From the NCBI GenBank assembly GCA_013152435.1, contig JAADGJ010000077.1, forward strand, positions 23,329 to 78,583: DNA of 55,255 bases, written 5' to 3'. Of this stretch, positions 1-55,255 are shown in pieces. Under the pieces are notes generated by a model that saw only the letters and a list, made by a program, of their open reading frames with translations, did no database searches and was not told the DNA's origin. Within the stretch, counting starts at the first letter, position 1. The number at the start of each line of letters is the position of its first letter. This stretch comes from Chloroflexota bacterium (GTDB lineage Bacteria > Chloroflexota > Anaerolineae > DUEN01). Both the position numbers and the translations under genes were made by a program.

Positions 1-399
1 CTCAAGCGCGGCATGATGTCCACCATCGAGGAGCTGCTGATGTCGGCCGAGTACATCATGAGCCATGGCAATTATCGCGTCATCCTGTGCGAGCGGGGGA
101 TCCGCACCTTCGAGCGGGCCACGCGCTTTACCTTCGACTTGAACGCCATCCCGGTGATCAAGCAGCTCTCGCACCTGCCGGTGATCGCTGATCCCAGCCA
201 TGGGACGGGCCGGTGGGAGCTGGTGAACCCGATGGCTCGGGCGGCCGTGGCGGCCGGCGCGGACGGGCTCATCATCGAAGTGCACCCACGGCCGGAGGAG
301 GCGCTTTCCGATGGTCCCCAGGCGCTCAAGCCGGAGCGGTTTGCCCAGCTGGTGAAGGATGTTCGCCGGGTGGCGGAAGCGGTCGATCGCATCTTGTAG
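1..399 (+). CDS. aroF: 3-deoxy-7-phosphoheptulonate (DAHP) synthase, C-terminal part (first of two tandem copies)
   Basis: The window opens inside this gene; frame 1 is open from base 1 ([13 protein letters not shown]) to a TAG at 397-399, so the 5' part is missing. DAHP synthase condenses phosphoenolpyruvate and erythrose 4-phosphate, the first step of the shikimate pathway. The visible 132 residues are the C-terminal part of the TIM barrel and align without gaps, with well over half the residues identical, to the complete copy that follows at 514. Shared landmarks are [31 protein letters not shown] and [18 protein letters not shown]. The ATG at 13 is internal, not a start. The family is clear; which paralogue carries which feedback control cannot be told. 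Confidence 0.93.
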
Positions 400-513
400 A
401 TGGGCCTCCGAGTGTGCCTGAGAACATGCCACGAAGTCACCAAGGCGCTAGCGTTTCTACTATTGATCTTGGGGGCTTAGCGCCTCAGTGGTTCTTCCTA
501 TAGGAGGGAGGAT

Positions 514-1527
514 ATGATCATCATTATGCGGTCCGGGGCGACGGCCCAGCAGATCGCCGCCGTCGTTCAGCGGGTGGAGAGCATGGGGTTCCGGGCGCAC
601 CTGTCCGAAGGGGAGGAGCGCACCATCATCGGCGTGATCGGCGACGAGCGCCCGGTGGATCCGGGCCTGTTCGAGCTCCTCGATGGCGTGGAGCGGACCG
701 TTCCCATCCTGCGCCCGTTCAAGCTGGCCAGCCGCGATTTCCATCCCCAGGACTCCGTCTTCTCCATCAATGGCGTGAAGATCGGGGGGAAGGGGCTCTG
801 CATCATGGCGGGGCCCTGCGCTGTGGAGAGCCGCCAACAGATCCTGGAGATCGCCCATGCGGTGAAGGAGGCGGGCGCACACGTGCTGCGCGGCGGCGCC
901 TTCAAGCCGCGTACGTCCCCCTACTCCTTTCAGGGGCTGGGCCTGCGCGGCCTCGAGCTCCTGGCGGAGGCCCGGGAGGAGACGGGACTGCCCGTCGTCA
1001 CCGAGGTCATGGCGCCCGAGGCAGTCCCCATGGTGGCCCACTATGCGGACATTTTGCAGATCGGCACGCGCAACATGCAGAACTTCTCCCTGCTCCAGGC
1101 GGTGGGCCAGGTGAACAAGCCGGTGCTGCTCAAGCGCGGCATGATGTCCACCATCGAGGAGCTGCTCATGGCGGCCGAGTACATCCTGACGAACGGCAAC
1201 TCCCGTGTGATCCTGTGCGAGCGAGGGATCCGCACCTTTGAGAAGTACACCCGGAACACGTTGGACATCAACGCCATCCCGGCCATCAAGCAGCTCACCC
1301 ACCTGCCGATCATCGCCGATCCCAGCCAGGGCACGGGCAAGTGGGATCTGGTGGCGCCCGTGTCCAGGGCCTGCATCGCCGCCGGAGCGGATGGGCTCAT
1401 CATCGAGGTGCACCCGAACCCGGAGGAGGCGCTATCCGATCAGGCGCAACAGATCCGGCCCGAGGTGTTCGCCAAGTTGATGGAGGAACTAAAGGCGCTG
1501 GCGGGGCCGTTGGGACGAGAGCTATAA
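514..1527 (+). CDS. aroF: 3-deoxy-7-phosphoheptulonate (DAHP) synthase, complete copy
   Basis: This 337-residue protein has the usual length of the type I-beta DAHP synthases. Residues 1-70 form a small ferredoxin-like regulatory domain ([18 protein letters not shown]). The barrel follows, with MAGPCAVES at about residue 100, [20 protein letters not shown], and the C-terminal [13 protein letters not shown] and [14 protein letters not shown] motifs that line the PEP/E4P and metal site. A strong GGAGGGAGG site ends just before the ATG at 514. It sits 114 bp after a paralogous copy and 50 bp before prephenate dehydrogenase, so the three probably form an aromatic (tyrosine/phenylalanine) unit. 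The N-terminal domain is the usual place for feedback control in this family; the effector is unknown. Confidence 0.96.
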
Positions 1528-1559
1528 GCGTGGAGCGTGGAGCGGAGAGCGTGGAGCGA
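1528..1559 (+). repeat. Short GTGGAGCG direct repeats between aroF and tyrA
   Basis: Directly after the aroF stop codon the octamer GTGGAGCG occurs three times with small spacers, filling most of the 50-bp gap to tyrA. It looks like simple-sequence expansion. No regulatory role can be read from it. Confidence 0.6.
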
Positions 1560-1577
1560 AGAGGGGTAGACACCGAT

Positions 1578-2447
1578 ATGGCGGGGGTTCTCAGAGATAA
1601 GAGGGTGTGCATCGTCGGCCTGGGGTTGATGGGCGGCTCCTTCGGGATGGCGCTCCGACGGGCGGGCGCGGTCCGGGAGGTGATCGGCGTGGTGCGCCGG
1701 CCGGAGGCGGCGCCGGAGGCGGTGGAGCTGGGCGCGGTGGACCGGGCGACGCTGGATGGCCCGGCCGCCGTGGCCGAGGCCGATGTCGTGATCCTGTGCA
1801 CGCCGGTGCGCACCATCATCCGCCAGATCGGCGAGCTGGGGCCTCATCTGCGGCCGGGCACGGTCCTCACGGACATGGGCAGCACCAAGCGCGCCATCTG
1901 TCAGGCCATGGAATCACTTCCCGACGGAGTTCAGCCGGTGGGCGCCCATCCCATGTGCGGTAAGGAGCGGGCGGGCATCATGGCGGCCGATCCGGATCTG
2001 TTCCGTGACCGGATCTGGGTGGTCTCCCCGTTGCCCCGATCCTCCCCGGAGGCCGTCCGGATGGTGGAGGCGTTGGGGCAGGTCGTGGGCTCGAAGGTGA
2101 TCCGGCTGGACCCCCCCCGGCACGATCAACTGGTCGCCGCCATCTCGCACCTCCCCTATCTGCTCTCCTGCGCGCTGGTGGCCTCGGCTGACGCGCTGGC
2201 CCAGCACGATCCAGACGTGTGGACGTTGGCCGCGTCCGGCTTTCGGGACACCTCCCGGCTGGCCGCGTCGGACGTGCGCATGATGCTGGACATCCTCCTC
2301 ACCAACCGGGAGCCGGTGCTGGCCATGGTGGAGCGCCTCCAGGCCGACCTCGGCGCCCTGGCCGAGCGACTGCGCCGTGGAGATGAGGCAGGACTGATGG
2401 CGGAGCTGGAGCGGATCCGGGCTGTTCGAATCGCCCGCCGCTTCTAA
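1578..2447 (+). CDS. tyrA: Prephenate dehydrogenase
   Basis: Prephenate dehydrogenase oxidatively decarboxylates prephenate to 4-hydroxyphenylpyruvate in tyrosine synthesis. The 289-residue product starts with a Rossmann NAD(P) loop (VGLGLMGGS, residues 13-20). It has the family's TDMGSTK segment, the conserved GAHPMCGKE substrate motif in the middle, and an all-helical C-terminal dimerisation half containing HDQLVAAISHLPY. The frame is open far upstream into aroF, but the ATG at 1578 places the Rossmann fold at the N-terminus as expected and lies after the aroF stop. There is no ACT domain. A strong terminator follows 6 bp after the stop, so this ends the aromatic transcription unit. Confidence 0.93.
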   Translation: MAGVLRDKRVCIVGLGLMGGSFGMALRRAGAVREVIGVVRRPEAAPEAVELGAVDRATLDGPAAVAEADVVILCTPVRTIIRQIGELGPHLRPGTVLTDMGSTKRAICQAMESLPDGVQPVGAHPMCGKERAGIMAADPDLFRDRIWVVSPLPRSSPEAVRMVEALGQVVGSKVIRLDPPRHDQLVAAISHLPYLLSCALVASADALAQHDPDVWTLAASGFRDTSRLAASDVRMMLDILLTNREPVLAMVERLQADLGALAERLRRGDEAGLMAELERIRAVRIARRF

Positions 2448-2452
2448 CCGCT

Positions 2453-2487
2453 GAAGAGCCGGGGTCCTTGGAGAACCCCGGCTCTTC
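2453..2487 (+). terminator. Hairpin terminator after tyrA
   Basis: A 13-bp perfect stem (GAAGAGCCGGGGT / ACCCCGGCTCTTC) with a short loop begins 6 bp after the tyrA stop. The U-tract is weak (CGGCATTCT), so termination efficiency is uncertain. Confidence 0.75.
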
Positions 2488-2494
2488 GGCATTC

Positions 2495-2737
2495 TAAGAG
2501 TGTGTCTGAGAGATGCCGTTGCTTCTGCCGTGGGGAGCCCCTCCGGAAAAAGCCCTTCTTCTGCCTTCGACCTGCCTGGCCTCGGCCTGGGCCCTTCGGA
2601 AAGGGCCGAGAAAGGCAGGTGCAGCAGGAAAAAAGAGGTTTCTGTGGAGGGGATCTCCCTCCACACCACCCCCTGTGGAGCTGGTGGTTAAGGGAGATCC
2701 CTTAGACACCTTGCTGGTAATTTTCAGACACGCTCTA
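2495..2737 (+). repeat. Intergenic inverted-repeat element, copy A (long type, MITE-like)
   Basis: One of five related elements in the window. The left end reads TAAGAGTGTGTCTGAGAG and the right end, on the other strand, reads TAGAGCGTGTCTGAAAATTA, so the termini are imperfect inverted repeats. TA flanks both ends. The inside holds several GC-rich hairpins, such as a GGGCCCTTCGGAAAGGGCC-like core and a TGGAGGGGATCTCCCTCCA-like stem, and has no convincing coding sequence. It matches copies B (same orientation) and D (opposite orientation) over its whole length. It lies just behind the tyrA terminator. Confidence 0.85.
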
Positions 2738-2746
2738 GCAGATCTC

Positions 2747-2798
2747 GTAGGGGCAAGCCCTTGTGGCTATTCCAGGCGCCCACAAGGGGCGCCTCTAC
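2747..2798. repeat. Palindromic repeat, GTAGGGGC...GCCTCTAC type
   Basis: Nested inverted repeat: outer arms GTAGGGGC / GCCTCTAC, inner arms CCCTTGTGG / CCCACAAGGG. It shares its outer arms with the perfect palindrome at 2936-2973 and the hairpin near 5598. It looks like a small REP-type element. It lies in the roughly 630-bp tyrA-uxaC gap, which holds no gene. Confidence 0.65.
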
Positions 2799-2935
2799 GG
2801 TGGGATGGCAGGGGCAAGTGTTTGAGCTTTGAAAAGCTCTATCCGAGGAGCCCGGCTTCTGATTTGTAATGATCCCCATTTTCGTCTACACTGCCCGAGG
2901 GGTGGCCTTCCTGCCTGGTGAGATTCATAGAGAGA

Positions 2936-2973
2936 GATGGGTAGAGGCGATTCATGAATCGCCTCTACCCATC
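2936..2973. repeat. Perfect 38-bp palindrome
   Basis: GATGGGTAGAGGCGATTCA is followed directly by its exact reverse complement, with no loop. The arm contains GTAGAGGCG, the same core as the neighbouring palindromic repeats. It could form a cruciform or an RNA hairpin upstream of uxaC. It is 107 bp before the uxaC start, too far to act as a simple operator on that start. Confidence 0.8.
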
Positions 2974-3079
2974 GTCTCGCCGCTACCCAGGAATCGCCTC
3001 TGCCGTGGCGACTCTTCCAACACTTATATAGGGAGACCTCCTGCCCCAGGATCACAAGCGATGTCCAAGGAGTGTGACG

Positions 3080-4495
3080 ATGACCGCCATCGAATTGCCT
3101 GAAGATCGCTACTTTTCCTCCGAACCATCCCGGCGTCGGGTGGCCCGAGAGCTGTATGAGACGGTGGCGCATCTGCCGTTGGTGTGTCCGCACGGCCATG
3201 TGGACCCCCGGCTCTTCGCCGATCCGGACTACACCTTCGGGTCCCCGACGGAGCTCCTGTTGATCCCAGATCACTACGTCTTCCGTATGCTTTACTCGCA
3301 GGGGATCCCGCTGGAGGACCTGGGCATCCCCCGCCGGGACGGCGGCCCCACGGAGACGGATCATCGCAAGATCTGGCAGATCTTCGCCGAGAACTTCCAT
3401 CTGTTTCGGGGGACGCCCACCGGCGTCTGGCTGCGGGACGAGCTCTACTCGGTGTTCGGTGTGCGGGAGAAGCTCACCGGTGAGACCGCACAGGCCATCT
3501 ATGATCAGATCGACGCCAAGCTGAAGTCGCCGGAGTTCAAGCCCCGCCGATTGTATGAGCAGTTCAACATCGAGGTGCTCTGCACCACGGATGCGGCAAC
3601 GGACACCCTGGCGCATCACCGAGCCATCCGGGAGTCGGGCTGGAGCGGCCGCATCCTGCCCACCTTCCGCCCGGATGCGGTGGTGAACCTGGACGCGCCC
3701 GGCTGGCGAGAGAACATCGAGACACTCAGCGCCGTCTCCGGCATCGACGTGAAGGACTACCGATCTTACATCCGGGCGTTGGAGAGCCGTCGGGCCTTCT
3801 TCAAGGAGATGGGCGCCCGGGCGACGGACCATGCCGCTCTGACCGCATATACGGAGGAGCTGAGCGAGGCCGAGGCCGACCGCATCTTCCAGCGGGCGTT
3901 GAAGGGCGAGGCCACGGAGGAAGACGCCGCCCGCTTCTCCGCCCACATGCTGATGGAGATGGCCCGGATGAGCATCGAGGATGGACTGGTCATGCAGTTG
4001 CACGTGGGCGCATATCGCAACCACAACCCGCTCATCTACGAGCGCTTTGGCCCGGACATGGGCGCGGATATCCCCGTGGCGGCCGAGTTCACCCGTAATC
4101 TGCGCCCGCTGTTGAGCAAGTACGGCAACGACCGCCGGCTGACGCTGATCCTGTTCAACCTGGACGAGTCCACTTATGCTCGGGAGCTGGCGCCGTTGGC
4201 CGGGCATTACCCCAGCGTGTTCCTGGGCCCGCCCTGGTGGTTCTATGATAGCCTGAACGGCATCCGCCGGTATTTCGACTTGGTGATGGAGACGGCAGGC
4301 ATCTACAACACGGTGGGCTTCAACGACGACACCCGGGCGTATCCGTCCATTCCCGCTCGCCACGATCTGTGGCGACGGTCCGCCTGCGATTGGGTGGCCG
4401 GGCTGGTGGTGCGGGGGATCGTGGACGAGGAGGATGCCCGGGAGATGGTCTACGAGCTGGCCTATGGGCTGGCCAAGCGGGCCTACCGGTTGTAG
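3080..4495 (+). CDS. uxaC: Glucuronate isomerase
   Basis: Uronate isomerase interconverts D-glucuronate and D-fructuronate (and galacturonate and tagaturonate), the entry step of uronate catabolism. The 471-residue product matches the family in length and in landmarks: the N-terminal metal motif PHGHVDPRLF, HYVFRMLYSQG, LCTTDAATDTLAHH, the internal GLVMQLHVGAYRNHN and the C-terminal LGPPWWFYDSLNGIRR and GFNDDTRAYPSIPARHDLWRR. An AAGGAG site at 3067-3072 is 7 bp before the ATG at 3080 and only 1 bp before the in-frame GTG at 3074, so ATG is chosen. The next gene, an SDR of uronate-dehydrogenase type, fits the same pathway. Confidence 0.95.
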   Translation: MTAIELPEDRYFSSEPSRRRVARELYETVAHLPLVCPHGHVDPRLFADPDYTFGSPTELLLIPDHYVFRMLYSQGIPLEDLGIPRRDGGPTETDHRKIWQIFAENFHLFRGTPTGVWLRDELYSVFGVREKLTGETAQAIYDQIDAKLKSPEFKPRRLYEQFNIEVLCTTDAATDTLAHHRAIRESGWSGRILPTFRPDAVVNLDAPGWRENIETLSAVSGIDVKDYRSYIRALESRRAFFKEMGARATDHAALTAYTEELSEAEADRIFQRALKGEATEEDAARFSAHMLMEMARMSIEDGLVMQLHVGAYRNHNPLIYERFGPDMGADIPVAAEFTRNLRPLLSKYGNDRRLTLILFNLDESTYARELAPLAGHYPSVFLGPPWWFYDSLNGIRRYFDLVMETAGIYNTVGFNDDTRAYPSIPARHDLWRRSACDWVAGLVVRGIVDEEDAREMVYELAYGLAKRAYRL

Positions 4496-4504
4496 CGTCC
4501 TGAT

Positions 4505-4535
4505 CTGCGGAGGAGAAACCCCTTCGCACCTCCCC
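4505..4535 (+). repeat. Short intergenic repeat, CTGCGGAGGRGAA type (copy 1)
   Basis: CTGCGGAGGAGAAACCCC continuing to CGCACCTCCCC resembles 5795-5825 and the reverse strand of 41610-41638. It forms an imperfect hairpin just after the uxaC stop. Confidence 0.5.
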
Positions 4536-4623
4536 TGGGGGCCATACTGGCCCCCTGCTTTTCAACAGTGCTTGGCGAGGAGCCCGACTTCCCGATGCGG
4601 AGACAAGTGGATGGAGGAGATTC

Positions 4624-5472
4624 ATGGGAAAGCGCAAGGTGGTGGTGACCGGGGCGGCTGGGTTGATGGCCGGGTTGTTGCTGCCCGCCTTTCGAGAGCG
4701 ATATGATCTGACCTTGCTGGACATTCGGACCACGGACCGGGACGGTAACGAGGTCGAGGGGATCCAGATCGCCGATCTGCTCAACCGGGATCGGGATACG
4801 TATCGGCATTACTTCCGGGGAGCCGACGCCGTCGTTCATTGCGGGTTCGTGCACGCGGAGGATCCAAACGATCCCGACCAGCGCTTTTGGGCGGAGATGG
4901 CCAATGTGGAGATGGCCTATAACGTGTATCAGACGGCGTGGGAGGAGAACGTACGCCGGGTGGTGGTGGCCAGCTCCAACCACGCCGCCGACTACTACGA
5001 ACCCCTTATCCTGGACGGCAAGTGGGACTTCGTGTCGCCGGATATGCGTGCCCTGTCTGATAACTACTACGGTTGGGCCAAGGAGGTGTACGAGCATTTG
5101 GGGTTCGTGTTCGCCGTGGGGAAGGTGAACGGCCGGCCTCTGGAGAACGTGCAGATCCGCATCGGCGGACCCCGGGAGACCGATGTGGCCAACTGCCCCA
5201 AGGGCGATCTCCGGTGCATGCGCCGTGCCCTGGCCGTGTATATCAGCCAGCGGGACATGCAGCAGCTCTTCATCAAGAGTATTGAGGCTGAGGACATTCG
5301 GGATGAGCATGGCGTGCCGTTCCAGATCTTCTACGGCATCAGCGACAATCCTCATGCCTTCTGGAGCATCGTGAACGCCCGCAAGGTGATCGGCTACGAG
5401 CCGCAGGACAACAGCGAGATCCGCTTCGCCGACTTGATCGCCGAGCACATTCGCGCCGCGCAGTCGGGATAG
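4624..5472 (+). CDS. NAD-dependent epimerase/dehydratase family SDR, uronate dehydrogenase-like
   Basis: An extended short-chain dehydrogenase of 282 residues. It has the Rossmann glycine motif TGAAGLMAG at residues 9-17, an acidic residue after beta-2 (LLDIRTTD) that favours NAD, the VVVASSNHAADYY strand with the catalytic serine region, and Tyr149-x-x-x-Lys153 (YGWAK). These features and the position 128 bp behind uxaC suggest a role in sugar-acid oxidation, such as uronate to aldarate. The substrate is inferred from context; a nucleotide-sugar epimerase is less likely at this length. The ATG at 4624 follows TGGAGGAGATTC, a good ribosome site. Confidence 0.75.
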   Translation: MGKRKVVVTGAAGLMAGLLLPAFRERYDLTLLDIRTTDRDGNEVEGIQIADLLNRDRDTYRHYFRGADAVVHCGFVHAEDPNDPDQRFWAEMANVEMAYNVYQTAWEENVRRVVVASSNHAADYYEPLILDGKWDFVSPDMRALSDNYYGWAKEVYEHLGFVFAVGKVNGRPLENVQIRIGGPRETDVANCPKGDLRCMRRALAVYISQRDMQQLFIKSIEAEDIRDEHGVPFQIFYGISDNPHAFWSIVNARKVIGYEPQDNSEIRFADLIAEHIRAAQSG

Positions 5473-5535
5473 CGCCGCCCTGGATTGATCAAAGGCGATG
5501 TGGTTGAGCGGATGGGATGTACCAACGGCAGCCGG

Positions 5536-5570
5536 GCGGCAGATGGGATGTCACTCCATCTGCCGCTTTC
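5536..5570 (+). terminator. Rho-independent terminator after the uronate genes
   Basis: An 11-bp perfect stem, GCGGCAGATGG / CCATCTGCCGC, with a 9-nt loop, is followed by TTTCGGTTTG, 64 bp after the SDR stop codon. Confidence 0.85.
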
Positions 5571-5794
5571 GGTTTGTTCAGGGACGCTGAAGGCGTAGAG
5601 GCGACCCACCGGGTCGCCCCATTGGTATCAAGTTAAGCGATGCGGAAGCGTGGCCCCGCATCTCTGGGGTGGCTCGGAGGGGCGGAAGTCCCTCCGAAGA
5701 AACCTATGTTCAGCCCCTCACTGGTCCCGTGGGGCCGGAGACCACCGGCCAAAGTCCCAACCAGGCAGGGAAAAGGCGAGAATGAAGAGTTTTT

Positions 5795-5825
5795 CTGCGG
5801 AGGGGAAGCCCCTCCGCATCTCCCC
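5795..5825 (+). repeat. Short intergenic repeat, CTGCGGAGGGGAA type (copy 2)
   Basis: CTGCGGAGGGG-AAG-CCCCTCCGCATCTCCCC forms a near-perfect hairpin and resembles 4505-4535 and the reverse of 41610-41638. Confidence 0.55.
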
Positions 5826-5897
5826 TTTCAGGTGCGACCGCTGTTGCTTTATCTAAGCGAAGACCAAGAAAAAGCCCTGAGAATCGTGGTAAGGAGG

Positions 5898-5927
5898 TTG
5901 CCCTATCACGTGTGGTTATGGTAAGAT
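5898..5927 (+). promoter_or_regulatory. Possible promoter of the large histidine kinase
   Basis: TTGCCC, 18 bp, then TAAGAT on the plus strand, about 190 bp before the kinase start. The boxes are reasonable but not consensus. Confidence 0.35.
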
Positions 5928-6120
5928 TGTCGAGACACTTTGGAAATGGTTTGTTCCGAGGAGTTAGGGTTCACCCTCTGCCGAACGCCCACGCAGGTTG
6001 TAAGGCTGCCCCGCACATCCTTTTCGGGACATCCCCTTGTGATCGAGATCCTGTTGCATGTAGAGCCGCTTTAGCTCCAAAGCCGGATTGCTAAAGTGTG
6101 TGGAATGGAGATGAAGTGAC

Positions 6121-9100
6121 ATGGACGAACCATTGCGTGAGTTGATGGACCTCATCCATTTCACTGAGAGCGTGTCGACCAAAATACATGGTGTATTGGA
6201 TGAGGCGGAGATCTTCCGGATCGTGCGGGAGGAGTTCGCCCGTTCGGAACGATACATCGCGACCATCGCGTTGTTGACGGACGACGGATCGAAGCTCGAG
6301 ATCGTGGAGACGTCGCTGACATCACAGGCGCAGAGGGCAGGTGAGGGGATCGCCGGTTTCCCCATGCGTGGTTTTGAGATCGACCTGGAGAAGTCCACGC
6401 TCTGTCACCAGGTGGTCCGGGAGGGGAAGACCCTCCAGGTCGCCGGCGGTGACGTCATCAGGGAGCTGTTCCCGCCTCCGCTGGCCACCCGGATATCGAA
6501 GGCCCTGGGCTATGAGGAAAAGCCCGGTATCCTGACGCCGTTGAGGTGCCAGGACGAGATCATCGGTCTCTTCGCCGTCTCGGCCACCGAGTTGGCCGAG
6601 TATTTCGTTCCTTCGGTGAGGAATCTGGCTCAGCACATCTCGTCGGCCCTGGAGATGGCCGACGAGTACGCCGAGCGTCGGCGGGTTGAGGAGACGCTGA
6701 GGCGATCGCAGCAGAGATACGAGGCGTTGATCCATTCCGTGGACGGCATCGTGTGGGAGGCCGACACGTCGCCCCTCCGGTTCACCTTCGTCAGCCAGCA
6801 GGCAGAACGCCTGTTGGGCTATCCCGTGGAGCGCTGGCTTGCGGAGCCGACCTTCTGGCAGGACCATATCCATCCGGAGGATCGGGGTTGGGTCGTCGAG
6901 TTCTACGCGATCGTCATCCGGGAGAAGCGGGGGCATGAGATTGAGTACCGGATGATCGCCGCCGATGGGCGCACGGTATGGCTGCGGGATCTTGTCACCG
7001 TCGCCCTGGAGGGGGATCGGCTTGTCGGACTGCGCGGCGTGATGGTGGATATCACCGAGCGCAAGCGGGCGGAAGAGGCGCTGCGGGAGAGTGAGGAGAA
7101 GCTCAGAAGCCTGTTCGAGTCCGCACGAGAGGGGATCCTGATCGTGGCCCCCGATGGCAAGATCCTCTCGGTAAACCCGGCGGCGGCGGCCATGCTGGGA
7201 TATGATAGCCCGGAGGAGCTGACCGGGAGGTTTATGAGCGACCTGTATGCAGATCCGGGGCTGCGAGCCAAGTTGATCGAGGAGCTGACGGAGAAGGGCT
7301 ACCTGGAGAACTATGAGCTGGTGTTGGTGAGGAAAGACGGGACGCAGATTCATACTTTGCACAATGTCACGGTTCATAGGGATGAGCAGGGCCGTATCGT
7401 GCAAGTGGCGGGCTTCTTCACTGACATCACCGAGCTGAAGCGGGCGGAGGAGGAGCTTGCCAAGCTCGCAAGTGTGGTCCAGCAGACGGCGGACATCGTC
7501 TTCATCACGGATCGCAACGGGGTGATCGAGTATGTGAACCCCGCCTTTGAGCGGATCACCGGGTACAGCAAAGAGGAAGCGATTGGCCGGACGCCGCGGC
7601 TCCTTCGGTCAGGGGATACCGCGCCCGAGTATTATGAGAAGCTCTGGAGCACCATCCTGGCGGGAAAGGTCTTTCGCGCCGTGGTGAAGGACCGGAGGAA
7701 GAACGGCGAGTTCTTCTACTATGATCAGACCGTCACACCGTTGAAGGATTCTCAGGGGAACATCACGCACTTTATCTCGACCGGGAATGATGTCACGCAA
7801 CGTGTGCAGGCGGAGGAGATGTTACGCAGGCAGCGAGACGAGCTGGCCGCTCGCGCTCGCATCATCGCTGCCATCCTGCGCACCTTCGATCTGGATAAGC
7901 GCCTCAACCGCATCCTCGAGGAGATCATGACGTTGCTGGATGTGGAGTTGGGCGGGATCTACCTGGTGGAGGGGGATCGCATTCTGCTGCGTGCCTGGCG
8001 TGGCCTCTCTGAGGAGTTTCGCTCTCGGGTGATGAGCTTCCCGCGAGACGATCCGCCGGATTGGATGCGCGTCTCTCATGTAATTCATAGCCGATTGGAC
8101 GAGGCAAACCCACCCTCCGATTTCGTCGAGCGCGAGGGGATTCGGGCCTGGGCGTGCGTGCCGCTGGTCCTCACCGGACAGGGGGAGAGCCAATGGCTGG
8201 GCACGCTGGTGTTGGCCAGCCGTCGCCGTGATGCGCTGACCCAGGATGATGCTCGCTCTCTGGAGGCGTTGAGCGAACAACTGGCGCTGGCCATCGATCA
8301 CGCCTGGCGTTATCGCACGGCCGAGGAGCGCCTGACGCGACTCAGGGCGTTGCACGAGATCGATCGTGCCATCATCCGGCAGCGCTCTATCCACGATATT
8401 CTCCAGATCGTCCTGGAGCATGTTCCCAGGGAGCTGGACGCTGACGCCGTGGCCGTCAGCCTTCTCGATAAGGGGCGGCTTCGTTCCCGTGTGTTCATCA
8501 TGCGCCTGCCCAATGGCACGCTGATTGAAGAGGAGGCCTTCACGCTGGCCGAGAGCCTGCTTGACTGGCTGGTGGATCGCAAGGAGCCCGTTGCCATCTA
8601 TGATCTGGCGCAGGATCAGCGGGTGCAGATGCATCACCACCGCATCCGCAATGATAACCTGGCATCGTATCTGGGCGTGCCCATGGTGATCCAGGATCAG
8701 ACCATCGGCATCCTGCATCTGTTGACCACCCGGCCCAGGCGCTTCGCCGATGAGGACGTGGCCTTCTTCCGCACGCTGGCCGGCCAGGCGGCGATCGCTA
8801 TCGAGAACGCCCGCCTGTTGGAGGAGACCCAACAGCGGGCCGCTTATATGGAGGCGCTGAACGAGATCATCGCAACCGCCACCACGACATCTGATTTGCG
8901 GGACTTATTGGAGCGTGTCCTGGACCGCACGCTGCAAACTTTGGGGCTGGAGAAGGGAGGGATCTGGATCCGTGAGAAGCCCGGCACTCCTGCGGATCTG
9001 GCCGTTGAACGGGGTCTGCCTCCGGAACTTGGCTTGGAGACCGCCAGGGTGGCTCGTTCTATCGGATTGGATCTCTTCCAGCCCCAGGCTGTGGCCGATT

Positions 9101-10044
9101 GGGAGACCGTAGATGATCAACGGTTGCCCTTGGTGCCGATCATGTCTCGGTATGGGATTCGTTCTTCCCTTAGCGTTCCCCTCCTGGCCGAGAATCAGCT
9201 TGTCGGCGGGCTGCACCTTGCTTCATCAGAACCACGTGCCTGGACGGATAAGGAGATCGCCTTGGTGGAGGCGGTGGGACGGCAGATTGGCTCGGCGGCG
9301 GAGAGGTTACGTCTGCTCTCTAAGTTGCAGGCCTCCAATCAACAGTTGCAGGAGGCGGTTCGGGCCAAGGATGAGATGATCCAGAACGTCTCCCATGAGT
9401 TGCGCACCCCGCTTACCATGATCCGGGGGTACACCGAGCTGATGCGGGAGAAGCGTTTGGGGCCGTTGACCCCTCAACAGGAGGAGGCGGTCGAAGCGCT
9501 CTTTCGGAACGCTGAGCGGCTGCATTTCATGGTCCATCGGCTGCTCACGCTCCAGACGCTGGACCCGAATGCCTTTGAACAGATCGATATATCGCCGACC
9601 GAATGGTTGGAGCGGACGGCGAAGAGCTGGCAGCCGCGGGCGAGGGAGGCGGGAATTCAGATCGTTCTGGATATCCCCCCGGATCTGCCCACCATTCGGG
9701 GGGCTCCGGATCTGTTGAATCAGGTGATGGATAATCTGCTGGACAATGCCATCAAGTTCAGCCCCTCGGGGGGCGAGGTGCGGGTGAGCGCCTGGCGGGA
9801 GGGGTCGGAGCTCATCGTGGCCGTGTCCGATCAGGGGATAGGGATCCCGTCGGATAAGCTGGAGAAGATATTTGAACGATTCTATCAGGTGGACGGCAGC
9901 TCAACGCGCCGATTTGGGGGGATGGGGATCGGCCTGACGCTGTGCCGGGAGATCATAGAGGGACAGGGCGGCCGGATCTGGGCGGAAAGCGCAGGCGAGG
10001 GGATGGGGAGCACCATCTACTTCACTCTGCCCATCCCCTCGTGA
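6121..10044 (+). CDS. Soluble multi-PAS/GAF sensor histidine kinase
   Basis: This 1307-residue protein reads as GAF-like (about 20-180), PAS (199-315), PAS (325-445), PAS (450-570), three GAF domains (about 585-735, 740-905, 910-1065), HisKA and HATPase_c. Each PAS ends in a DITERK- or DVTQR-type PAC segment. The phospho-acceptor is His1092 in NVSHELRTPL. The N box is DNLLDNA with Asn1205 and Asn1209. The G1 box is DQGIGIP at 1237, and the C-terminus has GMGIGL. There is no transmembrane segment or receiver, so it should sense intracellular signals such as small ligands or redox and pass phosphate to a separate regulator. None is adjacent. Its last 230 residues closely resemble those of the kinase at 41919-43115. 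The ATG at 6121 has only a weak site (GGAGATGAAGTGAC). Confidence 0.93.
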   Translation: MDEPLRELMDLIHFTESVSTKIHGVLDEAEIFRIVREEFARSERYIATIALLTDDGSKLEIVETSLTSQAQRAGEGIAGFPMRGFEIDLEKSTLCHQVVREGKTLQVAGGDVIRELFPPPLATRISKALGYEEKPGILTPLRCQDEIIGLFAVSATELAEYFVPSVRNLAQHISSALEMADEYAERRRVEETLRRSQQRYEALIHSVDGIVWEADTSPLRFTFVSQQAERLLGYPVERWLAEPTFWQDHIHPEDRGWVVEFYAIVIREKRGHEIEYRMIAADGRTVWLRDLVTVALEGDRLVGLRGVMVDITERKRAEEALRESEEKLRSLFESAREGILIVAPDGKILSVNPAAAAMLGYDSPEELTGRFMSDLYADPGLRAKLIEELTEKGYLENYELVLVRKDGTQIHTLHNVTVHRDEQGRIVQVAGFFTDITELKRAEEELAKLASVVQQTADIVFITDRNGVIEYVNPAFERITGYSKEEAIGRTPRLLRSGDTAPEYYEKLWSTILAGKVFRAVVKDRRKNGEFFYYDQTVTPLKDSQGNITHFISTGNDVTQRVQAEEMLRRQRDELAARARIIAAILRTFDLDKRLNRILEEIMTLLDVELGGIYLVEGDRILLRAWRGLSEEFRSRVMSFPRDDPPDWMRVSHVIHSRLDEANPPSDFVEREGIRAWACVPLVLTGQGESQWLGTLVLASRRRDALTQDDARSLEALSEQLALAIDHAWRYRTAEERLTRLRALHEIDRAIIRQRSIHDILQIVLEHVPRELDADAVAVSLLDKGRLRSRVFIMRLPNGTLIEEEAFTLAESLLDWLVDRKEPVAIYDLAQDQRVQMHHHRIRNDNLASYLGVPMVIQDQTIGILHLLTTRPRRFADEDVAFFRTLAGQAAIAIENARLLEETQQRAAYMEALNEIIATATTTSDLRDLLERVLDRTLQTLGLEKGGIWIREKPGTPADLAVERGLPPELGLETARVARSIGLDLFQPQAVADWETVDDQRLPLVPIMSRYGIRSSLSVPLLAENQLVGGLHLASSEPRAWTDKEIALVEAVGRQIGSAAERLRLLSKLQASNQQLQEAVRAKDEMIQNVSHELRTPLTMIRGYTELMREKRLGPLTPQQEEAVEALFRNAERLHFMVHRLLTLQTLDPNAFEQIDISPTEWLERTAKSWQPRAREAGIQIVLDIPPDLPTIRGAPDLLNQVMDNLLDNAIKFSPSGGEVRVSAWREGSELIVAVSDQGIGIPSDKLEKIFERFYQVDGSSTRRFGGMGIGLTLCREIIEGQGGRIWAESAGEGMGSTIYFTLPIPS

Positions 10045-10086
10045 ATCGGCACCGCTCATGTGTCATCCTCACAGGCGAGCCGTTGG

Positions 10087-10353
10087 CTAGCTGCCGGATG
10101 ACTCCGTCTCGCTCACTCTGGGCTCGAACAGCCAGTGGATCAACGTGATGGTGAGCAGGATCGGCGAGAACCAGATCAGCGTGTACAGGAAGATACCCAG
10201 CAGCCATCCCAACAGATTGGGGTAGACGGCTCGCATCCCTGGGCCGCCCATCATCAGCCCCCAGCCCAGCGGCGCCAGGAGCGCCTGTAACGCCACGGCC
10301 ACCAGCAGGCCGATCGTCAATGCCAGTAAGAAACGTCCTATCGTGCGCAACAT
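10087..10353 (-). CDS. Small membrane protein with two or three helices
   Basis: An 88-residue hydrophobic protein. It has a first helix (FLLALTIGLLVAVALQALLA), a glycine/methionine-rich turn, and a second hydrophobic stretch (LLGWLLGIFLYTLIWF, ILLTITLIHWLF) that may span once or twice. The tail is short and acidic (EPRVSETESSGS). The ATG at 10353 is preceded at the right distance by GGAGGTGA; the upstream in-frame ATG at 10380 has no such site. It lies convergent to the kinase and is followed upstream by another small membrane protein on the same strand. I do not recognise the family. Confidence 0.7.
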   Translation of the reverse strand: MLRTIGRFLLALTIGLLVAVALQALLAPLGWGLMMGGPGMRAVYPNLLGWLLGIFLYTLIWFSPILLTITLIHWLFEPRVSETESSGS

Positions 10354-10415
10354 GGTGTCACCTCCGTTCATGTCATCCATACGTTTGGGGAATGCTCATC
10401 CCCTGTTGATTCGCT

Positions 10416-10586
10416 CTATCGGAACCCGCCCAATAGCAGGGCCAGGAGGAGAAAACTGCCCAGGCCGATCATCGGCCAGAGGAGGCATCCTACGCCCCAC
10501 AGCGGGCGGAAGAAGGGTCTACGTCCACGGAAGATCGGTGGGCGTCGACGTCCACCGATGCCGAATCCACCTCGTCGACCACGCAT
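10416..10586 (-). CDS. 56-residue arginine/glycine-rich small membrane protein
   Basis: A short frame with AGGAGG placed 6 bp before its ATG at 10586. The product starts with a very basic Arg/Gly region (MRGRRGGFGIGGRRRPPIF) and ends in one hydrophobic helix (LWPMIGLGSFLLLALLLGG) before a TAG. The basic N-terminus followed by one helix suggests a single-span protein with a cytoplasmic positive tail that could contact nucleic acid or lipid. That role is a guess. It lies 62 bp upstream of the other small membrane protein on the same strand, so they are probably co-transcribed. No family is recognised. Confidence 0.6.
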   Translation of the reverse strand: MRGRRGGFGIGGRRRPPIFRGRRPFFRPLWGVGCLLWPMIGLGSFLLLALLLGGFR

Positions 10587-10747
10587 ATCCGCCTCCTGAT
10601 CTATCTGTCGGTCGCTGTTCGTCCGTCATGTAACTCTCTGGTTCTAGTATGCCGGAGAGTTGTGGAGATCCCGTGGAAGGGAGGTAGAGGTTTTGTGAAG
10701 GGGCCTCGCGATGGCTCGTGGGCGAGGCGTGTGCGGGTGAATTGCAA

Positions 10748-10784
10748 GCGAAGGCCGGGGCTCTCCAGGAACCCCGGCCTTCGC
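10748..10784 (-). terminator. Strong hairpin, probable terminator
   Basis: A 13-bp stem, GCGAAGGCCGGGG / CCCCGGCCTTCGC, with a loop of about 11 nt, between the MFS gene and the small membrane proteins. There is no clear U-tract on the minus strand, so it could be a general transcript-end hairpin. Confidence 0.55.
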
Positions 10785-10802
10785 AGTGGAGCTGTATCCC
10801 TC

Positions 10803-11047
10803 TAAGAGCGTGCCTGAGGAGCGCCGTTGCTTCTGCTGTGGGGAACCCCTCCGAAAAAGGTCCTTCTTCCGCCTTCGATCTGCGCGACCTCGGCCTGGAT
10901 CCTTCGGGAAGGGCCGAGAAAAGCAGGTACAGGCCGGAAAAGTGGGATTTCCGTGGAGGGGAGACCCCCTCCACACCTCCCCCTGTGGCGCTGGTAGTTG
11001 CGGGGGCCCCTCAGACATCTTGCTGCTGGATTTTCAGACACGCTCTA
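10803..11047 (+). repeat. Intergenic inverted-repeat element, copy B (long type, MITE-like)
   Basis: It has the same structure and orientation as copy A. The left end is TAAGAGCGTGCCTGAGGAG and the right end on the other strand is TAGAGCGTGTCTGAAAATCC, with TA at both ends. The interior shares the CTTCCGCCTTCGA, GGCCGAGAAA-GCAGGT and GTGGAGGGGA-CCCCCTCCAC blocks. It lies between a hairpin and the 3' end of the MFS gene. Confidence 0.85.
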
Positions 11048-11072
11048 GCGGGGGCTTTTACCGCTTTCCGCC

Positions 11073-12299
11073 TCACGATGCGGGCATGGGCTCCTCGGAT
11101 GGGTTGGCCCAGATGAAGGCGATCAGCCCCAGCACCCCGACGGCGAAGGCCGTGAGGAAGACCAGTCGAGGGGTCTGCTGCCAGAGCCAGCTTCCCACCA
11201 GAGGGGCGGGGATGGTCACCAGGCCACGGATCAGGTAGTAAAGTCCCACCGCCCGCCCGCGGTGCGCGTCCGCCGCCAGGTCGACGATCAGCGCCTTGCG
11301 CGCCGGCTCGCCGATCTCCCGCAGGCCGTTGATGGCGAAGGCCAGCGGCAGCCAGGATGCGCTGGGCACCAGGGCCAGCGTAAGCGGGAACAGGGCGAAG
11401 AAGGCGAAGGTGGCGATGATGAACGGGCGGCGGCCGAAGCGATCGGCCAGCCGGGCGGCCGGAATATACCCCAGGATCGAGATGGTCATCTGGATGGAGG
11501 TCAACAGCCCGAACTGAAGCGGCGTTCCGCCCAGGATGTTCAGGACGTAGAGCACCACATACACGGCGGCGATGTTGCTGCCGATGCGCGCCAGGCAATC
11601 GGCCAGGAGGAGCCGCTTGAGCCCCGGCACCATCTCCCGCCACAGCGAGATCAGGTTCCATGACATCCGCTTCTCGGCCGGGGGCTTCGCGATGTAGAAG
11701 TGCTCCTGGAGGTAGATGGCCGCCAGGGCCAGGACCAGCGAGCAGGCGAAGCCGATCTTCATGCCCGAGACGATCCCCATGCGGGTCATCAACCACCCGC
11801 CGATGGGCGGGGCGAGGACGATGGGAACTCGCTTCCAGATCGACTGCACGCTGAAGCCCATCGCACGTTGGGAGCGCTTCAGCGTGTCGCCGATCAGGGC
11901 GAAGATGGCCGGCTGCGACATGCTGGACCAGACCATGACCAGCAGGGTGCCTGCCAGGAAGACCGGCCAGCTCGGGCTGAGCAGATAGATCAGGTAGCCT
12001 GTCGCCGCGATGATGTTGAAGAGCACCAGCGCTCGCTTACGGCCTAACCAATCCGATACGGCGCCGCCCGGGTATTGGTAGAAGGCGTCCACGATGCGCT
12101 GGAGTGACCCGTAGGCCCCGATGATCCACGCGCTGGCCCCGAGCACCTCCAGGTATCGGGGGACGAAGCGTGCCCAGAGCTCCTCCCCCATGCCCAGGAC
12201 CAGCAGGGCCGCCAACAGGACGACGATGTTGCGCTCCAGGGCCAGGAATTCGCGTCCACGCCTGAGCGCCTGCCGCATGTCCGACGCTGCATGATGCAT
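11073..12299 (-). CDS. Major facilitator superfamily transporter, 12 helices
   Basis: A 408-residue membrane protein with two six-helix halves. Between helices 2 and 3 it has the MFS signature GGAVSDWLGRKRAL. The matching motif in the second half is ARLADRFGRRPF, and FALIGDTLKRSQRAMGFS lies in a conserved loop. The ATG at 12299 has GGAGGG upstream. The longer reading frame, starting 60 bp earlier, has no site and adds a hydrophilic stretch. The substrate cannot be told; sugar or drug transport are both possible. The gene stands alone on the minus strand with element B at its 3' end. Confidence 0.85.
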   Translation of the reverse strand: MHHAASDMRQALRRGREFLALERNIVVLLAALLVLGMGEELWARFVPRYLEVLGASAWIIGAYGSLQRIVDAFYQYPGGAVSDWLGRKRALVLFNIIAATGYLIYLLSPSWPVFLAGTLLVMVWSSMSQPAIFALIGDTLKRSQRAMGFSVQSIWKRVPIVLAPPIGGWLMTRMGIVSGMKIGFACSLVLALAAIYLQEHFYIAKPPAEKRMSWNLISLWREMVPGLKRLLLADCLARIGSNIAAVYVVLYVLNILGGTPLQFGLLTSIQMTISILGYIPAARLADRFGRRPFIIATFAFFALFPLTLALVPSASWLPLAFAINGLREIGEPARKALIVDLAADAHRGRAVGLYYLIRGLVTIPAPLVGSWLWQQTPRLVFLTAFAVGVLGLIAFIWANPSEEPMPAS

Positions 12300-12533
12300 G
12301 GGACCCTCCGCGTCATTCAGAGCAACCTTTTGGTCTTGCGGCAATGCCCCGCATCTCACCGCGGGGACGCAGGGAGCGCGAGGGAGTTAGGAACGAATCT
12401 CTGCGCCTCTCACGTCTCTACGGCGAGGATTAGGAAGACGATGGGCGTTTCCTCGTCATAAGGAGGCTGCCGGCGATCCATCGGTATCATACAGCGGAAT
12501 GAGCGGCATGGCAACTATTCTTGCCCCTTCACG

Positions 12534-14183
12534 CTACTCCAGTACGGCTCCTCGGTCGGCGGAACTGGCCCTCTGGCTGTACAGGCGGAGGAATCCATCC
12601 TGTACGGCGGTGGGCCAGGGGCGCCACGTCGCCAGCCGGCGGGCGATCTCCTCCTCGGGCACCAACAGGTTGAGCTTGCGGTTGGGGATGTCGATCTCGA
12701 TCAGGTCTCCGTTCCGGACGGCCGCAATGGGGCCGCCATCGTAGGACTCCGGGACGACGTGGCCCACACATGGGCCGCGGCTGGCGCCCGAGAACCGGCC
12801 ATCCGTCACCATCGCCACGGAATCGCTCAGCCCCAGCCCTACCAGCGTCGCCGCCGGGATCGAAAGCTCTCGCATCCCCGGGCCGCCGCGTGGTCCCTCA
12901 TTGCGAATGACCAGGACGTCCCCTGGTCGTACACGGCCTCCCATCAACGCCTCTCGCACCTCTTCCTCGCACTCAAAGACGCGGGCCGGTCCCACATGTC
13001 GCATCATGGAAGGCGCCACCGCGCTCTGTTTGACCACGGCTCCGCCTGGCGCCAGGCTCCCCCGCAGCACGGCCAGCCCGCCCTCCGGCGCCAGCGGCGC
13101 ATCCAGCGGGTGGATCACATCCCTCCGTCGCACCGTCGCCCGTGCGATCACCTCGCTCACGGGATGGCCGCTGACCGTGGGGCGATCCAGATGGAGCAGA
13201 GGAGCCAGCTCCTTCAGCACGGCGGGCACCCCACCCGCCTGATGGAGATCGACGACGGTGAGCTCCGACGCCGGCTTGAATCTGGCCACCAGCGGCGTCT
13301 CCCGGCTCAGCCGGTCGAAGGTGTCCGGGGTGATCCCCAACCCCAGGACGTGTGCGAGGGCGGGCAGGTGCAGCGTGGCGTTGGTGGACCCTCCTACGGC
13401 CAGGCAGACGCGCACGGCGTCCTCCAGCGCCTCCTGCGTCATGAGGCGGCGGCTTGTCAGCCCTTCCCGCACCAGGGAGACGATGCGCTTCCCGCTCTCC
13501 CGGCATAGATCCTCTCGCTCCGGGGCCGTGGCCGGAAGCGTGGCGCAGCCGGGCAGCGAGAGCCCCATCGCCTCCACGACCACGCTCATGGTGTTGGCCG
13601 TTCCCATGAAAGCGCAGGCGCCGGGGCCGCTGCAGGCGGAGCATTCGATCTCGTGGAACTCGGCGGCATCGATCTCGCCCGCCCGATAACGCCCCATCGC
13701 CTCCTTGACGTCGCTGAGGACCAGCGGGCGGCCGTTGTGCTCCGCCGGCATCATGGGCCCGCCGGTTACGAAGAGGGTGGGGAGATCCAGCCGGGCGGCC
13801 GCCATCAGCATGCCCGGCACGATCTTATCGCATGAGCAGAGCATGACCAGCCCGTCGAAGCGGTTGGCCCGTGCCATCAGCTCTACCGTGGCCGCGATGA
13901 GGTCTCGCATGGGGAGGATGTAATGCATGCCCGGCCCCTGGGCGATGCCGTCGCATGGGGCGATCGTGTTGAACTCCACGGGGAATCCGCCCGCCGCCCG
14001 CACGCCGGCCTTGACCCACGCGGCCAGCTGGCGCAAATGCACATGTCCTGGACACACCTCGCTCCATGAGTTGGCGATGCCGATCAGCGGCTTGCGGAAG
14101 TCTTCATCGGTCGCCCCCATGGCACGATACAGCGCTCGTGGATAAGCGCCTTCCACGCCTTCAAACAGACCCGCCGACTTCAT
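12534..14183 (-). CDS. ilvD: Dihydroxy-acid dehydratase (IlvD/Edd family)
   Basis: A 549-residue iron-sulphur dehydratase. In branched-chain amino acid synthesis it converts 2,3-dihydroxy-3-methylbutanoate and its homologue to 2-oxo acids. It has the N-terminal IANSWSEVCPGHVHL, the SCDKIVPGM motif (Cys118) and CSACSGPGACAFMGTANTM (Cys181, Cys184, Cys190). Cys118 and Cys190 match cluster ligands of the family. The C-terminal TDGRFSGASRG carries the catalytic serine. AAGGAGG lies well spaced before the ATG at 14183. No other ilv gene is near, and the family also includes sugar-acid dehydratases, so a role with the nearby uronate genes is a weaker alternative. Confidence 0.88.
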   Translation of the reverse strand: MKSAGLFEGVEGAYPRALYRAMGATDEDFRKPLIGIANSWSEVCPGHVHLRQLAAWVKAGVRAAGGFPVEFNTIAPCDGIAQGPGMHYILPMRDLIAATVELMARANRFDGLVMLCSCDKIVPGMLMAAARLDLPTLFVTGGPMMPAEHNGRPLVLSDVKEAMGRYRAGEIDAAEFHEIECSACSGPGACAFMGTANTMSVVVEAMGLSLPGCATLPATAPEREDLCRESGKRIVSLVREGLTSRRLMTQEALEDAVRVCLAVGGSTNATLHLPALAHVLGLGITPDTFDRLSRETPLVARFKPASELTVVDLHQAGGVPAVLKELAPLLHLDRPTVSGHPVSEVIARATVRRRDVIHPLDAPLAPEGGLAVLRGSLAPGGAVVKQSAVAPSMMRHVGPARVFECEEEVREALMGGRVRPGDVLVIRNEGPRGGPGMRELSIPAATLVGLGLSDSVAMVTDGRFSGASRGPCVGHVVPESYDGGPIAAVRNGDLIEIDIPNRKLNLLVPEEEIARRLATWRPWPTAVQDGFLRLYSQRASSADRGAVLE

Positions 14184-14265
14184 GTAGGCCCCCCTCCTTC
14201 AAGGGCAAGTGGCGATAAAAGATTGAAATGGGAAATCGCTTGACAACCCGACACACATACCGTGG

Positions 14266-14436
14266 GAGCGCGTCTGAAAATTTACCGGTTTTCCGGCCTG
14301 CACCTGCCTTCCTCGGTCCCTTCCACAGGAATCTGGGCCAGGCAGGTCGAAGGCGGGAGAGGGACTTTTTCCGGAGAGGCTCTGCCCCTCCGGACCTCCC
14401 CATAGCGGAAGCGGCGGCATTTCCCAGACACGCTCT
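14266..14436 (-). repeat. Intergenic inverted-repeat element, copy C (short type, MITE-like)
   Basis: The left end GAGCGCGTCTGAAAATTTACC and the right end AGACACGCTC mark the same termini as the long copies, in the orientation of copy D. ACCGG at the left end is joined directly to TTTTCCGGCCTGCACC. The roughly 85-bp segment that separates these in copy D is absent, as if deleted between CCGG repeats. It fills the gap between ilvD and the epimerase gene. Clear TA flanks are lacking. Confidence 0.8.
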
Positions 14437-14449
14437 GAGATGTAGCCAT

Positions 14450-15355
14450 TCACAGCAGATCCCGGAGGGCGGCTTCCGCCTCCGGGAAGCGGAAGGAGAA
14501 GCCCATGTCCAACAGCCGCTTGGGGACGGCTCGCTGTCCGTCTAACAGCACGGTGGCCATCTCCCCAAAGAGCAGGCGCAGGGCGAATGCCGGGGTGGGC
14601 ATGATCGCCGGGCGCCTCAGAACGCGCCCCAGGATCCGACAGAACTCGCCGTTGGTCAACGGGTGAGGAGCCGTGAGGTTAAAGGGGCCTCTCGCCCCCT
14701 CCTGTTCTATGAGGAAGCGGATGGCGGATACCTGGTCGGTGATGTGAATCCAGGGGAACCACTGCCGACCGTTGCCCAGGGGGCCTCCCACGAACAGTTT
14801 GAACGGCAGAACCATGCGCGGCAGCGCCCCGCCCGCCGCGCTGAGCACGACTCCGGTCCGGATGATGACCCGCCGGACGCCCATAGCTTCGACGGGCCGG
14901 GTGGATTCCTCCCAGGCCATGCAGACCTGGGCCAGGAAATCATCCCCGGCGGACGCCTCCTCTGTGACCTCCTCGTCCCCTCGCGGGCCGTAGTACCCGA
15001 CCGCCGAGGCCTGCACGACGACCCGGGGCTTCTGCCTGGCTGCCTCTACTGCCTGCACCACCGCGTGCCCGGCGTTGATGCGGCTCTCCCGGATGCGCCG
15101 TTTGCGCTCAGCCGTCCAGCGCCCCGCCGCCAGGTTCTCCCCGGCCAGGTTCACGATGGCATCCGCCCCATCGGCCAGGTCCTCCCATCCGTTGGCGGTG
15201 CGGGCGTCCCATTGTGTTGCCCGGACGGCGAGGGGAAGGGGCGTGATTCGCTCGGGGGCGCGGCTGAGCACGATCACCTCGTGGCCGTCGTGGGCCAATT
15301 GGGCTGCCAGAGCCCGTCCGATCAATCCGCTTCCGCCGGTGATGATCACGCGCAC
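14450..15355 (-). CDS. TIGR01777-family NAD-dependent epimerase (YfcH-like)
   Basis: A 301-residue extended SDR. It has the nucleotide loop [11 protein letters not shown] at residues 6-16, then [37 protein letters not shown] carries the altered active-site tyrosine region typical of this family. The C-terminal ~50 residues ([36 protein letters not shown]-like) form the DUF1731 cap. Members are widespread and have no firmly known substrate. It stands alone; its 3' end is 14 bp from element C. The ATG at 15355 follows a GGGGAGGTGCCC ribosome site. Confidence 0.88.
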
Positions 15356-15547
15356 AGGGCACCTCCCCGCCGTGGTTCTTCATTTTCTCGTATTGTACTC
15401 GATGATCCGCTTCGAGGGTAGCGCCGGGCGGAGCCGCAGGTGCGATCGCCCCTGGAGGGAGAAGGCGGCTGGTGAGAATGGTCGTCCGTGCCGCTCGGAG
15501 GCGAGCGCTTTTGAGGAAGGAACGACGAACGGGGGGCTTCCGAGGGG

Positions 15548-16174
15548 CTAGCCGTTACCCCTGTGACGCGCTTTTGCGGGATCCTGAGCGCCGTCGAAGA
15601 AGATCGTCAGCATCAGGTCGATGGCCCGCTCCGGCGGCCCCAGCTCGGAGGCGTGGGCCGGGTAGAGGAACGGGTACAGCATTCCCAGGAGCATCCATGT
15701 CGCCAGGCGCACATCCATGTCCCGCAATTCCCCTCGCTCCACGCCGTCCCTCAGGATGGCCTCAATCTGCCCGATGAACTTCTCCTGGTACAGGCGATCG
15801 AACGTGGCGCGCGCCCGGGGGCTGAGCTGGGCCATCTCCTGGCTGGCCAGCCGGATGATCGCCCGTTGCGATGGTGCCTGGGCGAAGATATCGCGCACGA
15901 TCCGCTGGATCCGCCCGCGGGTCGTCATTTCCGCCTTCCAGGCCGCCTGGATCATTCGCTCGATGCGCTCCAGGTTGGTGATGAGGATGGCCAAGAACAG
16001 CGCCTCTTTGTCCTTGAAATGGTAGTAGAGGCTGGCTTTGGACACGCCCACGGCTTCGGCGATCTCTCGCATGGAGATGCCGCGGTACCCGTGGGACACG
16101 AACAGCCGGGCGGCCTCCTCGATGATGGCGGCGCGCAGATCGCCGGGACCTGATCCTTTCATCCTGTGCCTCAT
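15548..16174 (-). CDS. TetR-family transcriptional regulator
   Basis: A 208-residue repressor-type protein. The N-terminal helix-turn-helix spans about residues 18-62, with ISMREIAEAVGVSKASLYYHFKDKEALF, and is followed by an all-helical ligand-binding C-terminal half. Its ATG at 16174 overlaps the stop of the membrane-protein gene by 4 nt (ATGA), so the two are translationally linked. Met5 is an alternative start. The order on the minus strand is DHA2 transporter, membrane protein, tetR. This suggests it controls that cluster, plausibly through the ACCGACCGGTCGGT palindrome ahead of the transporter. Confidence 0.88.
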   Translation of the reverse strand: MRHRMKGSGPGDLRAAIIEEAARLFVSHGYRGISMREIAEAVGVSKASLYYHFKDKEALFLAILITNLERIERMIQAAWKAEMTTRGRIQRIVRDIFAQAPSQRAIIRLASQEMAQLSPRARATFDRLYQEKFIGQIEAILRDGVERGELRDMDVRLATWMLLGMLYPFLYPAHASELGPPERAIDLMLTIFFDGAQDPAKARHRGNG

Positions 16175-16680
16175 CCGATGCGAATCCAGGGGCGCCCGGC
16201 CCCGGCAGGCATGAAGGGCCAGGGGATGGAGATGATCAGGATCAGCGTCGCCAACCCGAACAGGAGGGCGGCCTTCTGGTATCGTTGGCGCGCGGGCCCG
16301 GGACGGCCGGACATGCTGCGGCCGATGTGGACCAGGATCAGGCTGACGACCATGGCGAATATGTGCTCTATGATCCAGAACCTCGCCGTGTCGTTGGATA
16401 TCACCGACCCGAGATCGTTGAACGCGCTCGCGGTGACGGGACTCAGGAAGAGGTACAGGATCAGCCCGATCAGGACCTGCGTGTCCAGCACGATGGTGAA
16501 GGCCAGCCCCAGGCGATCGTCAAGGTGGGTCCAGCTTTTCCCGCTCAGCCAACCTGAGGCAGCCCGCGCCGTCGCCAGCACGGCCAAAAGGACTACGATC
16601 CAGCGGAGAATAGAATGTAACGAGAGAAAGGTGAGATACATCGGATTTACAGGGACCTCCTGAAGTCTGATATGTGCCAT
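16171..16680 (-). CDS. Four-helix integral membrane protein of unknown function
   Basis: Up to 169 residues with four hydrophobic segments: LTFLSLHSILRWIVVLLAVL, LAFTIVLDTQVLIGLILYLF, IIEHIFAMVVSLILVHIG and KAALLFGLATLILIISIPW. Histidines within or beside helices (LHSILRW, IEHIFA, LVHIG) recall small cytochrome-b-like proteins, but haem binding is only a possibility. Met14 at 16641 follows AGGAGG at a long 13-bp distance, while the first ATG at 16680 has no site, so the start is uncertain. It lies 36 bp behind the DHA2 transporter stop and overlaps tetR by 4 nt. Confidence 0.7.
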   Translation of the reverse strand: MAHIRLQEVPVNPMYLTFLSLHSILRWIVVLLAVLATARAASGWLSGKSWTHLDDRLGLAFTIVLDTQVLIGLILYLFLSPVTASAFNDLGSVISNDTARFWIIEHIFAMVVSLILVHIGRSMSGRPGPARQRYQKAALLFGLATLILIISIPWPFMPAGAGRPWIRIG

Positions 16681-16716
16681 GTGGGGGAGTGGGCGGGATC
16701 AGGGGGATGCCGTACA

Positions 16717-18120
16717 TCATCTCATGCCGATGGCCTCGTGCTGTTGTACGGTGGCCAGCTCCTCCGTGCGTCCCTTTAACCCCGACGCCATCAGCGCCAG
16801 GATGATCATGGCCAGCCCGACGGCCAGGAACGCCGCTCGATAGCCGGATATGCCGCCGCCCTGGGAGGCCGCAACGGCGCCGACCAGGGCGCCTCCGGTC
16901 AGCTGTCCGATGCTGATGGCGATGGTGAGCAGCCCCTGAGCGGCCGCCCGGTCCTCCCTGGGCGCCTCGTTGAGCATGACATAACGCAGCGGGGCTCCCA
17001 GCAGGCTGGAGAGGCCCAGGCCGACCAGGATGGCGATCGTGTAATAAAGCGCCCGGGTGGTGGGAAGGGCCCCGATGGCGATCATGCCCAGCGCCAGCAG
17101 GCCGGTGCCGATCCGCACCACGACCTTGGATCCGAAGTGGTCCAGCATGCGTCCAAACAGCGGGGAGCCGATAGCCATGGCCAGGACGGCGGGCATCAGC
17201 ATGAAGCTGGCCGTGGCGCTGGTCACGTGGAAGGCGGCGACCAGCAGGGATGGGACGAAGACCACCGCCGCCTCGCTGAGCCCCGCGCCGATGGCGAGGA
17301 TACTGGCCAGGACCACCTGCCGCGAGCGGAACAGGCTCAGACGCACGACGGGGTCGATGGCGGCGCGTTCCAGGCGGATCAGCACCGGGAGCAAGGCGAT
17401 CCCGATGGCCAGGAAGGGCCAGACCTCCGCCGACGCGAGGCTGGCCGCGAAGTGGGCCGTGTCGACTCGGTTGATCCCATAGGCGAGGGCAGCCAGAAGG
17501 ATCCCCAGGGTGATCATCCCCGGCCAGTCCAGGGGGCGTGGCTGTCCTGGTCGGGTAGCGGGGAGATGACGCCAGCTCGCCAGGACCAGTGCCATTGCGA
17601 TGGGCAGGTTGACGAGGAAGAGCCAGTGCCAGCTCAGGATGGCCAGGAACGCCCCCGCCAGGACGGGGCCCACCAGGAAAGCGATGCCGAACACGGCGCC
17701 GATCAGGCCCAGCGCCCGGCCACGCCTCTCCGGGGGGAACGTGTCTCCGATCACGGCGCTGGCCACGGGGAAGATGCCGCCGGCCCCCAGCCCCTGCGCC
17801 GCCCGGCCCACCAGGAGCACGGCGAAGGTGGGGGAGATGGCGACCAGCAGCGACCCCAGGGCGAAGGCCGTCACATCGATGACGTAGATCAGGCGGCGTC
17901 CGAAGACATCCGACAGCTTGGCCATGAGAGGGGTGCTGACCAGGTTGAACAGCACGTAGATGGTGAAGATCCAGGCCAGGGCCCGATCATCCACGCGGAA
18001 GGAGGACTGGATGGCGGGCAGAGCCGGTCCGACGATCGCGATATCCAAGGCGCCCATGAGCACCCCGACGAACAGGATGAGGAGGATGCGATTGCGATCA
18101 CGATCGTTTCCAATGTGCAT
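16717..18120 (-). CDS. DHA2-type (14-helix) MFS drug efflux transporter
   Basis: A 467-residue protein of the EmrB/QacA type. It has the motif-A loop LSDVFGRRLIYVID, GRAAQGLGAGGIFPVASAVIGD (motif B region), the proline/glycine-rich antiporter segment IGAVFGIAFLVGPVLAGAFL (motif C), and about 14 hydrophobic segments. Such pumps export lipophilic compounds using the proton gradient. It heads a minus-strand cluster with the four-helix protein and tetR. A TetR-type palindrome lies 29 bp upstream of its ATG at 18120. The exported compound cannot be told. Confidence 0.88.
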   Translation of the reverse strand: MHIGNDRDRNRILLILFVGVLMGALDIAIVGPALPAIQSSFRVDDRALAWIFTIYVLFNLVSTPLMAKLSDVFGRRLIYVIDVTAFALGSLLVAISPTFAVLLVGRAAQGLGAGGIFPVASAVIGDTFPPERRGRALGLIGAVFGIAFLVGPVLAGAFLAILSWHWLFLVNLPIAMALVLASWRHLPATRPGQPRPLDWPGMITLGILLAALAYGINRVDTAHFAASLASAEVWPFLAIGIALLPVLIRLERAAIDPVVRLSLFRSRQVVLASILAIGAGLSEAAVVFVPSLLVAAFHVTSATASFMLMPAVLAMAIGSPLFGRMLDHFGSKVVVRIGTGLLALGMIAIGALPTTRALYYTIAILVGLGLSSLLGAPLRYVMLNEAPREDRAAAQGLLTIAISIGQLTGGALVGAVAASQGGGISGYRAAFLAVGLAMIILALMASGLKGRTEELATVQQHEAIGMR

Positions 18121-18149
18121 GCGGATCCCTTCTCTTTGGAGTGTTGGCT

Positions 18150-18163
18150 ACCGACCGGTCGGT
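18150..18163. promoter_or_regulatory. Candidate TetR operator, perfect palindrome
   Basis: ACCGACCGGTCGGT is a perfect 14-bp palindrome, extended on one side by CAG. It lies 29 bp upstream of the efflux gene whose cluster encodes a TetR regulator. GACCGACCGGTCGGT-type sites are common TetR-family operators. Confidence 0.7.
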
Positions 18164-18295
18164 CAGTTAGGCGTATTTTAATGTCACTTATATACTTTTT
18201 GCGTAGGGCATCTTCCAGAGCGGGCGACGTGCCATTTCCCCTCGGAGCGGCGGGACCACATCGGAGGATTGCAGCCTCGTGTCGGGACGCCATCT

Positions 18296-18324
18296 TTGGC
18301 GCTCTCAAACAACCGTGCTACAAT
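18296..18324 (+). promoter_or_regulatory. Probable sucCD promoter with extended -10
   Basis: TTGGCG, 17 bp, then TACAAT, with TG one base before the -10 (TGCTACAAT). It implies a transcript start near 18331 and a leader of about 90 nt before sucC. Confidence 0.65.
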
Positions 18325-18421
18325 GGCTCGGATTGCTGATTCGGGGTGCGTTTCGCTCGTCTTGGTGTCTGGGGGACGCCCGGTCGAACGTGCTGGCGTG
18401 AATATCGTGAAAAGGAGGTGA

Positions 18422-19573
18422 ATGTTGAAGCTGCAGGAGTATCAGTCGAAACGCATCTTCGCCCAGTATGGGATCCCGATCCCTCGCGGCGAGATAGCGG
18501 TCACCCCAGCTGAGGCGCGTGACATCGCCGCACGCCTGGGCACCCGGGTCGTCGTCAAGGCGCAGGTGCTGGTGGGAGGGCGAGGGAAGGCCGGCGGCGT
18601 GATCCTGGCCGACACACCCGATGACGCGGAGCTGGCGGCGGCCCGAATCCTGTGTACAGACCTCAAGGGATTGCTCGTCCGTAGGGTCCTGGTCGATGAG
18701 GCCGTGGATGTGCAAGAGGAGGTCTACCTGGGGGTCACGTTGGATCGGGCTCGCAGGCGGGTGACCGTGATGGCCTCGGCTGCCGGGGGCGTGGACATCG
18801 AAGAGGTCGCCCGGGAGACGCCGGAGAAGATCGTGCGGGTGGTGGTGGATCCCTTCCTGGGGTTGCGGGAATATCAGGCCCGCTCTCTTGCCTTCAGCAT
18901 CGGCCTGCGGCGATATCTGATTCGTGACTTTGTGAGTATAGCGATGGCGCTTTACCAGGCGTTTATAGGATGCGATGCCTCGCTGGCGGAGATCAACCCG
19001 TTGGTCGTCACCGACGATGGGAAATTGATGGCGGTGGATGGGAAGATGGTCATCGATGATAACGCCCTCTTCCGCCATCCGGATCTGGCGGAACTGCGGG
19101 ATCCCGATGATGAGACCCCCGAGGAGCGTGAGGCGCGGCTGTACGGGTTGAGCTATGTGAAGCTGGAGGGCGAGATCGGCTGTATGGTGAATGGGGCCGG
19201 GCTGGCCATGGCGACGATGGACATCACCAAGCTGTATGGCGGATCGCCGGCCAATTTCCTGGACATCGGCGGCGGCGCGCAGGCGGAGAAGGTCGCCGCT
19301 GCCCTGCGGATCATCCTGTCCGATGAGAACGTCAAGACCGTGCTGGTGAACATCTTCGGCGGGATCACCCGGTGCGACGAGGTGGCGCGGGGGATCTTGG
19401 ATGCGCTGGAGGAGATCGGGGGGATCCATGTGCCCATGGTCGTGCGGCTGGTCGGCACCAATGAGGAGGAAGGACGGCGCATCCTGGCCGATGCAAGCCT
19501 GATCACGGCGGCCTCTCTCCCCGAGGCCGCTCAGAAGGCGGTGGCAGCGGCGCGCGGGGAGGTGGTGGCATGA
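18422..19573 (+). CDS. sucC: Succinyl-CoA ligase, beta subunit
   Basis: This subunit of the TCA-cycle enzyme that couples succinyl-CoA and nucleotide triphosphate holds the nucleotide-grasp and dimer domains. The 383 residues begin [21 protein letters not shown]. They carry the ATP-grasp [15 protein letters not shown] at about residue 46, [21 protein letters not shown] near 195, and the C-terminal [13 protein letters not shown] and [16 protein letters not shown] that meet the alpha subunit. AAAAGGAGGTG lies just before the ATG. The stop overlaps sucD by 4 nt. A family member acting on malate or itaconate CoA is possible but less likely. Confidence 0.93.
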
Positions 19574-20436
19574 GCATCCTGGTCAGCACGGAGACACGGT
19601 TGTTGGTGCAGGGGATCACCGGGCGAGAGGGGAGATTCCACACGCAACAGATGGTCGAGTATGGCACCAAGGTGGTCGCCGGTGTCACCCCGGGAAAGGG
19701 CGGCGAGTGGGTGGACGGCGTCCCCGTCTTCGATACCGTGCGGGATGCGGTGGAGGCGACGGATGCCAATACCTCGATCATCTACGTGCCCGCCCGTTTC
19801 GCCACCGATGCCATCCTGGAGGCGGCCGATGCCGGGATCGAGCTGATCGTCTGCATCACCGAGGGGATCCCGGTCATGGATATGGTGCAGGTGAAGGCGT
19901 ACCTGGATCAGCAGGGGGTGCGCCTGATCGGCCCCAATTGCCCGGGGCTCATCACGCCGGGTGAGGCGAAGGTGGGGATCATGCCCGGACATATCCATAT
20001 CCCCGGGGCGATCGGCGTTGTGTCCCGTTCGGGCACGTTGACCTATGAGGTGGTGTACGCCTTGACGGAGCGTGGGCTGGGGCAGTCGACAGCAATCGGC
20101 ATCGGCGGCGACCCCATCATCGGCACCGACTTCGTCGAGGTGCTGCGGCTGTTCGAGGAGGACCCGGGCACGGAGCAGGTCGTGCTCATCGGCGAGATCG
20201 GTGGGACCGATGAGGAGCGGGCGGCCAAGTTCATCGCCGAGTATATGAGCAAGCCGGTGACGGCCTTCATCGCCGGGCAGACGGCGCCGCCGGGGAAGCG
20301 GATGGGGCATGCCGGCGCCATCATCTCCGGCGGGACCGGGACCGCGGCCGAGAAGATCAAGGCTCTGGAGGCGGCCGGCGTGCGCGTCGCTCGACATCCG
20401 ATCGAGATCGCGGAGATCGTGGCTGAGCGGGTGTGA
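19570..20436 (+). CDS. sucD: Succinyl-CoA ligase, alpha subunit
   Basis: This CoA-binding and phosphohistidine-carrying partner of sucC is 288 residues, the usual length. It has the N-terminal CoA fold ([15 protein letters not shown]), [21 protein letters not shown] in the middle, [11 protein letters not shown], and the phospho-acceptor His247 in [10 protein letters not shown]. The ATG overlaps the sucC stop as ATGA, typical of translational coupling that keeps subunits equal. Downstream, without a terminator, come a nucleotidyltransferase, a phosphatase and a P-loop protein, suggesting a longer mixed operon. Confidence 0.95.
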
Positions 20437-20487
20437 GCGCTTCGGCGGGATGAGGGCCGCGAGGCATGGCGGTTCCATGGGGTTGGG

Positions 20488-22059
20488 ATGGCCAAGCGAG
20501 TGGTGTTACCGGCCCATTGGGCCGAGCCAGGGACGCTTGCGTATGAGGTGATGTCCTTTGCCGTCAGGCAGAGACGTCGCGTCTGGCTGGTGGGGGGCGC
20601 CGTACGCGATCGCCTGCTGTTGCGCCGGATACACGATCTGGATCTGGTGGTGAAGGACGGGGCGGCCGACCTGGCCCAGGCGATCGCGGATCGCTTCGGC
20701 GGCGCGTTCTATCTGCTGGACCAGGAGCGGGACTACGGGCGTGCCCTGCTCTCGGAGGCGGCCGGGAAGCGGTCGCTGATCGTGGATGTGACCCCCTTGC
20801 AGGGGCGGGACCTGGAGGAGGACCTGCGTGGGCGGGACTTCACCATCAACGCCATGGCCGTCCTCCTGCGCGTGGACGCCTCGGGGGATCTGATCGATCC
20901 GCTGGGTGGCCTGCAGGATCTGCGGACCGGCGTGCTTCGGCTGGCGTCGGAACATGCTCTGGAGGCGGACCCCATCCGCCTCCTGCGGGCGCCTCGTCTG
21001 GCGGGCGAGCTGGAGCTGCGCATCACCCCGGAGACGATCCAGGCGATCCGGGATTCGGCGGAGAGGCTGGCGGATGCCTCCGCTGAGCGTATCCGGGACG
21101 AGTTGTGGCGCATGTTGGGGCATCCCGGATGCGCCCGTGCCGTGCACGTCCTGCACCGCTTGCGGCTGCTGGCGGTCGTTCTGCCGGAGGCGGAGGCGCT
21201 GACGGGGATCACCCAGGGGCCGCCCCACCACTGGGGCGTGTTTGAGCACACGATCCAGACGATGCTGATGACGGATCGGATACTGGCGCTGATCCTGGGG
21301 CGCGATCGGCCACGGGACGTGGTGGAAACCCTGATGTGGGAGCGGCTCTCGCGCTACGCGTCCCCGCTGCGCGATCACCTCCTCCAGACGATCCGTGGGA
21401 GGCGAAGGCGCGCTGGATGGCTGCGATGGCTGGCTTTGACGCACGATTGGGGGAAGGGGATCACACGCATGGTGGGCCCCGATGGGCGGATCCGCTTCCT
21501 GGGACATGATCGTGAGGGAGCTCGCCTGGCCTACGAGCGGTTGAACGCGTTGCGCTTCAGCCGGGAGGAGGCGCGCCATCTCCGCCGTATGGTGCGTCAT
21601 CATATGCGGCCCCTGTTCCTCACCCGCAAGGATCGCCCTCCCACCGCGCGGGCGATCTATCGCTTCTTCCGAGACGTGGACGACGCCGGGTTGGAGCTGC
21701 TGCTGCTGGGTTTGGCGGATCATCGGGCCACCTACGGTCCGGATCTCCACCTGGAGGACTGGCGGGACCACGTGGCGCGCATCGTCGACCTGATGGCGGA
21801 CTGGTTCGAGCGGCGCGACGAGCGGGTGGCGCCTCCTCCGCTGGTGGATGGGCATACCTTGATCCAGGAGTTAGGCGTCCCGCCGGGGCCGGAAATCGGC
21901 CGGCTGTTGGAGGCGGTGCGGGAGGCGCAGGCGGTGGGGGAGGTGCGTGATCGCGAGGAGGCGCTGGCTTTCGTGCGTCGTCTGCACGAGCAAAACGTTC
22001 AGAAGCAGAAGAGGGTAGACAACGGTGCAGATTCGGGCGGCGGCGGCGGAGGTGGCTAA
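20488..22059 (+). CDS. cca: CCA-adding-type tRNA nucleotidyltransferase with HD domain
   Basis: This class II nucleotidyltransferase of 523 residues probably adds or repairs the 3' CCA of tRNA. The head holds LVGGAVRDRLL at residue 34 and HDLDLVV with the metal aspartates Asp50 and Asp52. RGRDFTINAMA follows, then the neck helix region with DPIRLLRAPRLAGEL, and a C-terminal HD domain (LALTHDWGKG near 311, MVRHHMR). It ends in a run of seven glycines, partly coded by the stretch shared with the next gene. Poly(A) polymerase activity is an alternative. tRNA-Leu in this window lacks an encoded CCA, so such activity is needed. Confidence 0.88.
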   Translation: MAKRVVLPAHWAEPGTLAYEVMSFAVRQRRRVWLVGGAVRDRLLLRRIHDLDLVVKDGAADLAQAIADRFGGAFYLLDQERDYGRALLSEAAGKRSLIVDVTPLQGRDLEEDLRGRDFTINAMAVLLRVDASGDLIDPLGGLQDLRTGVLRLASEHALEADPIRLLRAPRLAGELELRITPETIQAIRDSAERLADASAERIRDELWRMLGHPGCARAVHVLHRLRLLAVVLPEAEALTGITQGPPHHWGVFEHTIQTMLMTDRILALILGRDRPRDVVETLMWERLSRYASPLRDHLLQTIRGRRRRAGWLRWLALTHDWGKGITRMVGPDGRIRFLGHDREGARLAYERLNALRFSREEARHLRRMVRHHMRPLFLTRKDRPPTARAIYRFFRDVDDAGLELLLLGLADHRATYGPDLHLEDWRDHVARIVDLMADWFERRDERVAPPPLVDGHTLIQELGVPPGPEIGRLLEAVREAQAVGEVRDREEALAFVRRLHEQNVQKQKRVDNGADSGGGGGGG

Positions 22060-22744
22060 GTACGCCACCAGCGCGAGCGGTGATACGTTGGAAATGATCG
22101 AGCGGCCTCATGGGGGGCTCTCCTTTGTGCTGGTGGATGGCCAGCGCAGTGGGTGGAGCGCCAAGGCCATCAGCAATCTCGTCGCACGGAAGGTGATCTC
22201 GCTTCTGGCCGAGGGGGTCCGGGACGGCGCGGCGGCCCGGGCCGCCCACGATTACCTGCGAACGCTGCGTCGGGCGCAGGTGTTGGCATCCTTGATCATC
22301 GTCTCCGTCGATCTGGTCAGCCGGACCCTGGTCGTTTCCCGCAACAGCGATTGCCCCGTGGTGGTCGTCAACGGGCAGGGGACCCGCCTGCTGGATGACC
22401 CCAGCGAGCCCATCGGTGTCCGCACGTACATGAAGCCCGTCATCGCCGAGCTGCCGATCCAGGTCTCCACGACGGTGGTGGCGGCCACGGATGGCGTATG
22501 GTCGGCGGGCGCCCGCTCTCACCGGCGGATGGATGTGCCCGCCATGGTCTCCCGCCTTCACGAGGAGTGCCCGGGAGACGCCCGGGCGATGGCGGATGCC
22601 ATCCTCTCGGAGGCGCTGTCGCTGGATCAGGGCCGTCCTCATGATGATATCAGCGTGTTGGTGGTTTGTGTGGCCGATGGCGAGCCCGCTGACGGCGCCC
22701 ACCGGCTGGATGTGAGCTTCCCGTTGCCGCGCGCTCTGGGATAG
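22025..22744 (+). CDS. PP2C/SpoIIE-like serine phosphatase, single domain
   Basis: A 239-residue protein of the PPM/SpoIIE fold. Metal-binding aspartates appear in LVDGQRSGWSA (Asp38), AATDGVWSAG (Asp156) and HDDISVLVV (Asp207/Asp208). No sensor domain, kinase or anti-sigma partner is fused. The GTG start at 22025 lies 35 bp inside cca, with an AGAGGG site upstream, so the two are coupled. Typical partners are anti-sigma-antagonist proteins, but none is in the window. The P-loop protein 20 bp downstream is the nearest candidate partner, by position only. Confidence 0.8.
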   Translation: MQIRAAAAEVAKYATSASGDTLEMIERPHGGLSFVLVDGQRSGWSAKAISNLVARKVISLLAEGVRDGAAARAAHDYLRTLRRAQVLASLIIVSVDLVSRTLVVSRNSDCPVVVVNGQGTRLLDDPSEPIGVRTYMKPVIAELPIQVSTTVVAATDGVWSAGARSHRRMDVPAMVSRLHEECPGDARAMADAILSEALSLDQGRPHDDISVLVVCVADGEPADGAHRLDVSFPLPRALG

Positions 22745-22764
22745 TCGGATCGCTTGAGGAGGCC

Positions 22765-23139
22765 ATGCGCGTCAAAGTCGTTGGGCCATGCGCCTCGGGC
22801 AAGTCGACGTTGGTGGAGCGGCTGCGCGCGGCCGGGTATGACGCGCACCAGTGCCTGCAGGAACACTCTTACGTGCCCGATATGTGGCGTCGGATCAATC
22901 CGCCGGATGTGTTGATCTTTGTGGACGCCCGGTTAGATACCGCCATGCGGCGCCGGCCTCGCTCGGACTGGTCGCCGGGGCTGTTGGCGGAGCAGCAGCG
23001 GCGATTGGCCCACGCTCGGGCTCACTGCGACCTCTACATCGCCACCGACGATCTGACGCCGGAGCAGGTGTACGAGCGGGCGCGCGCCTTTTTACGGGAA
23101 CGTCATGCCGGACATTTGACAGGAACGATCGGCCCCTGA
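22765..23139 (+). CDS. Small P-loop NTPase
   Basis: A 124-residue protein beginning with a Walker A loop, VVGPCASGKST (Lys13). A short Walker-B-like strand DVLIFVDARLD follows, then a basic helix-rich end (MRRRPRSDW, QQRRLAHARAHCDLYIATDD). Its size and layout resemble a minimal nucleoside/adenylate kinase-like fold, but no substrate motif is recognisable. GAGGAGG sits before the ATG. It is the last gene of the sucCD run. The secDF promoter overlaps its stop region. Confidence 0.7.
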   Translation: MRVKVVGPCASGKSTLVERLRAAGYDAHQCLQEHSYVPDMWRRINPPDVLIFVDARLDTAMRRRPRSDWSPGLLAEQQRRLAHARAHCDLYIATDDLTPEQVYERARAFLRERHAGHLTGTIGP

Positions 23140-23145
23140 TATAAT
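23116..23145 (+). promoter_or_regulatory. Consensus promoter for secDF
   Basis: A perfect TTGACA and a perfect TATAAT are separated by 18 bp and overlap the 3' end of the P-loop gene. Transcription should start near 23152, giving a leader of about 75 nt before secD. Confidence 0.85.
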
Positions 23146-23227
23146 CGCCGTGTTTGCCCGTCCAAGCGTCCCTTCAGGACGGGCTCACTCTGCTACTTCG
23201 CATCCTAAATTCTCGAAGGATTCTCAC

Positions 23228-24691
23228 ATGCGCGATCGCAACCTGACTGCACTTGTCGCCATCATCCTCTTGGCCCTGGTGGCCCTGTACATCGCCCTCC
23301 CGATCCCTCACCCCGACTGGCTGAAGAACGCCCTGTTCTGGCAACCCAAGGATCTGCGTAGCCTGGAGCTGAAGCTGGGTTTGGATCTGCAGGGCGGGTT
23401 GGAGGTGCTGCTGGAGGCGGACCTGCCGCCCGATCAGGAGATCAGCAAGGATGCCATTGATGCGGCCCGCGTGATCGTGGAGCAGCGTGTCAACGGCCTG
23501 GGGGTGACGGAGCCGTTGGTCCAGCTCCAGGGGGACCGCCGTATCATCGTTCAGCTGCCGGGGATCCAGAAACCGGAGCAGGCCATCGCCACCATCAAGG
23601 GGACCGGCCTGCTGGAGTTCGTGGACGCGGGCGCCAAGCCGCTGCCTCGGGGCGCCACGATCCGAACCGACTTCGCCAGCAGTGAGCCGTCGGCTGAGGA
23701 GGGGGCGGTGACGGCCACCGGCGAGATCACCACCACGGGCACGGTGACGGCTACCGGTGAGATCACCGCCACGGAGACGACGACGGCGACCGCCCCGTTC
23801 TCCGATCAGATCTACCACACAGTCATGACCGGGGCGGATCTGCAGGATGCCCGGGTGCAGTTGGATAATCTGGGGCGGCCCTACATCGCCTTCGAGTTGA
23901 CCGATACGGGCGCCAAGAAGTTCGAGGAGTACACGGCGCAGAACATCGGGCGGTTCCTGTGCATCACCATGGATAAGGTGGTGATCTCCTGTCCGGAGAT
24001 CCGGGCCAAGATCGGCAAGCGGGGGATCATCGAGGGCGGACAGCAGGGGTTCGAGCTGGCGGAGGCCCGTAATCTGGCCATTCAGATGCGCTATGGTGCG
24101 CTGCCGGTGCCGTTGAAGGTCGTCGATGTGCGCACCGTGGGGCCCACGCTGGGGCAGGATTCCATCCAGAAGAGCATCACGGCCGGCCTGGTGGGCGTCT
24201 CCGTGGTCCTGCTCTTCATGTTGATCTATTATCGACTGCCGGGGCTGCTGGCGGATTTCGCCCTGCTCACCTATGCGGTGCTGAACCTGGCGATCTACAA
24301 GCTGGTGCCCATCACGTTGACGCTTCCGGGCATCGCGGGGTTCCTCCTCTCCACGGGTATGGCGGTGGATGCGAACATCCTGATCTTCGAGCGTATGAAG
24401 GAGGAGCTGCGGGCCGGTCGCCCGTTGCATATGGCCGTGGAGGCGGGGTTCAGCCGGGCGTGGACATCGATCTGGGATTCCAACCTGTCCACCATCATCA
24501 CGTGTATCATCCTGGCCTGGTTTGGATCGAACTTCGGGGCCAGCACCGTCAAAGGGTTCGCCGTGAACCTGGGCCTTGGTGTGCTGATCAGCATGTTCAC
24601 CGCAGTGGTGGCCACCCGGACCTTCATGCGGGCCACCCTGAGCCGGGGCGGCGAGGAGATCCGGAAGCGGCACTGGCTGTTGGGCATTTAA
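23228..24691 (+). CDS. secD: Protein translocase subunit SecD
   Basis: SecD forms, with SecF, a proton-driven complex that helps SecYEG move proteins out of the cytosol. The 487-residue product has an N-terminal helix (LTALVAIILLALVALYIALPIP) and the conserved LGLDLQGGLEVLLE near residue 57. A large periplasmic part follows, then the six-helix RND module including TAGLVGVSVVLLFMLIYYRLPG and GMAVDANILIFERMKEE. AAGGA precedes the ATG at 23228; an earlier in-frame start at 23150 lies close to the transcript start. Odd feature: a Thr/Gly/Glu-rich insert with imperfect TATGEIT-type repeats at about residues 159-186 in the periplasmic part. Confidence 0.95.
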   Translation: MRDRNLTALVAIILLALVALYIALPIPHPDWLKNALFWQPKDLRSLELKLGLDLQGGLEVLLEADLPPDQEISKDAIDAARVIVEQRVNGLGVTEPLVQLQGDRRIIVQLPGIQKPEQAIATIKGTGLLEFVDAGAKPLPRGATIRTDFASSEPSAEEGAVTATGEITTTGTVTATGEITATETTTATAPFSDQIYHTVMTGADLQDARVQLDNLGRPYIAFELTDTGAKKFEEYTAQNIGRFLCITMDKVVISCPEIRAKIGKRGIIEGGQQGFELAEARNLAIQMRYGALPVPLKVVDVRTVGPTLGQDSIQKSITAGLVGVSVVLLFMLIYYRLPGLLADFALLTYAVLNLAIYKLVPITLTLPGIAGFLLSTGMAVDANILIFERMKEELRAGRPLHMAVEAGFSRAWTSIWDSNLSTIITCIILAWFGSNFGASTVKGFAVNLGLGVLISMFTAVVATRTFMRATLSRGGEEIRKRHWLLGI

Positions 24692-24730
24692 TCGGCGATT
24701 TGGACCGCTGGGATATGAGGAGGCACTCCG

Positions 24731-25672
24731 TTGTTTAACATCGTCGAGAAGCGAGGCTGGTATTTCCTGTTCTCGGCTTTCATCATCTTTCCGGGTTTGG
24801 TGGCCATGATTTACTCCACGGTCACCTATGGCACGCCATTGCGGCTGAGCATCGACTTCACGGGGGGCTCCTTCTGGGAGCTGCAGTTCCAGGAGCCGGT
24901 GCAGCCGTCCGCCGTTCGGGATGTGTTCGTCGATCACGGGCTCACCGATACGGTGGTGCAGACGGTTGGGGATGGGCGTACCGTGGTCATTCGGCTGAAG
25001 CCGATCGATAACGAGACCAAGGTGGCGTTGCGCCAGGCGCTGGAGGAGCGGTTCGGCCCGGCCGAGGAGCGTCAGTTCCGCTCCGTCGGCCCGGCGATCG
25101 GTCGAGAGGTCACCCGGGCTGCGACGGTGGCCGTGTTCGCCGCTGCGATCGCAATCCTGGGGTTCATCATCTTCGCCTTCCGTAAGGTGCCTCATCCCTT
25201 CCGCTTTGGGGTGTGCGCGATCATCGCCATGATCCATGACATCCTGGTGACCACCGGCCTGTTCTCCATCGCGGGCATCTTCCTGGGGTGGGAGGTGGAC
25301 GCGCTCTTTCTCACGGCGTTGCTGACGGTCATCGGCTTCTCGGTGCAGGATACCATCGTCGTGTTCGATCGCATCCGGGAGAACGTGCCCAAGCGGCGAG
25401 GTGAGCCGTTCGAGACGGTGGTGAATCGGAGCCTGTTGGAGACGATCCATCGCTCCCTGGCCACGCAGCTGAACGCGATCTTCATCATGATCGCCCTTCT
25501 CCTGTTCGGCGGCTCGACGATCAAGCAGTTCATCGCCACCATGCTGGTGGGATTGATCAGCGGTACCTATTCCTCCATCTTCAACGCGGTGCCCCTGTTG
25601 GTCGTGTGGGAGAAGGGGGATATCCGCCGGCTGTTTGCGCGGCTGCGAGGGGGGCAGCCGGCGACGGTGTGA
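24731..25672 (+). CDS. secF: Protein translocase subunit SecF
   Basis: The 313-residue partner of SecD. It has the first helix (FLFSAFIIFPGLVAMIY), the SIDFTGGSFWELQF periplasmic motif, then six helices with MIHDILVTTGLFSIAG and GFSVQDTIVVFDRIREN, the hallmark segments of SecF. Translation starts at TTG (24731), with GAGGAGG 7 bp before it; no ATG or GTG at a useful distance competes. It lies 39 bp after secD and ends with a clear terminator, so secDF is a two-gene unit with its own promoter. Confidence 0.95.
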   Translation: MFNIVEKRGWYFLFSAFIIFPGLVAMIYSTVTYGTPLRLSIDFTGGSFWELQFQEPVQPSAVRDVFVDHGLTDTVVQTVGDGRTVVIRLKPIDNETKVALRQALEERFGPAEERQFRSVGPAIGREVTRAATVAVFAAAIAILGFIIFAFRKVPHPFRFGVCAIIAMIHDILVTTGLFSIAGIFLGWEVDALFLTALLTVIGFSVQDTIVVFDRIRENVPKRRGEPFETVVNRSLLETIHRSLATQLNAIFIMIALLLFGGSTIKQFIATMLVGLISGTYSSIFNAVPLLVVWEKGDIRRLFARLRGGQPATV

Positions 25673-25695
25673 TCGGCGGGGCAGCTATCATCGAG

Positions 25696-25727
25696 CGAGC
25701 GCGGGGTGCCCGCGCTCGTTTCATTTT
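25696..25727 (+). terminator. Rho-independent terminator after secF
   Basis: A 10-bp GC stem, CGAGCGCGGG / CCCGCGCTCG, with a 3-nt loop, is followed by TTTCATTTT. Confidence 0.9.
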
Positions 25728-25747
25728 GGCGGAGAGGAGGTGGCCTC

Positions 25748-26701
25748 ATGCGGGCGTTGGTGTTCGACGGCGAACGGTTGCGATACCGGACGGACTATCC
25801 ACGGCCCGAGCTGCCGCCGGGCGAGGCGCTGGTGCGGGTGCGGATGGCGGGCATCTGCGGCACCGATCTGGAGATCACGCGGGGATACATGGGCTTTCGG
25901 GGCGTCCCCGGACACGAGTTCGTGGGCGTGGTGGAGGAGGCGCCGGATGCCGCATGGGTGGGGCGGCGCGTGGTGGGCGAGATCAACGCGGCCTGTGGCG
26001 AGTGCCCGACCTGTCGGGCCGGCCGGCCGACCCATTGTCCCAACCGCACGACCCTGGGCATCGACCGGCGGGATGGGGCCTTCGCCGAGTTCCTGTGCCT
26101 GCCGCTGACGAATCTGCACCCTGTGCCGGATCACGTCCCGGACGAGGCGGCCGTCTTCACCGAGCCGCTGGCAGCCGCGCTGCAGATCCTGGAGCAGGTA
26201 CACGTGCGCCCCACCGATCGGGTGGCGGTCCTGGGGGCGGGGCGGTTGGGCCAGCTGATCGCCCGGGTGCTGCGATTGACGGGGTGCGAGCTGGTGGTCT
26301 GGGGACGGCATGAGGGCAAGCTGGACCGCCTCCGTGCGCTGGGGATCGAGGCTCGGGGGGATAGCGTGTATCCGGAGGCCTGGGCGGATGTGGTGGTGGA
26401 GGTGACGGGTAGCCCGACGGGGTTCGCGGCCGCCCGGCGCATGGTGCGGCCGCGAGGCACCCTGGTGCTCAAGAGCACGTATCGCGGCAGCCTGGAGGCG
26501 GACTTCACCGGATTGGTCGTCGACGAGATCACGCTGGTGGGGTCCCGATGCGGGCCCTTTCCCCCGGCGTTGCGGCTCCTGGCCAGCGGTTTGGTGCCTG
26601 TGGCCGATCTGGTGGAAGCGTGCTATCCCTTGGAGGAGGGGGAGGCTGCCTTTGAGCACGCCGCCCGGCCGGGCGTTCTGAAGGTGCTCGTGCAGGGATA
26701 G
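25748..26701 (+). CDS. Zinc-dependent alcohol dehydrogenase (MDR family)
   Basis: A 317-residue medium-chain dehydrogenase. The catalytic zinc ligands are Cys37 (GICGTDLE) and the GHE pair His56/Glu57. The structural zinc lobe has Cys83, Cys86, Cys89 and Cys97. The Rossmann loop VLGAGRLGQLIA is in the middle. The closest type is sorbitol/threonine dehydrogenase-like enzymes that oxidise polyols or sugars; the substrate is not determined. The ATG at 25748 follows AGAGGAGGTGG. A hairpin follows the stop. No neighbour gives a pathway. Confidence 0.88.
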   Translation: MRALVFDGERLRYRTDYPRPELPPGEALVRVRMAGICGTDLEITRGYMGFRGVPGHEFVGVVEEAPDAAWVGRRVVGEINAACGECPTCRAGRPTHCPNRTTLGIDRRDGAFAEFLCLPLTNLHPVPDHVPDEAAVFTEPLAAALQILEQVHVRPTDRVAVLGAGRLGQLIARVLRLTGCELVVWGRHEGKLDRLRALGIEARGDSVYPEAWADVVVEVTGSPTGFAAARRMVRPRGTLVLKSTYRGSLEADFTGLVVDEITLVGSRCGPFPPALRLLASGLVPVADLVEACYPLEEGEAAFEHAARPGVLKVLVQG

Positions 26702-26721
26702 GGGCACGGTGGCGCTTCGTC

Positions 26722-26754
26722 CCGCCGGAGAAGGCCATTCTCTCGCTCCGGCGG
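26722..26754 (+). terminator. Hairpin after the alcohol dehydrogenase gene
   Basis: A 9-bp stem, CCGCCGGAG / CTCCGGCGG, with a 15-nt loop, 21 bp after the stop. The trailing sequence TCTCCCTTG is only mildly U-rich. Confidence 0.6.
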
Positions 26755-26827
26755 TCTCCCTTGTGGGCGTTGCCGGAATAGGGGCCATTCATGCGGTCTG
26801 AGGGAAATCGTCGCCGCGTCGCCACAT

Positions 26828-26856
26828 TTGACAAACCCGGGTGGGTACAGTATCAT
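26828..26856 (+). promoter_or_regulatory. Strong promoter of the lipoprotein gene
   Basis: A perfect TTGACA, 17 bp, then TATCAT. The expected transcript start near 26863 excludes the ATG at 26855 and favours a start at 26867 (almost leaderless) or 26891. Confidence 0.8.
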
Positions 26857-26866
26857 GCCGCGCACC

Positions 26867-27418
26867 ATGACACTTTATAAGAACAAGAAGATGTGGGCGC
26901 GTCGTGACGTAGGTGTGCTGATCGTCGTGGCCCTGTTGATGATCGGGTGCCAATCGAACGTTCAGGTGAACCAGCACCCGCTGCCCGATTCCGTATCCCA
27001 GGCCATGGCGACGCCTGTGGCGCCATCTCAGGGTGTGGCGCTCCTGGCCGTCGACTTCGATCCACCATTGGACCATCTTGAGCTGGTCGCCGGCCGGGGG
27101 GTGACCCTGATGGTGGCCGTTCAGAATCTCGGATCTCGTGTCGCTCGACATATCCCGGTTACGGCCCGCCTGTTTGACGGGGACGCTCCGGAGGATCACC
27201 CGGTCCTGTTGTTGGAGTCCACCGCGTTTCTGGATCAGGTCGAGCCGGATGAGATCGCCATCGTGCGGTTCGATCGGTTGACCGCGCTCCCGCTGCGCAC
27301 TCGCTACTATCTGCGTGTGGAAGTCGGGGGCGCTATGGGGGGACCGGGGCGTGGTCAGGTGTTCGAGATCACGATCGTGCCCACGCCGTCTGCCGTAGAG
27401 GCCGTTCCGTCGGAGTGA
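26867..27418 (+). CDS. Putative lipoprotein with a CARDB-like beta domain
   Basis: About 183 residues. A basic N-terminus and hydrophobic stretch (VGVLIVVALLMIGC) end in a lipobox, with the cysteine as the lipid anchor, so the protein should sit on the outside of the membrane. The mature part has an Ig-like pattern similar to CARDB domains (VAVQNLGSRVARHIPVTARLF, then LPLRTRYYLRVEV). The strong promoter places the transcript start only about 4 nt before the ATG at 26867. The ATG at 26891 (MWARRD) is an equally possible start with a short leader. No enzymatic motif is seen. It is monocistronic, with a hairpin before the convergent fmdB gene. Confidence 0.72.
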   Translation: MTLYKNKKMWARRDVGVLIVVALLMIGCQSNVQVNQHPLPDSVSQAMATPVAPSQGVALLAVDFDPPLDHLELVAGRGVTLMVAVQNLGSRVARHIPVTARLFDGDAPEDHPVLLLESTAFLDQVEPDEIAIVRFDRLTALPLRTRYYLRVEVGGAMGGPGRGQVFEITIVPTPSAVEAVPSE

Positions 27419-27630
27419 TCCGGCGGGATGCGAGGCTAACGGAGGGGGCGATCCCGCTTTCATTTGGGGATTGATTCTTTTGCGCGCCCTGGGATGGTAG
27501 CGCCCGGATAGGCATGGGAGATCGGGTTGCTCAGGTGTACCCGATCGTGTGGGGCGATCCGGGCGGTCTACAGGGCGAATTCATCGGGTGAGAGATCCTT
27601 CGTGATGAGGTGTGAGCAGCGGACAACGAA

Positions 27631-27660
27631 GACGGTCACGGGAAGGCTCCCGTGACCGTC
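27631..27660. terminator. Hairpin between the convergent lipoprotein and fmdB genes
   Basis: A 13-bp perfect stem, GACGGTCACGGGA / TCCCGTGACCGTC, with a 4-nt loop, followed by TCTCTTGCT. It probably serves one or both converging transcripts. Confidence 0.75.
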
Positions 27661-27728
27661 TCTCTTGCTGATGACCGGGACCCCCGGCTTCCTCGCGAGG
27701 GCCTTTCAGATCGTGTAAGCGGCGTGGA

Positions 27729-27971
27729 TCAGCGCACGCCGCAGGTGCTGCAAGCATGGGAGGTGCATGCGCTGCACCCGTTCCCGGAGCCGGCGATCAC
27801 GCGGCTCCCGCCGGAGCCGTCCTGGCTGATCGCGGCGAAGCGGGAGATCACCCGCCGGACCGTCATCTCATGGCAGGACGGGCACGCGACCGGTTCATCG
27901 GCCTGGCTGAAGGATCGTAACACCTCGAACGTTTTCTGACAACCTTCACAGTAATACTCGTACATTGGCAT
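27729..27971 (-). CDS. FmdB-family zinc ribbon protein
   Basis: An 80-residue protein beginning MPMYEYYCEGCQKTFEV, the hallmark of the FmdB/CxxC regulatory family. Cys8-x-x-Cys11 and Cys30-x-x-Cys33 form one zinc ribbon. Extra cysteines near the C-terminus (CSACTSHACSTC) may bind metal as well. The family was named after a regulator of a formamidase operon, but most members are of unknown function. GGAGGGGAGG before the ATG is a strong ribosome site. Its start codon overlaps, on the opposite strand, that of the carboxypeptidase gene. Confidence 0.88.
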   Translation of the reverse strand: MPMYEYYCEGCQKTFEVLRSFSQADEPVACPSCHEMTVRRVISRFAAISQDGSGGSRVIAGSGNGCSACTSHACSTCGVR

Positions 27972-29124
27972 GAGCGATTCCTCCCCTCCACGCGTTCGGA
28001 CGTATTTTACCGCCGCCGGTGGTCGGCGTCAAGGCGCTCGCCCGCTGCTCTGGCTGGCGCTCTGCGTGATGTGGGCGCTGGTCGGCTTCGGCCCGCCGGT
28101 GCTGACCAGCGGGGGGACGCCACCGAGCTGGCGGCTGTACCCCGACCAGGTGCGGGACCTGGTGGCCTCTCAGCGTATGCCCCCGATCACGGCGAGGGCG
28201 GCGCTGTTGGCTGACGCCCGGACGGGCGAGATCCTGCTGAGCTACAACGCCGACCAGCCGTTGCCCCCGGCCAGCACGACGAAGATGATGACGGCGCTGG
28301 TGACGTTGGAGCGCGCCCGGCCGGACGAGGTCGTGACCGTCCCCGCCGAGGCGCTGATCGGAAACGCCAGCATGGGGTTGCGGGCGGGGGAGCAGTTGAC
28401 CGTTGAGGATCTGCTGTACGGGCTGTTGATGGTGTCCGGCAACGATGCGGCGATGGCCCTGGCCTATCACGTGGGGGGCTCCCCGGAGGCCTTTGTGGCG
28501 TTGATGAATCAGAAGGCGGCCGAGATGGGGCTCTCCCATACCCATTTCGTCAACCCACATGGCCTGGATGCCCCCGATCATCTGGCCAGCGCCGCGGATC
28601 TGCTGGCCATCGCCCGGGCGGGATTGGAGAACGAGCTGTTCGCCCAGATCGTGGCCACGCCGCAGAAGCAGGTGGCGGGCCGATTGTTGATCAATCGGAA
28701 CGAGTTGCTAACCACCTATCCCGGAGCGGATGGCGTGAAGACGGGGACGACGGACGCCGCCGGGCAGTGCCTGGTCGCATCCGCAACCCGGGAGGGAGGC
28801 CGGGCGATCTCCATCGTCCTGGGCAGCCAGGATCGGTATGCGGATAGCCGGGCGCTCCTGGATCACTACTTCACCTATTATGGGTGGCGGCGGCTGGCCT
28901 TGTCGCAGAGCGGCCTGAACCGGGTGCACTGGCCCGATGGCCGGGTGCGGGAGCTGCGCGCCGATACGACGCCGGAGGTGTTTCTTCCCCGCTGGCAATG
29001 GCCGTTGGTGCGCGTTGTGCGTGTGCTCGACGCCGGTGCGCCGGGCGAGCGGGCCGGTCGAGCTATCTTTCGCGTGGGGCCGCGCGTTATCGCAGAGGTC
29101 CCATTACGCTGGCAGGAGCCTTGA
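27970..29124 (+). CDS. D-alanyl-D-alanine carboxypeptidase, family S11
   Basis: A penicillin-binding protein of the DacA type that trims the terminal D-Ala of peptidoglycan stem peptides. Of 384 residues, the nucleophile Ser102 lies in SxxK (ASTTK, Lys105), the second motif SGN is at 156-158, and KTG is at 257-259. A hydrophobic stretch at about 26-44 is the signal or anchor segment. A C-terminal beta domain follows (about 285-384). The ATG at 27970 has no ribosome site and shares bases with the fmdB ATG on the other strand. An alternative start inside the signal region (GTG ATG, residues 33-34) would spoil export, so 27970 is kept. Confidence 0.9.
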   Translation: MSDSSPPRVRTYFTAAGGRRQGARPLLWLALCVMWALVGFGPPVLTSGGTPPSWRLYPDQVRDLVASQRMPPITARAALLADARTGEILLSYNADQPLPPASTTKMMTALVTLERARPDEVVTVPAEALIGNASMGLRAGEQLTVEDLLYGLLMVSGNDAAMALAYHVGGSPEAFVALMNQKAAEMGLSHTHFVNPHGLDAPDHLASAADLLAIARAGLENELFAQIVATPQKQVAGRLLINRNELLTTYPGADGVKTGTTDAAGQCLVASATREGGRAISIVLGSQDRYADSRALLDHYFTYYGWRRLALSQSGLNRVHWPDGRVRELRADTTPEVFLPRWQWPLVRVVRVLDAGAPGERAGRAIFRVGPRVIAEVPLRWQEP

Positions 29125-29126
29125 AT

Positions 29127-29978
29127 ATGCCGCTTGAGCGTTTGCAGAAGGTCCTGGCACACGCGGGTGTGGCCTCCCGGAGGGCGTGCGAGGACCTGAT
29201 CCGACAGGGCCGGGTGGCCGTGAATGGCACCGTGGTGACCGAGCTGGGCACCAAGGTGGACCCATCGCGTGATCGCATCCTGGTGGATGGGGAGCCGATA
29301 CGCCCTCGTGAGACGCCTCGCTATCTTCTGCTACATAAGCCGGCGGGCTACCTGAGCGTGATGGAGGACCCGCGCGGCCGCCCCGACCTGGGCGATCTGG
29401 TGGATAGCTCGGAGCGGTTGTTCCCCGTCGGCCGCCTGGATATGGCCAGCGAGGGGTTGATGTTGCTGACCAATGACGGCGATCTGGCCAACCGGCTGAT
29501 GCACCCGCGTTATGAGCACGCCAAGACGTATCTCGTGTTGGTGCGTGGACAGCCGTCGGCCCGTGCGTTGTGGAAGCTGCGGCGCGGGGTGGAGCTAGAG
29601 GATGGGTGGACGAGGCCGGCTCGGGTGGAGGTAGTGCGGGGTTGGCCTCGTGAGCTGGTGGGGAATTGGTGGCATGACACGATGCCCCGGGAGGCTGGAC
29701 CGACGACGTGGTTGCGCATCACACTGCGCGAGGGGAGGAAACGGGAGATTCGGCGCATGTTGAGCGCGATCGGCCATCCGGTTGTGCGATTGATTCGCGT
29801 CGGCCTGGGCCCGTTGCGGCTGGGGAAGTTGCCGCCCGGGGAGTCCCGCCCTTTGACCGCTCACGAGCTGCGGTTGCTTCAGGCCCGTCGAGGGGCGCGC
29901 GTCGCCCCGCGTCAGGAGGATCGGAAGGGGCATGCGTCGCCGGCGGCGCGACGGAGACGGGGGAGGAAGAGGCGATGA
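29127..29978 (+). CDS. Ribosomal RNA pseudouridine synthase (RluB/RsuA family)
   Basis: A 283-residue pseudouridine synthase. It has an N-terminal S4 RNA-binding domain (residues 3-50, RLQKVLAHAGVASRRACEDLI) and a catalytic domain with GRLDMASEGLMLLTNDG (catalytic Asp105). A C-terminal Arg-rich tail (ARRRRGRKRR) is likely an RNA contact. RluB (23S) and RsuA (16S) types cannot be told apart here. CAGGAG lies 8 bp before the ATG, 2 bp after the carboxypeptidase stop. The stop overlaps the cmk ATG by 4 nt. The rluB-cmk order is common in bacteria. Confidence 0.92.
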   Translation: MPLERLQKVLAHAGVASRRACEDLIRQGRVAVNGTVVTELGTKVDPSRDRILVDGEPIRPRETPRYLLLHKPAGYLSVMEDPRGRPDLGDLVDSSERLFPVGRLDMASEGLMLLTNDGDLANRLMHPRYEHAKTYLVLVRGQPSARALWKLRRGVELEDGWTRPARVEVVRGWPRELVGNWWHDTMPREAGPTTWLRITLREGRKREIRRMLSAIGHPVVRLIRVGLGPLRLGKLPPGESRPLTAHELRLLQARRGARVAPRQEDRKGHASPAARRRRGRKRR

Positions 29979-30673
29979 CGCGGCCCTCCGTGATCGCGAT
30001 CGACGGCCCGGCGGCCTCGGGTAAGAGCACTTTGGGCCAGCGGTTAGCTCGGGCGTTGGGGTATCTCTATTTCGATACGGGCGTGATGTATCGGGCGGTG
30101 ACGTGGGCGGCCCTGTGTCGTGGCATCGATCCCGAGGATGAGGCCGCCGTGACCCGGCTGGCGGAGGAGGTGCATATCGACGTGGTGCCTCCCACGGTGG
30201 CGGACGGCCGGCAGTATACCGTGTTGTTGGACGGCCAGGACGTGACCTGGGACTTGCGTCGGCCGGAGGTGGACACCTGGGTGTCCCCGGTCTCGGCCTA
30301 CCCGGGCGTGCGAGCCGCGTTGACGGCGCAGCAGCGCCGTATCGCCGCCAGTGGCCGCGTGGTGATGGTGGGGCGGGACATCGGCACTGTGGTGCTGCCT
30401 CACGCCGATCTCAAGATCTACCTGGACGCCTCGCTGGAGGAGCGGGCACGGCGACGCTGTGAGGAGTTGCGGGCTCGCGGTCAGCCTGCTGACTACGAGG
30501 ATGTGTTGGCGTCCATGCGTCGTCGAGACGAGATCGATTCGCATCGGGCCACGGCTCCGTTGCGCCCTGCGCCCGATGCGATCATTGTGGATTCCACGGA
30601 TATGGATGTGGAGGAGACGTTGGAGCACGTGATGAAGTTGGTGGAGGCGTGGGATGACCACGACGGTAAATGA
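29975..30673 (+). CDS. cmk: Cytidylate kinase
   Basis: This enzyme phosphorylates CMP and dCMP with ATP. The 232-residue product has a Walker A loop IDGPAASGKST (Lys17), then YLYFDTGVMYRAVTWAAL, the CMP-site GRDIGTVVLPHADLKIYLDAS, and the lid region with RRRDEIDSHRATAPLRPAPDA. The ATGA overlap with the pseudouridine synthase gene fixes the start, preceded by GGGAGGAAGAGGCG. It overlaps the next gene plsC by 20 nt, so rluB-cmk-plsC form a tight operon. Confidence 0.95.
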   Translation: MTRPSVIAIDGPAASGKSTLGQRLARALGYLYFDTGVMYRAVTWAALCRGIDPEDEAAVTRLAEEVHIDVVPPTVADGRQYTVLLDGQDVTWDLRRPEVDTWVSPVSAYPGVRAALTAQQRRIAASGRVVMVGRDIGTVVLPHADLKIYLDASLEERARRRCEELRARGQPADYEDVLASMRRRDEIDSHRATAPLRPAPDAIIVDSTDMDVEETLEHVMKLVEAWDDHDGK

Positions 30674-31421
30674 GCGGGATGCCGGCCGGAAACGGGCGCA
30701 GCCCTCGTTTCGGGTACCGCTGGGGCGTCGGATCTGGGATCCTGTGTTGCACTTTCTGCTCTGGCTCTTCACGCGTGTCACCGTGGAGGGGGTGGAGAAC
30801 ATCCCCCCGACCGGTCCGCTGATCCTGATCCTCAATCACGTGCACTTTTTGGACCCGGTGGTGCTGGTGGCGCACGTGCCGCGGTACGCGGTGCCCATCG
30901 GCAAGGCGGAGGCGTTCGAATGGCCGGTGGTGGGGAAGCTCATGAAGTGGTATCGGGTGATCCCGATCCGTCGTGGGGAGCTGGACATGACGGCCATGCG
31001 TTGGGCGGATCGACTGTTGGCGGCCGGGCAGGCGTTGATCATCGCCCCGGAGGGGACGCGCAGCCGGACGGGGAAGCTTCAGCAGGGGAAGTCCGGAGCC
31101 GTCTTCTTCGCCCGTCGTCATGACCCGATCATCGTGCCGGTGGGGGTAACCGGGGCGACCGACTTCTCCGAGAACATCCGCCGGCTGCGTCGCACGCCCA
31201 TTCACGTCAAAATCGGCCGGCCGTTCAAGTTCCGCTGGCCGGCTTCCAGGCGGGTGGACCGGGAGACGATGCGGCAGATGACGGACGAGGCGATGTATCG
31301 GATCGCCGAGCTGTTGCCCCCGGAGATGCGTGGCGTGTATGCGGATCTCTCTCAGGCGACCACCGAGTACATCATCCCCATCGAGCCGACGTGGGCGCCC
31401 GCTCTTGAGGAGAGAAGATAG
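30654..31421 (+). CDS. plsC: 1-acyl-sn-glycerol-3-phosphate acyltransferase
   Basis: This enzyme adds the second acyl chain in phosphatidic acid synthesis at the membrane. The 255-residue protein has the HX4D catalytic motif (His62, Asp67 in NHVHFLDP), the RVIPIRRGELD block and the PEGTRS glycerophosphate site at 132-137, all in family order. A hydrophobic N-terminal helix (VLHFLLWLFTRVTV) anchors it. The start ATG lies 20 nt inside cmk, preceded by GGAGGCGTGGG. The C-terminal extension after about 215 is helical and not conserved in the basic domain. Confidence 0.92.
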   Translation: MTTTVNERDAGRKRAQPSFRVPLGRRIWDPVLHFLLWLFTRVTVEGVENIPPTGPLILILNHVHFLDPVVLVAHVPRYAVPIGKAEAFEWPVVGKLMKWYRVIPIRRGELDMTAMRWADRLLAAGQALIIAPEGTRSRTGKLQQGKSGAVFFARRHDPIIVPVGVTGATDFSENIRRLRRTPIHVKIGRPFKFRWPASRRVDRETMRQMTDEAMYRIAELLPPEMRGVYADLSQATTEYIIPIEPTWAPALEERR

Positions 31422-31470
31422 CAGGCGGGGGGCTCACTCACGCGGTTCGTTGATGTGCGTTATCCCCGGA

Positions 31471-31494
31471 TGCGGTGGCAGAAAGATCACCGCA
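31471..31494. terminator. Weak hairpin between convergent plsC and the dehydrogenase gene
   Basis: TGCGGTG / CACCGCA with a 10-nt loop; no U-tract. It is the only stem seen in the 106-bp convergent gap. Confidence 0.35.
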
Positions 31495-31527
31495 GGTGAT
31501 GCTTATCCGTTGTTCGCGTGCTCATTT

Positions 31528-32484
31528 TCAGCCCAATGGCACCGGATGTTGAGGCGTCCGGCCCTGGATGACCGCCAACACGTCGGTGACGGCGCCCATC
31601 GCCATGCGGAGGAGCGCCTCGTCCGTGTGAGCCGCCATGTGCGGGGTCACGACGACGTTGTCGAGCTGGAGAAGCGGGCTGTCGGGTGGTAACGGCTCTG
31701 GATCGAACACGTCCAGGCCGGCGCCGGCGATCCAGCCCTCTTGCAGAGCCCGGATCAGCGCCGCCTGGTCGACTACGGGGCCGCGGGAGGCGTTGGTCAG
31801 GAACGCTGTGGGCTTCATCCTCCGGAGGGCGCTCTCATCGATCAGGCCGTGTGTCTCGGGGAGCAACGGCACGTGCACCGACACGAAGTCCGCCGCCTCC
31901 AGGAGCTCGTCCAGGGGCACTCGCTGTGCATTTAGCCGGGCGGCCGCCTCCGAGTGCTCCACGACGTCGTAGTACAGCACCGGCATGGCCAGCGCGGCGT
32001 GGCATAGGGTCGCCACGCGCTGCCCGATGCGTCCAAAGCCGACGATCCCCAACGTCTTGCCGTGCAGCTCGTGGCCGGTCAGCCGGTAGCGCGCCTCCCA
32101 GTCCCCCGCCCGCAGCGCCTGATCGGCCTGCAGGATGCGCTTGGCCAGGATGATCATCATCCCCAGGCAGTGCTCGGCCACCGACTCGGTGTTCGCGTCG
32201 GGGGTGTTCACCACCACGATGCCGAGCTCGGCGGCCGCCCGGCAGTCGATATGATCGAGGCCCACGCCGTGCCGGCCGATCACCTTGAGGCGGGGCGCGG
32301 CCTCCATGAGGCGACGACTCACCCGGCCTCGGGCACGGACGATGATCCCATCCACATCCGCCACGGCCCGGATCAGATCGTCCTCGTCCAGGCTATCCGC
32401 CATCCTCACCTCGGCTCGCTCGCTCAGGTAAGCCAGCGCCTTCGGATGGATCGGCTCATACAACAGTACAACCGGCTTGCTCAC
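31528..32484 (-). CDS. D-2-hydroxyacid dehydrogenase, phosphoglycerate dehydrogenase-like
   Basis: A 318-residue NAD-dependent 2-hydroxyacid dehydrogenase. The Rossmann loop is at 149-154 (GFGRIG). The catalytic triad is Arg234 (NASRGPVVD), Glu263 (DPEPLP) and His282 (TPHMAAHT). It lacks the C-terminal ACT/ASB domains of full SerA, so hydroxypyruvate or glyoxylate reductase activity is equally possible. GGGAGGAGG precedes the GTG at 32484. The longer frame that starts at 32547 is an artefact running into repeat element D. Confidence 0.88.
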   Translation of the reverse strand: MSKPVVLLYEPIHPKALAYLSERAEVRMADSLDEDDLIRAVADVDGIIVRARGRVSRRLMEAAPRLKVIGRHGVGLDHIDCRAAAELGIVVVNTPDANTESVAEHCLGMMIILAKRILQADQALRAGDWEARYRLTGHELHGKTLGIVGFGRIGQRVATLCHAALAMPVLYYDVVEHSEAAARLNAQRVPLDELLEAADFVSVHVPLLPETHGLIDESALRRMKPTAFLTNASRGPVVDQAALIRALQEGWIAGAGLDVFDPEPLPPDSPLLQLDNVVVTPHMAAHTDEALLRMAMGAVTDVLAVIQGRTPQHPVPLG

Positions 32485-32519
32485 GGATACCTCCTCCCGA
32501 TCTCCAACTCTCGATCCCC

Positions 32520-32781
32520 TAGAGCGTGTCTGAAAATTTACCGGCAAGGTGTCTGAGGGCCTCCCTCAACGACCAGCTCCACAGGGGGAGGTGTGGAGGG
32601 GGCCTCCCCTCCACGGAAAACCCCACTTTTCCGGCCTGCACCTGCCTTTCTCGGCCCTTTCCGAAGGGCCCGGGCCGAGGCCGGGCGGGTCGAAGGCGGG
32701 AGAATGTCTTTTTCCGGAGGGGCGGAGCCCCTCCGGGCCTCTCCACAGCAGAAGCAATGGCATTTCTCAGACACACTCTTA
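32520..32781 (-). repeat. Intergenic inverted-repeat element, copy D (long type, MITE-like)
   Basis: A complete long copy, bounded by TA on both sides. The left end is TAGAGCGTGTCTGAAAATTTA; the right end on the other strand is TAAGAGTGTGTCTGAGAAATG. Inside, an extra TGTCTGAG copy follows at 32551-32558. GGAGGGGGCCTCCCCTCC, CCTTTCCGAAGGG and CCGGAGGGGCGGAGCCCCTCCGG form three hairpins. Its right end overlaps the stop codon of the permease gene at 32779. The opposite end adjoins the dehydrogenase ribosome site. Confidence 0.9.
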
Positions 32782-33627
32782 GTACTTCAAAGCCCCTTCC
32801 GTCAGTCCCTTGATAATGTACTTCTGCGCCAGCAGGAAGAACGTCAGGCTGGGGACGACGGCATAGATGCCTGCGGCGCACATGCGATTCCAGTACGTCA
32901 CCTCGTCTCCCACGAAGTAATACAGGCCGACGGTGATCGGCTTCAGCTCGTCGTAATGGATGAACAGGTAGGGCGCGAAGAACTCGTTCCATGCCCACAG
33001 GAATGCGACCACGGAGATGGCGCCCACGCTGCCCGCGGTGATCGGCAGCACCACTCGGAAGATCGTGCCCGTCCTCGTGCAGCCATCCACGATGGCGGCG
33101 TCGATCAGATCACGGGGAAAGGCATCGAAGAACCCCTTCAGGAGCCACACCACCAGGGGGTAGCTCAAGTAGATCAGGTACAGGATCACGGCGAGCCGGG
33201 TGTTCAGCAGCCCTAGCTTTCGCATGATCAGATAGTATGGGAGCAGCATCGCCAGAGGGGGGATCGTGCGCGTGAACAGGAAGAGCCCCAAGATCAGGTT
33301 GCTGCCCTGGTAGGGATACTGGCTGAGCGCATAAGCCGTGAAGACGCTCGCGACCACGATGATCACCGTCGCCGTCAAACAGGCGATCAGGGAGTTCTTC
33401 AGGTACGTCGGGATAGGGGCTTCAAACCACGTGAATCTCATGGTCTCGAGGGTGAAATCCTTCGGAAAGTAGGTGGGTGGGCTCATGAAGGTCTCGGGAA
33501 GCGTCTTGAACGCGGACAGGACCATCCATATGAACGGGGATACCATAAAGAGGGAGATCACACCGAGCACGACATAAGGGGTCGCTGGGTGATCGATCAC
33601 CTTCAGCAGGAGGTCTCTGACTTTCAT
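32779..33627 (-). CDS. Carbohydrate ABC transporter permease, MalG type
   Basis: A 282-residue inner-membrane permease with six hydrophobic segments. The cytoplasmic EAA loop (IDAAIVDGCTRTGTIFRVVLPIT) contacts the ATPase. It pairs with the MalF-type permease 13 bp upstream and the binding protein before that. Its TAA stop lies in the first bases of element D (TACTAAGAG), so the original 3' end of the gene may have been altered by the insertion; the protein still ends in the usual place (LTEGALKY). No ATPase is encoded here, so a shared MsmK/UgpC-type ATPase is expected elsewhere. Confidence 0.92.
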   Translation of the reverse strand: MKVRDLLLKVIDHPATPYVVLGVISLFMVSPFIWMVLSAFKTLPETFMSPPTYFPKDFTLETMRFTWFEAPIPTYLKNSLIACLTATVIIVVASVFTAYALSQYPYQGSNLILGLFLFTRTIPPLAMLLPYYLIMRKLGLLNTRLAVILYLIYLSYPLVVWLLKGFFDAFPRDLIDAAIVDGCTRTGTIFRVVLPITAGSVGAISVVAFLWAWNEFFAPYLFIHYDELKPITVGLYYFVGDEVTYWNRMCAAGIYAVVPSLTFFLLAQKYIIKGLTEGALKY

Positions 33628-33640
33628 GCGGTTGCTCCCC

Positions 33641-34522
33641 CTATCGTTTCTGAAGCGTGTAGTAGATGAATACGGAGCCTATGATGAATGTCAGGAGCAC
33701 CAGGATGACGCTGATGGCGGCCGCCACCCCGAAATTGAGGAACTCGTATAGGCTGTCGAACAGATACGTCCCGATCACGTAGGTGCTCTTGGTGTAGCCG
33801 CCTCCTGGCGTCATGGAGTAGATGACGTCGATGCTCCGGAACGTGAACATCAGCGTGATGAGCGTCCCGATCATGATCGGCCTGCTGCTGAGCGGAAGGG
33901 TGATGTGTATGAAGCTGTCGATGGAGTCCGCCCCATCGACCCGGGCCGCGTCGTATAGCTCCTCGAGGATGGCTTGAAACGCGGCCAGGGTGATGATCGT
34001 CAAGAAGGGGATACGCCTCCACGCGTCGGCGATGATGACCCCCAACATCGAGGAGATGGGGTCCTCGTAGATGTTCAGCGCCGTCTTCCTGATCCCCGAC
34101 CGCATCAGCAGATCGCTGATGGGACCGAACGACGGATGGAACATCCAGGCCCACAGAAACCCGGACAGGATGAGGGGGACCGCCCATGGCATGACCACTA
34201 ATGACCGGAACAGGGCGGAGCCCTTCCCAATCCTACCCAGGCACGCTGCTAAAAGCACGCTGGTGACCAGGGTGAGCCCTGTGGAGCCAAAGGAGAACAC
34301 AAAGGTGCGTTGTAGGATCCTCGGGAAATCCGGATTGCTCAGGACTCTCTTGTAGTTGTCGAATCCGGCGAACACCACGGGCGACATGTTGTCGTATCGG
34401 TAGAAGCTCAACCCGATGACGTAGATGAGCGGGAGTAGCACCCAGGCGAGCAGGAGGACCAGCCCTGGGATGGAGAGGAGCATCCCGTAGCTTGCGTTGG
34501 AGATTTGCCTCGTCCTTCTCAT
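33641..34522 (-). CDS. Carbohydrate ABC transporter permease, MalF/UgpA type
   Basis: A 293-residue permease with about six helices and the EAA loop DAARVDGADSIDSFIHITLPLSS near residue 200. It is the first permease of the importer and partners the MalG-type protein directly downstream. AGGAGC precedes the ATG at a good spacing. The first helix (YGMLLSIPGLVLLLAWVLLPLIYVIGLSF) is typical of the sugar 1 family. Confidence 0.92.
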   Translation of the reverse strand: MRRTRQISNASYGMLLSIPGLVLLLAWVLLPLIYVIGLSFYRYDNMSPVVFAGFDNYKRVLSNPDFPRILQRTFVFSFGSTGLTLVTSVLLAACLGRIGKGSALFRSLVVMPWAVPLILSGFLWAWMFHPSFGPISDLLMRSGIRKTALNIYEDPISSMLGVIIADAWRRIPFLTIITLAAFQAILEELYDAARVDGADSIDSFIHITLPLSSRPIMIGTLITLMFTFRSIDVIYSMTPGGGYTKSTYVIGTYLFDSLYEFLNFGVAAAISVILVLLTFIIGSVFIYYTLQKR

Positions 34523-34808
34523 GGAAATCGGCTCCTAATGCGGGCTGATGAACAAAAGACCTTCCCGAAAGCGATCGACGATGACATATCCCTGACCTCG
34601 CAGGTCTGCGTTGGGCTTTCGAGAAGGCCGATGGCGGCCATCTCCTGGCTCATCCTTCCGGCGCGTGTGACCTGCGGGGATCTACGCGTGACCAATCATG
34701 CATGGATGCCGTTGGCGGATGAGCCTCAGGCCGGTGAAGAGCTCGATCGGCATGATATGCGGGGCCCAGGGGGCAGCTTCATCCTGCCCCCTGGGCGGAT
34801 GGGACGGG

Positions 34809-36341
34809 TCAGAGCGTGTACTCCCGGATCTTGGCCAGCGCCTCATCGAACGCGGCGTTGGAGTCCATCCCCTCCAGCACGGCCTTGCCCAGGTACTCGG
34901 AGAGGATGTCCGATACGTAGGCCGCTCCGGGCGGAAGGGCCTCGATGCGGGCCGTTCGGGCGGAGGCGGCTCGTACCTCGGGGATGGTGATCCCCCGCTT
35001 CACGGGCTCAGCGGCCCCGATCTCCTTGGCCACCTCCTTGGCGAAATCCCAATTCACCTTCTCCACGATATCGGGGTCCTCGTACACGGCGGGCAGGAAG
35101 GAGTCGTTCCCCTCCACCAGGAGCTCATACATGCCGGCTTCTTTGCTCCTGTAGAAGTCGAGGAAGAGCATGGCGGCCGCCTTGTGCTGCTCGTCGGCGA
35201 AGTTGTTGATCATGTACACGTCGAAGTTGATGTACCCGATGCGATTGGAGTCGGGCTGGGAGGCATCCCACTTGGGCGGCGGGACGGCGGCCCAGTCCCC
35301 CTTTAGCTCGGGGAAGTCCTCGTCGAACTTCACGGCGTAGACGGAGTAGGCGAGGGCCATGGCCGCTTTGCCCATGCCGAAGACCGTGTGATAGTCCTTC
35401 CAACCGTATCCGAGGCAGGCCACATCCGCTACGTCATCCTTCATCAGGCCCACCAGGTAGTTCCAGGCGTTCCTGAACTCTGGCGTATCCAGGTTCCACT
35501 TTCCGTCCTTCAGCAGCGTCTGCCCCTGGGAGTACGTCAGAGCGCTCAAATAGGCGATGTGGATGTGGCCCGATTTGCTCGCGCCGAACACGATGCCGTA
35601 GTAGTCCTCGCCCAGGTTCTCCTTCGCCCATGCCCGGGTCTTCTTCGCCGCCTCGTAGACCTCCTCCCAGGTCTCCGGGACCTTTTCGACGCCCGCGGCT
35701 TCCAGCCAGGAGGGCCTGTAGAAGAAGACGTAATACTGGACGATGTTGACGGAGCCGTAGAAGTGGTCGTCCCACCTCAGGGCATCGACTAGGCCGGGGG
35801 AATACAGGGCCTGCACGTCAGACGGCCACATCTCATCGATCTGATGGGCCCAACCAGCGGAGGCGACGTGGGCGTATTCGACCTCCGCCCGGATGAACCC
35901 GAAGTGGACGCTCGGGTCCTTGGAGGTCACCACGGAGAGGAATTTCGGGAACGTGTAGGCGCCGCCGACCTCGAGGGCCTTCATCTTGATGCCGGTCTTC
36001 TGCTCGAACAGCCTCATGCCGATGGCCGTGGCGATGTCGTCCTTCAGGGCGCCGCTGTTGAAGAAGACCAGCTCCTTGACCCCCTCGGTGGCCTTATCCC
36101 ACCCCTCGGGCAGGATGTACTCATCGGCCAGCAACCGATCGGTCATGGGGACGGGCTTGTTCCAGTCGATCAGCTCCCATGCCTTCTTGGCCTCGGGGGC
36201 CTCCTCCACCGCCTCCGGGGCGGCCGCCTCCCTTCCAACCGCCTGAGGAGTGGGAGCACAGGCTGCGACCAGCGAGGCAATGGCCGCCGTGCCGCTCAAG
36301 CGCAAGAAGTCTCGCCGGGTTAGCCTATCTCGTCGGCTCAT
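34809..36341 (-). CDS. Extracellular solute-binding protein, family 1, Tat lipoprotein
   Basis: A 510-residue carbohydrate-binding lipoprotein. The signal has a twin-arginine motif (TRRDFLRLSG) and a lipobox ending in Cys28 (SLVAAC), so it is probably exported folded by Tat and then lipid-anchored. The mature part has the family's two-lobe pattern, with aromatic residues for sugar stacking (FYRPSWLEAAGVEKVPETWEEV, GYGWKDYHTVFGMGKAAMA). At 510 residues it is longer than the usual ~420. GGAGGGAGG precedes the ATG. It is followed, after a 286-bp gap that seems empty, by the two permeases. The ligand is unknown. Confidence 0.92.
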   Translation of the reverse strand: MSRRDRLTRRDFLRLSGTAAIASLVAACAPTPQAVGREAAAPEAVEEAPEAKKAWELIDWNKPVPMTDRLLADEYILPEGWDKATEGVKELVFFNSGALKDDIATAIGMRLFEQKTGIKMKALEVGGAYTFPKFLSVVTSKDPSVHFGFIRAEVEYAHVASAGWAHQIDEMWPSDVQALYSPGLVDALRWDDHFYGSVNIVQYYVFFYRPSWLEAAGVEKVPETWEEVYEAAKKTRAWAKENLGEDYYGIVFGASKSGHIHIAYLSALTYSQGQTLLKDGKWNLDTPEFRNAWNYLVGLMKDDVADVACLGYGWKDYHTVFGMGKAAMALAYSVYAVKFDEDFPELKGDWAAVPPPKWDASQPDSNRIGYINFDVYMINNFADEQHKAAAMLFLDFYRSKEAGMYELLVEGNDSFLPAVYEDPDIVEKVNWDFAKEVAKEIGAAEPVKRGITIPEVRAASARTARIEALPPGAAYVSDILSEYLGKAVLEGMDSNAAFDEALAKIREYTL

Positions 36342-37195
36342 GTTTTATCCTCCCTCCTCCCTGCTGAAGATCGTTTGGGCTCTCTGAGAGAAGAATCCAT
36401 CCCCCGCCGGGCTGCCGGATCTCATCCATCAGCGGCAGTCCCGGAGGTTCTCAGCTCATCCTGATCGCATCCCTCCCTTCCCTGTCTGATTGGGCGTGGT
36501 TGCGCGGCATGTTCGAGGCCAGCTCACGGTGCGCCTGCCGGCAGCCCACGCGGTTATGGCTTCTACACCACCTGCCGGGGGAGAGCAGGGTGGCTCTAGA
36601 GGGTACCGCATTCATACCCGTGCCTGATCGGGTAATTTCTGCACGGGTTCAGGTGAGGCGCGGCAACGCTTCCTCGCTATGGATTTGTGTGGATGCGTCT
36701 GAGATTCGTCAGGATCCGAGCTCGTGCCCAGGAAAGCCGACGGTGTGGAGAAGTGAATAAACGCCTTTGTAAACGTGGCCCCCCTGTGGTGAACCGAGAA
36801 CACAGGAGGGGATCGGAAAAACGGCAGGCCTTCGCCGTTCTCGTACGCGATGGCCATCCGATATCACGATCCAACTTGCAGCGAGGGAAGTGATGATGGC
36901 AGCAGCGAGGCTCGCAACTCGTTTTTATTATATAGCATCCCTGCTCATGGGTCAACTATATTGTGTATTTGATAATCGATTGTAAATATCACCAGACGTA
37001 TTGGCTCTATTGCGTCTTCTTCAGGCGGGTAGAGCCTCCTTTGTGCTTGCCGGCGCCTCATTCATGTGGCATTCTACGTGTGGCGCTCTTGGTGATGCGT
37101 CGAGAGAACGGGGCGAATCGGCGGATCCGCGTCGGGGGAACCGAGGCGTCGGTGAGGAGCGGCTAAGCCGATAGAATAAGTGAGGAGTGGATTCC
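36342..37195. other. Long divergent intergenic region with a promoter but no clear gene
   Basis: About 850 bp separate the binding-protein gene (minus) from the Gfo/Idh gene (plus). Bases 36900-37000 are AT-rich, unlike the surroundings, and carry a consensus-like minus promoter (36927-36955) and AATCGATT near 36976. The 580 nt between that promoter and the binding-protein start hold no frame with a ribosome site, so this is either a very long leader or an unannotated RNA. The stretch just before 37196 holds only the GAGGAG site of the next gene. Confidence 0.6.
36927..36955 (-). promoter_or_regulatory. Consensus-like promoter directed toward the sugar-importer operon
   Basis: On the minus strand: TTGACC, 17 bp, TATAAT. 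The expected transcript starts near 36920, some 580 nt before the binding-protein ATG. Confidence 0.7.
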
Positions 37196-38371
37196 ATGCT
37201 GCAAGTTGGGATCATCGGGTACGGACGTAGGATTGAGCATATGGCCAAGGCGATGGCGGTGTTTGGGATCCCTTACCGGGTGGCCGCCATCGCCGATCCT
37301 CGGGCGGACGAGATTCGGGCGCGCCGGGATCCCTTCCTGGCCGAGACGCGATTCTATGAGTCGGCCGACGAGATGCTGGCTCACGCCGACGAGCTGGACG
37401 GGGTGATGATCGGCACGCGATGCCATCTGCACACGGAGATGGCCTGTAAGGTTGCCCCCACCGGACTCCCTATCTTCCTGGAGAAGCCTGTCGCCATCAC
37501 CTTTGCGCAGCTCAAGCGGTTGGAGGAGACATTTCGGGATTACACGGCGCCGGTCGTGGTCTCCTTCCCCCTGCGGCTGACGCCGGTCCTGCAGGCCGTG
37601 CGGGAGATCGTGGCATCGGATCGCATCGGAACCGTCGAGCAGGTGGTGGCGTTCAACGACGTCCCCTACGGTACCGTCTATTTCCGCCGCTGGCATCGGA
37701 ATTACGAGTTGAACGGGGGACTGTTCCTGCAGAAGGCCACGCACGATTTCGACTACATCACCTATCTGCTGGGACAGCGTCCCAGGTGGATCAGCGCGAT
37801 GAAGGCGCGTCGGGTCTTTGGGGGGAATAAGCCCTTCGATCTCAAGTGCCGGGATTGTGATGAGCGGGAGACGTGTCCGGAGAGCCCTTTCTCCCGTTTC
37901 CGCTTTGGCTACGAGGGCGACCAGGTACAGTATGATCGAAGGGGGGAGCATTGCGTCTTCTCTGAGGGCATTGAATTGCAGGACATGGGGAGTTGCCTGC
38001 TCGAGTATGAGAACGGTGTGCAGGTCAGCTATACGCAGAACTTCTTCGCCCGCTATAGGGCGGCGCGGCGGGGCGCCCGGCTGTATGGGTATAAGGGGAC
38101 CATCGAGTTCGATTGGTATCAGAATCAGATCCGGGTGTATCGGCACACGTCGCCCGTGGTGGAGACCATCGATTTCACGGGGGATATGCCGCACTTCGGC
38201 GGGGATCGCGAGCTGTGCTATGATTTCCTCGTGGCGATGCGGGACCATCGTCCCTCGCGCAGCCCGCTTTCCGCGGGGATCCTCAGCGCGCTGACCTGCC
38301 TGTGGGCGAGGGAGTCGGCTGATAGGCGCCAGGTATGCGAGGTGAAGATGCCGGAGAGCATGCCATCCTAG
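37196..38371 (+). CDS. Gfo/Idh/MocA-family NAD(P)-dependent oxidoreductase
   Basis: A 391-residue sugar oxidoreductase. It has the N-terminal Rossmann loop ([13 protein letters not shown]), the EKPVA motif near residue 98 that carries the catalytic lysine, and a C-terminal alpha/beta domain. [11 protein letters not shown] is in the usual catalytic position. A Cys-rich insert ([11 protein letters not shown]) is typical of a subgroup that may bind metal. GAGGAG lies 8 bp before the ATG at 37196; the GTG 9 bp earlier is too close to it. Placed divergently from a sugar importer, it may act on the imported sugar. The substrate is unknown. Confidence 0.88.
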
Positions 38372-38387
38372 GAGAATGGAGTGGCTC

Positions 38388-39524
38388 ATGCGCATCTGGA
38401 TCATTGAGCCTTATTGTACGGGATCCCATCGAGCCTGGGCGGAGGGGTATGCCCGGCATACTCGGCATCAGGCGAACGTGCTCGCCATGGCCGGGCGCTT
38501 TTGGAAGTGGCGCATGCAGGGCGGGGCTATGGAGCTGGCCCGGCAGGCGGCCGATCTCTGGCGACGGGGGGATCGTCCGGACGTGATCCTGGCCTCCGAC
38601 ATGGTGAACCTGCCCGCCTTCCTGGCCCTCGTCCGCCCGTGGATGGCGGACATTCCGATCGTGCTCTACTTTCATGAGAATCAGTTGACCTATCCTCTGC
38701 CGCCGGGTGAGAAACGGGATCTGACCTATGGCGTGATCAATTGGTTGAGCGCCCTCACGGCCGACCGGATATGCTTCAATTCACGCTTTCATCTGGAGCA
38801 GTTCTTCGACGAGTTGCCGCGGCTGTTGAAGCATTTCCCGGATTACAATCATCTCACCCTGATCGATGAGGTGCGGGCGCGAGCGGAGGTGCTGCCCGTC
38901 GGATGTGATCTGCGGGGGCTGGATGATCTTCGGCCGGGGGATGGGTTGGCGCCGGGCCCGCCCATTATCCTGTGGAACCAGCGTTGGGAGTATGACAAAA
39001 ACCCGGGCGAGTTCTTCGCCGCGCTGGAGCGCCTGGCTGCCGAGGATGTGCCCTTCCGCGTGGCCGTGGCGGGCGAGAACTTCCGTCGGAAGCCGGAGGA
39101 GTTCGAGGCGGCGCGGGGGTGGCTGGGGGAGCGCGTGGTGCATTGGGGCTTTGCCGAGCGGCGGGCGGATTATGCGCGCCTGTTGTGGCACTCGGATGTG
39201 GTGGTGAGCACGGCCCGGCATGAGTTTTTCGGCGTGGCGGTCATCGAGGCGATCTATTGCGGCTGTCTGCCGCTGTTGCCCCATCGTCTCAGCTATCCGG
39301 AACTGGTCCCAGAGGCGTGGCATGGGCTTTGTCTCTATGACGATCTGGATGATCTGGTCGGGCGTCTGCGGCGTGTCCTGCGGGCGCGTGAGGCGGCGCC
39401 GCCGGACTTATGTCGGGCGGTGGGGCGCTTTGACTGGCGGCGTATGGCGCCTATCTATGATGCCCTTTTGGAGGATGTGGCCCGGGTCAAGCCTGTGCCG
39501 CTCTGGACGCCGGGCCTGCGGTGA
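38388..39524 (+). CDS. Glycosyltransferase resembling tRNA-queuosine mannosyltransferase (DUF3524 + GT group 1)
   Basis: A 378-residue GT-B glycosyltransferase. The first half matches the DUF3524 type seen in GTDC1/QTMAN ([45 protein letters not shown]). The second half is a group 1 sugar-nucleotide domain ([40 protein letters not shown]). In animals this family mannosylates queuosine in tRNA-Asp. A related tRNA or sugar role is inferred from the sequence only. GGAG at 38378-38381 is spaced correctly for the ATG at 38388; the ATG at 38376 is 1 bp from its site. It follows the Gfo/Idh gene by 16 bp. Confidence 0.78.
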
Positions 39525-39535
39525 GCCGTTGTAGG

Positions 39536-39976
39536 TCAGGGTGTGTCGCCCGGCTCGTGTTGCGCGTGTTTCAGGTGAAGCAGCTTGGGGGGGAGATCCT
39601 TGGCTCGCTCCAGCACGGTGACGGAGGTGGCCTGTGGGCCGCGATGGGTCTTCTCGATTCGGAATTCGACCAGATCTCCCTCGTTAGGTGGGGGGGATTC
39701 CGGGTCCAGTCCCGTGCGGTGGAAGAAGATCTCGTCGCCCGAGGGCAGGGTGATGAAGCCGTAGCCCTTCTGAGTGCTGTACCATTTGACGATGCCGCGC
39801 TGGTGACCGGGGGAGGGGGTCAGGCGCTGGCAGGCGGGGCAGTATTCGGGTGGGTCCAGGGGTTTCCCGGCTTCGGCTAGCCGGCGTTGCTCGGTGACCG
39901 TCCACACCCATTGAATGCCGCACTCCTTGCAAGTCAGTAGCTGGTCTCGGTAGGTGGGATAGGGCTGATCTTGCAT
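39536..39976 (-). CDS. Cold-shock domain protein with an N-terminal zinc ribbon
   Basis: A 146-residue protein. Residues 16-49 hold Cys16-x-x-Cys19 and Cys46-x-x-Cys49, a zinc-ribbon pattern of the zf-trcl type. Residues 60-125 form a cold-shock domain with the RNA-binding motifs KGYGFI and IFFH. The tail is short and basic. It probably binds single-stranded RNA or DNA, perhaps as a translation or stress factor. AGGA sits 8 bp before the ATG at 39976; earlier starts (39994 and 40063) lack sites. It converges on the glycosyltransferase gene 11 bp away. Confidence 0.88.
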   Translation of the reverse strand: MQDQPYPTYRDQLLTCKECGIQWVWTVTEQRRLAEAGKPLDPPEYCPACQRLTPSPGHQRGIVKWYSTQKGYGFITLPSGDEIFFHRTGLDPESPPPNEGDLVEFRIEKTHRGPQATSVTVLERAKDLPPKLLHLKHAQHEPGDTP

Positions 39977-40052
39977 GGGCCATGTCCTTTCCATGAGAGT
40001 GTTGGGATGCGTTGTGAAAGTTCTGGCTAGGTCCTGACGTGGCCAGTCCGGC

Positions 40053-40081
40053 TTGACAACCACAGAATGATCAGCTAGAAT
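40053..40081 (+). promoter_or_regulatory. Promoter of tRNA-Cys
   Basis: TTGACA, 17 bp, TAGAAT, with the tRNA starting 12 bp beyond the -10 box. Confidence 0.85.
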
Positions 40082-40093
40082 ATCATCGTGCAG

Positions 40094-40168
<75 letters not shown>

Positions 40169-40179
40169 TCATACGACAT

Positions 40180-40210
40180 GGGCCGACCAACGTCAAGGTC
40201 GGCCCTTTTT
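40180..40210 (+). terminator. Rho-independent terminator after tRNA-Cys
   Basis: A 9-bp stem, GGGCCGACC / GGTCGGCCC, with an 8-nt loop, followed by TTTTT. Confidence 0.92.
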
Positions 40211-40231
40211 ATGTGGGATGATTTTTCAGAG

Positions 40232-40260
40232 TTGCTTGTCTCTGGGGATCGTGCTATCAT
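40232..40260 (+). promoter_or_regulatory. Promoter of tRNA-Leu
   Basis: TTGCTT, 17 bp, TATCAT, ending 8 bp before the tRNA. Confidence 0.7.
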
Positions 40261-40268
40261 TGGAATGT

Positions 40269-40351
40269 GGGGCGGTGGCGGAACGGTAGACGCCGCGGAC
40301 TTAAAATCCGCTGGGCTTGCGCCCGTGTGGGTTCGAATCCCACCCGCCCTA
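40269..40351 (+). tRNA. tRNA-Leu (UAA)
   Basis: An 83-nt class II tRNA with a long variable arm (TGGGCTTGCGCCCG). The acceptor stem is GGGGCGG with CCGCCCT (one G-U end pair). The anticodon loop CTTAAAA gives TAA. The T arm is GTGGG-TTCGAAT-CCCAC and the discriminator is A. CCA is not encoded (the sequence continues CCT), so it must be added. Confidence 0.97.
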
Positions 40352-40611
40352 CCTACGAGGTGTAGTGTTCTTATGCGGTGAGGGTACTACAAGTTGTGTC
40401 TCTCCTCTTTCCAGGAGGGACACGATGTAGAATGTTCACCGTGACGAGAGCGCTTTTCGACTGTGCAAGGTTTCCGCTCTGTCGTTGATTCTCCGGCATC
40501 CCTCTAGAGGATCGACCTCTTCTGCCGTAGGACAGCTTCCACCCGTCGTCCCCGAGCTCGCTGCGTAGACTCCGACCAGGGGATGCGGGCGCTGCGTCTC
40601 AGGAGGCTCCT

Positions 40612-41058
40612 ATGCGCTGGATCAGCATGGTTATCGGATTCCTGATGGTCGCCTTCCCTGCGGTGGTCTATGCTCAGCCCAGCCCACCTTGGTGTACTCC
40701 CGAGGAAGGGAGGTATATCCCCAACCAGTACTCGGCTCTGGGGCCTTCTGCCACCGTCGTGCGGGGGATCACCAGCGGCCAGTGTGTGGGCTCAGTCATA
40801 TATGTCTTTGCTGGGAAGACGCCAGACGGTGAGCTGCTCGGCTATAGCACCGTGGAATCGGACGGGACGTTTACCATACCCCTCTCACGCCCCATTCGCT
40901 ATGACGAGATAATTCTGATCTACGCGGATTGTCCTGGCAAGTGTGTTCGGGAGCTGTTCCGGTGGCCAGCCCCTCCCATCATTCCCGAACCTGCCACCCT
41001 CCTGCTGGTGGGCAGTGGACTGGTAGCGCTGGGGGTGCGGGCGCTTCGCAGGCGGTAG
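40612..41058 (+). CDS. Small secreted protein with a PEP-CTERM sorting signal
   Basis: A 148-residue protein with an N-terminal signal peptide (ISMVIGFLMVAFPAVVYAQ), a beta-rich mature part with a few cysteines (CTPEEGRY, SGQCVGSV, DCPGKCVRE), and a C-terminal PEP motif. PEPATLLLVGSGLVALGVRALRRR-like tails have a PEP motif, one hydrophobic helix and a basic end, as recognised by exosortase. AGGAGG lies 5 bp before the ATG. No exosortase gene is in the window, so processing depends on a gene elsewhere. The function of the mature protein is not recognised. The 260 bp between tRNA-Leu and this gene hold only a small hairpin (40396-40423). Confidence 0.82.
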   Translation: MRWISMVIGFLMVAFPAVVYAQPSPPWCTPEEGRYIPNQYSALGPSATVVRGITSGQCVGSVIYVFAGKTPDGELLGYSTVESDGTFTIPLSRPIRYDEIILIYADCPGKCVRELFRWPAPPIIPEPATLLLVGSGLVALGVRALRRR

Positions 41059-41079
41059 TTGCCGTTGTCACGGCGCGAT

Positions 41080-41547
41080 CTATCCATCCACGGTGATGTT
41101 TCGTGCCCGGTACTCCTCGTAGTCGGCCACCAGACGATCGTATTCCCCATCCATGAGGGGGGATGAGATCATGAAGTCGGCGGAGGCTCGATTGCAGGCG
41201 ATCGGGATGTTCCACACCACCGCCATCCGCAGGAGCGCCTTGACGTCGGGATCGTGGGGCATGGGCTCAAGTGGGTCCCAGAAGAAGATCAGAAAGTTGA
41301 TCTCGCCGTCGACGATCTTGGCGCCGATCTGTTGATCTCCGCCCAGGGGTCCGCTTTGTAACTTCGTGATCTTGAAGCCGAGCTCATGCTCTAAGATCTC
41401 GCCGGTGGTGCCCGTGGCGTATACCTCGTGGTGTGCCAGGAGGTCCCGATTGTATTTTGCCCACTGGATCAGATCCCGTTTCTTGTTGTCGTGTGCCACG
41501 AGGGCGATTTTCTTGTCGTGTTCCATGGCGATCTTCTTGTGAGCCAT
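41080..41547 (-). CDS. mgsA: Methylglyoxal synthase
   Basis: This enzyme turns dihydroxyacetone phosphate into methylglyoxal and phosphate, a bypass of lower glycolysis used under phosphate limitation. The 155-residue product has Asp71 ([11 protein letters not shown]), His98 and Asp101 (PHDPDVK), the numbering and residues of the E. coli active site. The N-terminus [10 protein letters not shown] is the strand that binds phosphate. An AAGGAGATGAA site precedes the ATG at 41547. A perfect promoter lies about 280 nt upstream, so the mRNA has a long leader with a strong hairpin. Confidence 0.95.
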
Positions 41548-41572
41548 TTCATCTCCTTTGTTTTTCCGTAAG

Positions 41573-41633
41573 AGGGGCTTTCCGATCTCCCGAGCACAGA
41601 GACGTCCGAGGGGAGATGCGATGGAAAGCCCCT
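41573..41633 (-). repeat. Long hairpin in the mgsA leader
   Basis: AGGGGCTTTCC and, after a small bulge, ATCTCCC pair with GGGAGAT and GGAAAGCCCCT, giving about 18 bp of stem. It lies 26-86 bp upstream of the mgsA start, inside the predicted 280-nt leader. Its sequence overlaps a short intergenic repeat seen at 4505 and 5795. Confidence 0.75.
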
Positions 41634-41834
41634 TCGCATAAGAATCGCTTCTTCTCGTCTTTATCCGCCTGATTGGGGCCTCGATCTGTGGTAGTCAGCC
41701 TTGTGGGGCTGGGAAGGGCGAAAAGCGGCCGCAGTTCCACGCAGGATCGCTACCTTGGTGTCAGGGGGCTGTCGCCGGTGAGGGATACGAGGAAGACCGT
41801 ACAACTCGGGGACAGGGCTGATCTCTCACCGGCC

Positions 41835-41864
41835 ATTATAGCGGTATGTGATCGAGCGTGTCAA
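41835..41864 (-). promoter_or_regulatory. Consensus promoter of mgsA
   Basis: On the minus strand: a perfect TTGACA, 18 bp, a perfect TATAAT. The predicted start is near 41828, about 280 nt before the mgsA ATG. Confidence 0.85.
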
Positions 41865-41918
41865 ACTTTTCGATGACTCTCACGTCATGATGCCGGAGAG
41901 GGGCGCACGTAGGGCTGC

Positions 41919-43115
41919 CTATCCCCTTACGGGCCCCGGTTGTTCGGAAGGCGGTTGTTGCGTCGACGCGGCACATTGCGATGCCGTGCCCGAGGGCGGT
42001 GTCCTTAGTGGTAGCCTGATGTGGAACGTGCTTCCCCGTCCATCCCCTTCGCTCTCGGCCCAGATGCGGCCCCCATGCAGCTGGACGATCTCCCGGCATA
42101 ATGCCAGCCCGATGCCCATCCCGCCGAATCGTCGCGTGCTGCCGCCGTCCACCTGATAGAAACGCTCGAAGACCCGTTCCAGCTTATCCGGCGGGATACC
42201 GATCCCCTGGTCTGAGACGGTGATCAGGAGCTCTCCGCCTTCCAATCGGGCGCAGACGCTCACGGCTCCTCCGTCTGGGCTGAACTTGATGGCGTTATCC
42301 AGGAGGTTGTAGATCACATGGGAGAGGAGATTGCGATCTCCTGTGATGGGAGGCAGATGGGAGGGAAGCTCAAGGGAGAGTTGGATTCCCTCCTTCTCCG
42401 CATGTGCCTGCCAGGCCTGTACCGCCTCCTGGAGGAGCCGGTTGAGATCCACTTGCGTTTCCCGGAGGGATGTCGTGCTCAGGGTTTGCACGAGGATCAG
42501 CCGGTCGATCATATAACGGAGCCGATCGCATTGGCTGTTCAGGATAGCGGCGGCCTTCTCCTGTGCTGGGGTTAACGGACCCAGGGTCCCTTCCTTCCAC
42601 AGCTCCGCGTATCCCTTGATCAGGGTCAGTGGGGTGCGCAGCTCGTGCGAGACGTTCTGGAGCATCTCCTCCCTGGCTTTCAGGGCCGTCTGTAGCTGTT
42701 CATTGGTCTCTCGTAGCCGTTCCTCTGTTCGCTTGCGCTCGTTGTATTCCCGCTTGAGCCGCTCGTGTAGGTCGTGAAATTGCCCGATGATCGTGCCGAC
42801 CAACATCACCATGACGGAGCCGAGGAGGCCGCCTCGGTGGAACACCCCGATCACTTCTTCCGGGTCGTGGATGATCAAGGCCAGCAACGACACGTTCACC
42901 AGGAAAGCCAACAGGCTCATCAGTATCGCAGGCCCCATGCCGAGGAGCCAGCCCGCCGCGGCCACAGGGAGTATGGAGAAGGTGATCGCCTGGGACCCCA
43001 GAACCCGGTAGAGGGGCACGAGGGCCAGCGCATATATGGCCAAGACGCCCAGAACGAACAACGATCGTGTTCGGCGGGAGGGCGAATTGGGGTGCTTTAC
43101 AGCGTGATTCTGCAT
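41919..43115 (-). CDS. Membrane-bound sensor histidine kinase
   Basis: A 398-residue kinase. About three or four helices lie in the first 115 residues (LFVLGVLAIYALALVPLYRVL, ILPVAAAGWLLGM, AILMSLLAFLVNVSLLALII, GSVMVMLVGTIIG). A coiled linker leads to HisKA with His157 in NVSHELRTPL, and to HATPase_c with N, G1 (DQGIGIP) and G2 boxes. There is no PAS or periplasmic sensor domain, so the helices or the linker must sense. The kinase core strongly resembles the C-terminus of the 6121 kinase, including ERFYQVDG and STRRFGGMGIGL, pointing to a common origin. No response regulator is adjacent. Confidence 0.92.
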   Translation of the reverse strand: MQNHAVKHPNSPSRRTRSLFVLGVLAIYALALVPLYRVLGSQAITFSILPVAAAGWLLGMGPAILMSLLAFLVNVSLLALIIHDPEEVIGVFHRGGLLGSVMVMLVGTIIGQFHDLHERLKREYNERKRTEERLRETNEQLQTALKAREEMLQNVSHELRTPLTLIKGYAELWKEGTLGPLTPAQEKAAAILNSQCDRLRYMIDRLILVQTLSTTSLRETQVDLNRLLQEAVQAWQAHAEKEGIQLSLELPSHLPPITGDRNLLSHVIYNLLDNAIKFSPDGGAVSVCARLEGGELLITVSDQGIGIPPDKLERVFERFYQVDGGSTRRFGGMGIGLALCREIVQLHGGRIWAESEGDGRGSTFHIRLPLRTPPSGTASQCAASTQQPPSEQPGPVRG

Positions 43116-43628
43116 TTGACGTCCTCAATATCCGTCCGTGGATGCCGGAACGTAACGGATCATAGCCCTGCACTTCGTGACATGATTGTAGTAGTCTGGA
43201 AGGGTGCTTACGCCGGAATCGGGAAGGTGCGGCGGAGGACTCCTCCGCCGAATGGGACGACGTCGCATCGTCCCCTGCTTTCCGCTCGTGACCTGACTTC
43301 CTTGGCCCTGGAGATGATCCCGTTCGGGCCGGGTAGGTCAGAGGTTGAAAGACGGGGGCCCTGGAGGGCGCCGGCCCTCCAGGTCTCCTCAGGAGAGCGA
43401 TCGTTATCTACCGGGATGCCCTTTTCCATATCGCTGCGTTCAAGTGCGGTGCTACACTGTCAGGAATGGGCTCTACAACTAATGACGTTAACATATTGGC
43501 GTGGAACGTTCAATAGCCTAGCAGGGGGATCACACCGTATTCTGGTGGTGGCCTTCGCCTCTGGGCGGGCTTGGGCCTCATGACCGCTGCAATAATGGAG
43601 GGTATTCCGGTTTTTATATAAGTGATCG
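43116..43628. other. Intergenic region with hairpins
   Basis: No supported gene. Inverted repeats at about 43230 (GGCGGAGGACTCCTCCGCC) and 43358 (CCTGGAGGG-CGCCGG-CCCTCCAGG) recall the GC-rich hairpins of the intergenic elements, but the GTGTCTGA ends are missing. The 3' part is AT-rich and leads to the next promoter. Confidence 0.55.
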
Positions 43629-43657
43629 TTGACAGCCCGGCTGTTTCGTGCTATACA
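43629..43657 (+). promoter_or_regulatory. Promoter of the sugar ABC importer operon
   Basis: A perfect TTGACA, 17 bp, TATACA. The leader is about 150 nt to the ATPase start. Confidence 0.75.
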
Positions 43658-43812
43658 TATCATGCAGATCGTTCCCCGGTAAGTCCTGACACGCGAATTC
43701 GGCGGAACCGTCCTCGCGTGTTCCTCTGTCTCTCTGCTGTGGCTTTAAGCTCTGACGCTCGAGCGCGTGTGATATCGCATTTTCGCGATCCATCCATAGG
43801 GTGAGTCCATTC

Positions 43813-45336
43813 ATGGCTGGCCAAGCGGGTACGGAACCGATCCTCCAGTTGCGCAACATCAGTAAATCGTTTGCCGGCGTGCAGGCGTTGATTGATGTGT
43901 CGTTCGAGCTTCGCCACGGCGAGATCCACGCGCTGCTGGGGGAGAACGGGGCGGGCAAGTCCACGTTGATCAAGGTCATCGCTGGCGTACATCAGCCGGA
44001 TGCCGGCGAGATCATCTTTCAAGGCGAGCGCGTCTCGTTCCCCAACCCCCTGACGGCCTTGCAGCATGGCATCGCCACCATCTATCAGGAGCCCACGCTG
44101 TTCCCGGATCTGGACATCGCCGAGAACATCTTCATGGGCCATCAGCCCGTATTGCCGGTCACCCGGCGTATCGACTGGCATAGGATGTACTCTGAGTCCG
44201 AGCGGCTTCTGAACGCCCTGGGGATCGACCTGAACCCCCGGACGAAGCTGCGGGGGTTGAGCGTGGCGGACCAGCAGATGGTGGAGATCGCCAAGGCCCT
44301 CTCCTTTAACGCCCGGGTGTTGATCATGGACGAGCCGACCTCGGCGTTGACCCCTCAGGAGGTCGCCGAGCTCTTTCGTATCACCCGGCAATTGCGTGAT
44401 GCGGGCACGGCCATCATCTTCATCTCCCACCGTTTGGAGGAAGCCTTCGAGCTGGCGGATCGGATCACCGTCCTGCGGGATGGCCGCTATGTGGGCACAC
44501 GGCTGACTTCTGAGACCACGCCTGATGAGATCATCCGGATGATGGTGGGACGTACGCTGGAGGACCTCTTCCCGAAGCAGGAGGTGCCGCGCGGTGACCC
44601 GGCCCTGCGCGTGGAGGGGTTGACCAAGGCGGGCGCCTTTTACGACGTCTCCTTTGAGCTGCATTCCGGGGAGATCCTGGGGCTGGCCGGGCTGGTGGGG
44701 GCTGGCCGGAGCGAGGTGGCGCGGGCCATCTTCGGCGTGGAGCCGGCGGATCGGGGTCGGATCTGGCTGGACGGCCGTGAGGTGCAGATCCGCAGCCCTC
44801 AAGAGGCTTTGAGCATGGGGATCGCCTACGTGCCGGAGGACCGCCAGCAGCAGGGGTTGATCCTCCCCATGACGATCACGCAGAACATCACGTTGCCCAT
44901 CCTGCAGTCGTTCGCCCGGGCGGGATGGGTGGATCGGGATCGGGAGGAGAGCCTGGCCGGGGAGTACGCGCGGCGACTGGACGTGCGGGCGGCCGGGTTA
45001 TGGCAGCGGGTACGTGAGCTCTCCGGCGGGAATCAGCAGAAGGTGGTGCTGGCCAAGTGGCTGGCCACCCGCCCGCATATCCTGATCCTGGATGAGCCGA
45101 CGCGGGGGATCGATGTGGGGACGAAGGCCGCCGTGCACGAGTTGATGAGCTCGCTGGCCGCGGAGGGGATGGCCATCCTGATGATCTCCTCGGAGCTGCC
45201 CGAGATCCTGGGGATGAGCGATCGAATCCTGGTGATGTATGAGGGGCGGGTGACCGGGGAGTTCAGCCGGGCCGAGGCCACTCAGGAGAAGATCATGATG
45301 GCGGCGACCGGCCATGTGCAAGGGGTGAGGGGATGA
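43813..45336 (+). CDS. Sugar ABC importer ATPase with two nucleotide-binding domains (RbsA/LsrA type)
   Basis: A 507-residue double ATPase. The first domain has Walker A at about 43-50 (GENGAGKST) and the LSVADQQ signature. The second has an altered Walker A (GLVGAGRSE) and the normal LSGGNQQ signature, as usual in the CUT2 family. VLIMDEPTSALT and ILILDEPTRGIDVG are the two Walker B parts. An AGGGTG site sits 9 bp before the ATG at 43813; the GTG 12 bp earlier is less likely. The stop overlaps the next permease by 4 nt. The sugar is not known; the order ATPase-permease-permease-binding protein matches lsrACDB and related clusters. Confidence 0.92.
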   Translation: MAGQAGTEPILQLRNISKSFAGVQALIDVSFELRHGEIHALLGENGAGKSTLIKVIAGVHQPDAGEIIFQGERVSFPNPLTALQHGIATIYQEPTLFPDLDIAENIFMGHQPVLPVTRRIDWHRMYSESERLLNALGIDLNPRTKLRGLSVADQQMVEIAKALSFNARVLIMDEPTSALTPQEVAELFRITRQLRDAGTAIIFISHRLEEAFELADRITVLRDGRYVGTRLTSETTPDEIIRMMVGRTLEDLFPKQEVPRGDPALRVEGLTKAGAFYDVSFELHSGEILGLAGLVGAGRSEVARAIFGVEPADRGRIWLDGREVQIRSPQEALSMGIAYVPEDRQQQGLILPMTITQNITLPILQSFARAGWVDRDREESLAGEYARRLDVRAAGLWQRVRELSGGNQQKVVLAKWLATRPHILILDEPTRGIDVGTKAAVHELMSSLAAEGMAILMISSELPEILGMSDRILVMYEGRVTGEFSRAEATQEKIMMAATGHVQGVRG

Positions 45337-46343
45337 GCGTATCGCGTACACGGACCCGCCGTGATCTTCTACTCGTGATCGCCGGCGTTCGCGAGGTGGG
45401 GATCCTGCTGTTCATCGTGGCGCTGGTGGTGGTCGTCAGCCTGCGCAGCCCGTATTTCCTCACCCTGGACAATTTCCGGGACATCCTGCTGGACATCGGC
45501 GTGTTGGTCATCGTCGCCATCGGGCAGACGATGGTGATCCTCACCCGGGGGATCGACCTCTCCGTGGGCTCGGGGCTGGCGCTGTCGGGCATGATCGTGG
45601 GCATGACCATCAGCGCCCATTGGGGTATCCCGCCGCTGGTGGCGTTGGCCATGGGGATCGGCGTCGGGATCGTTTTGGGGGCCTTCAACGGGCTGGTCGT
45701 GACCAAGGGGAATGTGCCCCCGATCATCGCGACCCTGGGCACCCTGAGCGTCTACCGTGGGCTCGTGTTCGCCATCAGCGGTGGCGCCTGGGTGGACGCC
45801 CACGAGCTGCCGGAGAGTTTCAAGGCCTTTGCCCAGGCCACGCCGCTGTTGATCCCGAACCTGGTGTTGATCGCCTTCCTGGTGGCCTTGATCGCCTATT
45901 ACTTCCTGAACCATACACGGCTGGGGAGGGAGATCTATGCCGTGGGCAGCAACCCGTTGGCCGCCCAGGTGGCGGGGATCCATGTGAGACGGGTGCAGAT
46001 GTTGGTGTTCGTCATCTCAGGCGCGCTGTACGGCATGGCCGGCGTGCTGTGGGTCTCCCGCTACGCCTCGGCGCAGAGCGATTCGGCGATGGGGTTTGAG
46101 CTTCAGACGGTGGCCGCCGCCGTGGTGGGCGGGGTGAACATCTTCGGTGGATCGGGGACGGTGCCGGGCGTCTTACTGGGATCGCTGCTGCTCGGCATCA
46201 TCATCAACGCGTTGAACCTGGTGCGGATCTCGCCGTTCTGGAAGCTGGCGGTGCAGGGACTGGTGATCTTGTTGGCTGTGGTGGCGGATGCGTTGATCTC
46301 GCGGCGCCTGGTGCGCGCCCAGGCTGGAGGGGAGGTCTCGTGA
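45333..46343 (+). CDS. Sugar ABC importer permease (RbsC/LsrC type), first
   Basis: A 336-residue permease with about ten hydrophobic segments. The motif MVILTRGIDLSVGSGLALSG and the C-terminal VGGVNIFGGSGTVPGVLLGSLLLG identify the branched-chain/ribose-type (CUT2) permeases. An ATGA overlap with the ATPase gene and a GTGA overlap with the second permease make this a tight operon. It probably forms a heterodimer with the second permease. Confidence 0.92.
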   Translation: MSVSRTRTRRDLLLVIAGVREVGILLFIVALVVVVSLRSPYFLTLDNFRDILLDIGVLVIVAIGQTMVILTRGIDLSVGSGLALSGMIVGMTISAHWGIPPLVALAMGIGVGIVLGAFNGLVVTKGNVPPIIATLGTLSVYRGLVFAISGGAWVDAHELPESFKAFAQATPLLIPNLVLIAFLVALIAYYFLNHTRLGREIYAVGSNPLAAQVAGIHVRRVQMLVFVISGALYGMAGVLWVSRYASAQSDSAMGFELQTVAAAVVGGVNIFGGSGTVPGVLLGSLLLGIIINALNLVRISPFWKLAVQGLVILLAVVADALISRRLVRAQAGGEVS

Positions 46344-47335
46344 CGTCTGATGCCATGGTGACCCGACGACGCCTGACGTGGAGCGGGATGCTGCTGCGTT
46401 GGGAATGGCTGTTGGTGGTCCTCCTGATCCTGGTGTGCGTGATCAACGCGTCCCTTTCCCCGTATTTCCTGGACGTCCGCAACCTGTTCGATATGACGTT
46501 CAACTTCATGGAGCGGGCGATCATCGCCCTGCCCATGGCGTTTATCATCATCAGCGCGAACATCGACCTCTCCGTGGCATCCATCCTGGCGATGTCCACG
46601 GTGCTTATGGCCGTCATCTTTCAAAAGGGAGTGAACATCTGGCTGGCTTCCCTGTTGGGCTTGGGGATTGGCACATTGGCCGGCTGGGTCAACGGCGTGT
46701 TGACGGCGAAGGTCCGATTGCCCTCCCTGGTGGTGACCCTGGGCACGTATGCGCTTTATCGGGGCGTCGCTTACGTGGTGCTGGGGGACAAGGCGGTGAC
46801 CGGCTACCCCGCCGAGTTCACCTATCTGGGACAGGGGTACATCCCGGGGACGCCCGTGCCCGTGCCGTTGGTGCTCTTCTCCGTGCTGGCCGTGCTTTTT
46901 GGCTTGGTGTTGCACCGAACCACGTTCGGGCGTTATGTGTTCGCCATCGGCAGCAACGAGCTGGCCTGCCGTTACTCCGGCGTGGCGGTGGACCGCATTA
47001 AGATCATCCTCTTCATGGTGGCCGGCTTCATGTCCGCGCTGGCGGGGATCATCCTGGCGGCCCGCTTCGGCAGCACCCGGCCCAACATCGCCACGGGATT
47101 TGAGCTGGACGTCATCACGGCGGTGGTCCTGGGCGGGGTGGATATCTTCGGCGGCCAGGGGAATATGGTCGGGGTCGTGCTGGCGCTGTTCCTGATCGGC
47201 GTCGTTCGCTACGGGATGAGCCTGAAGAACGTGCCAGGTCAGGTGCAGACCACCGTAGTCGGTATGCTCCTCATCGTGGCGATTCTCCTACCTCAGCTTT
47301 TGCGTCGCTTGGCCGCCAGACGGCCGAGCGCTTGA
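46340..47335 (+). CDS. Sugar ABC importer permease (RbsC/LsrD type), second
   Basis: A 331-residue CUT2 permease. SANIDLSVASILAMSTV and VLGGVDIFGGQGNMVGVVLALFLIG match the first permease in position. GTG at 46340 overlaps the previous stop (GTGA); an ATG 12 bp downstream is an alternative. It ends 146 bp before the binding protein gene. Confidence 0.92.
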   Translation: MTSDAMVTRRRLTWSGMLLRWEWLLVVLLILVCVINASLSPYFLDVRNLFDMTFNFMERAIIALPMAFIIISANIDLSVASILAMSTVLMAVIFQKGVNIWLASLLGLGIGTLAGWVNGVLTAKVRLPSLVVTLGTYALYRGVAYVVLGDKAVTGYPAEFTYLGQGYIPGTPVPVPLVLFSVLAVLFGLVLHRTTFGRYVFAIGSNELACRYSGVAVDRIKIILFMVAGFMSALAGIILAARFGSTRPNIATGFELDVITAVVLGGVDIFGGQGNMVGVVLALFLIGVVRYGMSLKNVPGQVQTTVVGMLLIVAILLPQLLRRLAARRPSA

Positions 47336-47480
47336 TTCAGAGACCAGGCCCTCCCTTTTCATGCAAAGGGTGGGATCAGGCGAAGGAGCCGATTGATCCA
47401 TACGGCATTCTCAAGAGCGAATGGCGGTGATCATCCCTGTTCGCGAGGATAAAGCAATCCTGTAAGGAGGAGGTGCTGCG

Positions 47481-48530
47481 ATGAAACATCGGATGGTCTT
47501 TGCGCTGCTGGCGATGGTGACGGTAGTCGCTCTGTTGGCCGCCTGTGCCCCGCCTGCGACGCCTGTGCCTCAGCAGGCCCCTGCGGAGAAGGCGGCCGGG
47601 GGATACAAGATCGCCATCGTGGTGAAGAACCTGGGGAACCCCTTCTTCGAGGCGGTGAACCGTGGGGCCCAGGAGGCGGCGAAGGAGCTGGGTGATGAGA
47701 TCATCTTCCAGGGGCCGGCGACCCCCACGGCCGAGGGGCAGATCGAGATCATCGACGCTCTGATCGCCCAGAAGGTGGACGCCATCGCCGTCTCGGCGAA
47801 CGATCCCGATGCCCTGGTCCCCGTGGGCAAGAAGGCCATGGACGCTGGCATCGTGATGATCAGCTTTGACTCGGGCATCGCCCCGGCCGGGCGCCAGCTC
47901 CACATCAGCCAGGCGGACATGGAGACCATCGGTCGGGTGCAGGTCCAGATGATCGCCGAGCAGATCGGCTATGAGGGCCAGATCGCGATCCTCAGCGCGG
48001 CCTCCACCATGACGAACCAGAACACCTGGATCGAGTGGATGAAGGAGGAGCTGAAGGATCCGAAGTACTCGAAGATGGAGCTGGTGGCCATCGTCTACGG
48101 CGATGACCTGCGTGAGAAGAGCTACAACGAGGCCCAGGGGCTGTTCAAGTCCTATCCGGACCTCAAGGGCATCATCTCGCCGACGACCGTGGGCATCGCC
48201 GCGACGGCTCGAGCGCTTCAGGATGCCGGCCTGTGCGGCAAGATCAAGCTGACCGGCCTGGGGCTCCCCAGCGAGATGGCCGAGTACGTCAAGAACGGCT
48301 GCTGCGAGGAGTTCGCCCTGTGGAACCCGGTGGATCTGGGGTATCTGACGGCCTACGTGGCCCATCGGATGCTCGCCGGCGAGATCACCGGGAAGGCGGG
48401 AGAGACCTTTGAGGCCGGCCGGTTGGGCGAGTACACCATCCAGGCCGACGGCGACGACGTGTACATCGTGCTCGGGCCTCCGTTCCGCTTCAACGCGGAG
48501 AACATCGACGAGTGGGCGAAGGTGTACTGA
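47481..48530 (+). CDS. Sugar ABC importer substrate-binding lipoprotein (RbsB/RhaS-like)
   Basis: A 349-residue periplasmic-type binding protein of peptide family 4 fold. The signal ends in a lipobox with Cys22 (VALLAACAPP), and the mature part follows a short Pro/Ala linker. VVKNLGNPFFEAVNRGAQEAAKELG is the typical first strand-helix unit. DALIAQKVDAIAVSANDPDALVP and the late WNPVDLGYLTAYVAHRM resemble rhamnose or AI-2 type binders more than ribose ones. AAGGAGGAGG precedes the ATG. A terminator 186 bp after the stop ends the operon. Confidence 0.9.
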   Translation: MKHRMVFALLAMVTVVALLAACAPPATPVPQQAPAEKAAGGYKIAIVVKNLGNPFFEAVNRGAQEAAKELGDEIIFQGPATPTAEGQIEIIDALIAQKVDAIAVSANDPDALVPVGKKAMDAGIVMISFDSGIAPAGRQLHISQADMETIGRVQVQMIAEQIGYEGQIAILSAASTMTNQNTWIEWMKEELKDPKYSKMELVAIVYGDDLREKSYNEAQGLFKSYPDLKGIISPTTVGIAATARALQDAGLCGKIKLTGLGLPSEMAEYVKNGCCEEFALWNPVDLGYLTAYVAHRMLAGEITGKAGETFEAGRLGEYTIQADGDDVYIVLGPPFRFNAENIDEWAKVY

Positions 48531-48716
48531 TCGTGTGAAGGCCGGAGATGTTCATGTCTCGGCGCGGCCCCGCGCTGCATCGCCTGAGGGGATGCTCGTG
48601 TGGGGGCGGAGTGCGTGGGGCCGCGTTCGCCAAAGCGAGCGGAGGACCTGCGTTATTGGCCCTCTTGGAGGGCTGGGGAGGGTCGTGATCGCCTGATCGC
48701 ACCTGCGTATAACGGA

Positions 48717-48758
48717 GAGGGTGTCCGGTATTATGCCGTGCCGGACGCCCTCGTTTTC
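48717..48758. terminator. Terminator after the sugar importer operon
   Basis: A 12-bp stem, GAGGGTGTCCGG / CCGGACGCCCTC (one G-T pair), with a 12-nt loop, followed by GTTTTC. The convergent gene at 48769 ends 10 bp away and may share it. Confidence 0.85.
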
Positions 48759-48768
48759 TGCTAAGGGG

Positions 48769-49542
48769 TTACGCCCGGGCCCATGCCTCCCGCAGGAATT
48801 GCAGCGCCATCCGGCTCTCCGAGGCGAGATCTTCCCAGCGGCATTCCACCGAGATGCGCTGGTCATAGTCGATGGCCTTGAGCGTGCTCAGGAATTCCGG
48901 GTAGGGGTAAGAGCCACTGCCAGGATAGCGGCGTCCCGTGTCCGCCACGTGCACGTGAGCCAGCATGTCGCCAACGGTGGCGATGTGGCTCATGGGCTCG
49001 TTCTCCACGACGATGTGGTAAAGGTCGGCCAGCACCCTCACGGCCGGGTGGCTGGACGCCTGGGCCAGGTCCAGGGCCTCTGCCACCGAGTTGATGATGT
49101 TGCACTCCCCACGGTTGAGCGGCTCGATCGCGACCTGCATGCCCACCGCCTGGGCCGCGTCGCCGGCCCAGCGGATGAATTGGATGAGTTGATCCCAGGC
49201 CCTCGCCTGTGGGAATCCGTCGGGCACGTTGCGGGATCCGCCGGACCCGAAGACGATGACCTCGCCCCCCAGGAGGGCGGCGCGCTGGAAAGCAGTATGG
49301 AGATATCGTTGTACACGGTCGGGATCTACGTCTGGGCCGACCACCTTCAGGTCCCGAGGGAGCATGACGTTGAACGCTGCCGGGGGCAGGGGCATCGCCT
49401 CCAGGGCGGAGCGGGTGGGGGCCCACTCCTCATCGGACGTCTCGGGTTGCAGGTGTTGGACCACGGTGAGCTCGATGAAGTCGTATCCGGCCTGTGCGAT
49501 GAGCGGCGCATTCTCCATTGGCGTGCAACATCCGAATCGCAT
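48769..49542 (-). CDS. Sugar phosphate isomerase/epimerase (AP endonuclease family 2 TIM barrel)
   Basis: A 257-residue xylose-isomerase-like TIM barrel. Metal-binding or catalytic residues are suggested by VAIEPLNRGECN (Glu), VLADLYHIVVE (Asp/His), HVHVADTG (His) and SVECRWED (Glu). Members isomerise or epimerise keto-sugars such as tagatose and psicose. GAGGAGGAAGG precedes the ATG at 49542. The longer frame starting at 49752 runs into element E and is an artefact. It is convergent to the importer operon and may act on the same sugar. Confidence 0.87.
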   Translation of the reverse strand: MRFGCCTPMENAPLIAQAGYDFIELTVVQHLQPETSDEEWAPTRSALEAMPLPPAAFNVMLPRDLKVVGPDVDPDRVQRYLHTAFQRAALLGGEVIVFGSGGSRNVPDGFPQARAWDQLIQFIRWAGDAAQAVGMQVAIEPLNRGECNIINSVAEALDLAQASSHPAVRVLADLYHIVVENEPMSHIATVGDMLAHVHVADTGRRYPGSGSYPYPEFLSTLKAIDYDQRISVECRWEDLASESRMALQFLREAWARA

Positions 49543-49591
49543 GGTGCCTTCCTCCTCTCTGGCTCGTCCAAATGCGCCCCCGCCTGTCCTT

Positions 49592-49769
49592 GAGGGCGTA
49601 TCTGAGGATTTACCGGTAAGATGCTTGCCCTCCCGCCTTTCTCGATCCTTTTCAAAGGACCCAGGCTGAGGTCGGCAGGTCGAAGGCGGGAGAAGGGCTT
49701 TTTCCGGGGGGGCTCCGCCTCCCGGGTCTCCCCATATCAGGGGCAACGGCATTTCTCAGATACGCTCTG
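49592..49769 (-). repeat. Intergenic inverted-repeat element, copy E (short type, MITE-like)
   Basis: The left end GAGGGCGTATCTGAGGATTTACCGG and the right end on the other strand GAGCGTATCTGAGAAATGCCG give matched inverted termini, in the orientation of copies C and D. As in copy C, the extra ~85-bp segment is missing. The interior keeps CTTTCTCGATCC-TTTTCAAAGGA, GTCGAAGGCGGGAGAAGGGC and the GC-rich hairpin. It lies upstream of the isomerase gene; clear TA flanks are lacking. Confidence 0.78.
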
Positions 49770-49921
49770 AGGGCGCGTGGGCATCATAACGTGCGTTCCC
49801 GGGGATGTCAATCGAGCCACCACCAGAGCGCCGAAGGACAACCTGGGGGGAGCCAATATAGTGACATCGTGGCGGCTGCGAGGTGTCGTGGGGAAGAGCG
49901 GGGCGGGCCGCCGGGAGGACG

Positions 49922-52900
49922 CTACACAATCTCCCTTCCGATGAGGGAGCTACCGGGCATCTCCTCAGGTGCCGCGGTGAGGATATCCTGGTAGATGGAA
50001 GAACGGGAGAGATATCGGGTGCGGGCCCTTTCATCCAGGGAGGCAGCGCGCTGTCGTATGATTGTAGCAGCCTGTACCAGAGCCTCCCGCGCGGCTGCGG
50101 GCTGGTTCAGCCTGTTGAGCGTCTGGGCCAACCACCACCAGGCTTCGGGTTCCGCCTCCCCGCCCGTGGCTTCCTCCGCCTCCCGAAACTGGGTCACCAA
50201 CGCTCGTGCCGCTTCCACGTCTCCTTGCTGTACCTGGACGTACGCGTACAGGGCTAGCGTCATCGTGTGGCCTGGCGCACGAGTGCTCCGATAGTAGTGA
50301 TCCGCTTTTTCCAGTCGCTCGGCCGCTTCGGCCAGGCCGCCGCGGGCCAGCGCGCAGCGGGCCAGCCCTTCCCAAATCTGGGAGCGGAAGACGAAGGCGT
50401 TCAGATCCTCTTCTATTGCCAGGGCGCGACGGTACGCGGCCTCAGCCTCATCGACGTCTCCCTGGGCCAGATGCGTTTCCCCGGCGCAGGTCTGGATATA
50501 GGATTCGAGGCCTTGATCCGAGATGATGTGGGCCAGACGCCGGGCGTCTTCGTAGCACGCCAGCGCGTCCTCGTAGCGCCCCAGGGTGTAATAGAGGACG
50601 CCCTGGCTGGTCAGGCTGTACGCGTCCAGGCCCAGGTCCCCGGTCTGCGGAATGAGATTACGGGCCTCCTCCTGTAGGGCCAGGGCGCGGCCGTAGTTAC
50701 CCAGGCGATGATAGAGCATGGAGAGGTTGTTACAGGCGATGGCCTGATGCCATGCCTCACCGGATTCCCGCCAGTAGGCCAGCGCTGCTTCCATATGCTG
50801 CAGCGCTTCTGGCAGGCGGTTCTGGTCCAGGTCGATGATGCCCAGTGTCCCCAGACAGAGTACCTCCCGTCGCCGATCTCCTATCTGCTGGCTCAGGTGT
50901 AATCCCTCCTCGCAACATACGAGCCCGCTACCAAAGTCACCTGTGCGCACATGACACATGGCCTTGATGCGCAGTGCATCCACGGCTAAGCCTATATCTC
51001 CATGCTTTCGAGCCAGGGAATGGGCGGCCTCCGCGCTGTCTATTCCCTCGCGGAAACGAGCCGTGCGCATGGCCCATTCCGCGCGGCGGAGCAGCACATC
51101 GGCTTGCCGGATGGGATCTGCGAGCGCATGAGCCAGGTTTTCCAATTCGGTTAGGTCCCGGGCCTGCTCCTCGCGTCGGGCCAGTTGGTTGTACGCCCGC
51201 TCCCGACCGCTGAGCGCGCGATATCGCGTCTCCCTGTCATGGGCGGGGATCATCTCCAGGGCGTGGGAGTAGAAGCCCACCGCGGCTTCCTGGGCCTGTC
51301 GGGATTGGGCCGCTTCTCCTGCCTGCAACAGGTAGTGTACGGCTTTCTCCCGGTCCGCGCTCTCTGCGAAATGGTAAGCGAGGGCCTCGATGATCTGGTC
51401 TTCTCGGCCGGCGTATAGATGCGCCAGCGTAGCGCCGATATGAGCATGCAGGTGGCGGCGAATGGGATCCGGGATATGGTGGTACACAACCTGACAGATC
51501 AGGGGGTGAGTGAAATCGTAGCAAGGTTCCTGCTCTGAGGAGATCGGGCGGATCAGCCCACGCAGGAGCCAGGTGCTCAACGCTGCGTCTACCTGCTGGG
51601 CAGGAGTCTGGGCTATGGCGAGAAGAAGCTCACGTGTGAAGGGCTCGCCCAAAACGGCCGCGATATCTAGCAGGTGTCGCGCGTCTGTAGGCAGACGCCC
51701 CACGCGAGTCAGGACCATGTCCTGGACAGCGGATGGTACGGTGCGGGGGGTAACGTGCCGGGCGAGACCGTGCCCGGACGAGGAAAGTTGCTCCTCCCGT
51801 AGCTGGTCTGCATCCACGTCCCAGCCTGTTCCTCTGGCTTGGAGGATGCCTCGTTCCACCAAGTCACGCAGGTGTTCCATGAGGATGAAAGGGTTGCCTT
51901 GGGAGCGGTCGTAGAGATAGGTGAGCAGCGATGGGATCCGTTCTTTGGGGAGGACCAGCCATTCTGCAAGGGCTTGGCGAATGCTTTCCTGGCTGAGAGG
52001 ACTCAGGTGCAGGATTTGCAGGCGTCGTGTTCGCCCTAGGTCGCGGCATAGGAGGTTGAAGGGGTGCCCGGGTTCCACCTCCTCGCCCCGATATGCGGCG
52101 ACGAACCAGATGTTCGCGTCGGCCAAACGATGCAGGAGGTAGCGCAGCATGTCCACGGTGTCGGCGTCGGCCCAGTGCGCATCATCCAGGAAGAAGGCCA
52201 GGCCACCTTGGGCCAGGGCGAGGAAGGCCTGGGCGACGGCTTCAAAGAGACGCTGGCGTGCGGCCGTGTCCTTTTCGATCGGGACAGGCGGCGGCAGGGC
52301 AGACGTGGCGCTTTGCAGTTCGGGAAGCAGACGGGAGAGCTCGACCAACCACACGGGTGCTAAGGATGACCATGCGTCAGGTGCCCGGTGCAGCAGATTA
52401 CGCAGGGCGTCGGCAAAAGGGTGAAAGGAAGCGCTGCTGCTGAACTGATAACAACACCCGCGCAGTGCGGTGACTCCGCGGCCGCGCAGATACTTCAGGA
52501 ACTCTTCCATGAGACGGGTCTTGCCAATTCCCGCCTCTCCTTCCACCAGGGTGAGGGTGCCCTGGCGTTCCTCCCAGCGTGCCATAAGCCAGGCATGTTC
52601 CTCCTCCCGCCCGAAAAAGGGGATAGGGGGGAGAAGGTCTCCAGGGGAACGATCGGGCTGGAAGAGGATGCGGGTGAATTGATGGGGGTCACGAATGCGC
52701 TCATACAGGCGAACGGTCTCTGGCAGGGGATCGACATGGAAGTGCTCCCGCAGCAGATGCAGGCAACGCTCATACTGAGCCAACGCGTCCGCACGACGGC
52801 CTGCCAGTGCATAGCAGAGCATAAGTTGACGGTGAGCCCATTCCGACCAGGGAGCCAGGGTGAGGAGGCGTTGTAGCGTGAGGATGGCATCCCCGTACTC

Positions 52901-53461
52901 GCCACGCGCGATGTGGATCTTGCAAAGTTGGAAGAGAACCTGGATGATGCGCTCGCGGTAGTACGCGCGCTCACCCAGGAGCCACGTTTCGAAGGCAGAA
53001 GCCCCCTCCACGTACACCCCTTCCATGAAGTCCCCGCGATATAGGCGCACACATTCAATGAGATGCTTAATCGCCTCTGGGGAGGCGGAATGCGTCGTAG
53101 AGGAGATAGAGGGTTTGATGGCCTTTATGTGTTTTTCGAAGGTTTCCACGTCCAGGGTGTGAGGTGCCTGATGATTGAAAGCGATATCTTGTCGGGAGAC
53201 GTGGAGGTAGGGACATGATTCGTCGTCTGAACAGAGGGAGCGGCGGATATTCCAGACGGCACGGCGTAGGCTGCGCGCCGCGCGTGCTTGTCCTTGATCG
53301 CCCCAGAGGAGATCGGCCAGCATTTCCCGCTGGTGTGCGCCGGGGCGCATCACCAAGTAGGCTAACAGAGCGAGCGTCTTCGCTGTCTCGAGGTGAATGG
53401 GATGCTTTCCTAACCGGATCTCAGGCCCGCCTAACAAGCGGAGGTGTAGGATGGGTGCCAT
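49922..53461 (-). CDS. SARP-like transcriptional activator with BTAD, ATPase and TPR domains
   Basis: A 1179-residue regulator. Residues 1-100 form a winged-helix DNA-binding domain (LHLRLLGGPEIRLGKHPIHL, ARSLRRAVWNIRRSL). Residues about 105-265 form the bacterial transcriptional activator domain. Residues 281-560 are an STAND-type ATPase with GREEEHAWL, Walker A GEAGIGKTR (Lys at about 314) and Walker B FFLDDAHWADADT at about 420. The rest is a long TPR array (ALEMI, ALAYHFAES, LGRYEDALACYEDARRL, ALQEEARNLIPQTGDLGLDAYSL). This is the large SARP/AfsR plan; such proteins switch on target operons upon ligand or partner binding to the TPR end. No ribosome site is obvious. It faces the operon at 53567, with matching direct repeats between. 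Confidence 0.9.
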   Translation of the reverse strand: MAPILHLRLLGGPEIRLGKHPIHLETAKTLALLAYLVMRPGAHQREMLADLLWGDQGQARAARSLRRAVWNIRRSLCSDDESCPYLHVSRQDIAFNHQAPHTLDVETFEKHIKAIKPSISSTTHSASPEAIKHLIECVRLYRGDFMEGVYVEGASAFETWLLGERAYYRERIIQVLFQLCKIHIARGEYGDAILTLQRLLTLAPWSEWAHRQLMLCYALAGRRADALAQYERCLHLLREHFHVDPLPETVRLYERIRDPHQFTRILFQPDRSPGDLLPPIPFFGREEEHAWLMARWEERQGTLTLVEGEAGIGKTRLMEEFLKYLRGRGVTALRGCCYQFSSSASFHPFADALRNLLHRAPDAWSSLAPVWLVELSRLLPELQSATSALPPPVPIEKDTAARQRLFEAVAQAFLALAQGGLAFFLDDAHWADADTVDMLRYLLHRLADANIWFVAAYRGEEVEPGHPFNLLCRDLGRTRRLQILHLSPLSQESIRQALAEWLVLPKERIPSLLTYLYDRSQGNPFILMEHLRDLVERGILQARGTGWDVDADQLREEQLSSSGHGLARHVTPRTVPSAVQDMVLTRVGRLPTDARHLLDIAAVLGEPFTRELLLAIAQTPAQQVDAALSTWLLRGLIRPISSEQEPCYDFTHPLICQVVYHHIPDPIRRHLHAHIGATLAHLYAGREDQIIEALAYHFAESADREKAVHYLLQAGEAAQSRQAQEAAVGFYSHALEMIPAHDRETRYRALSGRERAYNQLARREEQARDLTELENLAHALADPIRQADVLLRRAEWAMRTARFREGIDSAEAAHSLARKHGDIGLAVDALRIKAMCHVRTGDFGSGLVCCEEGLHLSQQIGDRRREVLCLGTLGIIDLDQNRLPEALQHMEAALAYWRESGEAWHQAIACNNLSMLYHRLGNYGRALALQEEARNLIPQTGDLGLDAYSLTSQGVLYYTLGRYEDALACYEDARRLAHIISDQGLESYIQTCAGETHLAQGDVDEAEAAYRRALAIEEDLNAFVFRSQIWEGLARCALARGGLAEAAERLEKADHYYRSTRAPGHTMTLALYAYVQVQQGDVEAARALVTQFREAEEATGGEAEPEAWWWLAQTLNRLNQPAAAREALVQAATIIRQRAASLDERARTRYLSRSSIYQDILTAAPEEMPGSSLIGREIV

Positions 53462-53526
53462 GGCCGTGTGTCAGGGTTGAAGTTTCCGATTCACGGTCCA
53501 GATCAGAATGAGCGGATCCAGCCTCT

Positions 53527-53559
53527 TTCAACGTTTATTCAACGCTCTTGGGATATGAT
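53527..53559 (+). promoter_or_regulatory. SARP-type direct repeats and -10 box
   Basis: TTCAACG occurs at 53527-53533 and again at 53538-53544, an 11-bp period. Nine bases later comes TATGAT (53554-53559). SARP proteins bind heptamer repeats at 11-bp spacing just upstream of the -10 box. The predicted transcript start is near 53566. A weak third repeat may lie one turn upstream (53516-53522). Confidence 0.6.
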
Positions 53560-53566
53560 GGAGTGA

Positions 53567-53815
53567 GTGATATCCGTCACGCAAGATTATACCCTCATTC
53601 CTTTAATCGCTCAAATGAGCCATCCTCGCATCTATCTTTTGTATGTTTGGACAGAACAGCGGGAGGGGCAAGACAGGCCCTCGCTGTTGAGGATCGCGTT
53701 GGAGGAGCCTCATACGGGAAGGCGATGGGGGTTCAGCAGTGTGGGGGACTTGGTGGAATTCGTGGAAGAGGTTCTGATGAAATGGCAAGAAGGGAGATCG
53801 ACGAACCAGATATGA
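53567..53815 (+). CDS. Small protein resembling short Chloroflexota-type proteins
   Basis: A frame of up to 82 residues ending YLLYVWTEQREGQDRP, then ALEEPHTGRRWGFSSVGDLVEFVEEVLM. It keeps a compact pattern: an RIYLLYVW strand, an R-ALE-P-TG-R-GF motif and a C-terminal helix. I recall similar short proteins from Chloroflexota, but this needs a search. GTG at 53567 is at the predicted transcript start and would be leaderless; ATG at 53615 is the more conventional start. It lies 35 bp before the secreted propeller gene, in the same direction. Function unknown. Confidence 0.55.
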   Translation: MISVTQDYTLIPLIAQMSHPRIYLLYVWTEQREGQDRPSLLRIALEEPHTGRRWGFSSVGDLVEFVEEVLMKWQEGRSTNQI

Positions 53816-53850
53816 GGCCTTGTGCCCAATTGTATCGTAAGGAGGGCTGT

Positions 53851-55255
53851 ATGCGCTGGCGAGATCGTCAAGGTAATCGTCTTTTCCTTCTCTTCGTCGT
53901 TTCTATATTAGCGTGTTTGGGCATAGGATTTTCCCTCGCCGGGCCTGTTTGGGGAGCTCCTGATGCTCCCCGGCCAGCACGTGCGTCACAGTGCGAATGG
54001 GAGACCATGTCGCTTCCATCATTCTATAAAAACATATACTTTTACGATGTCTGGGGTACTGGCCCAGATGACATCTATGTCGTGGGGACAGGGGGAGCCG
54101 TCGCTCATTACGATGGCACATCTTGGTCCTATATGGGAACTGGAGGAAGCAGTAATCTCGCGAGCGTATGGGGATTCGCGAGCAATGATATTTGGGTCGC
54201 TGGTAGCGGTGCTTTGTATCACTATGATGGTTCCTCTTGGTCATACATTGGCTTCTCATACCCAGATGGAAATCCTGCCCCCAGTGCTGTTTGGGGACGG
54301 AGCCCCAATGATGTTTACGTCGTGGGGACCGACTTTCGGCCCTTTGGAGGGGAGGGGACAGATGGTCCGTTTGTCGCCCACTGGGACGGTTCATCTTGGA
54401 CCACAGAAGTGAATCGCTCGACCTTCTCCAATGGCCAACCCCTAAGTGCCGTATGGGGTGATGCGACCTCTGTGTTCGCCGGAGGGGAATCCAATTATAT
54501 GCTGCGTCGCAATGGTTCGTGGGGACCCTTTAGCGCGCCTTCCGTCAATTTTATCCAGAACATCTGGGGGTTATCCACTAATGATTTTTACATCTTACCC
54601 TTCTATGGTGCCGTATATCACTGGAATGGAAGCACATGGGAGGAGGTGACAGAACTCTCCACGTGGGCACGATTGAATGATATGCATGGCACCTCGGCGG
54701 ACAGTATCTTCGTCGTTGGAGAGGGGGGAACGATTTTCCATTGGGATGGTACTCAATGGCGTCAGATGGATAGTTGTACTACAGAGACTCTTGAAGGCGT
54801 ATGGGCCTTTGATACAACGGCTTATGCCGTGGGGCACAATGGAACCGTGTTGAGATATGCGCCTTCCGCCATAACGCCGACCTCCACGCCTACGGGAACT
54901 AGTACACCCACACCCACGCCGACATCCACATCCACATCCACATCCACACCCACGCCCACGCCGACATCCACACCCACACCCACACCCACACCCACACCTA
55001 CACCTACACCTACAAGCGGCGCGGTGATCGTTACCGACACGCCCACGCCGACGTCCACCCCGACGCCAACGCCGACGTTAGCCGCCGTGCGCGAGTATCG
55101 CTTTGAGGGGCGCGTGCTGGATGGTCAGCGTCCCCTCTGGAACGTGCTGGTGGAGCTGATGGGACGGACGACGGAGTCTGAGGCGTGGAAGATGTTGCAG
55201 AGGGTGCGCACGGATCAGCAGGGGCGGTACACCATTGTCTATCAGGAGGTACAGG
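53851..55255 (+). CDS. Secreted beta-propeller protein with a Thr/Pro linker, 3' end outside the window
   Basis: An open frame of 468 codons that reaches the window end. The start ATG has AAGGAGGG at proper distance. A basic N-terminus and hydrophobic stretch (LFLLFVVSILACLGIGFSLAG) form a signal peptide. Seven repeats of about 45 residues follow (53-325), each with a core like VWG-SPNDVYVVG-GG-V-HWDGSSW, indicating a seven-bladed propeller. Then come about 65 residues of Thr/Pro/Ser linker (TPTPT), and the start of a beta domain like carboxypeptidase-regulatory or CNA-B domains (YRFEGRVLDGQRPLWNVLVELMG, DQQGRYTIVY). It is clearly less GC-rich than its neighbours, a sign of possible transfer or relaxed selection. 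Likely surface-exposed and binding; ligand unknown. Confidence 0.85.
   Translation, partial: MRWRDRQGNRLFLLFVVSILACLGIGFSLAGPVWGAPDAPRPARASQCEWETMSLPSFYKNIYFYDVWGTGPDDIYVVGTGGAVAHYDGTSWSYMGTGGSSNLASVWGFASNDIWVAGSGALYHYDGSSWSYIGFSYPDGNPAPSAVWGRSPNDVYVVGTDFRPFGGEGTDGPFVAHWDGSSWTTEVNRSTFSNGQPLSAVWGDATSVFAGGESNYMLRRNGSWGPFSAPSVNFIQNIWGLSTNDFYILPFYGAVYHWNGSTWEEVTELSTWARLNDMHGTSADSIFVVGEGGTIFHWDGTQWRQMDSCTTETLEGVWAFDTTAYAVGHNGTVLRYAPSAITPTSTPTGTSTPTPTPTSTSTSTSTPTPTPTSTPTPTPTPTPTPTPTSGAVIVTDTPTPTSTPTPTPTLAAVREYRFEGRVLDGQRPLWNVLVELMGRTTESEAWKMLQRVRTDQQGRYTIVYQEVQ
54900..55013 (+). repeat. Hexanucleotide tandem repeat (CACCCA/CATCCA) in the linker
   Basis: About 19 units of ACACCC, ACATCC or ACGCCC-type hexamers code for the Thr-Pro/Thr-Ser linker. 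Because the unit is 6 bp, gain or loss of units keeps the frame and changes only the linker length. Confidence 0.85.

Follow-up and report, generated by a model that had tools for sequence, protein, structure and literature searches.

SARPs have been studied as antibiotic regulators of actinomycetes. AfsR of Streptomyces coelicolor is a large SARP with wHTH, BTAD, NTPase and TPR parts, and it acts on a small-protein gene adjoining its own, afsS, through the afs box, in which two direct repeats of the form TT(T/C)ATCG at 11 bp replace a poor -35 element (PMC10936776). SARP target promoters have repeats 11 or 22 bp apart with the 3' repeat 8 bp from the -10 element; AfsR binds its repeats as a side-by-side dimer that overlaps the -35 region and recruits RNA polymerase (PMC10936776). 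ActII-ORF4, DnrI, PimR and other pathway-specific SARPs likewise use two to three heptamers with 4-bp spacers, overlapping the -35 and serving local targets (PMC10972967, PMC5930380). Single features of this design recur in PhoB/PhoP, which have an OmpR-type wHTH and read Pho boxes made of 11-bp direct repeats upstream of the -10, and in EmbR of Mycobacterium tuberculosis (PDB 2fez), which has the wHTH and BTAD fold.

The locus described here lies in the window (the whole stretch of DNA analysed, 55,255 nucleotides) and belongs to a different phylum. It resembles AfsR/afsS in its large SARP-like regulator, its two direct TTCAACG repeats, which are close in sequence to TT(T/C)ATCG, and its adjoining small-protein gene. 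In contrast to afsS, the target gene is divergent from the regulator and forms a putative operon with a secreted propeller, outside antibiotic control; AfsS and the small protein of the window are unrelated as far as profiles show. Whereas the pathway-specific SARPs serve actinomycete antibiotic clusters, the neighbouring genes here encode a small protein and, for the most part, secreted proteins. PhoB and PhoP differ in having receiver domains and one common box, while here the receiver domain is absent and each regulator has its own heptamer; EmbR carries an FHA domain in place of the ATPase/TPR part. No paper describing SARP or BTAD operators from Chloroflexi/Chloroflexota turned up in a search of the literature outside subscription journals. 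The mechanism is already known; new, as far as that search goes, are its occurrence in this lineage, the visible matching of regulator and operator, and the pairing of the regulator with a divergent gene for a small protein of an uncatalogued family.

The regulator and its divergent neighbours

The regulator gene (49922..53461, minus strand, with its ATG at 53461) encodes 1179 aa comprising an OmpR-type wHTH, BTAD, an AAA_16 ATPase and TPR repeats, and is divergent from the small-protein gene. An N-terminal OmpR-type wHTH followed by BTAD is the architecture of the SARP family. Regulators of the SARP-LAL (PimR) type combine a SARP domain with a LAL/guanylate-cyclase-like half that lacks a C-terminal LuxR HTH, and the regulator of the window has a similar outline, with AAA_16 and MalT-like TPR parts and no LuxR HTH found in it. 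The BTAD match is strong (101 bits against a cut-off of 22.1), and the Trans_reg_C match falls under its cut-off (22.7 against 26.2 bits). The wHTH-BTAD part aligns with the structures of AfsR and EmbR, including the recognition helix at about residues 59-75, where an ungapped alignment pairs R66 with R87 of AfsR, R67 with T88, N71 with R92, and R73/R74 with R94/K95. Similarity to AfsR is weak (E about 5e-6), and the score against the AfsR equivalog NF053617 of NCBIfam is 81.9 bits for a cut-off of 1430; judged by its sequence, the regulator is AfsR-like in layout and not an AfsR ortholog. Of the 17 BTAD matches in its own genome about 12 are strong, and several of these genes (on contigs 67, 95 and 135, and at 48.9 kb of contig 61) have no adjoining small gene.

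The small protein (53615..53815, plus strand) is 66 aa long if read from the ATG, and then begins with MSHPRIYLLYVW. Translation from the in-frame GTG at 53567 would lengthen it to 82 aa and make the transcript nearly leaderless, but the ATG at 53615 is the more likely start, because orthologs begin at that position. The protein has no match in Pfam or NCBIfam and no sequence relative in PDB, and a fold search against PDB gave no confident match (best E 0.44). The predicted structure is beta-beta-beta-alpha, with a core pLDDT of about 95 and a pTM of 0.61. It represents an uncatalogued family with conserved W, R, L, E and F positions, whose profile has matches in 196 of the 396 genomes of the class and 7 in the genome of the window. 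Family members are about 60-80 aa long and usually divergent from a SARP gene, sometimes standing alone; at two loci (L164 and L146) no divergent SARP lies upstream of the small gene and a SARP gene is found convergent just downstream, and L164 also has an operator.

Behind the small gene, preceded by an AAGGAGG Shine-Dalgarno sequence (53839-53845, plus strand), a gene for a secreted protein runs from 53851 on the plus strand and is still open at the window end (55255). Its product has a signal-peptide-like N-terminus, a propeller, a linker and the start of a further domain. The beta-propeller is predicted at about 53986-54870 from a single-sequence model, in which the nearest fold is YCF48 (E 9e-14, TM about 0.7). 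A long Thr/Pro-rich linker of the TPTPTP/TSTSTS kind follows at 54871-55090, and the domain after it is cut by the window end; the paralog on contig 82 (L174) has an SdrD_B domain at that place.

The twin heptamer and its conservation

The sequence between the two divergent genes reads ...AGCCTCT TTCAACG TTTA TTCAACG CTCTTGGGA TATGAT GGAGTG... on the plus strand. The upstream heptamer occupies 53527..53533 (about -39 to -33 if the transcription start is near 53566) and the downstream one 53538..53544, 11 bp from the first, start to start, so that the operator TTCAACG-TTTA-TTCAACG spans 53527-53544; nine bp separate it from the -10 element TATGAT at 53554..53559. The initial annotation had described this pair at this spacing and distance from TATGAT, with the regulator gene beginning 65 bp off on the other strand, and both points hold, the latter counted from the start at 53461 to the first repeat. 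At the expected -35 position (about 53531-53536, ACGTTT), direct reading of the sequence reveals no TTGACA-like hexamer, so that the promoter in front of the small gene should need help.

The twin repeat is the sole match in the window even when 2 mismatches are allowed. When all heptamer repeats standing before a -10 in the window were scored mechanically, the operator reached 21.0 and the next best candidate 16.4; a generic repeat finder at default extension missed the heptamers, whose length is below its limits. The exact repeat TTCAACG-TTTA-TTCAACG occurs once in the 4.97-Mb genome. None of the 13 genome matches with two mismatches has a good -10-like hexamer 9 bp on, and a wider regulon of the window's regulator was rejected on this ground.

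Loss of the repeats in relatives had been named beforehand as the result that would count against an operator. Ranking homologs by the N-terminal 259 aa of the regulator, we found TTCAACG-N4-TTCAAC(G/A)-N9-TAnnnT, pointing away from the regulator, in all six closest ones (G124 at 70% identity, G219 at 62%, G198 at 61%, G052 at 58%, G259 at 54% and G210 at 49%), all of which come from other families. Two of the six differ by a single base in the second heptamer, and in one homolog the heptamer occurs three times. The recognition helices of all six read LRRALWN or nearly so. When the window is aligned with five of these homologs, the columns without variation are essentially those of the two heptamers except for one base, a single T in the spacer, and TAnnAT; among the six the spacers and flanks diverge. 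The small protein is kept in four of the six. The exceptions, G198 and G052, both rank among the five nearest; there the small gene is lost or does not appear in the sequence retrieved. In G052 the promoter is followed immediately by a gene for a secreted protein, while in G198 a gene for a propeller-like secreted protein lies about 0.5 kb further downstream.

Recurrence in Anaerolineae and matching of helix and heptamer

For 81 of the 115 distinct small proteins of the class, a BTAD gene lies divergently within 1.4 kb. We called an operator wherever two heptamers, identical in at least 6 of 7 positions and at a given spacing, stood before TAnnnT; the genomes include many MAGs, and the loci were chosen by best profile score, not at random. 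At spacing 11, with the -10 toward the small gene, operators were found in 59 of the 81 SARP/small-gene intergenic regions, against a mean of 1.0 and a maximum of 4 in dinucleotide shuffles of the same regions. The reverse direction gave 8, and other spacings gave 0-8, with the exceptions of 22 (10 regions) and 33 (7 regions), which represent extra copies. Such third and fourth copies match the sites of PimR and DnrI; three heptamers at 11-bp steps are seen at L326, L171, L168 and L045. Starting from the regulators instead, 96 of 155 SARPs have an operator reading away from them, against 1-11 when the spacing is no multiple of 11. Where a small gene is nearby, 73 of 95 SARPs have a called operator, and where there is none, 23 of 60; this leaves about a quarter of the SARP/small-gene pairs and 37 of the 60 others with no call. 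In a set of named GTDB genomes that partly overlaps the first, 39 of 52 small-gene loci carry the operator, including that of the cultured Ornatilinea apprima P3M-1, whose locus L290 reads AGACACG-TTGC-CGGCACG-N9-TATCAT. The promoter of the window, with its 11-bp spacing, has the direct repeats at 11 or 22 bp that characterise SARP targets.

In 100 of the 101 operators called, 9 bp separate the second heptamer from the -10. Streptomyces SARPs have a gap of 8 bp, and the 3' repeat overlaps the -35 region here as it does there. So constant a gap points either to a true 1-bp difference or to a different drawing of the heptamer, as the comparison hinges on the heptamer register and the true transcription start.

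The design, a heptamer repeat plus a -10, is systematic across Anaerolineae in the sequences compared, and it is spelled per regulator. Within the window's own genome, paralogous loci have GTGAACG/GCGAACG (contig 82) and, in a reading by eye, copies of CTGATA (contig 61) and CTGACA (contig 10). Among 68 non-redundant regulators, 59 of the 60 with Arg at residue 66 of the recognition helix have a heptamer ending in G, and 7 of the 8 with Ser/Thr have one ending in A (Fisher p 6.5e-8, for sequences that are not independent). A caller blind to the last base gave a similar picture (G in 62 of 66 with Arg, A in 10 of 12 with Ser/Thr), and three of its four Arg exceptions look like register slips. 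On a tree built without the helix, residue 66 changes 12 times, and 3 independent pairs lie on well-supported branches; base 7 follows residue 66 in 1.7 of these and opposes it in none. For the other helix residues, supported pairs were too few for this comparison. For residue 67 the strongest covariation is with position 3 of the heptamer, a position not picked beforehand; T88 of AfsR contacts the base pair at -36, which falls on position 3 when TT(T/C)ATCG is aligned to TTCAACG. The helix also predicts operator distance beyond the remaining protein, with a modest partial Mantel correlation of 0.21 that was equalled or exceeded in 1 of 2000 permutations. As far as these alignments go, the heptamer tracks the recognition helix of the adjoining regulator, and this covariation indirectly supports binding of the SARP to the repeats.

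The genes behind these promoters often encode putatively exported proteins: by a crude rule, 35 of 58 downstream genes (same strand, at least 120 aa, at paired loci) are signal-peptide-like, against 8 of 33 genes of the window. Their domains include Chlamydia_PMP, DUF11, cadherin-like, SdrD_B, PKD, SBBP propeller and cohesin, and further targets are small membrane proteins, cytochrome-like proteins and cytoplasmic enzymes. The suggestion that SARP control extends to surface proteins in this lineage gains support from this enrichment and from the predicted propeller of the window, but since some targets are membrane, cytochrome-like or cytoplasmic proteins it describes a tendency and not a rule. 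A subgroup of regulators with the helix NNLRQ and heptamers TAAACG/AAATG (L136, L165, L170, L102, L109 and L097) stands before genes for cytochrome-like proteins or for small membrane proteins (MKKL.WWFR...), not for secreted adhesins.

Mechanism, alternative readings and meaning

We consider it highly probable, from sequence and from the analogy with AfsR, that the site is a SARP-type promoter operator at which protomers of the divergent SARP recruit RNA polymerase to the operon of the small protein and the propeller. The initial reading as a SARP-type operator is supported by the 11-bp repeats, the conservation in all six homologs, the class-wide recurrence and the helix covariation; the pairing of an activator with its own adjacent target, which it had also proposed, gains support from the six homologs, from about three quarters of the pairs of the class and from the same covariation. 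With AfsR as the model, we infer binding, activation, a signal and co-transcription. Two protomers of the large SARP would sit side by side on the same DNA face, one per TTCAACG, and would cover about -39 to -22, where the -35 element is missing. The bound SARP would recruit a sigma-70-type holoenzyme to TATGAT, and transcription would then run through the gene of the small protein and on into that of the secreted propeller. Activation is presumably gated by the ATPase/TPR part in response to a signal. Each such regulator of the genome appears to read its own heptamer, and the looser genome matches have no good -10 behind them, so that a wider regulon is not indicated and the arrangement has the look of a local switch of one regulator and one promoter.

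The same geometry might serve another OmpR/PhoB-type response regulator, with the SARP a mere neighbour: Pho boxes also consist of 11-bp repeat units upstream of a -10, and in Streptomyces the sites of AfsR and PhoP overlap. We regard this as very unlikely, since a shared regulator would leave one shared sequence, whereas paralogous loci of one genome differ in heptamer, the heptamers change with the recognition helix of the SARP next to them, and the exact repeat occurs once in the genome of the window in place of the common regulon sequence that defines a Pho box. A chance repeat, or the relic of a duplicated sequence, is the least probable reading and can practically be dismissed. Repeats as short as 7 bp do arise often by chance in genomes, but chance is excluded mainly because the six homologs keep heptamers and -10 despite diverged flanks, and the class-wide excess is confined to spacing 11, with its extra copies at 22 and 33.

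A site flanked by two divergent genes, and only 65 bp away from where the SARP gene begins, would also suit a SARP that binds as a repressor or regulates its own gene and does not activate the small gene. Operators that point toward the SARP gene itself occur a little above background (16 of 155, compared with 3-12 at most other spacings), and some SARPs may be autoregulated. As the main role of the site this is improbable, because the geometry is that of an activator, phased at a constant 9 bp to an outward-reading -10 with the -35 absent, and toward the SARP no -10 is conserved at that distance. We therefore retain activation of the small-protein operon by the divergent SARP as the preferred reading.

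More speculatively, and with rather less than even confidence, Anaerolineae may possess many SARP switches that form one large family and are insulated from one another. Each would be a divergent cassette of regulator, small protein and envelope or secreted protein, in which the small protein would be a dedicated feedback partner of the ATPase/TPR part and recognition rules could be read from the natural pairs. Since regulator and operator adjoin and vary together, these loci form a natural experiment on how SARP recognition helices choose bases, and the set would let targets of uncharacterised SARPs be predicted from sequence. The use of SARP operator geometry by hundreds of paralogous regulators in another phylum would mean that the mechanism is much older or more widely spread than its study in actinomycetes suggests, and its common use in this phylum would be the activation of genes for cell-envelope and secreted proteins.
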